Positions 1 through 40,761 of a DNA stretch of 40,761 nucleotides are shown piece after piece. The notes under the pieces are model-generated. The model saw only the letters and a list, made by a program, of their open reading frames with translations. It made no database searches and had not been told where the DNA came from. Position 1 is the stretch's first letter. Every line of letters begins with the position of its first letter. Source of the stretch: an uncultured Lachnospiraceae bacterium (lineage in GTDB: Bacteria; Bacillota; Clostridia; Lachnospirales; Lachnospiraceae). The stretch spans positions 1 to 40,761 of the forward strand of contig CANTEW010000022.1 in NCBI GenBank assembly GCA_947652925.1, written 5' to 3'. The position numbers were made by a program, and so were the translations under genes.

Positions 1-78
1 TTTTGTCACTCTGCAAGGCGGAGGAATGAGGCGTAGCGGTGGCTACGGCGATTGAGGACAACGTAGCAGATGGCAAAA
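1..78. repeat. Imperfect ~78-bp palindrome at window edge
   Basis: The two ends are near-complementary: TTTTGTCACTCTGC at the left and GCAGATGGCAAAA at 66-78. The centre is a perfect 6-bp stem, CGTAGC (32-37) and GCTACG (42-47), around the loop GGTG. The arms in between match only partly. No reading frame crosses it. It looks like a small dispersed palindromic element of the kind found between clostridial genes. That it is repeated elsewhere in the genome is inference, and it may extend past the window edge. Confidence 0.45.
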
Positions 79-180
79 TAGGCGGTACAATTGTTATAGA
101 AGTCAGCTGGTCACTACACTAGTACTCCATCCGGCCAGAAATTAGAGTCCTACTCTGCCTGATCCGCACCACTGCGTCGT

Positions 181-223
181 TAAAATTTTTAATCGATGCT
201 ACCGCATCGCTGTCAAAATTTTG
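181..223. repeat. Second hairpin in the same intergenic region
   Basis: CGATGC (194-199) pairs with GCATCG (204-209) around TACC, flanked on both sides by copies of AAAATTTT (183-190 and 215-222) that could extend the stem with a bulge. It has no terminal T-run like a classical terminator. It is either part of the same repeat element as 1-78 or a weak structural signal. Apart from these two hairpins and the terminator I see nothing else in 1-314. Confidence 0.35.
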
Positions 224-264
224 CCTAGAGCGCGTCTTAAAGACCGATCCACAGACAAAAAAAC

Positions 265-316
265 ACCGAACAGTCCTTTCTGAGTTATACTCAATAGAAC
301 TGTTCGGTATTTTTTT
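265..316. terminator. Bidirectional rho-independent terminator
   Basis: ACCGAACAGT (265-274) and ACTGTTCGGT (299-308) form a perfect 10-bp stem, with a T-run on the plus side (309-316) and an A-run on the other. It lies directly after the sulfotransferase stop codon, so it ends the cysD-cysNC-sulfotransferase transcript. It could also stop transcription entering from the left. Confidence 0.85.
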
Positions 317-1466
317 ACGCAGCCGTATCGGACGACCATCTATTCCTCAGCTTCTTCATAAAAGTCTGTATCTTATTTCTCAATCTGTGCATAAAACCAT
401 TGGGATCCTCTGTCATGATCATTTGCTCTTTCCTGTCCAGGTCGCAGATAACGATAAAGCGCACCAGGTCAGTCAACATGTCCGGGTTATCTTTTTTCCA
501 TTTTTCCGGCGGGTCATCTTTCTCCAGGAAAAGCGATCCCCCATCTGCAAAGAACATCTGGTATAACTGTTCATTAGAATCCGCATATTTTTCCATAAAA
601 TCAGACGCCTCCGCAGGAGAGAACATCCGGCGGAGTGTTTCTCCATCAGAATGCTCTGAAAGATCCCTCAGCAGTCTTTCATAGCGCCAGCGCTCTTTAA
701 GCTCCACTTCCGGCATACCATTGATGATCCTCTTGATCTCACAGAGGTTCTCTGACATCCTCGTATTCTTGACAGACTGCTCCGGGATCCGATACTCATC
801 TGTCAACCTCAATCCCAAGATGTCCATAAAATCAGCCAACAGCGAACCGTCCACAAAATACTTTTTGTGAAAACGGCGCACGATGATATTTTCCACTCCA
901 AACTCATCTGCGGCTGCTTTCAGCAGGGTGAAATAATCCAGATTGATATATTGGGGATAGACTTCAAGATATCTTTCCCATTTCATGGCATTGCTCTCTG
1001 AGATCCCATGCTTTACAGTCTGGTTCCACCAGGATTCCACCAATTCATCCTGTCTCCTTATATAAGCGATGACTTTAACGATAAATCCGCCCTTCTCAGC
1101 TTCTTTGTGCAGATCTCTCCAGATACTCTTTCTCCGTTTCGTAGCCGCCCGCCAGATCCCTTCGTCAGAAAGGATGACTTGATCATACGTCTCAAATACT
1201 TCCTGGAGCCTCTCCATGCCGTCTTTTAAGATCTCAGCCTCTTTCTCTTTATCGCGGACTCCGTTCTCATCCATATATACGGCTTCCAGAAAGAGTCCGT
1301 TGCGTCTGGCAGGATTCAATCGTGAGCGGTTATGGGGGTAATCATGAGGAAAAATGGGAAAACAATATCCCTTTTCTTCCAGCACATCCTTGTTCACATG
1401 ACAGAAGTGTTGGATAGAAGTAGTCCCAGTCCTCGGCGATCCTATATGCAGGTATAATGTTTTCAT
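315..1466 (-). CDS. PAPS-dependent sulfotransferase (P-loop family)
   Basis: Predicted 383-aa cytoplasmic enzyme that would transfer sulfate from PAPS to an unknown acceptor. The N-terminus has the 5'-phosphosulfate loop, GSPRTGTTS at residues 9-17, after a beta strand LYLHI. Around residues 131-148 a strand is followed by R137 and S145, the R-x7-S spacing of the 3'-phosphate-binding site of sulfotransferases. The rest is charged and has no membrane segment. I chose the ATG at 1466 because GAGGAG lies 6 bases upstream; a longer in-frame reading would add 15 residues without support. The gene is last in the operon after cysD and cysNC, which make PAPS, so the assignment rests on both motif and context. 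The acceptor (capsule, wall glycan, lipid or small molecule) cannot be read from sequence. Confidence 0.82.
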   Translation of the reverse strand: MKTLYLHIGSPRTGTTSIQHFCHVNKDVLEEKGYCFPIFPHDYPHNRSRLNPARRNGLFLEAVYMDENGVRDKEKEAEILKDGMERLQEVFETYDQVILSDEGIWRAATKRRKSIWRDLHKEAEKGGFIVKVIAYIRRQDELVESWWNQTVKHGISESNAMKWERYLEVYPQYINLDYFTLLKAAADEFGVENIIVRRFHKKYFVDGSLLADFMDILGLRLTDEYRIPEQSVKNTRMSENLCEIKRIINGMPEVELKERWRYERLLRDLSEHSDGETLRRMFSPAEASDFMEKYADSNEQLYQMFFADGGSLFLEKDDPPEKWKKDNPDMLTDLVRFIVICDLDRKEQMIMTEDPNGFMHRLRNKIQTFMKKLRNRWSSDTAA

Positions 1467-1532
1467 CCATAACTCCTCACTTTCTCTCAGTCTATATCTT
1501 GACCCACCCACCTAAAAAAAATCACTCTCTGC

Positions 1533-3356
1533 TCAATCCAGACCCAATCGGCTAATGATCTGCTCCACAGCCTCTTCCATCGTACATTTGCTGGTGTCCA
1601 CCTGGATATCCGGCTCTACAGGCGGTTCATAATCACTGGAGATCCCTGTGAAATTCGGGATCTCTCCTCGGCGGGCTTTCGCATACAAGCCCTTCACATC
1701 CCTCTGCTCACAGACTTCCAGCGGTGTACTCACATAGATCTCCACAAAGCCATCCCCTATGATCCTCCGGGCATTCTCACGATCTTGCCTGTAGGGGGAG
1801 ATAAATGCCGTCAGTACGATCAGCCCTGCATCGTTCATCAGCTTGGAAACCTCCGCCACCCGGCGGATATTCTCTATCCTGTCCTGATGGGTAAAGCCCA
1901 GATTCCTGCACAGTCCCATACGTACATTATCACCATCCAGGAGCATTGTATGCTTCCCTAAGGCCAAAAGACGTTTTTCCAAGGCATTGGACAAGACTGA
2001 TTTTCCCGCGCCGGACAGTCCCGTAAACCATAGTGTCAGGGGTTTCTGGCCTTTCTGCGCCGCACGCATCTGCCTGGTCACGTCCGTCTCCTGCCATACG
2101 AGATTGTCCGAACGCCGCAGATCGTGCTTGATGACCCCGCAGGCGGAAGTCATGTTGGTCACCCTGTCCGTGAGGATGAAACCGCCCAGCGCTCCGCATC
2201 TGCTGAACTTATCCATAACGACTTTTTCAGACAGGGATATCTGACAGTCTGCGATCTCATTTTTATAGATCACATCTGCCGGGACATGTGTCCCATCGTT
2301 GATATCTACCTTATATTTTACAGACATCACCGTTCCCGGCGTTGTCTTTGTCCCAAGTTTTACCAGATAATTCTTCCCCGGGATCAGCGGTTCATCGTCC
2401 ATCCACAAAAGGCGGGCGGAGAACATATCACTGACCATCCCGGTAAAGTCGCTCACCAGCACACATCCTCTGGAGACGTCCACCTCCCTGTCCAGAGAGA
2501 CAGAGACAGGACATCCCGCCCCCGCTGTCTCCACAGCCGTATCGCCCCGGTAGATAGACTTCACCTTGGCTTTTTCTCCTGTCGGCAGTACAGTGATCTG
2601 GGAAGACACGGAGATACTCCCCGCTTCGATCTGCCCCTGGAAACCCCGGTAATCAGAATTTGGACGGCATACCCGCTGGACCGGCATCACGAGGCCAGCA
2701 TCTTCTTTCTCCCGTTCAGATATATCTACCTGCTCCAGATAAGTCAAGAGCGGCCTGCCGGTATACCAACCCATTTTCTCGGAGGGGCTGGTGATGTTAT
2801 CACCTTTTGTGGCCGATACCGGGATACTGCAATAACTTTCCACCTGGAAGCCTGCGATGATCTTCTCCAGCTCTTCCACCACCCCATCAAAGTGATTTCT
2901 ATTATAATAGACAAGATCCATCTTATTGATGGCAAAGACAAAATGCCGGATACCCATCAGGTTGCAGATCCGTATATGCCGCCTGGTCTGCCGTTGTACC
3001 CCTTTCGCCACATCTACCAGGATCACAGCCAGATCCGCAAAGGAGGCGCCCACCGCCATATTCCGGGTATACTCTTCATGTCCCGGTGCGTCAGCTACGA
3101 TAAAACTGCGGGCATCTGTAGAAAAATACCGATACGCCACGTCTATGGTGATCCCCTGCTCTCTCTCTGCCATCAGTCCGTCCAGGATCAGCGAATAATC
3201 CAGAGAACCGTCCCGGCTCTTCAATCTGCTGTCCAGCTCCAGCGCCCTGCGCTGATCCGCATACAGGAGTTTTGCATCATATAGCATATGTCCGATCAAG
3301 GTGGACTTTCCGTCATCCACACTGCCGCACGTAAGAAATTTCAATAAATCCATCAT
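1533..3356 (-). CDS. cysNC: Bifunctional sulfate adenylyltransferase large subunit / APS kinase
   Basis: A 607-aa fusion of CysN and CysC, the NodQ arrangement. The CysN half is an EF-Tu-like GTPase with G1 GSVDDGKST (11-19), G3 DAPGH (89-93) and NKMD (144-147), followed by beta-barrel domains to about residue 425. It drives ATP sulfurylase with CysD. The CysC half starts near 438, with Walker A GLSGAGKS (446-453), DGDNVRMGL and the FISPYR segment containing the phospho-acceptor Ser520. It phosphorylates APS to PAPS. All key residues are intact. The start ATG overlaps the cysD stop by one base, implying translational coupling. There is no cysH (PAPS reductase) beside it. With a sulfotransferase downstream, the product PAPS is probably used for sulfation, which is inference. 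Confidence 0.95.
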   Translation of the reverse strand: MMDLLKFLTCGSVDDGKSTLIGHMLYDAKLLYADQRRALELDSRLKSRDGSLDYSLILDGLMAEREQGITIDVAYRYFSTDARSFIVADAPGHEEYTRNMAVGASFADLAVILVDVAKGVQRQTRRHIRICNLMGIRHFVFAINKMDLVYYNRNHFDGVVEELEKIIAGFQVESYCSIPVSATKGDNITSPSEKMGWYTGRPLLTYLEQVDISEREKEDAGLVMPVQRVCRPNSDYRGFQGQIEAGSISVSSQITVLPTGEKAKVKSIYRGDTAVETAGAGCPVSVSLDREVDVSRGCVLVSDFTGMVSDMFSARLLWMDDEPLIPGKNYLVKLGTKTTPGTVMSVKYKVDINDGTHVPADVIYKNEIADCQISLSEKVVMDKFSRCGALGGFILTDRVTNMTSACGVIKHDLRRSDNLVWQETDVTRQMRAAQKGQKPLTLWFTGLSGAGKSVLSNALEKRLLALGKHTMLLDGDNVRMGLCRNLGFTHQDRIENIRRVAEVSKLMNDAGLIVLTAFISPYRQDRENARRIIGDGFVEIYVSTPLEVCEQRDVKGLYAKARRGEIPNFTGISSDYEPPVEPDIQVDTSKCTMEEAVEQIISRLGLD

Positions 3357-4255
3357 CAGAAATAACCCTCTCTCTTTCGGCGTTCCATACTCCCTGTTTC
3401 TTCATGGTCGATCACCCGGCTCGTCCTCTCCGATGTGACTTCTCCCAGAGTTTCCTTTACGATCTCTTCCAAAGTGTCAGCCTCTGACTCAACAGCGCCT
3501 GTCAGGGGATAACACCCCAAAGTCCTGAAACGCACTTTCTTCTGCTGGATCTCTTCACCTTCCTTTAATCTCATACGATCATCATCTACCATGATCAGAT
3601 TGCCGTCCCTGAAGACCACAGGCCTTTCCTTTGCAAAATACAGCGGGACGATATCAATGTGTTCCCGGCAGATATATTGCCAGATATCTTTCTCTGTCCA
3701 GTTTGACAGCGGGAATACCCTCATACTCTCGCCGGCATGGATCCGGGTATTGTAAAGCTTCCACATTTCCGGTCTCTGGTTCTTCGGATCCCATCCGTGG
3801 CTCTCATTCCGGAAAGAGAAGACCCGTTCTTTGGCACGGGATTTTTCTTCATCCCTGCGCCCTCCGCCGAAAGCCGCTGTGAACTTGTAATGATCCAATG
3901 CCTGCCGCAGGGCCTGCGTTTTCATGATGTCTGTATACGCCGCCCCGTGGTCAAAGGGATTGATCCCCTGCCGGACCCCGTCCTGATTGGTGTAGACCAG
4001 CATCTCGATCCCCAGCTCTTTGGCTTTCCTGTCCCGGAACTCTATCATTTCATGGAACTTCCATGTGGTATCTATATGGAGAAATGGAAAAGGCGGCTTC
4101 TCCGGATAAAACGCTTTCATCGCTAGATGGAGCATCACCGAACTGTCCTTCCCGATCGAATAAAGCATGACTGGCTTTTCGCATTCTGCGGCCACTTCAC
4201 GCATGATATAAATGGCCTCAGCCTCTAATTCATCTAAATGAGAGTGTGTACTCAT
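3356..4255 (-). CDS. cysD: Sulfate adenylyltransferase small subunit
   Basis: A 299-aa protein of the PAPS reductase/PP-loop ATPase superfamily. It forms APS from ATP and sulfate as the partner of CysN. The PP-loop [11 protein letters not shown] sits near residues 37-47, and [14 protein letters not shown] and HIDTTWKF are typical of CysD. Length is normal for the family. I chose the ATG at 4255, giving [15 protein letters not shown], which matches the usual CysD start. An upstream in-frame TTG adds five residues but crowds the purine-rich GGAAAGG. It is the first gene of the sulfation operon. Confidence 0.95.
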
Positions 4256-4357
4256 AATCTTGTGTACCAAGCCTTTCCATTATTATCATCTTTCTACCAA
4301 GAGGCATTCTACATAAGAAATGTGATAGAAATTTGTAATATTACGATTTTGTTACAA

Positions 4358-6001
4358 TTATTTTTCTGAAAATGTAAGCGAGATCAATGTGGAGACCGGA
4401 TCCCCCTCACTGTATTCTATGGTGACTTTATCACCCACGTCGCAGCGCAGCACTTCCATGTACTCTGTCAGCGGCACGTCAAAGATCAGGTCGCTGTCCT
4501 CCAGGACAAGATAAAAATGCGTATTGCCCTCGATGACCCCCTGCGCGATCCGCTGGATCGTTCCCTGTATCTTCTGGGAACCCTGCGCATCCGAGACAGG
4601 ACTCCCGCCCGACTTGAGCATCTTCACATATGTCTGCTCGCAGGCAGCTACAGTGTCCCCGATCGCTACATTCTGATATTTCTGGATATTGACCATGGCA
4701 TATTTTTTCACCAGTCCCGCATTATCCTTCAGAGCGATAAAATACGTGGGCTCATCCGCGATATTCAACAACAGCGGAAACGTGGCCCTGTAACCCAAGT
4801 TCTGTACCTGTCCTTCCGCGGACTCCATAGCCGAATACTCTTCCGCGCCCGCCACTTCATAATAGCGTGTCTCCCTGGTCCGCTGGTTGATCAGCACAAA
4901 TCCCACGTTTGACCGGTCCCCACTGACAGATGTGACGCCTGTATAGACCCACACATCATCATCAAGAGCCAGATAATTATACCCTTCCGTGGTCTTCAGG
5001 CACCCTTTCTGTCCCAGGATGCTGTTGAAAAACCCGTGTACCAGAGTACCGTGGTAATCATAAAGCTCGATGAGCAGATCCGCCGGATAGACCCGGTCCA
5101 CCCAGGTGGGACAGTCCTCCACAGGCATAGATTCGCATTCCCCGGTCACTGCATTGCACAGCACGACCTTTCCGATCGTCTGTCCGCCGAACAGACCGAT
5201 GGTAAACTCTTTCACCGGACAGATCCAGTACGGCGTCCCCTCGTCGTCGATCTCAAAGCTCAGCTGGTCGAAGATATATGTGGGGTAATGGAACCGGAGG
5301 TGTCTGTAGATATTCCGGTTAAAATATTCCGACTCTGAATAACGGATACCCGGTGACAATTTGACCAGATCCGTATTCTGTGTGGCCATGTCGATGGTGA
5401 TATATGCAGGGATACCCTGCTTCTGATTGGTCAGCCACTTGATCGGGCTGGCATACACCAGCGGCGTCACCCGCACAGGCCTGCCTTTCACATTGATCTG
5501 GGAATAGATACTGCTCACTTCAAACTGTGAGACCATATCCACCATACTCCCCATCTTCCGGTTTCCCAGAAGTTCTGCGGAATCTTTATCCAGCAATGGG
5601 ATCTTATCATAATCGACGGGCTCCACATCCTCTGTAAAGTCCCTGACCTCAGGTTCCAAAAGCTTCTGGTATCTCTTGGCATTCACCACAGGCGAAGAGA
5701 GGACAGACCCGGCTATATAGAATAAAAACACCCCGCAAAAAAGGACCAGGACAGATCTGACGCTCTTTTTGCTCTTCAGTTCCTTCAGATCCCTGATCCC
5801 TCCGGCCAGATCCCCTCTCCTGCCCTTTCCAGACATGGCCCGCACCGCCACGATGACCACGATCACCGCCAGCAGCGAAAGGATAAATGTCCAGAAACCT
5901 GCCGCGTGGATATTGATCGCGGGCAATGAGATATAATAATAGATACAGATCAAGACCAGGACCACTAATAGGACGATCCCTGTCCGTTTCCAATGCTTCA
6001 T
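4358..6001 (-). CDS. Uncharacterised membrane-anchored protein
   Basis: A 547-aa protein I do not recognise. Hydrophobic segments at about residues 7-27 and 36-53, then a third at about 83-106, are followed by roughly 440 residues without further membrane spans. The predicted topology is three N-terminal helices and a large domain, probably outside the cell. That domain is rich in beta-forming stretches and acidic residues and lacks an obvious catalytic motif. The start ATG overlaps the RNase E/G stop (ATGA), so it is co-translated with the radical SAM/RNase operon and is its last gene. No terminator was seen in the 100-base gap towards cysD. Function unknown. Confidence 0.75.
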   Translation of the reverse strand: MKHWKRTGIVLLVVLVLICIYYYISLPAINIHAAGFWTFILSLLAVIVVIVAVRAMSGKGRRGDLAGGIRDLKELKSKKSVRSVLVLFCGVFLFYIAGSVLSSPVVNAKRYQKLLEPEVRDFTEDVEPVDYDKIPLLDKDSAELLGNRKMGSMVDMVSQFEVSSIYSQINVKGRPVRVTPLVYASPIKWLTNQKQGIPAYITIDMATQNTDLVKLSPGIRYSESEYFNRNIYRHLRFHYPTYIFDQLSFEIDDEGTPYWICPVKEFTIGLFGGQTIGKVVLCNAVTGECESMPVEDCPTWVDRVYPADLLIELYDYHGTLVHGFFNSILGQKGCLKTTEGYNYLALDDDVWVYTGVTSVSGDRSNVGFVLINQRTRETRYYEVAGAEEYSAMESAEGQVQNLGYRATFPLLLNIADEPTYFIALKDNAGLVKKYAMVNIQKYQNVAIGDTVAACEQTYVKMLKSGGSPVSDAQGSQKIQGTIQRIAQGVIEGNTHFYLVLEDSDLIFDVPLTEYMEVLRCDVGDKVTIEYSEGDPVSTLISLTFSEK

Positions 6002-7230
6002 ACCTTCTTCCTTTCTCTTTTATTTAAGATCTCCAGCTCTTCGGCCACAGGCCTGCGCACTTTCTGCCTGGTCACTTCCACGATCTTCAGAGCCGTCATA
6101 TCGATCACCTCTGCCTTGACAGGATCTTTTTTCAGATATCCCTGGAAGACAGACATCAGTTCTTTCTGATGCTCTTCCTTTTTCATATCGATAAAATCTA
6201 CGAGGATCACACCGGAGAGATCGCGCAGGCGCAGCTGGCGCGCGATCTCCTCGGCCGCTTCCAGATTGACCCTGCGGTATGTCTCCTGGGCATCTTTCTT
6301 TGACACATACCCTCCTGTATTCACATCGATAGACACAAAAGCTTCTGTCTGTTCGATCACAAGCGTCCCTCCCGACTTCAGCCACACCCTGGGTCTCTGG
6401 ATGCCCGCCAGGACATGTCCCAGAGAGTACAGCTCATACAGAGACAGGCTGGGATCTTCATACAGGCGCAGCTTTGGCAGATCTTGGGGCTGCTGGTCCC
6501 TGAGATAAGCCGCTATCTCTCCGTAGATCCCCGGCTCATCGGCCACGATCTCCTCCAGTCCCTCCGTACGGGCATCGCGGATAGCAGCCAGATAGAAAGG
6601 CAGCGCCTCTTCCACTAGAGTACCGGCCTGTTGTGACCGCCCTCTCTCCAAGATCTTCTGCAGCCGTTTTTTCAATACGCCCAATTCCCAGATGATCTCC
6701 TGCCGGGCGGCATGACGGGCATTGGTACGCACGGTGATCCCATATCCTCCGGATACCTCCGGCTCCATAAGGCTCTCCATGAATGCTTTAAGACGTGCCC
6801 TGTCACCGCCTGAGAGTTTTTTGGACAATCGCAGATAGGGGCCAGGCACTGATAAGACCAGATATCTGCCTGTCACCGTCAGACGCGATGTGACCGTGGG
6901 CCGCTTTCCCCGCATCTGCTGCCTCGACACCTGTACCAGCATCCGGTCCCCCGCCCTCAGGAGATACTGTCCACCTACAGGCTGTTTGCCATCGATATAG
7001 ACAGCCTGCCCCTGTTCCTTCAGATCATAAAAGCAGATCTGTTCCTTGCCGATCCTCACAAAAGCCCCATGGATATTCGGCAATACCCTTTCCACCTGTC
7101 CCACGTAGATATTGCCAAAGACCCCCGTCTGTTCCAGGGGAGGCAGTAAGATCTCCGCCACCCGCCCCTCCTCCACCCAGGCACACAGCCTGCAGCCTCC
7201 CCCGCCCGCGGGCATCTTCGTGACCAGCAT
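5998..7230 (-). CDS. rng: Ribonuclease E/G family endoribonuclease
   Basis: A 410-aa protein of the RNase E/G family, which cleaves single-stranded A/U-rich RNA in rRNA maturation or mRNA decay. An S1-like region (GNIYVGQVERVLPNIHGAFV, about 39-58) precedes the catalytic core. The two metal-binding aspartates are visible in SIDVNTG (D302) and ILVDFIDM (D345), nearly the same numbering as E. coli RNase E. The CPxC zinc-link motif after the core is missing and the protein ends soon after RRPVAEELEI, as in short clostridial members. I chose the ATG at 7230 because AGGTGGAG lies upstream and it begins just after the DUF2344 stop. A longer frame into that gene is not credible. Confidence 0.9.
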   Translation of the reverse strand: MLVTKMPAGGGGCRLCAWVEEGRVAEILLPPLEQTGVFGNIYVGQVERVLPNIHGAFVRIGKEQICFYDLKEQGQAVYIDGKQPVGGQYLLRAGDRMLVQVSRQQMRGKRPTVTSRLTVTGRYLVLSVPGPYLRLSKKLSGGDRARLKAFMESLMEPEVSGGYGITVRTNARHAARQEIIWELGVLKKRLQKILERGRSQQAGTLVEEALPFYLAAIRDARTEGLEEIVADEPGIYGEIAAYLRDQQPQDLPKLRLYEDPSLSLYELYSLGHVLAGIQRPRVWLKSGGTLVIEQTEAFVSIDVNTGGYVSKKDAQETYRRVNLEAAEEIARQLRLRDLSGVILVDFIDMKKEEHQKELMSVFQGYLKKDPVKAEVIDMTALKIVEVTRQKVRRPVAEELEILNKRERKKV

Positions 7231-7231
7231 C

Positions 7232-7942
7232 TTACCCGATCTCTCCACCTGCAACCTCCAACGGGACGAAGCGGGATGCCCCGCCCTCCCCTCCCCTGGC
7301 ATAGACTTCTCTTTTATGGATCCTATAGCTATGGGGCGGGATCTCCCTCTCTAAGTGAGCGGCAAAAGCCTCCATGACCATCTTCGGCCCCACATGATCC
7401 GCGCTGGACGCGGCCAGGAGCATGGAACACTCCAAAGGCTCCCCCTGCCCGGCCTCCAGCTCATAGATCCCAGGCTTTATATCCACTGTCTTCACACCGC
7501 TCTTTGTCTTTTTCTCCACCAGTATGACAGGCTGGGCGCAAAAAGCAGCCAGATCCTCTGCCGTCGGCCCGTCCTTTTCCAAAAACCTGACCTGGTAACT
7601 GGCCGCCGCCGTCAGCGCCATGGCATTATACTTCTTTCCCTCGGGTACTCTCCGGGCACTGACCACCCGGAAACCTTCCGCCATCGTCTCATTGAACCGG
7701 CGCACCATATCCTGGGATGACATCTCTCCGGACAGTTCCATATCAAAATATTCCCCGCTGCTGGATATGCCAAGCCCTAACGGGGCCGCGAAAGACATGA
7801 TCATATGGGGCCGGAAACCGCTGGAAAAAGCGATCGGGATCTTGGCCCTGCGCACGGCTTTCTGGAAATAACGCATCGTATCCAGATGTCCAAGGAACCG
7901 TGCCGCGCCATATTTTTCAAACTTGACCCTGACCTTCAACAC
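7232..7942 (-). CDS. DUF2344 / TIGR03936 radical SAM-associated protein
   Basis: About 236 aa, matching the DUF2344 family (RFLGHLDTMRYFQKAVRRAK near the N-terminus, then SSGFRPHMIMSFA). The family is found beside or fused to the TIGR03960 radical SAM protein and is thought to work with it on RNA. The exact reaction is unknown to me. The likely start is GTG at 7942, with GGGGG five bases upstream; a GTG two codons earlier is too close to that site. It overlaps the end of the radical SAM gene by 26 bases, indicating coupled translation, and is followed immediately by RNase E/G. Confidence 0.88.
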   Translation of the reverse strand: MLKVRVKFEKYGAARFLGHLDTMRYFQKAVRRAKIPIAFSSGFRPHMIMSFAAPLGLGISSSGEYFDMELSGEMSSQDMVRRFNETMAEGFRVVSARRVPEGKKYNAMALTAAASYQVRFLEKDGPTAEDLAAFCAQPVILVEKKTKSGVKTVDIKPGIYELEAGQGEPLECSMLLAASSADHVGPKMVMEAFAAHLEREIPPHSYRIHKREVYARGGEGGASRFVPLEVAGGEIG

Positions 7943-9788
7943 ATACACCCCCTTTATACCTAGCTGCCCCGCAGCCGGAACAGGAGCGGCGGCAGTTAGG
8001 CGTTATCCTGCCTTCCCGCGCCCTCTCCCATTCCTTTTCCAGAAACTCCCGTCCCACACCCGCATCGATAAAATCCCAGGGCAGGAGTTCATCTGTATCC
8101 CGCTCCCGCAGCGTGTAGGACTCTATATCCACACCCGTATCCGCAAACGCCTGCGTCCACAGCTCCTGCCGGAAGTGTTCTGTCCATGCGTCGTACATAG
8201 CTCCCAGCTCGTACACCCTGGCGATGACTTTCGCCGCCCTGCGGTCCCCTCTCGCCAGAAATCCTTCCAGAGCCGCCACATCCGCCTCATGCCAGTTATA
8301 TCGGATACTCTTATGGTTGACCTGCGCCCGCATCTCCTCCCGCAGGATCCCCACACGCTCCAGATACACCTGGGGACTGACCATAGCCGCCCACTGGAAA
8401 GGCGTAAAAGGCTTCGGTACAAAGAAGGACGTGCTGACCGTCACCTGTACCCTGCCCTGGCGCTGTTCCTTTGGCATTTCATAATAAGTCTCCGCTATCT
8501 TCTGCGCCAGATGGGCGATCCCCCGGACGTCCTCCCCACACTCCGTCGGCAGGCCCAGCATAAAATATAATTTTACCCGGTCCCATCCTCCCTGGAAAGC
8601 TCCTCTGGCTCCTTCCAGGATCACTTCCTCTGTCAGCCCTTTGTTGATCACATCCCGCAGTCTCTGGGATCCCGCCTCCGGTGCAAAGGTCAGGCTGCTC
8701 TTCTTCACATCCTGGACACGGCCCATCACCTGCAGTGAGAAAGCATCGATGCGCAGGGAGGGCAGAGATATATTTACCCCCGCATCCCCGTACTCTTCCA
8801 GAAGGAACTCCAACAGCTCCTTCAAATGAGAGTAGTCGCTGGAACTCAAAGAACTCAAAGAGATCTCCTCATGCCCGGTACTCTCCAACATGTCCCGTGC
8901 CTGCTCTTTCAAGAGACCCAGATCCTTCTCCCTGGCAGGACGGTAGATCATCCCCGCCTGACAGAAACGGCATCCCCGGATACACCCCCGCTGGATCTCC
9001 AGGGTGACCCTGTCCTGGGTGGCTTTGATATTGGGCACCACAGGAGCTTTCGGATACTCTGCATGACCAAAGTCCGTGAGTGCCTGGCGCACCACTCTAT
9101 CCGGCACATTTTTACGATTTGGCACAAAAGATGCGAGGAACCCATCCGGACCATATCCCGCATCATAGAAAGCCGGGACATAGATCCCAGGGATCAGGGC
9201 AGCCGCCTCCAAAAACTCCTCCCTGGACCTGCCCTCTCTCTTCATCGCGGCATACGTATCCAAGAAGACCGGATACGACACCTCACCCTCCCCGATATAA
9301 AACAGATCGAAAAAAGGCGCCAGCGGCTCCGGATTCAGCACACACGGCCCTCCCCCGATCACCAGAGGATGCTCCTCCCCCCTATCCTTCGCATAGATAG
9401 GGATCTGACTCAGATCCAAGATCTGCAGGATATTCGTATAACACATCTCATATTGGATAGTAATACCCAAAAAATCAAAAATCTTCACCTCATCTTGTGA
9501 TTCCAGCGCAAATAACGGGATCTTCTCCTGGCGCATGATCTTATCCAGATCCGTCCACGGTGAAAAGACCCGTTCACACCAGGTATCTTCCCTGCTGTTG
9601 AACATGTGATAGAGGATCTGCATCCCCAGGTGGGACATGCCTATCTCATATACATCCGGGAAACACATGGCAAAACGGATGTCCACGCTCCCGGGATCTT
9701 TCATCACGCTGTTGACCTCGTTGCCTGTATATCTTGACGGCTTTTCTATCCTTAATAATATCTCATCTTTTAAAGCCAGTTCTCTCAT
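7917..9788 (-). CDS. B12-binding-domain radical SAM protein (TIGR03960 family)
   Basis: A 623-aa protein. The N-terminal half (to about 230) resembles a cobalamin-binding Rossmann domain (CFPDVYEIGMSHLGMQ). The radical SAM core begins at RGCIRGCRFC with C269, C273 and C276 for the 4Fe-4S cluster. A C-terminal segment has further cysteines (RRSCSGCGAA). This family occurs with DUF2344 and RNase E/G in many clostridia, and a role in RNA or tRNA modification has been inferred from that linkage. The ATG at 9788 has an AAAGGAAAG site. A good promoter lies at 9839-9867, so this is the first gene of a four-gene operon ending at 4358. Confidence 0.92.
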   Translation of the reverse strand: MRELALKDEILLRIEKPSRYTGNEVNSVMKDPGSVDIRFAMCFPDVYEIGMSHLGMQILYHMFNSREDTWCERVFSPWTDLDKIMRQEKIPLFALESQDEVKIFDFLGITIQYEMCYTNILQILDLSQIPIYAKDRGEEHPLVIGGGPCVLNPEPLAPFFDLFYIGEGEVSYPVFLDTYAAMKREGRSREEFLEAAALIPGIYVPAFYDAGYGPDGFLASFVPNRKNVPDRVVRQALTDFGHAEYPKAPVVPNIKATQDRVTLEIQRGCIRGCRFCQAGMIYRPAREKDLGLLKEQARDMLESTGHEEISLSSLSSSDYSHLKELLEFLLEEYGDAGVNISLPSLRIDAFSLQVMGRVQDVKKSSLTFAPEAGSQRLRDVINKGLTEEVILEGARGAFQGGWDRVKLYFMLGLPTECGEDVRGIAHLAQKIAETYYEMPKEQRQGRVQVTVSTSFFVPKPFTPFQWAAMVSPQVYLERVGILREEMRAQVNHKSIRYNWHEADVAALEGFLARGDRRAAKVIARVYELGAMYDAWTEHFRQELWTQAFADTGVDIESYTLRERDTDELLPWDFIDAGVGREFLEKEWERAREGRITPNCRRSCSGCGAARYKGGVCVEGQGQV

Positions 9789-9838
9789 CGCTTTCCTTTC
9801 AGATTTTGTATAAATATGCCAATATGTTGGTCAAGGAT

Positions 9839-9867
9839 ATTATATACATTTTACGAAAAAACTTCAA
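9839..9867 (-). promoter_or_regulatory. Sigma-A type promoter for the radical SAM-RNase G operon
   Basis: On the minus strand, -35 TTGAAG (9862-9867) and -10 TATAAT (9839-9844) are separated by 17 bases, with the gene start about 50 bases downstream. Confidence 0.7.
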
Positions 9868-9902
9868 GCTCCTGTTTTCCGTCCTTTGTTGCATATTGAA
9901 AA

Positions 9903-9932
9903 TTGACAGTCCCTCTCCTTATCATGTATAAT
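9903..9932 (+). promoter_or_regulatory. Strong consensus promoter for fdhD-moaC-moaA
   Basis: A perfect -35 TTGACA (9903-9908) and a perfect -10 TATAAT (9927-9932) with an 18-base spacer. Transcription would start near 9939, about 187 bases before the fdhD ATG, leaving room for a regulatory leader. Confidence 0.85.
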
Positions 9933-9939
9933 TTTATCA

Positions 9940-10112
9940 TGACAGTCCAGTATCCCATCCAGATAGAGATCCTAACGATGCAATGATACGGAGCAGACGG
10001 AACAAAACTATGATCTCTGTCCGGATGGAACACCAGAGCGTGTTTTAAGACCACAATTTTCTCGCAGAGCGGCCGCAGACCATATCAAATATTTGTGTTC
10101 TGGACTGGACAA
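9940..10112 (+). promoter_or_regulatory. Long structured 5' leader of fdhD-moaC-moaA (riboswitch candidate)
   Basis: The leader can fold into a 17-position stem, 9955-9971 against 10012-10028, with one mismatch and one G-U pair, closed by a 40-base loop. An outer 7-bp stem, AGTCCAG (9944-9950) with CTGGACT (10100-10106), brings the 3' end to within about 10 bases of the fdhD ribosome site. The outer 3' arm is part of a repeated CTGGACTGGAC, so it has alternative registers. The downstream genes make or use molybdenum cofactor, so the Moco/Tuco riboswitch class is the natural candidate. I could not match its consensus by eye, so identity is open. Confidence 0.55.
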
Positions 10113-10125
10113 CAGGAGGGATAAA

Positions 10126-10980
10126 ATGTATACAAATGGACAATATAAAGACCCTACCCCTTTAAGATCCGTATCTTATCAATATATCGGACGGGATAAG
10201 GAACACCATACGGAGACTGGCCCCATACTGAGCGAACACCTGATGGATGTGTATATCAACGGGCAGCTCACCATGAAACTGGTCTGTATCCCGCAATTTC
10301 TGACAGAACTCGTCCTAGGACGTCTCCTGACAGAAGGCATCATCCAGTCCACAGGAGAAGTGGGGCAGATCCAGATCTCAAGATGCGGCTCCCAGGCAAA
10401 GGTCCGACTGGCAAGAACGGAAAAAAAAGACATCCAAAAAAAATATATAGAGACCACGCCTTCCAGCTGTACAGGAAACCATATATTGAATGATCATTTT
10501 CAGGAACACGGCTCCATCCAACCGGTCACACCCATCCCCTGGGATGCGGACCAGATCTTTGCCCTGGCAGACCGTTTTGCCGAAGGTATGCCCCTCCACA
10601 GAGAGACCTGGGCGACACACAGCTGCTTTCTGGCAAAAAGAGGAGAACTGCTCTTTGGATGCGAAGATATCGGACGGCACAATGCCATGGACAAAGCGAT
10701 CGGGTACGCCCTTTGCCATGACATCGATCTAAAAGGATGTATCATCTATTCCAGCGGCCGTATCCCCACGGACATGGCCATAAAAGCAATACGGGCGGGC
10801 GTCCCCATCCTTGCCAGCAAAGCCTCCCCTTCCATGGAAGCCGTGGCACTGGCAAAAGAATACGGGCTGACCCTGATCTGTGCAGCAAGACGGGACCGCA
10901 TGCGGTTATTCGCAGGGATCCCCCCGTACGACCATAACAAACACAAAGGAGATGAAAATGGCAGGATTCACACACTTTAA
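10126..10980 (+). CDS. fdhD: Formate dehydrogenase accessory sulfurtransferase FdhD
   Basis: A 284-aa protein of the FdhD family, which passes sulfur from a cysteine desulfurase to the molybdenum or tungsten bis-MGD cofactor of formate dehydrogenase. Recognisable are [45 protein letters not shown] and [14 protein letters not shown]. In the cysteine loop only one cysteine is present (PSSCTGN, C115) where proteobacterial FdhD has CxxC. I chose the ATG at 10126 because CAGGAGGG ends five bases upstream; an earlier TTG frame is not supported. It overlaps moaC by 23 bases. No formate dehydrogenase gene lies in the window. Confidence 0.93.
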
Positions 10981-11479
10981 CCAACAAGGCGAAGCCATCA
11001 TGGTAGATGTGGGCGCAAAAAAAGATACAGACCGGGAAGCAGTGGCCGAAGGCCGTATCACCATGAGCAGAGGATGTTTTCAAAAAATAAAGAACGGGAC
11101 GATGGGGAAAGGCGACGTGCTGGGGGTTGCCAGGATCGCAGGGATCATGGGTGCCAAGAAAACCTCCGACCTGATCCCCCTCTGCCATATCTTAAATCTG
11201 ACAAAAGTAGAGATCCAATTTCTATTGGAAGAGGACACCTGCTCAGTCAAAGCCCTATGCACTGTGCGGACCACCGGGAAGACCGGTGTGGAGATGGAGG
11301 CGCTCACAGGGGTAAACCTTGCACTGCTCACCATCTACGATATGTGTAAAGCGGTAGACAAAGCAATGGAGATGAGCGATATACATCTGTGCCGAAAGAG
11401 TGGCGGCAAGAGCGGCGATTTCGTCCGCCCCGCGACCAGGCCATCAGATGATCAAACAGAAACGGAGAAAGACAAATGA
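10958..11479 (+). CDS. moaC: Cyclic pyranopterin monophosphate synthase MoaC
   Basis: A 173-aa enzyme for the second half of the first step of molybdenum cofactor synthesis, converting the MoaA product to cPMP. Diagnostic segments are [21 protein letters not shown]-like [15 protein letters not shown] with LIPLCH (residues 72-77), and [19 protein letters not shown]. The usual residues of the pterin site are kept. The start at 10958 follows AAAGGAGATG and lies inside the end of fdhD. It ends in an ATGA overlap with moaA, so all three genes form one coupled operon. Confidence 0.95.
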
Positions 11480-12444
11480 CAGATAAATATGGGAGAGTCA
11501 TCGATTACATGCGTGTCTCCATCATAGACCGCTGTAACCTGAGATGTCAGTACTGTATACCCACAGACATTGAGTGGCTCCCGCCGCAGGAGATCCTGAC
11601 CCTGGAAGAGATCGCAGAGATATGCAGACAGGCGTCGCTGATCGGCATCCGCAAGATCAAGATCACAGGCGGCGAACCCCTCATACGGAAAGGCTGCATA
11701 GACCTGATCCGCATGATCCGCGCCATTCCTGGCATCCAGCAAGTCACACTCACCACCAACGGAGTGCTCCTGGCCCAATATGCGGGACAATTGTATGAAG
11801 AAGGCCTGGACGCGATCAATGTGAGCCTTGATACCCTGGACCGGGAAAAATATATCAAGATCACAGGCTCTGACCGCCTCCCGGATGTACTCAAAGGGAT
11901 CTCCGAGATGGAAAGATATAAGATCCCCCTCAAGATCAATTCCGTATTACAGCGGGGCGTAAACGATGAGGATTGGAAAGACCTGATCTTACTGGCCAAA
12001 GACCGGGAGATAGATGTGCGCTTCATTGAGATGATGCCCATCGGACACGGAAAAGAATTTACCTCCATATCCAACGAAGAGATCTTACAGAAGATCCGGG
12101 CAAGATATGGGCAGGTCGAGGACATAAAAAAAGCCCGCGGGAACGGGCCTGCCACATACTGCCATATCCCCGGTTTCAAGGGGAACATTGGATCTATCAG
12201 CGCCATCCACGGAAAATTCTGTGATGGATGTAACCGTATACGCCTGACTTCAACAGGACAGATCAAACCCTGTCTGTGCTACGAAGACCACATCTCATTA
12301 AAAGAAGCCATCCGGAACGGCTCCAAAGAAGAGATCCGGCGTTCGCTGCTCATGGCGATCGACAAGAAACCCGCCGGACACTGTTTTAACGAGGACCAGG
12401 AGATGATCACCGAAAAACATGAGATGGCACAGATCGGCGGATGA
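11476..12444 (+). CDS. moaA: GTP 3',8-cyclase MoaA
   Basis: A 322-aa radical SAM enzyme that cyclises GTP for molybdenum cofactor synthesis. The N-terminal SAM cluster motif is CNLRCQYC (C20, C24, C27). The C-terminal substrate cluster is formed by C249, C252 and C266 (FCDGCNRIR and IKPCLC). TGGEPL and the C-terminal GG are both present, as required in active MoaA. Normal length. It is the last gene of the operon and is followed by a terminator at 12459-12486. The remaining Moco genes are not in the window. Confidence 0.96.
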
Positions 12445-12458
12445 TGAGGATAAGACTT

Positions 12459-12486
12459 AAAGCGTGCTTAAAAACACGCTTTTTTT
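12459..12486 (+). terminator. Terminator of fdhD-moaC-moaA
   Basis: AAAGCGTG and CACGCTTT form an 8-bp stem around CTTAAA-rich loop bases and run into a T-tract (12480-12486). It lies 15 bases after the moaA stop and between convergent moaA and yebC. Confidence 0.85.
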
Positions 12487-12508
12487 CAAGTCCTCTCTGC
12501 AGATCCGA

Positions 12509-13237
12509 TCATTCATCCCAATTGTGGTAGACCGCCTGCACATCATCGTCATCCTCCAGAAGATCCAATGTCTTCTGCAGATTCCGGATGACCGCCTCGT
12601 CCGTGAGTTCTACCCAGGTCTGGGGGAGCATGGTGACTTCTGCCTCTGCCATGGGCACTCCTTCTTTTTCCAAGGCCTCCCTCACCTGGCTGAACGCATC
12701 CGGATCCGTGAGGACCACATAACTGTCTGTCTCCTCCTGAAAATCCTCTGCCCCTGCATCCAACGCCATCATCATCAGATCATCTCCATCCATCTCACAT
12801 TCTTCACGGTCCACGATGATCTGCCCTTTCTTATCGAACATAAAGGAGACACAGCCCTGGGTGCCGATGCTGCCGCCCCCTTTTGTGAAGGCACTGCGCA
12901 CATTCCCGGCGGTCCGGTTCTTATTATCAGTCAATGCATCCACGATGATCGCGATACCGCTCGGCCCGTATCCCTCATACGTGACATATTCATAATTGTC
13001 TGACGAAGCATCCCCGGCGGCTTTTTTTATCCCCCGCTCGATCGTATCGTTGGGCATATTGTTCGCTTTTGCCTTGGCGATCACATCACGCAGTTTACTG
13101 TTATTTTCCGGATCAGGTCCGCCTTCTTTGACCGCTACCACGATCTCTCTGCCGATAACTGTAAATATCTTCCCTCGTTTTGCATCGTTTTTCTCTTTTT
13201 TGTGCTTTATATTCGCAAATTTTGAATGTCCTGACAT
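12509..13237 (-). CDS. yebC: YebC/PmpR-family protein
   Basis: A 242-aa protein of the YebC family, known both as DNA-binding regulators and, for some members, as factors that help ribosomes through proline-rich stretches. The start [20 protein letters not shown] is the family signature, with Phe where Trp is common. [20 protein letters not shown] and [11 protein letters not shown] follow. The ATG at 13237 has AAAGGAGA upstream; seven extra residues in a longer frame are unsupported. It has its own promoter at 13279-13307 and is monocistronic. Confidence 0.93.
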
Positions 13238-13278
13238 AACTTTTCTCCTTTTTTCCACAGCATTTCCATATCGCTCTT

Positions 13279-13307
13279 ATGGTATCATTTTCAAGGCTAT
13301 CCGTCAA
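13279..13307 (-). promoter_or_regulatory. Promoter for yebC
   Basis: Minus-strand -35 TTGACG (13302-13307) and -10 TACCAT (13279-13284) with a 17-base spacer, about 40 bases before the yebC start. Confidence 0.6.
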
Positions 13308-13336
13308 GAACATCAAAAAAAAGCAAAATATGTAGC

Positions 13337-13684
13337 CTAAACGGGCAATTCCAGGCTGATCCCAAGGGCATGGTCCACTTTTTGCAGTATACACTTGTCC
13401 AAATGGCATACCTTGTCCTTTAACCTCCTTTTATCGATCGTCCGCAGCTGCTCTAATAAAATGACTGAATCTTTCACGATCGCATACTCTGAAGAATCGA
13501 TCTCTATATGGGTCGGCAGCTTGGCTTTATTCATTTTTGATGTGATCGCAGCACAGATCACTGTAGGACTGTGCTTATTCCCGATATCGTTCTGTATGAT
13601 CAGGACGGGACGGATCCCCCCCTGTTCACTGCCAACGACTGGCCTTAGATCTGCATAAAATATATCCCCTCTTTTTATTATCAC
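13337..13684 (-). CDS. mazF: MazF/PemK-family endoribonuclease toxin
   Basis: A 115-aa protein closely resembling the B. subtilis EndoA type, a sequence-specific mRNA interferase. It has [29 protein letters not shown] and the conserved AAITSK segment; [16 protein letters not shown] follows. The best start is GTG at 13684, with GGAG ten bases upstream, giving the length usual for the family. A GTG three codons earlier is too close to the site. The usual neighbours alr and mazE are not here: nnr lies directly upstream with only about 138 bases between, and no small CopG- or AbrB-like frame is seen there. An antitoxin, if present, is encoded elsewhere. Confidence 0.9.
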
Positions 13685-13822
13685 TGAACTCACACTCCGA
13701 TTCCTATGTTTTACCCATAGTATTTCCCAATTTTTTCCGGAGTATACACAACATGCACATTTACACAGTATCATCATACTGGATCTTTTTTGAAACTTAC
13801 TTGTTATATATGTATGGGCAGG

Positions 13823-15310
13823 TCATAACGCCCCGCCTGAGACTGCCGTAGAGATGCTATCTAAGATATCCCTGGCCGTCATAGCATGTCTGCCCTTTCG
13901 TTCTCTCGCTATATCTCCTGCTGCACCATGCAGATAGACGCCCAGGGGCGCCGCCTGACTGGGATCCAGACCTGATGCCAGCGATCCTCCCAATAGCCCT
14001 GCCAGCACATCCCCAGAGCCTGCCGTTGCCATCCCATCATTCCCGCTCTTATTGAGGTACACCTCTCCCTGTGCGCATCTTATGATCGTACAGGCATCTT
14101 TCCAGACCAATGTCCCCGGATAAGCTTCTGCAAACTCTCCCACCGTACGGAATGGATGCTCCGTCAACGTCTGTATATCCTTTCCCATCATGCGGCTCAA
14201 CTCCATCATATGGGGTGTATACACACATTTCTCATACAGCATGTCCTTTGACCCGGGATGTGCGCTGAGCAGGTTCAGGGCATCTGCATCCAGGACCATC
14301 GGCAGATCTTTTTGCCGTCCGGCTTTCAGCAGATATCCCAACATGCAGAGGGCATCCTCCCCCTGTCCGATGCCCGGGCCTGCCACCACGGCGTCACACC
14401 ACTCTATACCCTGTTTTAATGACTCTTCCTCCCATGTGCCATAGAGCGCTTCAGGCAGCAGTGTCTGCAGGATCTGCCTGTTCTCCTGCGCAGTACAGAT
14501 CTTCACCATCCCCGCACCTGCGGCATAAGCCGCCCCGCCAGCGAAATAAGCCGCTCCGCACATCCCCAGACTGCCTGCCGCCACCAGGACCTTTCCAAAC
14601 GTACCTTTATGTCCTCCTGGCTCCCGGGCGAGCAGCGGTCCGGCATCTCCCATGCCAAAACAACGGGCATACCCGGCTTCTTCCTCTGGGTGCGGATAGA
14701 TCCCGATATCTTTGATCCACAGCCTACCAGAATACTCTCTGCCTGGATAAAGGAGATGCCCGGCTTTCGCAAAGGCAAAAGTGACCGTGTCATCCGCACG
14801 GACCGCTCCTCCCAGTATCCTGCCCGTATCCCCCTCTACGCCAGAAGGGATATCCACGCTCCATATGGAGGCCCCGCTCTCATTGATAGCTCTGACCTTC
14901 TCCCTGTAGATCCCCTCCACCGGACGGGTCAGCCCTATGCCAAACAGAGCATCTACTATAGTAGTATATTCTCTATAGTCCGGGTTGTTGACAACAGGGA
15001 TGTGGTAGTTTTCTACAATATGATACTGCATCCGAGTCTCTGTTGTCATTTTATCCAAATTTCCCACACATTCTACAAAAACCCTATAGCCTTTAAGATA
15101 AAGGAGCCGGGCCACCGCTAATCCGTCGCCGCCGTTATTCCCGGTCCCACAGACCACCAAGATCCGCTCCAGCCTGTCCCCTCTCCCGATCATTTCCTCC
15201 ACCACAGCCAAAGCTGCGCGCTCCATCAGGACCATGGAGGGGATCCCGATCGTTTCTATCGTATATCGATCCACCCTTTTCATCTGTCCGCAATTTAATA
15301 CATACTGCAT
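13823..15310 (-). CDS. nnr: Bifunctional NAD(P)HX epimerase / ADP-dependent NAD(P)HX dehydratase
   Basis: A 495-aa repair enzyme that restores hydrated NADH and NADPH. The N-terminal YjeF domain (to about 210) is the epimerase, with GTGNNGGDGLAVARLL and VDIPSGVEGDTG. The C-terminal domain is the ribokinase-like dehydratase, with HKGTFGKVLVAAGS, VAGPGIGQGED, VLDADALNLL, TPHMMELSRMMG and the GNDGMATAGSGDVLAG motif near the end. The ATG at 15310 has AGGAGGG upstream. It follows the tRNA-Thr and its terminator, and mazF is the next gene, so the order echoes the widespread nnr-alr-mazEF locus with alr and mazE missing. Confidence 0.95.
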   Translation of the reverse strand: MQYVLNCGQMKRVDRYTIETIGIPSMVLMERAALAVVEEMIGRGDRLERILVVCGTGNNGGDGLAVARLLYLKGYRVFVECVGNLDKMTTETRMQYHIVENYHIPVVNNPDYREYTTIVDALFGIGLTRPVEGIYREKVRAINESGASIWSVDIPSGVEGDTGRILGGAVRADDTVTFAFAKAGHLLYPGREYSGRLWIKDIGIYPHPEEEAGYARCFGMGDAGPLLAREPGGHKGTFGKVLVAAGSLGMCGAAYFAGGAAYAAGAGMVKICTAQENRQILQTLLPEALYGTWEEESLKQGIEWCDAVVAGPGIGQGEDALCMLGYLLKAGRQKDLPMVLDADALNLLSAHPGSKDMLYEKCVYTPHMMELSRMMGKDIQTLTEHPFRTVGEFAEAYPGTLVWKDACTIIRCAQGEVYLNKSGNDGMATAGSGDVLAGLLGGSLASGLDPSQAAPLGVYLHGAAGDIARERKGRHAMTARDILDSISTAVSGGAL

Positions 15311-15333
15311 GATATTGATAGCCCTCCTAGATC

Positions 15334-15375
15334 AAAACCGCCGCAAACCCTCTGGATCATCGGGCTTGCGGCGGT
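15334..15375 (-). terminator. Terminator downstream of tRNA-Thr
   Basis: On the minus strand, CCGCCGCAA plus GCCC pairs with GGG plus TTTGCGGCGG (9 perfect pairs, one mismatch, 3 more pairs), ending in TTTT. It separates the tRNA transcript from nnr. Confidence 0.75.
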
Positions 15376-15383
15376 CTATGATA

Positions 15384-15456
15384 AGCTGGAAAAGGGACTC
15401 GAACCCTCGACCCCTTCATTACGAGTGAAGTGCTCTACCAACTGAGCTATTCCAGC
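15384..15456 (-). tRNA. tRNA-Thr (anticodon CGT)
   Basis: The minus strand folds as a complete cloverleaf: acceptor GCTGGAA/TTCCAGC, D-stem GCTC/GAGC, anticodon stem CTTCA/TGAAG with loop CTCGTAA (anticodon CGT, reading ACG), variable loop GGGTC, and a TTCGAGT T-loop. The discriminator is T. The 3' CCA is not encoded and would be added after transcription. Confidence 0.97.
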
Positions 15457-15476
15457 ATATGTCTCACATGGATTCT

Positions 15477-15504
15477 ATTATATACGGATCCAGAAAAAAA
15501 TCAA
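15477..15504 (-). promoter_or_regulatory. Promoter for tRNA-Thr
   Basis: Minus-strand -35 TTGATT (15499-15504) and -10 TATAAT (15477-15482) with a 16-base spacer, placing transcription start about 14 bases before the mature tRNA. Confidence 0.65.
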
Positions 15505-15546
15505 TACTTAATTTCAAAAATCCGGCAAAAAATTTCTCAAAACATG

Positions 15547-15555
15547 TGCTATAAT
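15547..15555 (+). promoter_or_regulatory. Extended -10 promoter for the PHP phosphatase
   Basis: TGC followed by a perfect TATAAT (15550-15555). No good -35 is visible, which fits an extended -10 promoter. It is divergent from the tRNA promoter. Confidence 0.55.
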
Positions 15556-15561
15556 ACAGAG

Positions 15562-15708
15562 AGAAAGTCAGATACCCCGCATAAGCTGCGGAATATCTGA
15601 TCCTCGCGGCAGTCGCCAAATGGACATGCCGGCACAAGGTGAGCCCTATGGGCGAGAGGGTGGCCAGGGTCATGCCCACTTGGCTCGTTGCTCCGCGGGA
15701 ATAACCAC
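15562..15708 (+). ncRNA. Structured RNA or 5' leader upstream of the PHP phosphatase
   Basis: About 150 bases with three supported helices. A first hairpin pairs TCAGATA (15568-15574) with TATCTGA (15594-15600), with inner CCGCA/TGCGG. A long-range 7-bp helix pairs CTCGCGG (15603-15609) with CCGCGGG (15693-15699). Inside it, GCCAAATGG (15615-15623) pairs with CCACTTGGC (15676-15684), one mismatch, and a GCCC-TAT-GGGC hairpin caps the centre. I could not match it to 6S RNA, SRP RNA, a T-box or a named riboswitch. It may be a cis leader of the phosphatase or an independent small RNA. Confidence 0.55.
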
Positions 15709-15726
15709 AAAGGAGTTTTTGATAAA

Positions 15727-16548
15727 ATGGACAAGATACCGACGACTGATTTCCATATGCACAGTTCTTTTTCCGGGGACAGCCAGGCTCCTATGGAGGA
15801 TATGATCCTGAGCGCCATCCAAAAAGGGCTGACCCACATCTGCTTTACGGAACACATCGACAAGGACTTCCCCACGGATCACCATGTAGATTTCAGTGTG
15901 GATACACCTGCCTATCTGGAGGCTTATACCGCCCTCTCCCAGAAATACCAGGACCGGATCCACATCTACTTTGGCATCGAACTGGGCCTGCAGCCCTACC
16001 TGAGCGGGTTTTACAGAGACTACATCCGGCAGCATCCCTTCGATTACTGTATCGGTTCCTCCCATCTGGTAGACGGCATGGATCCCTATTATAAAGATTT
16101 TTTTGAGGGGAGAGATGAAGCCGCCGCATACGAGCGGTATTTCGTGACGATCTTAGAAAACCTGGATGCTTTTTCAGAGATGGATTCCTACGGACATCTG
16201 GATTACATCGTCCGCTATGGCCCCAACCAGAACCGGGACTACTCTTATGAAAGATATGCCGACATCTTAGACGAGATCTTGAAAAAACTCATAGACAAAG
16301 GCATCGCTTTAGAATGCAACACCTCCGGTTTCAGATACGGCCTGGGCCATCCAAACCCCTGTGAAGAGATCCTGATCCGGTACCGCCATCTGGGAGGGGA
16401 ACTGTTGACCTTAGGATCGGACGGCCACTCACCGGAACACGTGGCTTTTGCTTATGATAAGATAGGGGGACTTTTGCGTTCCTGTGGTTTCACCCACTAT
16501 ACGATCTTCGAGAAACGCACCCCCCGCTCTCTCCCGCTCCCTGCCTGA
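15727..16548 (+). CDS. PHP-domain phosphatase, histidinol-phosphatase (HisK) type
   Basis: A 273-aa metal-dependent hydrolase of the PHP family. DFHMHSSFSGDS (H10, H12) at the N-terminus, FTEHID, GSSH, SYGHLDYIVRY and GSDGH near the C-terminus give the full set of metal ligands. The closest named function is histidinol-phosphate phosphatase (last-but-one step of histidine synthesis), but other phosphoester substrates are possible and no his genes lie nearby. The ATG at 15727 has AAAGGAG eleven bases upstream; thirteen extra residues in a longer frame are unsupported. Its stop codon lies inside the terminator hairpin at 16543-16565. Confidence 0.88.
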   Translation: MDKIPTTDFHMHSSFSGDSQAPMEDMILSAIQKGLTHICFTEHIDKDFPTDHHVDFSVDTPAYLEAYTALSQKYQDRIHIYFGIELGLQPYLSGFYRDYIRQHPFDYCIGSSHLVDGMDPYYKDFFEGRDEAAAYERYFVTILENLDAFSEMDSYGHLDYIVRYGPNQNRDYSYERYADILDEILKKLIDKGIALECNTSGFRYGLGHPNPCEEILIRYRHLGGELLTLGSDGHSPEHVAFAYDKIGGLLRSCGFTHYTIFEKRTPRSLPLPA

Positions 16549-16565
16549 CCGACGGTCAGGCTTTT
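16543..16565 (+). terminator. Terminator containing the stop codons of two convergent genes
   Basis: GCCTGACC (16543-16550) and GGTCAGGC (16554-16561) form a perfect 8-bp stem with a 3-base loop, followed by TTTT. The phosphatase stop TGA is in the left arm and the ATPase stop TGA (minus strand) is in the right arm. Confidence 0.8.
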
Positions 16566-18904
16566 CTCGCCCGCCGCTCTGCCCGCTTCTCCTCAACGGA
16601 GATGCGCAGACGGTTCAGCATGGTGGTGAGGAATTCAATGATACCCGGCGACACAGTCATCAGGAAAAAGACCATGATGATCATACCAAATTCCAGTCCC
16701 TTAAAATTCAGCAGCTTCTGGAAGATCAAAGCTCCTCCGAAGAACAAGGTCTGCATCCCGGTGATCACCACTTTCCGGAATGTATTGAGGGGCTGGTATA
16801 CGGTGCGCAGCGCCGCCATATAACTCCAGCCTGTGACCAGCACACAGGCCGTGGACAACATCTCGTCGGAATGATATACACCCTGACAGACCAGCATGAT
16901 GCCGAACACACATAAGGTGATGGTAAACGCCGTGGGCAGGGCGTTCATGAACACATGGCGCAAAAACGTATTGTCCACCTTCTGGAAGTTGGATTCCTGC
17001 GCCAGCAAAAAAGTCGGGATACCCACTGCACAGGCGCTGATCAGAGACATCTGTATAGGCTCAAAAGGATAGACATCGCCGAAAAATATGGTCAGCAGAG
17101 AAAGACAGACTGAGAAAAACGTCTTGATCAAAAACATGGACGCCGCTGTGCGGATATTATTGATCACTTTCCTGCCCTGATCCACGATATGGGGCATGGC
17201 TGCAAAATTAGAATCCAGCAGCACCACATTGGCGATGTTTTTCGCCGCCTCGCTGCCGGAGGCCATGGCCACGCTGCAATCCGCCTCTTTCAACGCCAGC
17301 ACATCATTCACCCCATCCCCGGTCATGGCCACTGTATGGCCTGTCTCCTGGAGGGCCAGCACCATCTCTTTCTTCTGCTGGGGTGTCACTCTGCCAAATA
17401 CACTGTACTCGCCCACTGCCTTGCGCATACTCTCTGCGTCCATGATCGTGGCTGCGTCAATATAGCGATCCGCTGTTTCCAGACCTGCTTTCCTCGCGAT
17501 GGCCGCCACAGTGACCGGGTCGTCCCCGGATATGACTTTCAGCTGCACACCCTGTTCTTTAAAGAAAGCAAAAGTATCTGCCGCTTCTTTGCGGATCACA
17601 TCCGTCAGCAGGAGAAGAGCCAGCGACTCAAGCTCTGGGGGCAGTTCCGCCTTTTCATTCTTTTCCGGACTATGGGCCAGCACCAGCACCCGGTATCCCT
17701 GACGGGCATACTCCATACAGCGCTTTTCCAGGTCCGCGTCCCGCTCCTCCTGTTGGGGGAACAGGAACTGGACGGCTCCCAAGAGATAGGTGCCCTTTTC
17801 TTTAAAACATCCGCCGCTGTATTTTCTCTCTGAAGAAAAAGGGATCACATGGTCCAGTCCAAACTCCCTGCGTCCGGGAAAATATGCCCGCAGCGCCTGG
17901 AATGTGGCATTATTATCTTCCAGGACCCCCATCAGGTTCCCCATGATATCACCCACATTTTCTTCTATCTCCAGCGGGATCACCTGTTCCACACACATGG
18001 ATCCCTCTGTGATCGTACCTGTCTTGTCCAGACACAGGGTATCCACCCGGGCCAGAGTCTCGATGCAGAACAGTTCCTGGACCAGGGTCTTCTCCTTTGC
18101 CAGACGCATCGTCCCCAGCGTCAGCGCCACACTGGTGAGCAGCACCAGCCCTTCCGGGATCATCCCCAGCACAGCCGCCACTGTGCTGACCACAGAATCC
18201 CTGAAGGTGTTGTCTGTCCAGTAAAATTGCTTGTAGAACAGAGCGATACCCAGGGGCAGGATGATGATGCTGACCACTTTGAGGATCTTATCCAGCGAAT
18301 CCCGCAGCTCTGAATGATGTCTGCGGAACTCTTTTGCCTCCCCGGTGATCTTGGCCGCATAATTATCCTTACCCACGTGTACCACCTGGCAATATGCCTG
18401 CCCAGCGGTGACAAAACTCCCGGAGAAGAGATCGTCCCCCACATTCTTGACCAATGTGTCCGCCTCCCCGGTCAGCAGGGATTCATTTACTTCCAGACCT
18501 CCTTCCTGTATGACCGCATCGGCGGGGATCTGATCCCCGGCCTTCAGCAATACCACATCCCCCAGCACCAGCTCCTCTGTAGGGACCTCACTCTCCTGCC
18601 CGTCCCTGACCACCAAAGACCGGCTGGCCGTAAGGATGGCCAGTTTGTCCAGCGTCCTCTTCGCCCGTATCTCCTGGATGATGCCGATGACTGTATTGAT
18701 GACGATGATGCCAACGAAAGCAGCATTTTTGTAAGACCCTACCACCAATACCAACGCCAGGAGTACGGCATTGATAAAGTTAAAAAAAGTCAGCGTATTC
18801 TCAAGGATGATCTGCTTATACGTCCTGGTATTGGGATTCTCATTGATATTCACATTGCCAGCTTCTATCTGCTGCTGCACCTGATCCTGTGTTAAACCCG
18901 TCAT
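16556..18904 (-). CDS. P-type cation-transporting ATPase (CtpE-like)
   Basis: A 782-aa ion pump of the inner membrane. Helices 1-2 lie at about 40-80, the actuator domain has TGE (145-147), helix 4 has MIPEGL (248-253), the phosphorylation site is DKTGT with D293, and the hinge motif is TGDGVND (528-534). Six further helices follow from about 575. There is no N-terminal metal-binding domain and no CPC motif, which argues against copper or zinc. The layout is nearest to the CtpE group, for which calcium uptake has been proposed; the ion here is uncertain. It starts 35 bases after mnmA ends and may be read from the isc operon. Confidence 0.88.
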   Translation of the reverse strand: MTGLTQDQVQQQIEAGNVNINENPNTRTYKQIILENTLTFFNFINAVLLALVLVVGSYKNAAFVGIIVINTVIGIIQEIRAKRTLDKLAILTASRSLVVRDGQESEVPTEELVLGDVVLLKAGDQIPADAVIQEGGLEVNESLLTGEADTLVKNVGDDLFSGSFVTAGQAYCQVVHVGKDNYAAKITGEAKEFRRHHSELRDSLDKILKVVSIIILPLGIALFYKQFYWTDNTFRDSVVSTVAAVLGMIPEGLVLLTSVALTLGTMRLAKEKTLVQELFCIETLARVDTLCLDKTGTITEGSMCVEQVIPLEIEENVGDIMGNLMGVLEDNNATFQALRAYFPGRREFGLDHVIPFSSERKYSGGCFKEKGTYLLGAVQFLFPQQEERDADLEKRCMEYARQGYRVLVLAHSPEKNEKAELPPELESLALLLLTDVIRKEAADTFAFFKEQGVQLKVISGDDPVTVAAIARKAGLETADRYIDAATIMDAESMRKAVGEYSVFGRVTPQQKKEMVLALQETGHTVAMTGDGVNDVLALKEADCSVAMASGSEAAKNIANVVLLDSNFAAMPHIVDQGRKVINNIRTAASMFLIKTFFSVCLSLLTIFFGDVYPFEPIQMSLISACAVGIPTFLLAQESNFQKVDNTFLRHVFMNALPTAFTITLCVFGIMLVCQGVYHSDEMLSTACVLVTGWSYMAALRTVYQPLNTFRKVVITGMQTLFFGGALIFQKLLNFKGLEFGMIIMVFFLMTVSPGIIEFLTTMLNRLRISVEEKRAERRARKA

Positions 18905-18939
18905 CTGCCCTCTCCGTTATCCATCTACTTTATCTACGA

Positions 18940-20034
18940 TCAAATATCTGTCTCTGCTCTCTGGATCACACCGCCGCCCAGGACCATATCGTCCTGATAA
19001 AAGACCACCGCCTGTCCGGGCGTGACTGCCCTCTGGGGTTCTTCAAAACGGCAGAGGATCTCATCCGGGGACACTTTATATAAGCGGCAGGCCGCCCCCC
19101 TGTGGTTATAGCGGATCTTAGCCCTGACAGCCATCCCTTCCTCGAACTCCCCGCAGGCCATATAGTTGATATGACCGCATCGGAGAGCTGGTGCAAAGAT
19201 ATCCGCAGGCTCCCCAATGACCACCTCGTTACTCTCTGGACGGATAGCGGCTACAAATACAGGATGTCCCATAGCCAGGCCGAGTCCTTTGCGCTGTCCG
19301 ATGGTATAATGGGTGATGCCTTTATGCCTTCCGATCTTCTCTCCCCTTGTATCCACAAAGTCTCCCGGCGGCACAGGTTCCGGCAAAGTCCGGTCGATGA
19401 ATCCGGCGTAGTCGTTGTCCGGTACAAAACAGATCTCCTGGCTGTCCGGTTTCTGCGCCACAGGCAGCCCTGCCCCATCTGCGATCTGCCGGATCTCTCC
19501 CTTTGTATACTCTCCCACCGGCATCAGAGTATGTGCCAGCTGATGCTGGGTCAGACTGTAGAGAGCATACGTCTGATCTTTTTCGGCAGTGACGGAGGAC
19601 TGCAGGGCATACCGTCCGTTTTCCAGATGACGCACTCGAGCATAATGTCCTGTGGCGATGTAGTCCGCCCCCAGTCCCAGGCTCCGTTCCAGAAGAGAAC
19701 CCCATTTCACATGGCGGTTGCATTCGATACAGGGATTGGGTGTCCTGCCTTTCACGTATTGATCCACAAACCGATCGATCACATGCTCCTGGAATTCCCG
19801 TCTGAAATTCATGACATAGTGGGGGATCCCCAGCTCCTGGGCCACCCGTCTGGCGTCTTCCACAGCGGTGAGCCCGCAGCAGCCCCCATTCTCCTCTATG
19901 GAGACTGTCTCCTCTTCCTGCCAGATCTGCATGGTCACCCCGATCACCTCATGACCGGATCTTTGGAGCAGATAGGCAGCCACGGAGGAATCTACGCCTC
20001 CGGACATGCCCACGACCACTCTTTTTTTCGCCAT
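18940..20034 (-). CDS. mnmA: tRNA-specific 2-thiouridylase MnmA
   Basis: A 364-aa enzyme that thiolates U34 of tRNA for Lys, Glu and Gln using sulfur relayed from a cysteine desulfurase. The PP-loop is GMSGGVDSS (residues 9-17). The catalytic pair is C102 (PNPCIECN) and C202 (SQEICFVPD). TGHYAR and GQRKGLGL are also typical. The start ATG directly abuts the iscU stop. Together with nifS and iscU this is a sulfur-delivery unit. Confidence 0.97.
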   Translation of the reverse strand: MAKKRVVVGMSGGVDSSVAAYLLQRSGHEVIGVTMQIWQEEETVSIEENGGCCGLTAVEDARRVAQELGIPHYVMNFRREFQEHVIDRFVDQYVKGRTPNPCIECNRHVKWGSLLERSLGLGADYIATGHYARVRHLENGRYALQSSVTAEKDQTYALYSLTQHQLAHTLMPVGEYTKGEIRQIADGAGLPVAQKPDSQEICFVPDNDYAGFIDRTLPEPVPPGDFVDTRGEKIGRHKGITHYTIGQRKGLGLAMGHPVFVAAIRPESNEVVIGEPADIFAPALRCGHINYMACGEFEEGMAVRAKIRYNHRGAACRLYKVSPDEILCRFEEPQRAVTPGQAVVFYQDDMVLGGGVIQRAETDI

Positions 20035-20478
20035 CTAGTATTCTTCCTCTTCCGCTTCTTCCCCTTCATGGATATCAGACTTGGGCTTTTCCAGACCCTC
20101 TATCTTGATGTGGTTCTTCTCTGCGTAATCCCACAACGCCGCATGTATAGCTTCCTCTGCCAGAAGGGAACAATGTACTTTCACCGGGGGCAGGCCGTCC
20201 AGCGCATCCATCACGGCTTTATTGGTCACTTCCAGAGCTTCCTGTACGGTCTTTCCTTTGACCAGCTCTGTGGCCATACTGCTGGTGGCAACGGCGGCCC
20301 CGCAGCCGAAAGTCTTGAATTTACAGTCATTGACCACCTGGTCTTCCCCGATATCCAGGTAGATCCGCATGATATCCCCGCATTTTGCATTGCCTACAGT
20401 CCCTACGCCGCTGGCGTTCTCGATCTCTCCTACGTTCCTTGGATTTTGAAAATGATCCATCACTTTTTCACTATACAT
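20035..20478 (-). CDS. iscU: Iron-sulfur cluster scaffold IscU/NifU N-terminal type
   Basis: A 147-aa scaffold on which 2Fe-2S or 4Fe-4S clusters are assembled. All three ligand cysteines are present (C33, C59, C103), with the assisting aspartate D35. HFQNPRNVGEI and TFGCGAAVATSSMATEL are diagnostic. A short acidic tail (EGEEAEEEEY) is added at the C-terminus. It lies 26 bases after nifS with its own AGGGAAAAA site and is directly followed by mnmA. Confidence 0.96.
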   Translation of the reverse strand: MYSEKVMDHFQNPRNVGEIENASGVGTVGNAKCGDIMRIYLDIGEDQVVNDCKFKTFGCGAAVATSSMATELVKGKTVQEALEVTNKAVMDALDGLPPVKVHCSLLAEEAIHAALWDYAEKNHIKIEGLEKPKSDIHEGEEAEEEEY

Positions 20479-20504
20479 CTTTTTCCCTCCGATCGGTATA
20501 TAAT

Positions 20505-21695
20505 TTATGCTTTTTTTCCTTTTTTTACAAAATCTTCATAAAGCGGCGACATAGCCCGCAGATGCTCTACGATCCCCTTTAATCGATCCACCACATGATC
20601 CAGATCCTCTTTCGTGGTATCCTCTCCCAGTGTGAACCGCAGCGAACCATGGGCGATCTCATGGGGCAGGCCGATGGCCAGCAGCACATGGGAAGGATCT
20701 AAGGAGCCTGATGTACAGGCAGAACCGCTGGAGACACAGATCCCTTCCATGTCCATCATGATCAGCAGGGATTCCCCCTCGATGAACTGCAGGCTCACAT
20801 TCACATTGTTCGGAAGGCGCTTCACCGGATCCCCGTTCAGACGCACATAAGGGATCTCCTTCATGATCCGCCGGATCAGATGATCCCGCAGACTCTGTTC
20901 CCTCTTTGTCCTCTCTTCCATCGTGTCCGCCGCCCGCTTCGCTGCACAGCCGTAACCCACGATCCCGGCCACATTCTCCGTCCCTGCCCGGCGCTTTCTC
21001 TCCTGGGCGCCTCCATGGATGAATGAGCGGAGTTTTAAGCCTTTGCGGATATAGAGGGATCCGATCCCTTTAGGCCCGTTGATCTTATGGGCGCTGGAAC
21101 TGAGCATGTCGATGTTGTCTGCATCTACGTCGATCGGGAGCTGTCCGAATGCCTGTACTGCATCTGTATGGAACAAGATGCCGTGTTCCCTGGCGATCAT
21201 CCCGATCTCCCGGATGGGCTGTATGGTCCCGATCTCGTTATTGGCATACATGACGGAGATCAAGATCGTCTCCGGCGTGATCGCTCTCTCCAGTCCTTCC
21301 AGATCCACGATCCCGTTCTCATCCACATCCAGATAGGTGACCCGGGCTTTGCGCGTCTTTTCCAGATACTCACAGGTATGCAGGATAGCATGATGCTCGA
21401 TCTTGGTGGTGATGATATGGTCCCCTTTTTCCTTATATGCCTCGTAAGCGCCTACCAGCGCCCAGTTATCTGCTTCCGTACCGCTCCCGGTAAAATATAT
21501 CTCTTTGGCGTCAGCTCCCAAGATCCCTCCGATCGTCTCCCTGGCCTGGGCGACCGCCTCCTTGCTGGTCCCTGCCAGGCCGTAGACGCTGGATGGATTC
21601 CCATAATTCTCTGAAAGATAAGGCAGCATGGCTTCTACAACTTCCGGCGCTGTCTTCGTCGTCGCTGCATTATCCAGATAGATCATTTTTTTCAT
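20505..21695 (-). CDS. nifS: Cysteine desulfurase NifS/IscS type
   Basis: A 396-aa PLP enzyme that takes sulfur from cysteine for IscU and MnmA. The start MIYLDNAATTK, the PLP lysine K204 in SSAHKINGPKG, and the persulfide cysteine C327 in SSGSACTSGSLDPSHVLLA are all intact. The ATG at 21695 has GGAGG six bases upstream and overlaps the IscR stop (ATGA). Confidence 0.96.
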   Translation of the reverse strand: MKKMIYLDNAATTKTAPEVVEAMLPYLSENYGNPSSVYGLAGTSKEAVAQARETIGGILGADAKEIYFTGSGTEADNWALVGAYEAYKEKGDHIITTKIEHHAILHTCEYLEKTRKARVTYLDVDENGIVDLEGLERAITPETILISVMYANNEIGTIQPIREIGMIAREHGILFHTDAVQAFGQLPIDVDADNIDMLSSSAHKINGPKGIGSLYIRKGLKLRSFIHGGAQERKRRAGTENVAGIVGYGCAAKRAADTMEERTKREQSLRDHLIRRIMKEIPYVRLNGDPVKRLPNNVNVSLQFIEGESLLIMMDMEGICVSSGSACTSGSLDPSHVLLAIGLPHEIAHGSLRFTLGEDTTKEDLDHVVDRLKGIVEHLRAMSPLYEDFVKKGKKA

Positions 21696-22171
21696 TGTTT
21701 GCCTCCATTCTTATTTTCACACGACTGAGAGCAGATCTGGCCTCTTTCTTCCTGGATCCTCCGGCTCTCTTCCACCAGCTGCTGGATCATGATGCTGTCC
21801 ACAGCCTGGGTGATGCTGTCGTTGATCCGTTTCCATACATAGCGGGTCACGCACACGTCCGCGTCCTCACAGCCCTGTTCATCGCCGTTGCCGGGACAAG
21901 TGACCGCATCCAGGTTCCCCTCCAGGGCACGCAGCACTTCGCCCACGGATATCTCCTCTGCAGGCCTGGCCAGGCGATAACCTCCGCCCGCGCCCCTGAC
22001 GCTGACCACAAGACCCGCCCGCCTTAATTTCCCCATCAGTTGTTCCAGGTAACGGTCGGAAATGTTCTGGCGTTTGGCTATGCTCTGTATGGAAACAGCC
22101 TCTTCTGTACAATAGACTGCCAGATCGATCAGCGCCCGCAGTCCGTATCTTCCCTTCGTTGATAGCTTCAT
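21692..22171 (-). CDS. iscR: Rrf2-family iron-sulfur regulator, IscR-like
   Basis: A 159-aa winged-helix repressor. The N-terminus MKLSTKGRYGLRALIDLAVY and ISDRYLEQLMGKLRRAGLV are typical of Rrf2. Three cysteines, C92, C101 and C107 (spacing x8 and x5), can bind a 2Fe-2S cluster. As first gene of the nifS-iscU-mnmA operon it probably represses it when clusters are plentiful. An inverted repeat just before its start (22192-22210) is a candidate autoregulatory site. CymR is a related alternative, but the cysteines favour IscR. Confidence 0.92.
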   Translation of the reverse strand: MKLSTKGRYGLRALIDLAVYCTEEAVSIQSIAKRQNISDRYLEQLMGKLRRAGLVVSVRGAGGGYRLARPAEEISVGEVLRALEGNLDAVTCPGNGDEQGCEDADVCVTRYVWKRINDSITQAVDSIMIQQLVEESRRIQEERGQICSQSCENKNGGKQ

Positions 22172-22191
22172 CCCACACCCCGCCTCCTAAT

Positions 22192-22210
22192 TCCGAGTAT
22201 TTTAATCGGA
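22192..22210. promoter_or_regulatory. Inverted repeat, candidate IscR operator
   Basis: TCCGA-N9-TCGGA (perfect arms, AT-rich centre) lies between the iscR promoter -10 and its ribosome site, around transcript positions +6 to +24. The position suits repression by the Rrf2 protein encoded directly downstream. Confidence 0.55.
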
Positions 22211-22221
22211 TTTCAGCTATA

Positions 22222-22250
22222 AATGTATCACTATCCCCCTGTTCTGTCAA
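22222..22250 (-). promoter_or_regulatory. Promoter for iscR-nifS-iscU-mnmA
   Basis: Minus-strand consensus -35 TTGACA (22245-22250), 17-base spacer, and -10 TACATT (22222-22227). Confidence 0.7.
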
Positions 22251-22309
22251 GATGCTTTTCAGAATATACTGTCAACAAAGACTGATGGAAAGAGATCAGA
22301 AAATAGGAT

Positions 22310-23833
22310 ATGGGAAATGGACGACGTTTGATCCGGGGCGCTTTCATCCTGACAGCCGCCGGGTTATTGACCAGAATGATAGGTTTTTTTTATAGAATAT
22401 TCCTCTCCCACGCCATTGGTGCGGAAGGGATGGGTATCTACCAACTCATTTTTCCCCTGAACATGCTCTGTTATGCGCTGACCGTGATGGGGATCCAGAC
22501 AGCGATCTCCCGCTTTGTCTCTGCAAAGATGGCTCTGGACGATCCCCAGGGAGCCAACAGCACTTTTGCCGTGGGCACGCTCTACTCCCTGGCCTTGTCC
22601 GGTGTGACTGCCTGGGCCATGTACCGTTTCGCGCCTTTCCTGAGCGAAAAGATCCTGATGGAGCCGCGGACCCTGCCCATGCTGCGGCTGATGGCTTACA
22701 GCATCCCCATGGGCGTGATACATACCTGTGTCAGCGGGTATTTTTTTGCCCGCAAAAAGACCGGCCTGCCTGCCGCCTCCCAGTTATTGGAACAGACAGC
22801 GCGGGTGGCCGCCACATACCTGGCCTATACGGTCATATTGTCCAAGGGACTGGAACCCACGCCTGTGATCGCTGTCATCGGCTTACTATGCGGCGAACTA
22901 GTCTCCATGCTCTTTTCCCTGGCTGTCATCACCTGGAACTTGCAGACACAGGATTTTTCCCTTGTCAGTATCCGGCGCCCTTTTAAGATATTGAAAGACA
23001 TCCTCCCCATGTCTGCCCCTGTGACCGCCAACCGGGTGCTACTCACCCTCCTTAACAGCGTGGAAGCCATCCTGATCCCCAGCCGTCTGCGCCTGGCAGG
23101 ACTGGATGCAACACAGGCCCTGAGCATCTACGGCACATTAAACGGCATGGCCATGCCCCTGGTGCTGTTCCCCTCCACGATCACCAGTGCTGTCTCGGTC
23201 ATGCTGCTGCCCTCTGTGAGCGAGGCACAGGCCCGGGGGAACATGCGCACGATCCGCTGGACGGTGGGTTCCACTTTAAAGTACTGTCTCCTCCTGGGGA
23301 TCTTCAGCACAGGGATCTTCTTTTTCTACGGGCCGCGGCTGGGCGTATGCCTGTTCCACAACAGCACCGCCGGACTTTTCATCCGTACCTTATCTTTTAT
23401 CTGCCCATTCTTATATATGGACGCCACGCTCTCCAGCATCCTCCAGGGCCTGGGAAAGACAGGGCTTTGCTTTATCAACAACACACTGGGTGTCAGCCTG
23501 CGCATCTTCATGGTCATCTTCGTCGTCCCGTTCCAGGGGATCCAGGGATATCTGTGGGGACTTTTGGCCAGCGAACTGGTCCTTGCCGCTCTGAACATAG
23601 GCGCACTGCGCCATTACTGCCAGCTCCAGTTCGACACCATATGCTGGCTGTTAAAACCTGCCATCGCTATGGGGATCGCCCTGGGCAGCACTCTGTTTTT
23701 TTCAAATATCCTCCGTGTGTTCCATTCCCTGCCCGCCATCGTCTCCCTGGGTATCGAGATGTGTGTGTGCAGCGCACTCTATCTGGCGATCTTAGCCTGT
23801 ATGGGGATCATCCTGCCTCAGGCGGATCTGTGA
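22310..23833 (+). CDS. SpoVB/MurJ-type lipid flippase (MATE-like, MVF superfamily)
   Basis: A 507-aa integral membrane protein with about 14 predicted helices. The start (RLIRGAFILTAAGLLTRMIG, then FFYRIFLSHAIGAEGMGIYQ) is characteristic of the stage V sporulation protein B and polysaccharide-exporter group. Such proteins flip undecaprenyl-linked precursors across the membrane. A sporulation cortex role is possible but cannot be separated from a capsule or peptidoglycan role by sequence. The ATG at 22310 has only a weak AGGAT site. It is transcribed divergently from iscR. Confidence 0.85.
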   Translation: MGNGRRLIRGAFILTAAGLLTRMIGFFYRIFLSHAIGAEGMGIYQLIFPLNMLCYALTVMGIQTAISRFVSAKMALDDPQGANSTFAVGTLYSLALSGVTAWAMYRFAPFLSEKILMEPRTLPMLRLMAYSIPMGVIHTCVSGYFFARKKTGLPAASQLLEQTARVAATYLAYTVILSKGLEPTPVIAVIGLLCGELVSMLFSLAVITWNLQTQDFSLVSIRRPFKILKDILPMSAPVTANRVLLTLLNSVEAILIPSRLRLAGLDATQALSIYGTLNGMAMPLVLFPSTITSAVSVMLLPSVSEAQARGNMRTIRWTVGSTLKYCLLLGIFSTGIFFFYGPRLGVCLFHNSTAGLFIRTLSFICPFLYMDATLSSILQGLGKTGLCFINNTLGVSLRIFMVIFVVPFQGIQGYLWGLLASELVLAALNIGALRHYCQLQFDTICWLLKPAIAMGIALGSTLFFSNILRVFHSLPAIVSLGIEMCVCSALYLAILACMGIILPQADL

Positions 23834-23862
23834 TCGACAACAGGTGGAGAATGTATTATAAT
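23834..23862 (+). promoter_or_regulatory. Promoter for DAHP synthase
   Basis: -35 TCGACA (23834-23839), 17-base spacer, -10 TATAAT (23857-23862). It starts directly after the flippase stop codon. Confidence 0.6.
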
Positions 23863-23895
23863 GAAAAACGACTAAAAATGCAAAGGAGAAAGATC

Positions 23896-24927
23896 ATGGG
23901 ATTTGAATTCGTCACCAAACTGCCAACCCCAGCCCAGATACGGGGACAGTATCCGATCTCAGAAAAGGTCCGTCAACTGAAGATACAGCGGGACCAGGAG
24001 ATCCAGGACGTATTTACCGGCAGATCCGAGAGATTCCTGGCCATCATCGGGCCATGTTCCGCCGATAATGAAGACGCCGTATGTGATTATGTCAGCCGCC
24101 TGCGCCGAGTGCAGGATAAGATCGCAGATAAAGTACTGATCATCCCCCGGGTCTATACCAACAAGCCCAGGACCACAGGAGAAGGCTATAAAGGCATGGT
24201 ACACCAGCCGGACCCGGAGAAAAAACCAGATATGCTCACCGGTATCCTGGCGATCCGCAAGATGCACATGCGGGTCATTGAGGAGAGCGGCTTCACCTGT
24301 GCCGATGAGATGCTCTATCCGGAAAATTACCGTTATCTGTCAGACATCCTCTCTTATGTGGCCGTGGGCGCCCGTTCCGTGGAAGACCAGCAGCACCGCC
24401 TGACGGTCAGCGGAATGGAAGTACCCGCCGGGATGAAAAATCCTACCAGCGGAGATATCAGCGTCATGCTCAATTCAGTGGTCGCCGCACAGGCCGGCCA
24501 TGACTTCATCTACAGGGGATGGGAAGTCAAGACAACAGGCAACCCCCTGGCACATACGATCTTAAGGGGCGCCGTGAACAAACACGGAGACTCCATCCCC
24601 AATTATCACTATGAAGACCTCCAGCTCCTCCTGGAAAAATACGGCCAGAGGGATCTGAAAAATCCGGCCACGATCGTTGACGTGAACCACTCCAATTCCA
24701 ACAAACAATATGAGCAGCAGGTGCGGATCACCAAAGAGATCCTCCACAGCCGTAAAGTCAATAAAGACATCCAGGAACTCGTCAAAGGCGTGATGATAGA
24801 GAGTTATATCGTCGGCGGGAACCAGAAGATCGGCGGGGACCATATCTATGGAAAATCCATCACCGACCCCTGTCTGGGATGGGAAGAATCTGAAGAACTC
24901 TTATATACGATCGCGGAAGAGTGTTGA
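23896..24927 (+). CDS. aroF: 3-deoxy-7-phosphoheptulonate synthase (type I, AroG/AroF)
   Basis: A 343-aa enzyme for the first step of the shikimate pathway, joining phosphoenolpyruvate and erythrose 4-phosphate. Diagnostic segments are IIGPCSADNEDAVCDYV, IPRVYTNKPRTTGEGYKG, ADEMLYPENY, VGARSVEDQQHR, GMKNPTSGD, VDVNHSNSNKQ and GVMIESYI. I chose the ATG at 23896 because AAAGGAG sits eight bases upstream. The same frame stays open for 180 codons upstream but that overlaps the flippase gene and is a shadow. Feedback type (Phe, Tyr or Trp) cannot be told by eye. Confidence 0.95.
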   Translation: MGFEFVTKLPTPAQIRGQYPISEKVRQLKIQRDQEIQDVFTGRSERFLAIIGPCSADNEDAVCDYVSRLRRVQDKIADKVLIIPRVYTNKPRTTGEGYKGMVHQPDPEKKPDMLTGILAIRKMHMRVIEESGFTCADEMLYPENYRYLSDILSYVAVGARSVEDQQHRLTVSGMEVPAGMKNPTSGDISVMLNSVVAAQAGHDFIYRGWEVKTTGNPLAHTILRGAVNKHGDSIPNYHYEDLQLLLEKYGQRDLKNPATIVDVNHSNSNKQYEQQVRITKEILHSRKVNKDIQELVKGVMIESYIVGGNQKIGGDHIYGKSITDPCLGWEESEELLYTIAEEC

Positions 24928-24935
24928 TAGACCAG

Positions 24936-25000
24936 GCGATCGCGAAACCCTTCCCAGATATCACGAGTCGGTCATTGGAAAGGGCATTTCGCGACCACCT
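24936..25000. repeat. Imperfect inverted repeat between aroF and the LUD gene
   Basis: The left arm contains TCGCGAAA and CCCTTCC; the right arm contains GGAAAGGG and TTTCGCGA, with a small bulge, separated by about 20 bases. There is no T-run, so it is not a standard terminator. It may be a processing or attenuation hairpin between the two genes, or a small repeat element. Confidence 0.45.
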
Positions 25001-25029
25001 ATCGATAGACAGATGAAAGGAGATAACAT

Positions 25030-25665
25030 ATGTCATACAGATCAGAAAACTACGAAAAGATCGCCGCTACGCTCAAGAAAAATTTTGAAAAACGGCAAAT
25101 AGACTTCTTCTACTGCGATACAGTAGAAAGAGCAAAAGAACAAGTCCTCTCCCTGATACCAAAAGGAGCCTCCGTCGCCTGGGGCGGCTCTCTGTCTATG
25201 GAAGAGTCTGGTGTGATGGATGCAGTCAAGAATGGCGACTACCGGACGATCGACCGGCACCGTTCCAGCGACCCACAGGAACAGAAGAAGATCTACGGGG
25301 AGATCGTATGTGCCGACTTCTTCCTGATGAGTACGAATGCTTTCACTTTAGACGGCCAACTGGTCAATATCGACGGTCTGGGCAACCGGGTCGCCTGCTT
25401 ATCCTACGGACCGGACAAAGTCATCATACTGGCCAGTATGGATAAACTCTGCACAGATGTGGATGAGGCGATCCGCCGGGTACACTTGATGGCTGCGCCG
25501 CCCAATGCATTGCGGGTAAAAGCAGACACCCCCTGCTCTAAGACAGGCGTCTGTGCGGATTGCCAGAGTCCCGGCTCCATCTGCTGCCAGACTCTGGTCA
25601 CCCGCATCTCCCGGATACCCGGCCGGATCACAGTCGTGCTCACCGGTGAAAAATTAGGATTCTAA
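25030..25665 (+). CDS. LUD-domain protein (LutC/DUF162 family)
   Basis: A 211-aa protein of the LUD domain family. AWGGSLSMEESGVMDAV, LMSTNAFTLDGQLVNIDGLGNRVA and GPDKVIILAS are its hallmarks. A cysteine-rich tail (C-x5-C-x2-C-x6-CC around residues 171-188) is seen in many stand-alone clostridial members and may bind metal. LUD proteins in LutABC take part in lactate oxidation, but no lutA or lutB is near, so the substrate is unknown. The ribosome site AAAGGAG precedes the ATG. Its stop codon overlaps the permease stop tail to tail by four bases. Confidence 0.88.
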   Translation: MSYRSENYEKIAATLKKNFEKRQIDFFYCDTVERAKEQVLSLIPKGASVAWGGSLSMEESGVMDAVKNGDYRTIDRHRSSDPQEQKKIYGEIVCADFFLMSTNAFTLDGQLVNIDGLGNRVACLSYGPDKVIILASMDKLCTDVDEAIRRVHLMAAPPNALRVKADTPCSKTGVCADCQSPGSICCQTLVTRISRIPGRITVVLTGEKLGF

Positions 25666-26918
25666 TCCCGGCGCAATGCTTCGATCGGGTTCAGATTTGC
25701 AGCCTTGATCGAGGGCAGGAGTCCGAACACAAGTCCGATGACCATGGAAAAACCGACCGATGCCACGATGGCGGGGATACTGATCGCTATGGGGATCCCT
25801 GCCATCCTGGATATGACATTGGCCAGTACGATCCCGGATACCACCCCCACGATCCCGCCCAGACTGGTGAGTACGGCAGCCTCTGTCAGGAACTGGAATA
25901 AGATCCGTTTTTTTCTCGCTCCGATAGCTTTTTTCAGCCCGATCTCACTGGTCCTTTCTGTGACGGAGACCAGCATGATGTTCATCACTCCGATCCCGCC
26001 CACCAGAAGGGAGATACTGTCGATCCATAGAAGCTGTCCGTTGGTACTCTGACTGAGGTTTTGCTGTTTTTTTGCCATTTCCAGGTTGTCATTGGATTTG
26101 TATTTGATCTGGGTATTATCCTCCATCGCCTTGTTGAGGATCTTCGCCGCTTTATCCCCCACTTTCGTCATAGCTTCAGTATTGGCCGCTTTCAGCACCG
26201 CATTCTCCGGCTCATCATATTTATAGATGATCGGCCAGTCCACATTGGGGACTAAGATCGTCCCTGTCCCCGCATTCCCATAATACGTATAATACTCCTG
26301 ATAATCATTGATGATCGGCTGGAAAGTCTCCGCCTGGGCATAGACCCCCACTACCACAAAGGGCTCACCTTTGATCTCTATCGTCTTTCCCAGAGGCATC
26401 TCATCCTGGAACAGACTGTCCACCGCCTCCTGATCCAGCAGGACTACTTTCCTGTATCCATCATAATCCTCTTCCACAAATCCTCTGCCCGCCTGTATCA
26501 CATAGCCGCAGGTATCCAGATAATCCTGATCGATCCCATACACTTTCCCCCCCTGCATGCTCCGGTCCATATAGTAAACGCTCTCAGAGTAACCCCGGTT
26601 GTAGAAAAATGTACAGTCCTCCACATCCGCCAATTCTCTTATCTCTTCTTTTTGTTTTTCTGTGATCTGGGGGAGCGCCGCACTGCTGGTCATGCCCCAG
26701 GAAGCGTCATACTCAGAACTCCCATCATACAGAAGGACTTTTACCGCATTATTCCCTGCCCCGATCAGCTGCTCCTTGATCTGTTCGCTGGTACCTTTGA
26801 TAGTCGAAACAATAGAGATGATCGAAGCGATACCGATGATGATCCCCAGCATCGTGAGGAAAGAACGCATCTTATGCGTCCAGATGCCTTGAAAAGCCAG
26901 CCTTATATTTTCTAACAT
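25662..26918 (-). CDS. MacB-like ABC transporter permease
   Basis: A 418-aa membrane protein of the MacB/FtsX family without a fused ATPase. There is one N-terminal helix (MRSFLTMLGIIIGIASIISI), a large extracytoplasmic MacB-type domain (about 45-290), and three C-terminal helices with ERTSEIGLKKAIGARKK after the second helix and a conserved ALRRD end. It should transmit ATPase motion to extrude a peptide, lipid or drug. I chose the ATG at 26918 because GGAGGG lies six bases upstream. It is the last gene of the exporter operon. Confidence 0.92.
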   Translation of the reverse strand: MLENIRLAFQGIWTHKMRSFLTMLGIIIGIASIISIVSTIKGTSEQIKEQLIGAGNNAVKVLLYDGSSEYDASWGMTSSAALPQITEKQKEEIRELADVEDCTFFYNRGYSESVYYMDRSMQGGKVYGIDQDYLDTCGYVIQAGRGFVEEDYDGYRKVVLLDQEAVDSLFQDEMPLGKTIEIKGEPFVVVGVYAQAETFQPIINDYQEYYTYYGNAGTGTILVPNVDWPIIYKYDEPENAVLKAANTEAMTKVGDKAAKILNKAMEDNTQIKYKSNDNLEMAKKQQNLSQSTNGQLLWIDSISLLVGGIGVMNIMLVSVTERTSEIGLKKAIGARKKRILFQFLTEAAVLTSLGGIVGVVSGIVLANVISRMAGIPIAISIPAIVASVGFSMVIGLVFGLLPSIKAANLNPIEALRRD

Positions 26919-26938
26919 AAACTCCCTCCGCCCGATCC

Positions 26939-28702
26939 TCAATAACCGTACAGATCTTCCACAGTGCCCTCTTCTGTCTCAGCTCCATCTTCTACCCCCG
27001 ATCCATAAGGAAATGCGATCTTATCATCTCTGCTCAGGCCTTTGGTCACGGTGACCACAAAGCCGTCACTGCTCTTTTCTGCCGTGACCAGCTGCTTCTT
27101 CAATCTCCCGCCATCCTCTTTATATACATAATACTGGCCGCCTTCCGTGCGGACCATGGCAGGATCCAGATAAACAGCCCCTGCATCTGGCTGCTGTTCT
27201 TTTCCGATCTTCAGGTCAGCACTCTCACCATTTTCCAGATCCAGATCCTCTGTCACATGCGCTACAAAAGGATAAGCAGATACATTTGGATTTCCCATCC
27301 CCATGTCATATTGATCCTGGTCATTGGTAGAAGGATAAGACGCGATCTCCCGGATCTCCGCTGTAAAACTGAACCCGCTCTCGTAAGTCTCGCCTATGAT
27401 CCGATCCCCGACTTTTACCTGCTCCAGCATCAATTCCCCCAGAGTGCCTTTGATATAATATCCATCATCACTCTCGATCTCGATGAAACCATCCCCCTCT
27501 GACTCTCCTGTCTGGGGATCTCCCACGACCGTCACCACGCCTTCCATGGTACTGGTCGCTGTCTCATCCTCCAATTCTTTTTCTAACTTAGAGATGGACA
27601 GGGCTTTTTTCTGGATGTCCAGCTCATAAGCCAAGATATTATTTTTCTGGTATTTGATAGCCTCTTCCCGGGTCATGGACGGCTCCTCTAGTCCATCATC
27701 CTCCCAGTCATCGTCTTCCCAGTCGTCCTCTTCCTCTTCGTCGATCTCCTCATTCGGGCCGGTGATCCCAGGCTCTGGTGTGGCAGTCAGCACACTCTCA
27801 CCGTCTTCTGTCTGGCCAGCGCCCTCCAGGGTGAAGATCTTCTCATCATCCGGATCGGACAGCGCGCCCCCCTGGCGCACGTAATACCCCCGCAGGGACA
27901 GACCCGGATCTTCCACATCAGCGATCTGGTCATTTTCATGGAATTCCAGACGATACCAGCAGGCCCCTCTGCCCTCTTCTCTCTCAGTCCCCGCTGCATC
28001 GTAACCAGCCATTTTATTGAAAAAAGAGCCTTTGACCACAACCCCCTCTTTGCTCCCTGTACACAGGAAACGATAAGGGTCTTCTTCGCTCCCCGTCCCC
28101 CGGTAAGGTATAGAGTCATGATCCAGCAGCTCATACAAGACAGGAGACATCTGTCCGCTCACGATAGCGGCGACCACACGTAAAGGGAGCTGGCTGGACG
28201 CTCTCAGATAAGGGCTGTACAAAGCCTCTTCGTCATCGTCCCCATCATCGGCAGGGACGTGATCTTCTTCCTCCGGATCTGTGATCGGCCCTCCGTTTTC
28301 CAGGCTCTCCAAACGGCTCCTGGCTTGGGCCAGCTTATTCTCCAGATTTTGTTTCTGCAGTCTGGCCAACTCCAGTTCCAACTGCTTCAAGGTCATATCA
28401 TAAGTGAGCAGCTTATCGCCTGGTCTGACACGATCGCCCACTTTCACATATACCTGGGAGATGATCGCATCCTGTACCAGTTCCACTTTCTGGGTCACAC
28501 TGGAAGTCACTTCACCGTAAAGCGTGGACTCCCCCTCCCCATAGAATCCTGTCTGGTCCAGATCTGCGACCGGGATCACTTTTACAGTGGTCGCATGCGC
28601 TCTTTTGGCTACGATCCCCACTCCGGCAAATACAGCACAGACCGCCGCTGCTCCCAGCAAGACGAACAGGAGCTTTTTGCGGATGCTATGTCCTTTCCCC
28701 AT
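26939..28702 (-). CDS. HlyD/MacA-like adaptor with an acidic insert
   Basis: A 587-aa membrane-anchored adaptor. An N-terminal helix at about 10-30 is followed by a barrel half, a biotinyl-lipoyl-like strand (VKVGDRVRPGDKLLTYD), a coiled-coil arm (QLELELARLQKQNLENKLAQ onward), and a returning half with VVGDPQTGE and GLSRDDKIAFPYG. Between the coils lies an unusual insert of about 230 residues. It includes a structured part (SQLPLRVVAAIVSGQM..., RYRLEF-like strands) and a very acidic tract with a WEDD repeat near 339-351. That insert makes the protein longer than the usual ~400-residue adaptor. It starts inside the end of the broken ATPase gene. Confidence 0.87.
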   Translation of the reverse strand: MGKGHSIRKKLLFVLLGAAAVCAVFAGVGIVAKRAHATTVKVIPVADLDQTGFYGEGESTLYGEVTSSVTQKVELVQDAIISQVYVKVGDRVRPGDKLLTYDMTLKQLELELARLQKQNLENKLAQARSRLESLENGGPITDPEEEDHVPADDGDDDEEALYSPYLRASSQLPLRVVAAIVSGQMSPVLYELLDHDSIPYRGTGSEEDPYRFLCTGSKEGVVVKGSFFNKMAGYDAAGTEREEGRGACWYRLEFHENDQIADVEDPGLSLRGYYVRQGGALSDPDDEKIFTLEGAGQTEDGESVLTATPEPGITGPNEEIDEEEEDDWEDDDWEDDGLEEPSMTREEAIKYQKNNILAYELDIQKKALSISKLEKELEDETATSTMEGVVTVVGDPQTGESEGDGFIEIESDDGYYIKGTLGELMLEQVKVGDRIIGETYESGFSFTAEIREIASYPSTNDQDQYDMGMGNPNVSAYPFVAHVTEDLDLENGESADLKIGKEQQPDAGAVYLDPAMVRTEGGQYYVYKEDGGRLKKQLVTAEKSSDGFVVTVTKGLSRDDKIAFPYGSGVEDGAETEEGTVEDLYGY

Positions 28703-29374
28703 GGCCGCTCCCCCCTTTCTCCGTCAGCTCACCATCCCGGATCAGGACAGTGCGCCCTGCATACTCTGCGATCTCCGGATCATGGGTGATCATCAGGATG
28801 GTCACGCCTTCATCATTTAATCTCTGGAACAGATCCATCACCTGGGTACTGGATTTGGAATCCAGAGCGCCTGTTGGTTCATCAGCCAGGAGGATCTTCG
28901 GATCATTGCACGAGCGATGGCCACCCGCTGCATCTGGCCACCGGACAGCTGATTGGGACGAAACGTCACCCTGTCTGCCAGCCCTACCCGTTCCAACGCC
29001 CGGAAAGCCCGTTCTTTCCGGGCTTTTTTCGGTACTCCGGCATAATTCAGCGGCATCTCCACATTCTCAAGAGCTGTCTGCCGTGGGAGCAGATGGAAAC
29101 TCTGGAAAACAAACCCCAGTTTATGCAGGCGAAGATCAGACATCTCATTTTCCGAACACTTGTCCACATCCTGCCCATCCATGTAAAACTCCCCGGAAGT
29201 CGCTTTGTCCAGACAGCCGATGATATTCATCAGCGTCGTCTTCCCTGAGCCAGACGGCCCCATGATGGCCACATACTCTCCCTCTTCCATCGTAAAGTCC
29301 ACGTGTTTCAGGACAGGGACGACCAATTTCCCCTGCTGATATTCTTTATATATCTTTCTCATCTCTAAGATCAT
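28686..29374 (-). pseudogene. MacB-like ABC ATPase gene disrupted by a frameshift
   Basis: The intact part reads 156 residues of a LolD/MacB ATPase: Walker A GPSGSGKTT (39-47), Q-loop FVFQSFHLLP, and signature LSGGQMQRVAIARA (143-156). The frame then changes near 28906-28910 and ends at 28838 with an unrelated tail. In another frame the gene continues perfectly: PKILLADEPTGALDS (Walker B), then MITHDPEIAEYAGRTVLIRDGELTEKGG, stopping at 28686. Compared with the family pattern RALANDPK, seven bases seem to be missing, probably lost between short GC repeats. If real, the ATPase lacks Walker B and the H-loop and is inactive. A sequencing or assembly error is the main alternative. Start ATG at 29374 overlaps the previous stop by one base. 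Confidence 0.85.
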
Positions 29375-30759
29375 CAGGGCGCCACCTCCATATCCGGGGG
29401 ACCTGCATCTTCGACTGTATCGGGAGGCAGTCCCACACCCTGGTCTCCCCCATCCATCCCCGGGTATACACCGCTCTCGTCTATGACTTCCTCAGCGCCT
29501 TGCGGCCCTTGATCTTCCATCCCTTCCTGATCCTCTGTCGGGATCTGCATCTGATCGCTGATCTCCACAGCCATCCCTTCTTTCAGAGACTCTGAGGGAA
29601 ATGCGATACAGTCATCTTTCGTCAAGCCTTCTACGATCTCATATTCTCCCAGCTCTTGGTCGTAGTCACCCAGCGTGACAGAACGTTTCTCCAGCCTGTC
29701 CTGACCGTTGGAAGCCCATACATAGGCATCACCCTCCAGATCCCCGATATAAAACTCATTGATCCAGATACCTTTTTTTTGCTCTCCCTGTCCATAGTCC
29801 ATCTCTATATATACATGCTGTCCCAGCATCAGACCTTCTGTCACATCCAGATCCACGTAAAAAGGATAGGAAGATGACGTGGTCTGCTGATCATCCTCGC
29901 CCCCTCCGTCCATCATACTGTAACTGCTGTCTTCCCCGCTGCTGGCAGGATGCTCCGTGTCCACTTCCCCCATCACGCCTTTCCAGATCACCTGAGGGTC
30001 CACCCGGGAACGGATGATCACAGGTTCCCCCTCTATGATGCTCCCCCTGTTCTGCTCATTCACTTTCCCTTTTACCCGGTAATTCCCCGTGCCCAATATA
30101 GTGATAAAAGTCGTCTTCCCACTGGAAGATCCCGGCTCAGAGTCCAGAGAACTCTCTCCACTCCCCATGACATCCTTATTGATCGATCTTATGATTCCGT
30201 CGATCTCACTGGTCACGATCGGCGAATCACCCACTTTCTCCAACTTTTCGATCTCTGCCGCTTTACTCTTCTGATCGTACTCATTCTTCTTCAGATCCAT
30301 CTGGGCCGATTGGATCTGGATGGTGTAAGAGAGCTGATCTTCCTGGGACGCTTTTTCCTTCTCCCGCTGATATGTGTTGATCTGCTCCTGATAACTGATC
30401 GCCTCTGTCTTCAACCGCTCCAGCTCCAGCTTTGCTGTGGCGAGCTGTTCCTCCCCGGAGCTGATATCATAGGCAAAAAGCTGATCCCCAGCTTTCACCG
30501 TCTGTCCTTCCTCCACCATGAGCTGCTGGACAACGCGTCCCGTATCTAATTTTACTTCCACAGTCTTCTGCGGCTCCACAACCCCGGCATAGCGGTTCTG
30601 CGTACCAGATATATCTTCTCCGATCATAGACCTTACAGTCGTCACATAGGCCACATCATCCCCAGCCGCAGGACGCCCTTTCAAGAAAAACCAGGCTCCT
30701 GCTCCCAACAATCCGATGACGGCTGCGATCCCTCCGATGATGATCACACGTTTTTTCAT
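29374..30759 (-). CDS. HlyD/MacA-like adaptor (first of two)
   Basis: A 461-aa membrane-anchored adaptor. It has an N-terminal helix (VIIIGGIAAVIGLLGAGAWFF), a lipoyl-like strand (MVEEGQTVKAGDQLFAYDI), a coiled coil at about 105-185 rich in Q, E and K, and a barrel and membrane-proximal domain (GLTKDDCIAFPSES). The tail (about 405-461) is acidic, Gly/Pro-rich and probably disordered. It shares the plan of the second adaptor (26939-28702) but not its sequence in detail, so it is a diverged paralogue. The start has GGGGAGG eleven bases upstream and a promoter at 30814-30842. It is the first gene of the exporter operon. Confidence 0.88.
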   Translation of the reverse strand: MKKRVIIIGGIAAVIGLLGAGAWFFLKGRPAAGDDVAYVTTVRSMIGEDISGTQNRYAGVVEPQKTVEVKLDTGRVVQQLMVEEGQTVKAGDQLFAYDISSGEEQLATAKLELERLKTEAISYQEQINTYQREKEKASQEDQLSYTIQIQSAQMDLKKNEYDQKSKAAEIEKLEKVGDSPIVTSEIDGIIRSINKDVMGSGESSLDSEPGSSSGKTTFITILGTGNYRVKGKVNEQNRGSIIEGEPVIIRSRVDPQVIWKGVMGEVDTEHPASSGEDSSYSMMDGGGEDDQQTTSSSYPFYVDLDVTEGLMLGQHVYIEMDYGQGEQKKGIWINEFYIGDLEGDAYVWASNGQDRLEKRSVTLGDYDQELGEYEIVEGLTKDDCIAFPSESLKEGMAVEISDQMQIPTEDQEGMEDQGPQGAEEVIDESGVYPGMDGGDQGVGLPPDTVEDAGPPDMEVAP

Positions 30760-30813
30760 AAATATAAGACCTCCCCTGGATCAAAAGATATCGTTCCCGA
30801 TCCATTGCCCTCT

Positions 30814-30842
30814 ATCATAACAGATTTTTAGGAGAGCCACAA
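30814..30842 (-). promoter_or_regulatory. Promoter for the double-adaptor exporter operon
   Basis: Minus-strand -35 TTGTGG (30837-30842), 17-base spacer, -10 TATGAT (30814-30819), about 50 bases before the first adaptor start. Confidence 0.65.
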
Positions 30843-30889
30843 GACTACTCTTCTATCCATCACAAACACTTCACATTTCAAATTGATCC

Positions 30890-30918
30890 TTGCACATCTC
30901 CCTTACCTATGTTAAAAT
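30890..30918 (+). promoter_or_regulatory. Promoter for the hydrogenase-maturation operon
   Basis: -35 TTGCAC (30890-30895), 17-base spacer, -10 TAAAAT (30913-30918). Transcription would start near 30925, leaving a 144-base leader. Confidence 0.65.
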
Positions 30919-30924
30919 GGTGAC

Positions 30925-31043
30925 AAATAAAAAGTGACCAGACTCTAAAGGGTTAAGACCAGATCAAACTCCTGAGGGGAAAGGGCTGACACATGTGATC
31001 ATCATTTCAGAACATCTGCGCCCTTTTTGGGCGTTTTTTTATT
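30925..31043 (+). promoter_or_regulatory. Attenuator leader of TM1266-hydE-hydG (riboswitch candidate)
   Basis: The leader ends in an intrinsic terminator: CGCCC (31019-31023), TTTTT loop, GGGCG (31029-31033), then seven Ts (31034-31040), upstream of the first gene. AAAGGGC (30980-30986) is perfectly complementary to GCCCTTT (31020-31026), which includes most of the terminator's left arm, so it can act as antiterminator. GACCAGA occurs twice, at 30935-30941 and 30957-30963, in the part that would form a sensor. The ligand or protein that sets the switch is unknown, and I did not recognise a named riboswitch class. Confidence 0.7.
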
Positions 31044-31068
31044 GGGATCAAGAAAGGAAGAAAAAAAT

Positions 31069-31338
31069 ATGGAAAATAGAAAAGATACGCGGATCGCGGT
31101 CATCACGATCATCGTAGAGGACAGAGATTCTGCCGACGATCTGAACCGCCTGCTCCACGAGTTCGGGGACTACCTGGTCGGTCGGATGGGCGTACCCTAT
31201 CGACCAAAAGAAGTATCCGTCATCTGCGCCATCCTGGATGCGCCCCAGGATGTGATCAGCGCTCTGTCCGGCAAGATCGGCATGCTCCCGGGCATCACCA
31301 GCAAGACTGTATATTCTAAGGTCCAGGACAAGCCATGA
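31069..31338 (+). CDS. TM1266-family putative hydrogenase regulator
   Basis: An 89-aa protein with an ACT/NikR-C-like fold pattern (AVITIIVEDRDSADDLNRLL, then VSVICAILDAPQDVISALSGKIGMLPGI). This family is regularly encoded with [FeFe]-hydrogenase genes and has been called a putative regulator; its effector is unknown. I chose the ATG at 31069 behind AAAGGAAG. It overlaps hydE by an ATGA and sits right after the attenuator leader. Confidence 0.88.
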   Translation: MENRKDTRIAVITIIVEDRDSADDLNRLLHEFGDYLVGRMGVPYRPKEVSVICAILDAPQDVISALSGKIGMLPGITSKTVYSKVQDKP

Positions 31339-32375
31339 AAGAGTATATTGACAGATTAAGAGAAGAACACACCCTGGACAGAGAGGGATTCCTCACACTG
31401 CTCTCCCGGCGGGACCCCGCCACGCAGGAATATGCCATGGAAGAAGCTGTCAAGGTACGCCGGCAGATCTATGGTAAAGATATCTATATCCGCGGCCTGG
31501 TGGAGATCACCAACTATTGTAAAAACAATTGTTACTACTGCGGGATCCGCAGAGAGAATAGAAAGGCCAGCCGCTACCGGCTCACTCCTGACCAGATCCT
31601 GGACTGCTGCAGAGACGGATACCAGCTGGGATTCCGCACATTCGTGCTGCAGGGCGGAGAAGACGGGTGGTATACAGATGAGATCCTCACCGCGGTCATC
31701 AAAGATATCAAGAGAGAATTCCCTGACTGCGCCGTCACCCTCTCCCTTGGAGAACGCACTTTCGAAAGTTATCAGAAATTGTACGATGCGGGGGCCGACC
31801 GTTATCTGCTCCGCCACGAGACGGCTACTGAGGAGCATTACCGGAAGCTCCACCCCCAGGACCTTTCCCTGGAGGACAGGAAAACATGCCTCAGGGACTT
31901 AAAAGAGATCGGATACCAGGTCGGCGCCGGCTTCATGGTGGGCTCTCCCGGACAGACATACGCGCACCTTGTGGAGGACCTGCTGTTCCTTCGGGGACTT
32001 TCCCCCCACATGGTGGGTATCGGCCCCTTTTTGAGCCATCAGGACACACCCTTTGCCAATGAGCCAAACGGAGACCTGGACCTTACTTTATTTCTTTTGG
32101 CACTGATCCGCCTGATGCTGCCGAAGGTCCTGCTGCCGTCCACCACCGCCCTGGGCACACTGCACCCGGACGGACGGAAACTGGGGATACTGGCAGGCTG
32201 CAACGTGGTCATGCCCAACCTCTCCCCCTCCGGGGTCAGAGAAAAATACCTGCTCTACGACAATAAGATCGCCACAGGCCTGGAAGCTGCGGAGTCCATA
32301 GACCTGTTAAAAAGACAGATGGAAGAGATCGGATACCGGATCGTCTGCGCCAGAGGAGACTATCCGGTATCATAA
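31335..32375 (+). CDS. hydE: [FeFe] hydrogenase H-cluster maturase HydE
   Basis: A 346-aa radical SAM enzyme that helps build the dithiolate-bridged 2Fe subcluster. The SAM cluster motif is CKNNCYYC (C62, C66, C69), followed by GIRRENRKASRYRL and LQGGEDGWYT. GAGFMVGSPGQT and GPFLSHQDTPFA are family signatures. Length is typical. HydG follows 29 bases later. HydF and the hydrogenase itself are not in the window. Confidence 0.95.
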   Translation: MKEYIDRLREEHTLDREGFLTLLSRRDPATQEYAMEEAVKVRRQIYGKDIYIRGLVEITNYCKNNCYYCGIRRENRKASRYRLTPDQILDCCRDGYQLGFRTFVLQGGEDGWYTDEILTAVIKDIKREFPDCAVTLSLGERTFESYQKLYDAGADRYLLRHETATEEHYRKLHPQDLSLEDRKTCLRDLKEIGYQVGAGFMVGSPGQTYAHLVEDLLFLRGLSPHMVGIGPFLSHQDTPFANEPNGDLDLTLFLLALIRLMLPKVLLPSTTALGTLHPDGRKLGILAGCNVVMPNLSPSGVREKYLLYDNKIATGLEAAESIDLLKRQMEEIGYRIVCARGDYPVS

Positions 32376-32404
32376 ATATAAATATCACACATATGGAGGA
32401 AACT

Positions 32405-33823
32405 ATGTATAACGTAAGATCAAAAAAAGCAACAGAATTCATCGACCACCAAGAGATCCTGGATACCCTGGAGTATGCCGAGAAGAATAAAGGCAACCGG
32501 GAACTGATCGGACAGCTGATCGAACGGGCACGGGACTGCAAAGGCCTGAGCCACCGGGAAGCCGCCCTGCTCCTGGAATGTGACCAGCCCGACCTGATCG
32601 AGAAGATGTACAAAGTCGCAAAAGAGATCAAAGAAAAATTTTACGGCAACCGTATCGTGATGTTCGCCCCCCTCTACCTCTCCAACTACTGCATCAACGG
32701 CTGCGTGTACTGTCCCTACCATGCAAAAAATAAACACATCGCCCGCAAGAAGCTGACCCAGGAAGAGATCCGCCGGGAAGTGATCGCCCTCCAGGACATG
32801 GGCCACAAGCGGCTGGCGCTGGAGACCGGGGAAGACCCCAAGAACAACCCGATCGAATACGTGCTGGAGAGTATCAAGACCATCTACAGCATCAAACACA
32901 AAAACGGCGCGATCCGCAGGGTCAATGTGAACATCGCCGCCACCACCGTAGAAAATTACCGGAAATTAAAAGAAGCCGGGATCGGCACATATATCTTATT
33001 CCAGGAAACTTACCACAAAGAGAACTACGAAGCCCTCCATCCCACAGGTCCCAAGAGCGATTATGCCTATCATACTGAGGCCATGGACCGGGCGATGGAA
33101 GCGGGGATCGACGATGTGGGCTGCGGCGTACTCTTCGGACTGAACACATACCGTTATGACTTCGTGGGTCTCCTGATGCACGCGGAACACCTGGAAGCAG
33201 CTATGGGAGTAGGCCCCCACACGATCAGCGTACCCCGTATCTGTCCGGCAGATGATATCTCCACTGACGATTTTGAAAACGCCATCGACGACGAAACTTT
33301 CCAGAAGATCGTGGCCGTCATCCGTATCGCCGTGCCTTATACGGGCATGATCATCTCCACAAGAGAGTCCAAGACCTGCCGGGAAAAAGTATTAGACCTG
33401 GGCATCTCCCAGATCAGCGGCGGCTCCCGCACCAGTGTGGGCGGTTATGTGGAAGAAGAACCTGAGGAAGAAAACTCTGCTCAGTTTGACGTGACCGACC
33501 GCCGTTCCCTTGACCAGGTGGTAAACTGGCTGCTGGAACTGGGCTATATCCCCAGCTTCTGTACTGCCTGTTACAGAGAAGGCCGCACCGGAGACCGCTT
33601 CATGTCCCTGGTAAAATCCGGCCAGATCGCCAACTGCTGCCAGCCAAACGCCCTCATGACCCTGAAAGAATACCTGGAAGACTATGCCTCCCCAGATACC
33701 CGGGCCAAAGGCGAGAAAGTGATCCAGGAAGAATTGGAGAAGATCCCCAGAGAAAAGACGAAAGAGATCGCCGCCAAGAACCTCAAGGAGATCGAAGCGG
33801 GAAAAAGAGATTTCAGATTTTGA
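32405..33823 (+). CDS. hydG: [FeFe] hydrogenase H-cluster maturase HydG
   Basis: A 472-aa radical SAM tyrosine lyase that makes CO and cyanide ligands for the H-cluster. The SAM motif is CINGCVYC (C96, C100, C103). The C-terminal auxiliary cluster pair is present in SFCTACYREGRTGDRFM. ISGGSRTSVGGY and the GPHTISVPRICPA segment also match. I chose the ATG at 32405, with GGAGG five bases upstream; a start four codons earlier would lie before that site. A terminator follows at 33838-33879. Confidence 0.96.
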   Translation: MYNVRSKKATEFIDHQEILDTLEYAEKNKGNRELIGQLIERARDCKGLSHREAALLLECDQPDLIEKMYKVAKEIKEKFYGNRIVMFAPLYLSNYCINGCVYCPYHAKNKHIARKKLTQEEIRREVIALQDMGHKRLALETGEDPKNNPIEYVLESIKTIYSIKHKNGAIRRVNVNIAATTVENYRKLKEAGIGTYILFQETYHKENYEALHPTGPKSDYAYHTEAMDRAMEAGIDDVGCGVLFGLNTYRYDFVGLLMHAEHLEAAMGVGPHTISVPRICPADDISTDDFENAIDDETFQKIVAVIRIAVPYTGMIISTRESKTCREKVLDLGISQISGGSRTSVGGYVEEEPEEENSAQFDVTDRRSLDQVVNWLLELGYIPSFCTACYREGRTGDRFMSLVKSGQIANCCQPNALMTLKEYLEDYASPDTRAKGEKVIQEELEKIPREKTKEIAAKNLKEIEAGKRDFRF

Positions 33824-33837
33824 CCGCATGCCAAACA

Positions 33838-33879
33838 CCGCCGGGAGATATATGGCCGCACCTCCCGGCGGCATCTTTT
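33838..33879 (+). terminator. Terminator of the hydE-hydG operon
   Basis: CCGCCGGGAG (33838-33847) pairs perfectly with CTCCCGGCGG (33862-33871), followed by CATCTTTT. Confidence 0.85.
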
Positions 33880-33893
33880 GTAAAAGACCAGAT

Positions 33894-34301
33894 CTACAAT
33901 GACTCCTTCAGCTTCTGGTCCAGTTCCGGACAGACTTTCTTCAGCATCACGATCTGACCCTCTCTGTCCACAAAACAATGGGTGCTGCTGGCTGTGGCAC
34001 ATAAGCACTGTCCATCTTTCCCGACGATCTCATAGTCAAGATACAGACGCACACTGTTATATTTTTTCACACGCACAGTGATCTGCACACATTCGTGGAA
34101 ATGGACCATTTTCTTATACTGACAAGAAACCTCTACCACCGGTGAGAAGACCCCTTCCCGTTCCATCCTGTCATACCCAAATCCCATCTGATCCATAAAA
34201 CACACTCTGGCTTCCTCCAGCCAGCGTATAAAATTAGAATGGTGTACGATCCCCATCTGATCCGTTTCATAATATTGTGTAAAATGTTCATAAGGTATCA
34301 T
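33894..34301 (-). CDS. Hotdog-fold acyl-CoA thioesterase (YbgC/4HBT type)
   Basis: A 135-aa protein of the 4-hydroxybenzoyl-CoA thioesterase family. The active-site segment is YETDQMGIVHHSNFIRWLEEAR, read as two parts with the catalytic Asp in ETDQMG; a C-terminal ASSTHCFVD strand completes the fold. It hydrolyses an acyl-CoA, substrate unknown. I chose the ATG at 34301 behind AAGGAGGTG; 29 extra residues in a longer frame are unsupported. A promoter lies at 34343-34371. Confidence 0.88.
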   Translation of the reverse strand: MIPYEHFTQYYETDQMGIVHHSNFIRWLEEARVCFMDQMGFGYDRMEREGVFSPVVEVSCQYKKMVHFHECVQITVRVKKYNSVRLYLDYEIVGKDGQCLCATASSTHCFVDREGQIVMLKKVCPELDQKLKESL

Positions 34302-34342
34302 CCACTGCACCTCCTTACATCGGACTCTTTGATCATTGGATA

Positions 34343-34371
34343 ATCTTACCGCAAAAACCAATTTTCCACAA
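34343..34371 (-). promoter_or_regulatory. Promoter for the thioesterase
   Basis: Minus-strand -35 TTGTGG (34366-34371), 17-base spacer, -10 TAAGAT (34343-34348). It overlaps the beginning of the next plus-strand reading frame. Confidence 0.55.
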
Positions 34372-34418
34372 TGGATAAATATCTGCATTCTGTCAATACT
34401 AATCCCGAGGTGATGAAT

Positions 34419-34595
34419 ATGATCAACGATGAGGTACTCCCTATCGGCTTTACCATGGAATTAGCCATGCACGCCGACGCCTTGAACAGATTTTCCAAGC
34501 TCTCCAGATCTGAACAGGAAACATATATCGACGGAGCAAGGAAAGTAGAGAGCAGAGAACAGATGCGGGACTATGTGGAGCAGATGTTCCAGTGA
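34419..34595 (+). CDS. Small conserved-looking protein
   Basis: About 58 aa, mostly helical, with the pattern GFTMELAMHADALNRFSKL, then SRSEQETYIDGARKVES and EQMRDYVEQMF. I recall similar short proteins in clostridia but no function. The likely start is the ATG at 34419, six bases after GAGGTG. The frame stays open to an ATG at 34371, but no ribosome site precedes that one and it falls in the thioesterase promoter. It is followed 18 bases later by the next small gene. Confidence 0.65.
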   Translation: MINDEVLPIGFTMELAMHADALNRFSKLSRSEQETYIDGARKVESREQMRDYVEQMFQ

Positions 34596-34613
34596 CAAAA
34601 GGAGGAAAACACA

Positions 34614-34826
34614 ATGGAGACAATGGGCTATCGTTCAGCCGCTGAGATGCCGAGTAACTGCCGTTCCCAGATGGACGCCATGGAAAACACCGTCCGCGCA
34701 GAAGATTTCTGTGTCGCGGACCTGACAGGGAACACCTGCAGCCAGATCCAGGATATGGAGAGCAAGCTCAGCAGGGACCTGGGCAAGAAGATCTCCCTGG
34801 TCGCTTACGAAGACCGTTCCAGATAA
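34614..34826 (+). CDS. Small uncharacterised protein
   Basis: A 70-aa soluble protein with three cysteines (C16, C33, C42) and a C-terminal helix ending KISLVAYEDRSR. It has an excellent AAAGGAGG ribosome site eight bases before the ATG and a strong terminator right after, so it is very likely expressed, together with the gene before it. I do not recognise the family. Confidence 0.7.
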   Translation: METMGYRSAAEMPSNCRSQMDAMENTVRAEDFCVADLTGNTCSQIQDMESKLSRDLGKKISLVAYEDRSR

Positions 34827-34850
34827 GACTGTATACAGATAAGATCGTCA

Positions 34851-34889
34851 AAGATCTGTGCCGATGGATGAAAAGGCACAGATCTTTTT
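34851..34889 (+). terminator. Terminator after the two small genes
   Basis: AAGATCTGTGCC (34851-34862) and GGCACAGATCTT (34875-34886) form a perfect 12-bp stem, followed by TTT. Confidence 0.88.
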
Positions 34890-34953
34890 GCTTTATCAAA
34901 AAAATGTATACAATAACACGCTGTCCGGCCCGGATATTTCGTGAGAAAAGTCA

Positions 34954-34983
34954 TTGACTAGGCTCTGTATCGGCATATATAAT
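34954..34983 (+). promoter_or_regulatory. Promoter for isocitrate dehydrogenase
   Basis: -35 TTGACT (34954-34959), 18-base spacer, perfect -10 TATAAT (34978-34983). Start of transcription near 34990 leaves a 178-base leader. Confidence 0.75.
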
Positions 34984-34989
34984 GAAAAA

Positions 34990-35130
34990 GGTAAATGAAC
35001 AAGCAAACGGACTAGTCTGAAAACCTAAAATACCCCCTGAACACTATAGATCTACAGATAATAAGATACCTGCTCTTTTAGAAAGCGTTTTAAGGGGTCC
35101 GGGTGCGATCCGTGATCCGGTATTTTTTTA
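34990..35130 (+). promoter_or_regulatory. Leader of icd ending in a terminator (attenuation candidate)
   Basis: A terminator-like hairpin lies before the gene: CCGGGT (35099-35104) pairs with ATCCGG (35115-35120, one G-U), followed by TATTTTTTT. Upstream, TACCCC near 35031 is complementary to GGGGT at 35094-35098, next to the terminator arm, and AGGT/ACCT can close an earlier stem around the palindrome GACTAGTC. These give mutually alternative folds, as in a riboswitch or attenuator. I could not match it to a known class. Confidence 0.55.
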
Positions 35131-35167
35131 GAGGGTTTTCAAACATGCTCAGAGGAGAATGGACAAT

Positions 35168-36379
35168 ATGAGTAAGATCACAATGAACACCCCCATTGTA
35201 GAGATGGATGGAGATGAGATGACCCGGATCTTGTGGCAGATGATCAAAGAAGAACTGCTGCTGCCCTATGTGGATCTCAACACAGAATACTATGACCTGG
35301 GACTGGAACATCGAAATGAGACAGACGACCAGGTGACGATAGACGCTGCCGAAGCCACAAAAAAACACAAAGTAGCCGTAAAATGTGCCACGATCACCCC
35401 CAACGCCGCCCGCATGGACGAATACAAACTGAAAAAAATGTGGAAAAGCCCCAACGGTACGATCCGCGCCCTGCTGGACGGCACCGTTTTCCGTGCCCCC
35501 ATCCTGGTAAAGGGCGTAGAACCCGCTGTGAAAAACTGGAAAAGACCGATCACCCTGGCCAGACACGCCTACGGGGATGTGTACAAGAACGCCGAGATGC
35601 GGATCCCCGGACCAGGCAGAGTAGAGCTGGTCTATACAGCCGCTGACGGTTCACAGACAAAAGAACTGATCCACCAGTTTGAAGGACCCGGCGTTGTACA
35701 GGGCATGCACAATCTGGACGCGTCCATCGAGAGTTTCGCCAGGAGCTGCTTGAATTTCGGTCTGGACACCAGACAAGACGTATGGTTTGCCACAAAAGAC
35801 ACCATTTCCAAGCAATATGACCACCATTTTAAAGATATCTTCCAAAAAGTCTATGACGAGGAATTCAAAGATAGATTCGAAAAAGAAGATCTGGAATACT
35901 TCTACACCCTGATCGACGACGCCGTTGCACGGGTGATGAAAGGGGAAGGCGGTTTCATCTGGGCATGCAAGAATTACGACGGGGACGTGATGAGCGATAT
36001 GGTCTCCTCCGCCTGCGGCTCGCTGGCCATGATGACCTCTGTGCTGGTCTCACCCCACGGCTATCATGAATATGAAGCGGCACACGGGACTGTACAGCGC
36101 CATTATTACCGTCACTTAAAAGGCGAAGAGACGTCCACCAACCCGGTGGCCACTATTTTCGCCTGGACAGGCGCTCTGGCAAAAAGAGGAGAACTGGACC
36201 AAAACCAAGCATTGACCGACTTTGCCCATCAGCTGGAACATGCCACCCTGCAGACCATTGAAGAGGGCAAGATGACCGGGGACCTGGCCGCGATGACCAC
36301 GATCCCAGACCCGACCATCCTGAACAGCCGGGCATTTATCCAGGCGATCGCGCAGAACATAGACAATACATCTAGATAA
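35168..36379 (+). CDS. icd: NADP-dependent isocitrate dehydrogenase (eukaryote-like type)
   Basis: A 403-aa enzyme of the dimeric NADP-IDH subgroup seen in eukaryotes and some bacteria. It oxidises isocitrate to 2-oxoglutarate. The signatures are VEMDGDEMTRILWQMIK at the start, KCATITPN, SPNGTIRALLDGT, the YKNAEM segment, the NYDGDVMSDM metal site (aspartates) and EAAHGTVQRHY. In an anaerobe it would supply 2-oxoglutarate for glutamate. I chose the ATG at 35168 because AGGAG lies ten bases upstream; an ATG three codons earlier is too close to it. Confidence 0.95.
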   Translation: MSKITMNTPIVEMDGDEMTRILWQMIKEELLLPYVDLNTEYYDLGLEHRNETDDQVTIDAAEATKKHKVAVKCATITPNAARMDEYKLKKMWKSPNGTIRALLDGTVFRAPILVKGVEPAVKNWKRPITLARHAYGDVYKNAEMRIPGPGRVELVYTAADGSQTKELIHQFEGPGVVQGMHNLDASIESFARSCLNFGLDTRQDVWFATKDTISKQYDHHFKDIFQKVYDEEFKDRFEKEDLEYFYTLIDDAVARVMKGEGGFIWACKNYDGDVMSDMVSSACGSLAMMTSVLVSPHGYHEYEAAHGTVQRHYYRHLKGEETSTNPVATIFAWTGALAKRGELDQNQALTDFAHQLEHATLQTIEEGKMTGDLAAMTTIPDPTILNSRAFIQAIAQNIDNTSR

Positions 36380-36463
36380 TGATATAAAAGGAGAGATCAT
36401 CGCCTTAGCAAAGACATATGGGCTGGCCGATGAGATCGATGAAAACTGGATATAAATGATAAG

Positions 36464-36507
36464 AAAAAGAGCAGCCTCAGCACAGATCCGCCGAAGCTGC
36501 TCTTTTT
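36464..36507. terminator. Bidirectional terminator between icd and the ABC-F gene
   Basis: AAAAAGAGCAGC (36464-36475) and GCTGCTCTTTTT (36496-36507) form a 12-bp stem with A and T runs on both sides, so it can stop transcripts from both convergent genes. Confidence 0.88.
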
Positions 36508-36516
36508 ATATGATCT

Positions 36517-38442
36517 TTATGCAGTCTCCAAAGCTTCCGCCAAACTCTCCCATTTTTCATAGAGTTCGTCCAGTTCCCTCCGGATCTCTCCCTGTTCCTG
36601 TGAGAGTTCCGCGCACTGCTGCGGGTCTGTGGCGATCTTGGGCTGGGACAGCAGCTGGTCGATCTCGGCGTCCCGCTCCTCCAGTCCACCGATCCTTTTT
36701 TCTGTCTTTTTCAGATCGTTTTCCTGCTTCCTCTTCCTGGCCTGCTCTTCTTTTTTCTGCTGCCAGGATATCTTTTCCTGGGAGACTTCCCCCGCTCCTT
36801 TGTCTGTTTCCTGGGCAGGAGCATATATGGCCGTCAACTCATCTCTTTTCTCCAGATAATGGCTGTAGCCGCCTATATAATTGACCAGAGCCTTATTCGT
36901 CAGATCCAAGATCCGCGTAGCCGTCTGATCGATAAAATACCGATCATGGGAGACGTAGAGGAGCGTACCTGTATAACTGTTCAGAGCCTCCTCCAGGATC
37001 TCCCTGGAAGCGATGTCCAGATGGTTGGTGGGCTCATCCAGGATCAGAAAATTCGCCTCTGAGAGCATCAGTTTCGCCAGAGACACACGCCCCCGCTCCC
37101 CGCCGCTCAGAGAAGAGATATCCTTGAAAACATCATCCCCCGTAAACAAAAAAGCTGCCAGCACATTGCGGATCTCCGTATTTGTCAGAGTCGGATAAGT
37201 ATCCGATAGCTCCTCAAAGATCGTCTTATCCATATGGAGGACTTGATGCTCCTGGTCATAATACCCGACCTGTACTCTCGATCCCAGGCTGCAGACACCC
37301 TGATCCGGCGCCAGAAGACCATTGATCATCTTCAATATGGTCGTCTTTCCCGTACCATTGCCCCCGATCAGCGCCACCCTCTCCCCCCGTTTCACTTCAA
37401 AGGAAAGCCCTTCAAAAAGCTTATCCGTCCCAAAAGATTTTGCCAGATCTTGTACAGACAATACATCCTTCCCGCTCTCCATACGCGGTTCCAGGCGCAT
37501 ATGCATAGTCTGCTCTTCCAGGACAGGTTTTTCAAGCGGGGTGATCTTATCCAGCTTCTTCTCCCTGCTCTCCGCCCGCCGGATAGATTTTTCCCGGTTA
37601 AAGGAGCGGAGCTTCGCGATGACTTCTTCCTGGTGGCGGATCTCCTGCTGTTGACTCTGATACGCCCGGTACTGGGCTTCCCTGACCTGGGCTTTCTTCT
37701 GGCTGAACGCCGTATAGTTTCCCGAAAAAGCCATGGCCTTCCCCTGTTCCAGTTCAATGACACGCGTCACGATCCGGTCCAGGAAATACCGGTCATGGGA
37801 GACGATCAAGACAGCCCCCGGATAATTCAGCAGGTACGTCTCAAGCCATACGATAGAATCCATATCCAGATGGTTCGTAGGCTCATCCAGGAGGAGGATA
37901 TCCGGCTTCCCCAAGAGCAGGCAGCCCAGAGCGACCCTGGTCTTCTGCCCGCCGGACAGATCGGATATCTGCTTATGGAGATCCTCTTGTGAAAACCCAA
38001 GCCCTTTCAGCACCCCGGTCACCTCACTCTGGCAGGCGTAACCGTTGTTCTGTTCAAATCGCTGGGTAAGATCTGCATAGGTATCCATGAGTTTTTCCAG
38101 AGCCGCCCCTTTTGCCTGCTTCATATCCGCTTCCGTCCGGCGCATCTTCTCTTCTATATCCAGCAGGTACTGCTTTTCTTTCAGGAGTTCTTGGTAAATG
38201 GTCCGTCCGCCCTGTACATCCTGGTGCTGGGCCAGATATCCCAGAGAAGCCCCTTTCGCCAGGACTACATGCCCCCCGTCCGGCTCCAGTTCCTTTCGGA
38301 TGATCCGCAGGAGCGTGGTCTTCCCGGCCCCGTTGCTGCCGATGAGCGCTGCCTTCTCCCGTTCCTCTATATGAAAAGATACCCGGTCCAATATCGTCTT
38401 TTCTCCAAAACTCTTTTGGATGTTCTGACATGTAAGTAACAT
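36517..38442 (-). CDS. ABC-F family ATP-binding protein
   Basis: A 641-aa soluble protein with two ABC ATPase domains and no membrane part, which marks the ABC-F translation-factor family. Domain 1 has GSNGAGKTT (about 35-43), LSGGQKTRVALG and LLLDEPTNHLD. Domain 2 has GGNGTGKTT, LSGGERGRVSLA and LILDEPTNHLD. A linker rich in K, R, E and Q lies between them, and a coiled-coil C-terminal tail (KKEEQARKRKQENDLKKTEK) follows. Members either resolve stalled ribosomes or protect them from antibiotics; the sequence alone does not decide. It starts 15 bases after the CheY-like gene. Confidence 0.92.
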   Translation of the reverse strand: MLLTCQNIQKSFGEKTILDRVSFHIEEREKAALIGSNGAGKTTLLRIIRKELEPDGGHVVLAKGASLGYLAQHQDVQGGRTIYQELLKEKQYLLDIEEKMRRTEADMKQAKGAALEKLMDTYADLTQRFEQNNGYACQSEVTGVLKGLGFSQEDLHKQISDLSGGQKTRVALGCLLLGKPDILLLDEPTNHLDMDSIVWLETYLLNYPGAVLIVSHDRYFLDRIVTRVIELEQGKAMAFSGNYTAFSQKKAQVREAQYRAYQSQQQEIRHQEEVIAKLRSFNREKSIRRAESREKKLDKITPLEKPVLEEQTMHMRLEPRMESGKDVLSVQDLAKSFGTDKLFEGLSFEVKRGERVALIGGNGTGKTTILKMINGLLAPDQGVCSLGSRVQVGYYDQEHQVLHMDKTIFEELSDTYPTLTNTEIRNVLAAFLFTGDDVFKDISSLSGGERGRVSLAKLMLSEANFLILDEPTNHLDIASREILEEALNSYTGTLLYVSHDRYFIDQTATRILDLTNKALVNYIGGYSHYLEKRDELTAIYAPAQETDKGAGEVSQEKISWQQKKEEQARKRKQENDLKKTEKRIGGLEERDAEIDQLLSQPKIATDPQQCAELSQEQGEIRRELDELYEKWESLAEALETA

Positions 38443-38457
38443 AGAAAACGTCCTCTC

Positions 38458-38820
38458 CTAACAGAACACCTCTCCCAATACCTTGAGCAGCTGCTCCCTG
38501 TGAAAAGGCTTATCCACAAAACCTTTTGCACCGACCTCCTTCGCCTTCTCATAAGTATCATCATATGCCAGAGATGACAGCATCACGATCTTCGCATCCG
38601 GATGCTCTTTGAGGATGATCTTCGAAGCCTCCAGCCCATCCATCCCATGCATGATGATATCCATAGTCACCAGATCGGGGTTTACTTCATCATATTGGGC
38701 GATCGCCTCCTCGCCGCTCCGGCAATATGCTGCGATCTCATAATCCGTACCTTCCAAAAGGTCAGCCAACTGGACCCGGACCAGCCGGGAATCGTCTACC
38801 ACCATAATCCGTTTGCTCAT
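38458..38820 (-). CDS. CheY-like single-domain response regulator
   Basis: A 120-aa receiver domain with no output domain. D9 and D10 form the acidic pocket, D54 is the phosphorylation site (VTMDIIM), S82 and S83 are in the switch position and K104 is the conserved lysine (DKPF). It probably acts by protein contact, as CheY does. It lies 18 bases after a CheX-like phosphatase gene and 15 bases before an ABC-F gene, with no cheA or flagellar gene in the window. Confidence 0.93.
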   Translation of the reverse strand: MSKRIMVVDDSRLVRVQLADLLEGTDYEIAAYCRSGEEAIAQYDEVNPDLVTMDIIMHGMDGLEASKIILKEHPDAKIVMLSSLAYDDTYEKAKEVGAKGFVDKPFHREQLLKVLGEVFC

Positions 38821-38838
38821 TTTATATACCCCCTTCTC

Positions 38839-39327
38839 TTATTCTTCATTTGAAATAACTCCATCCCCGTCGGAACAGGGCACATGATGGATCAGCTGTG
38901 CGCCTTCCGAATACTCATTGCGATATGTGAGTACAAATTGTATCTCACACCCCTTGGGCTCATAGCTCCCACGATAAAACACAGGCGGCCCAAAATGAGC
39001 CGGGATCCGTGTAGCACGGAACATAGCTCCTGCTACCCTGCCACAGAGTACATTGAAATATTCTTTGCTAAATTCTTCCAGATCCTCAGGACTGACCGAT
39101 TCTTCATGAAAAGAATTGCAGGCCATACGGTACAGCAGCCTAGTATCGGCGCAGAGAGTCAGACTGGTACGGAACCCTTTGTCAAAGGTGATCTGGATCG
39201 TACAAAGGTCATTTTCCGGCGGCTGCCCTCCTTGGAACAAACGCACCCCCGCAGTACACTCCGTCACATCCTGGACTGCCTGATCCAGTATCTGCACTAG
39301 TCTCTCTTTTGTCATAACATTATTCAT
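38839..39327 (-). CDS. CheX-like phosphatase/chemotaxis-type protein
   Basis: A 162-aa protein resembling CheX, which removes phosphate from CheY-P. The catalytic E-x2-N motif is seen as E89-Y-F-N92 in a helix (EFSKEYFNVLCGRVAGAMFRAT). Strands FDKGFRTSLTL and CEIQFVLTYRNEY complete an alpha/beta fold. It is first in an operon with the CheY-like protein, which is its expected partner. The assignment is by motif and context; overall similarity to named CheX is low. Confidence 0.75.
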   Translation of the reverse strand: MNNVMTKERLVQILDQAVQDVTECTAGVRLFQGGQPPENDLCTIQITFDKGFRTSLTLCADTRLLYRMACNSFHEESVSPEDLEEFSKEYFNVLCGRVAGAMFRATRIPAHFGPPVFYRGSYEPKGCEIQFVLTYRNEYSEGAQLIHHVPCSDGDGVISNEE

Positions 39328-39391
39328 CCCATAAACCCCCTTTCTCTATCGTTTTCAAACACGCTCCAGTACTCCATCCACAGGCATCACG

Positions 39392-39403
39392 CCAGATATC
39401 TGG
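39392..39403. promoter_or_regulatory. Perfect 12-bp palindrome downstream of the cheX promoter
   Basis: CCAGATATCTGG is an exact inverted repeat located just after the -10 of the minus-strand promoter (about +5 to +16). It is a possible operator; no regulator is identified. Confidence 0.4.
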
Positions 39404-39413
39404 TTTTAAAAAT

Positions 39414-39442
39414 ACAATATTACAAATCCGGGTCTATGTCAA
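39414..39442 (-). promoter_or_regulatory. Promoter for the CheX-CheY-ABC-F operon
   Basis: Minus-strand -35 TTGACA (39437-39442), 17-base spacer, -10 TATTGT (39414-39419), about 85 bases upstream of the CheX-like start. Confidence 0.7.
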
Positions 39443-39496
39443 GAATCATCTGTCTATCAGCCTAAAAAGACTCAACAGCTCTGTCACGCTCTTGTA

Positions 39497-40360
39497 TCAC
39501 CGTCCATACAGACGTCTGTATGCCTGAAAAAAACGCTGCATATCGAACACGCCCCAGCCCTGCCGGTTCTGGGGATACCCCACGTCCACAGCACTTTCTT
39601 TTAAGAGCATCTTGATCTCCACATTGGAAAGGGACGGATCGTATTCCAGCATCCTGGCGATCGCTCCGGAAACCACCGGGGTGGACATGGATGTGCCGCT
39701 CTTTCTCACATACAGCCGCCCCCTCCTCTGGGGCGCACAGGACAGCACCTGCATCCCGGGCGCCACGATATCCGGCTTGCACACACATTCCAATGTAGGC
39801 CCGCTCCCCGAACTGCCGTACCTGGCACTGAGCATATCGCTGGCCCCCACAGTGATCACTTTCCGGCTGCTGCCCGGGGCAGTGACCGTTCCAGGTCCCG
39901 GTCCTCTGTTGCCGGCCGCCGCCACGACCACCATCCCAGCGTCCCATACCTGGTCCACACCATGGATGAGGATCCTGTGATCGCCGTCGCTGCGGTAGGT
40001 CGTCCCTACAGATATATTAACGATGCGGATATGGTATCTTTTCTGGTTCTCGATCAGCCATTGGAATGCCTCCAGTACATGCTCCTTATTTCCATTTCCC
40101 TGTCTATCTAGGACCTTGACCCCAATAAAACTGCATCCCGGCGCCACTCCCCGGCACCTCCCATGGGAAGCGCCCCCGCTCCCTCCCAGGATACCTGCTA
40201 TATGCGTGCCATGGCCATTATCATCATAAGGCTGGTCTTTTCCGTGTACTATATCTTTAAAAGCAATGATGCGGTCGCCGAGATCCACATGCGGGAAGAT
40301 CCCCGTGTCGATGACCGCGGCACCGATGCCTTTTCCTGTCAGATCAAAGAAATCTTTCAT
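39497..40360 (-). CDS. Subtilisin-like serine protease (S8), intracellular type
   Basis: A 287-aa S8 protease with the full triad: D18 (VIDTG), H50 (NGHGTHIAG) and S224 (GTSMSTP), plus N151 for the oxyanion hole (AAAGNRG). The chain begins directly at the catalytic domain: no signal peptide, no propeptide and no C-terminal domain. That suggests a cytoplasmic protease like ISP, or one that relies on another route out. The ATG at 40360 has GGAG ten bases upstream. Between this gene and the plus-strand lipoprotein (40361-40531) I see a small GCGC/GCGC hairpin and the lipoprotein promoter only. Confidence 0.93.
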   Translation of the reverse strand: MKDFFDLTGKGIGAAVIDTGIFPHVDLGDRIIAFKDIVHGKDQPYDDNGHGTHIAGILGGSGGASHGRCRGVAPGCSFIGVKVLDRQGNGNKEHVLEAFQWLIENQKRYHIRIVNISVGTTYRSDGDHRILIHGVDQVWDAGMVVVAAAGNRGPGPGTVTAPGSSRKVITVGASDMLSARYGSSGSGPTLECVCKPDIVAPGMQVLSCAPQRRGRLYVRKSGTSMSTPVVSGAIARMLEYDPSLSNVEIKMLLKESAVDVGYPQNRQGWGVFDMQRFFQAYRRLYGR

Positions 40361-40464
40361 TTTATTTGGCTCCAGCGCAAATGCGCACTTTTTCTTTTAT
40401 AAAATATTCGTAAATGCCCAGATGTTTCCTTCACAAAAACTTCATGATTTTTTTCATTACTCAC

Positions 40465-40493
40465 TTGCGGTGGATCCCTTTTCGTAATATAAT
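40465..40493 (+). promoter_or_regulatory. Promoter for the edge lipoprotein
   Basis: -35 TTGCGG (40465-40470), 17-base spacer, perfect -10 TATAAT (40488-40493). Confidence 0.65.
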
Positions 40494-40531
40494 GAGGATG
40501 AGTATAAACAATATGGTCAAGGGAGTAAATC

Positions 40532-40761
40532 ATGAAAAATAGAAAAAGATCAATAATCGCAACGATCCTATGCATCAACATCTTTTTCCTGTTCCTAAAC
40601 GGATGCGGGAAAAAAGACGATGATTCCACTGCGATCGCCATCACCCCCACCCCATCAGATACTACAGTCGCAGCGTCGGAAACCCCCACCTCCACCCCCA
40701 CTGTCTCCACAAATGACACACCATCATCGATGAACACGGGTGGGACAAGTACTTCTTTCGT
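40532..40761 (+). CDS. Lipoprotein, N-terminal part (runs off the window)
   Basis: 76 codons are visible, with AAGGGAG seven bases before the ATG. A basic start (MKNRKRS) is followed by a hydrophobic segment and a lipobox FLNGC, with Cys25 as lipidation site. After it come acidic residues and a linker rich in T, P and S (ITPTPSD, ETPTSTPTVS), typical of clostridial surface lipoproteins. The functional domain lies beyond 40761, so the function is unknown. Confidence 0.8.
   Translation, partial: MKNRKRSIIATILCINIFFLFLNGCGKKDDDSTAIAITPTPSDTTVAASETPTSTPTVSTNDTPSSMNTGGTSTSF

Follow-up and report, generated by a model that had tools for sequence, protein, structure and literature searches.

A three-gene unit of an uncultured Lachnospiraceae bacterium, which combines cysD, a cysN-cysC fusion (cysNC) and the gene of a divergent sulfotransferase (ST1), is probably a dedicated sulfation module. 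Its likeliest acceptor would be a surface glycan, sulfated inside the cell while linked to a lipid and then exported. The window, meaning the whole stretch of DNA analysed (40,761 nucleotides), is the entire contig C22 of the source genome (G000), so that position 1 marks the limit of known sequence. Gene content, gene order and conservation of the unit are read directly from the DNA. The original prediction had joined these genes into one minus-strand unit closed by a terminator, which the coordinates, profile scores and hairpin energy bear out.

The gene cysD (3356..4255, minus strand; 299 aa) encodes sulfate adenylyltransferase subunit 2 (ATP sulfurylase). The protein scores 498 bits against TIGR02039 (cut-off 396.6) and 528 bits against PRK12563, also above the cut-off, and carries the SIGKDS motif. 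The stop of cysD and the start of cysNC have one base in common. The cysNC fusion (1533..3356, minus strand; 607 aa) joins the GTPase subunit of ATP sulfurylase to APS kinase and reaches 812 bits with PRK05506 (cut-off 715). Its GTP_EFTU and APS_kinase domains each exceed the Pfam cut-off (7.3e-66 for APS_kinase, PF01583), the apsK model TIGR00455 matches residues 421-603 with 252 bits, and the motifs GSVDDGKST, DAPGHE, NKMD and GLSGAGK are all present. The APS kinase half is therefore intact, as had been supposed, and with CysD and both CysN domains above the curated cut-offs the pair belongs to the CysD-CysNC PAPS synthesis modules.

The ORF of ST1 extends over 315-1511. The likelier start is the ATG at 1466 with GAGGAG ahead of it, which gives a protein of 383 aa (315..1466, minus strand), a probable PAPS-dependent sulfotransferase judged by its motif columns. 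The unit ends with an intrinsic terminator at ~257..317 (minus strand), a stem followed by a T run, with a folding energy of -34.7 kcal/mol and z of -7.1; 0/200 shuffles fold equally well. A simple terminator scan of the window did not report this hairpin. The order cysD-cysNC-ST1 is found again in G002, G004 and JAAWJJ010000025.1, with different flanks. In JAAWJJ010000025.1, cysD and cysNC read as several pieces.

ST1 contains the motifs G9-S-P-R-T-G-T-T16 and R137...S145. The P-loop and R-x7-S stretches, which we take to be the 5'-PSB and 3'-PB motifs of the sulfotransferase superfamily, recur in the aligned rows of the ST family. Across the 43 rows of this alignment, G9, T13, T15, R137 and Q139 are invariant, while S145 is kept in 41/43 and G14 in 39/43. 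The alignment excludes the two copies on G001 C45 (L025), of which one is degenerate; two G003 copies, L030 and the contig-end truncated L026; fragments from G234 and G212 and the third one from G230; a divergent copy on G145 C16 (L118); and a G151 copy missed in ORF selection. The presumed PAPS-binding residues are thus kept in most homologues (39-43 of 43 rows in the core columns), as expected from the original prediction. P-loop position 12 is Lys in 42/43 rows and Arg in ST1.

The degenerate G001 copy has the P-loop PKTDATA and Tyr in place of R137. Such copies do decay, and together with the Arg that replaces the P-loop Lys of ST1 this would suit a different explanation, in which PAPS or PAP is made for another purpose or an unknown reductase is fed, ST1 itself being degenerate. 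Yet ST1 retains G9, T13, G14, T15, T16, R137, Q139 and S145, has 63-69% identity to its orthologues and keeps its place in the gene order. This explanation is considered very unlikely.

ST1 had no significant Pfam or NCBIfam match and no sulfotransferase match up to E 1, and it remains below the curated Pfam cut-off for sulfotransferases. No model of the ST family itself was found in Pfam or NCBIfam. At E up to 0.1, PF13469 matches 5/25 family members (best 0.021) and PF00685 3/25 (best 1.6e-4). An 11-row family profile had no match in PDB. The 25-row profile had two, the best being the sulfotransferase 3rnl at E 0.69, where both motif regions align in order, neither stretch being significant alone. 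The search with the single ST1 sequence stayed within its own genus (5/98 genomes), so the wider family is visible only by profile. A phage origin of ST1 was also considered and was rejected, as there was no match in the phage collection.

In the profile search, the ST family was present in 24/397 genomes of the bacterial family. A strong APS kinase (E below 1e-25; 52 genomes) accompanies it in 23/24 ST genomes vs 29/373 others (Fisher p 7e-22, a test that takes genomes as independent, G000 and G004 belonging to one genus). In 16 of the 24 ST genomes the distance between an ST gene and APS kinase is no more than 6 kb, with 0.15 expected from random placement and the 6 kb limit set after the loci had been seen. 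In G239 and G032, another, Pfam-recognised sulfotransferase fills the slot behind cysNC (L120, L121). Alignment of the ST profile with these two by hhalign gave E 0.00056 but a probability of 30% over 99 columns.

The alternative of ordinary assimilatory sulfate reduction would have CysDNC feed a PAPS reductase and a sulfite reductase, with the sulfotransferase adjacent by chance; the repeated proximity of ST and APS kinase in those 16 genomes argues against it. In the source genome (completeness 98%), a genome-wide profile search found no cysH: PF01507 matches cysD alone, and the same search is positive in 14/14 control genomes. The absence of cysH, first noted for the window, is hereby upheld for the genome. 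Of the steps of assimilatory sulfate reduction, APS/PAPS reductase was not found and sulfite reductase was, since asrA, asrB and asrC score above the cut-off at G000:C4. The claimed absence of sulfite reductase therefore stands for the window, both NIR_SIR matches of the genome being on other contigs, and fails for the genome. The asrABC genes count against the sulfation reading in that the cell is able to reduce sulfite from some source, and along with the sulfate importer they would agree with assimilation, as would an orphan NIR_SIR protein that the genome also has. In a cell lacking APS/PAPS reductase, the CysDNC pathway cannot supply asrABC. The aprA model, which has no positive control (0/14 controls pass its cut-off), matches nothing in 4/4 genus genomes.

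A CysPTWA-type sulfate importer (G000:C28; its ATPase subunit read by eye) and CysQ (G000:C61) are above the cut-off. With these two present, no cysH found and asrABC located elsewhere, PAPS is probably made for sulfation. The assimilatory alternative, already largely refuted, is highly improbable, and the original claim of PAPS synthesis for sulfation is strengthened by the sulfotransferase as a recurrent partner. The cysH model TIGR00434 is above the cut-off in 0/397 family genomes, but passes in only 7/14 controls, which makes the family-wide absence weaker than that in the source genome. Long ORFs (about 550-850 aa) of other family genomes have sub-threshold TIGR00434 scores of up to 72 bits. 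Among other transporters, SulP sulfate permease was found in none of the 4 genus genomes; a CHR-type transporter is present in 3/4 and shares the contig of the PAPS locus in G002 only.

Clues to the acceptor come from glycan neighbourhoods. ST2, a paralogue of ST1 in the source genome, is the terminal gene of a phosphoglycan locus (G000:C15) that resembles those for teichoic acids and includes a TagH/Wzt-like exporter; from this association, the acceptor is most likely a lipid-linked surface glycan. ST2 is beside the phosphoglycan locus also in G001, G002 and G004. In the 23 of 24 ST genomes counted (G212 left out), Glyphos_transf (TarF-like) is found within 6 kb of ST in 5 genomes of 4 genera (expected 0.46, simulated tail 5e-5) and is not found at this distance in 18. 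Without G004, the count is 4/22 (expected 0.39, tail 5e-4). At 10 kb, 0.69 is expected with a tail of 3.4e-4; the distance is 3 kb or less in only three genomes. ST2 thus has polymer-synthesis genes nearby, as do relatives from 3 other genera, but ST1 does not adjoin glycan genes in the source genome. This separation, the 18 ST genomes with no Glyphos_transf inside 6 kb, the several ST loci in which no glycan-synthesis gene was recognised, the Arg at the P-loop Lys and the degenerate G001 copy count against the preferred reading, and the acceptor is least sure for ST1 itself. Conservation of the ST2 locus and proximity of Glyphos_transf nevertheless favour the surface glycan, as was originally proposed.

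Elsewhere, glycan genes are neighbours of ST at L098, L101 and L104, and likewise at L106 and L115, read by eye; neighbour ORFs were chosen by length, some are antisense, and many of their names were read by eye. No glycan-synthesis gene was recognised by eye at L103, L105, L109-L111 and L113. Two distant ST relatives, from Phaeobacter and Gloeothece, lie in glycan loci (2 records examined of 79 plasmid records), and one of the two forms a fusion with a GT4 glycosyltransferase.

The module might instead sulfate a small molecule such as a sterol, bile acid, phenol or secreted metabolite. The precedent is the gut bacterium Bacteroides, where the BT_0411-0416 cluster combines PAPS genes with an adjacent sulfotransferase and also contains a putative sulfate importer, and BT_0416, picked as a candidate via BLAST with human SULT2A1/2B1, sulfates cholesterol (PMC9417993). 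This nearer gut precedent was absent from the original prediction. The position of ST1 away from glycan genes and the several ST loci lacking a recognised glycan-synthesis neighbour would also fit a small molecule. ST1 differs from the Bacteroides system in having no significant sulfotransferase Pfam match and in the frequent company of glycan genes around its relatives. Against a small molecule, the informative neighbours of these relatives (ST2, L098, L101, L104, L106, L115, Phaeobacter, Gloeothece) are glycan genes, to which the glycosyltransferase fusion is added. A small-molecule acceptor is thus unlikely, the surface glycan being preferred.

For the surface glycan, the following sequence of reactions may be proposed. 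Sulfate would be taken up via the CysPTWA-type importer, adenylated to APS by CysD and CysN, and phosphorylated to PAPS by the CysC half. In the cytosol, ST1 would use PAPS to place a sulfuryl group on an acceptor hydroxyl; the by-product PAP would be cleared by CysQ. ST2 would draw on the same PAPS pool. The lipid-linked glycan would be sulfated at the inner face, with export afterwards. Activity of the module and PAPS as its donor are, like the acceptor, inferred from the genes. A broader generalization can be offered tentatively: the ST family with its dedicated PAPS operon may sulfate teichoic-acid-like phosphoglycans in many genera of the bacterial family.

Among the matches listed in the literature, there was no description of sulfated cell-surface polymers in Firmicutes. 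If the proposal is true, such polymers are produced in a group of gut-type Firmicutes via an enzyme family that general annotation misses, and sulfate imported by these cells goes to a surface polymer, not to sulfide production. A sulfated surface would be similar to host glycosaminoglycans and mucins and could alter the charge and adhesion of the cell, its recognition by the immune system and the binding of phages. The claim is open to direct testing in a cultured relative.

In rhizobia, nodPQ encodes a dedicated ATP sulfurylase and APS kinase. The likeness of nodPQ-nodH to cysD-cysNC-ST1, suggested originally, holds for the layout of PAPS genes plus sulfotransferase, and not for the sulfotransferase family: PF13469 does not match ST1, and the phylum is another. 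NodH, the sulfotransferase for a secreted glycolipid, is found by PF13469 (PMC11625862). With the PF00685/PF13469 superfamily ST1 shares the N-terminal P-loop and R-x7-S motifs, whose roles are presumed, but it is below every Pfam cut-off. Teichoic-acid loci (TarF, TagD, TagGH) are resembled in that TarF-like genes are found near ST2 and near relatives from three other genera, with TagD-like genes in G000, G194 and G213 and the exporter in G000. The TarF-like and TagH-like proteins are, however, under the NCBIfam equivalog cut-offs, which means that the polymer is not necessarily a genuine teichoic acid. A sulfated surface polysaccharide is also predicted for another Gram-positive bacterium, Actinoplanes missouriensis (wps-1), experimental verification being called pending by the authors (PMC13390465). 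This actinomycete differs in using the Wzx/Wzy pathway and two sulfotransferases of other recognised families; the same 2026 paper terms sulfated polysaccharides uncommon in bacteria outside cyanobacteria (PMC13390465).

As regards the rest of the window, the promoter scan was not informative (9 sites vs 8.3 expected), and the RNA-element search returned one tRNA only.

The sulfation genes of the window lie on the minus strand. cysD (3356-4255) and the cysNC fusion (1533-3356) share one base, and ST1, encoding a probable PAPS-dependent sulfotransferase (ST; 315-1466, start at 1466 placed by the ribosome-binding site), begins after a 66-base gap behind cysNC. A terminal hairpin on the same strand (~257-317) closes the series; these coordinates and the hairpin bear out the single unit proposed in the original prediction. 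Upstream of cysD, also on the minus strand, is a gene for a 547-aa protein with a hydrophobic N-terminus (4358-6001), which matched no family in Pfam and NCBIfam searches. The same gene precedes cysD in the related genomes G002 and G004. In JAAWJJ010000025.1, cysD-cysNC-ST1 is flanked by other genes and the homologue is missing upstream. Because this neighbour is not constant, the cysD-cysNC-ST1 block is regarded as the unit. As a sulfation module the block is genuine and conserved, and its acceptor, which experiments could test, may be new.

The window is contig C22 of the source genome G000 (2.92 Mb, 98% complete). Relatives suggest a gut source: one of them, L004, has the record name MGBC, which belongs to a mouse gut catalogue. 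In G000, PF01507, a model covering both cysD and cysH and positive in 14/14 controls, matches only once, at cysD. The absence of cysH, noted for the window, thus holds genome-wide. The absence of sulfite reductase, also noted there, does not: a complete anaerobic enzyme, asrABC, was found on contig C4 (8073-10849; locus L022:8073-10849), and contig C66 carries an orphan NIR_SIR protein. Since both are present, sulfite from another source can be reduced. Nothing that would convert APS or PAPS to sulfite was found in G000; aprA gave no match in four genomes of the genus, with a model whose cut-off no control genome passes either. A sulfate ABC importer lies on contig C28 (7308-10876), its binding protein and both permeases scoring over the cut-off and its ATPase being assigned by eye. 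Together with CysQ on contig C61 (3409-4188; TIGR01331, 234.6 bits vs the cut-off of 228.8), it completes a predicted sulfate-in, PAP-out pathway.

Neither Pfam nor NCBIfam gives a significant match for ST1, which as a single query found matches in 5 of 98 relatives, all of its own genus. With an 11-row profile, 24 of the 397 genomes from the same bacterial family proved to have homologues. In a 43-row ST set, G9, T13, T15, R137 and Q139 are conserved throughout, S145 in 41 rows and G14 in 39; K12 is present in 42, the exception being ST1 itself, with Arg. Other sulfotransferases tolerate Arg at this P-loop position. The motifs concerned go by the names 5'-PSB and 3'-PB. A profile-profile comparison (hhalign) with two recognised sulfotransferases gave mixed values, E 0.00056 but a probability of 30% over 99 columns. 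Loss of the putative PAPS-binding residues in homologues, raised beforehand as a possible objection, applies to one copy, while the core columns are kept in 39-43 of the 43 rows. This tandem copy of genome G001 (contig C45, L025:656-1744), outside the set, has a degenerate P-loop and 3'-PB and, judging from its sequence, is likely a decaying paralogue. In the tree, ST1 groups with G002, G004 and JAAWJJ010000025.1 (100/100). Proximity to cysDNC (4 changes vs a shuffled mean of 9.5) and to glycopolymer genes (2 vs 8.0) are both clustered labels.

Strong APS kinase matches (E < 1e-25) occur in 52/397 genomes: in 23 of the 24 with an ST1-family homologue vs 29 of the remaining 373. The lone exception, G212, is 79% complete and its ST match is marginal. 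In 16/24 genomes no more than 6 kb separates an ST from the APS kinase, with 0.15 expected by random placement. Several of these blocks also hold CysQ, CHR-type transporters, or sulfate and NMT1-type ABC transporters. In G239 and G032 the slot behind cysNC is taken by a different, Pfam-recognised sulfotransferase.

No glycan genes stand beside ST1 in its own genome. Its paralogue ST2 (contig C15, 20742-21869; 33% identity) is the last gene of a locus that also encodes a Bac_transf protein, TarF-like Glyphos_transf proteins, a cytidylyltransferase, a TagH/Wzt-like ABC protein, FrhB and a pyruvyl-transferase-like gene read by eye. This adjacency is conserved in G001, G002 and G004. The third ST of G004 adjoins a Glyphos_transf protein, near NeuB-like and nonulosonate-phosphatase-like genes whose products fall below their equivalog cut-offs. 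In three further genera (G210, G194, G213) an ST lies 0.9-4.3 kb from a Glyphos_transf gene. The 1.6 Mb genome G210 has five tandem ST genes (contig C37, L098:8570-14307) adjoining a pyruvyl transferase, a Glyphos_transf protein and an IspD-like cytidylyltransferase. Glyphos_transf was found within 6 kb of an ST in 5 of 23 ST genomes searched, from 4 genera (0.46 expected, simulated tail 5e-5), or 4/22 when G004, of the same genus as G000, is left out (0.39 expected, tail 5e-4); the other 18 of the 23 had none within this distance.

Two cysD-cysNC loci were noted separately. One, with CysQ, lies in a glycan-like locus of G026 (contig C54, L129:2872-14511) that also holds genes for a nucleotidyltransferase and a phosphonopyruvate-decarboxylase-like protein, every gene except the cys genes being named by eye. 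The other, in G289 (contig C10, L123:281-9738), directly follows TagD-like and large Glyphos_transf genes; the profile search found no ST-family match in this genome.

Outside the phylum, tblastn detected ST1-family relatives in 79 plasmid records, and the neighbourhoods of two were examined. Phaeobacter inhibens pPGA1_65 encodes, within an export and polysaccharide locus, a protein of 905 aa that bears the annotation glycosyltransferase family 4 (L145:7330-10047). Its residues 348-468 match a GT4 domain and an ST-like part follows in frame (~558-841), which makes it a probable glycosyltransferase-sulfotransferase fusion. Flanking the Gloeothece relative are genes for glycosyltransferases, a pyruvyl transferase and ABC transporters. 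Both retain G9, T13, G14, R137, Q139, D140 and S145.

The enzyme activities and acceptor are predicted from gene content and order. Sulfate would be imported, adenylated and phosphorylated, then transferred onto a lipid-linked glycan at the inner face, and the glycan would be exported. In Bacteroides, a PAPS cluster includes a cholesterol sulfotransferase (PMC9417993). NodH, which sulfates a glycolipid, is recognised by PF13469 according to a 2024 review (PMC11625862), unlike ST1 with its lack of a significant Pfam match. The same review mentions six bacterial genera reported to make sulfated polysaccharides. A 2026 paper calls such polymers uncommon in bacteria except cyanobacteria and gives one as predicted, unverified, in Gram-positive Actinoplanes missouriensis (PMC13390465). 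Sulfated teichoic-type polymers, or the ST1 family in Lachnospiraceae, appear in no title among the literature matches listed.

Elsewhere in the window, two radical SAM genes (31335-33823), the second with a BATS domain, are, from their arrangement, perhaps the hydrogenase maturases HydE and HydG. Positions 1-230 are a repeat at the contig end, in which 52 bases match L022:11044-11095, after asrC, at 94% identity and 112 bases match L020:9961-10072 at 85%. This repeat may have caused the assembly break.
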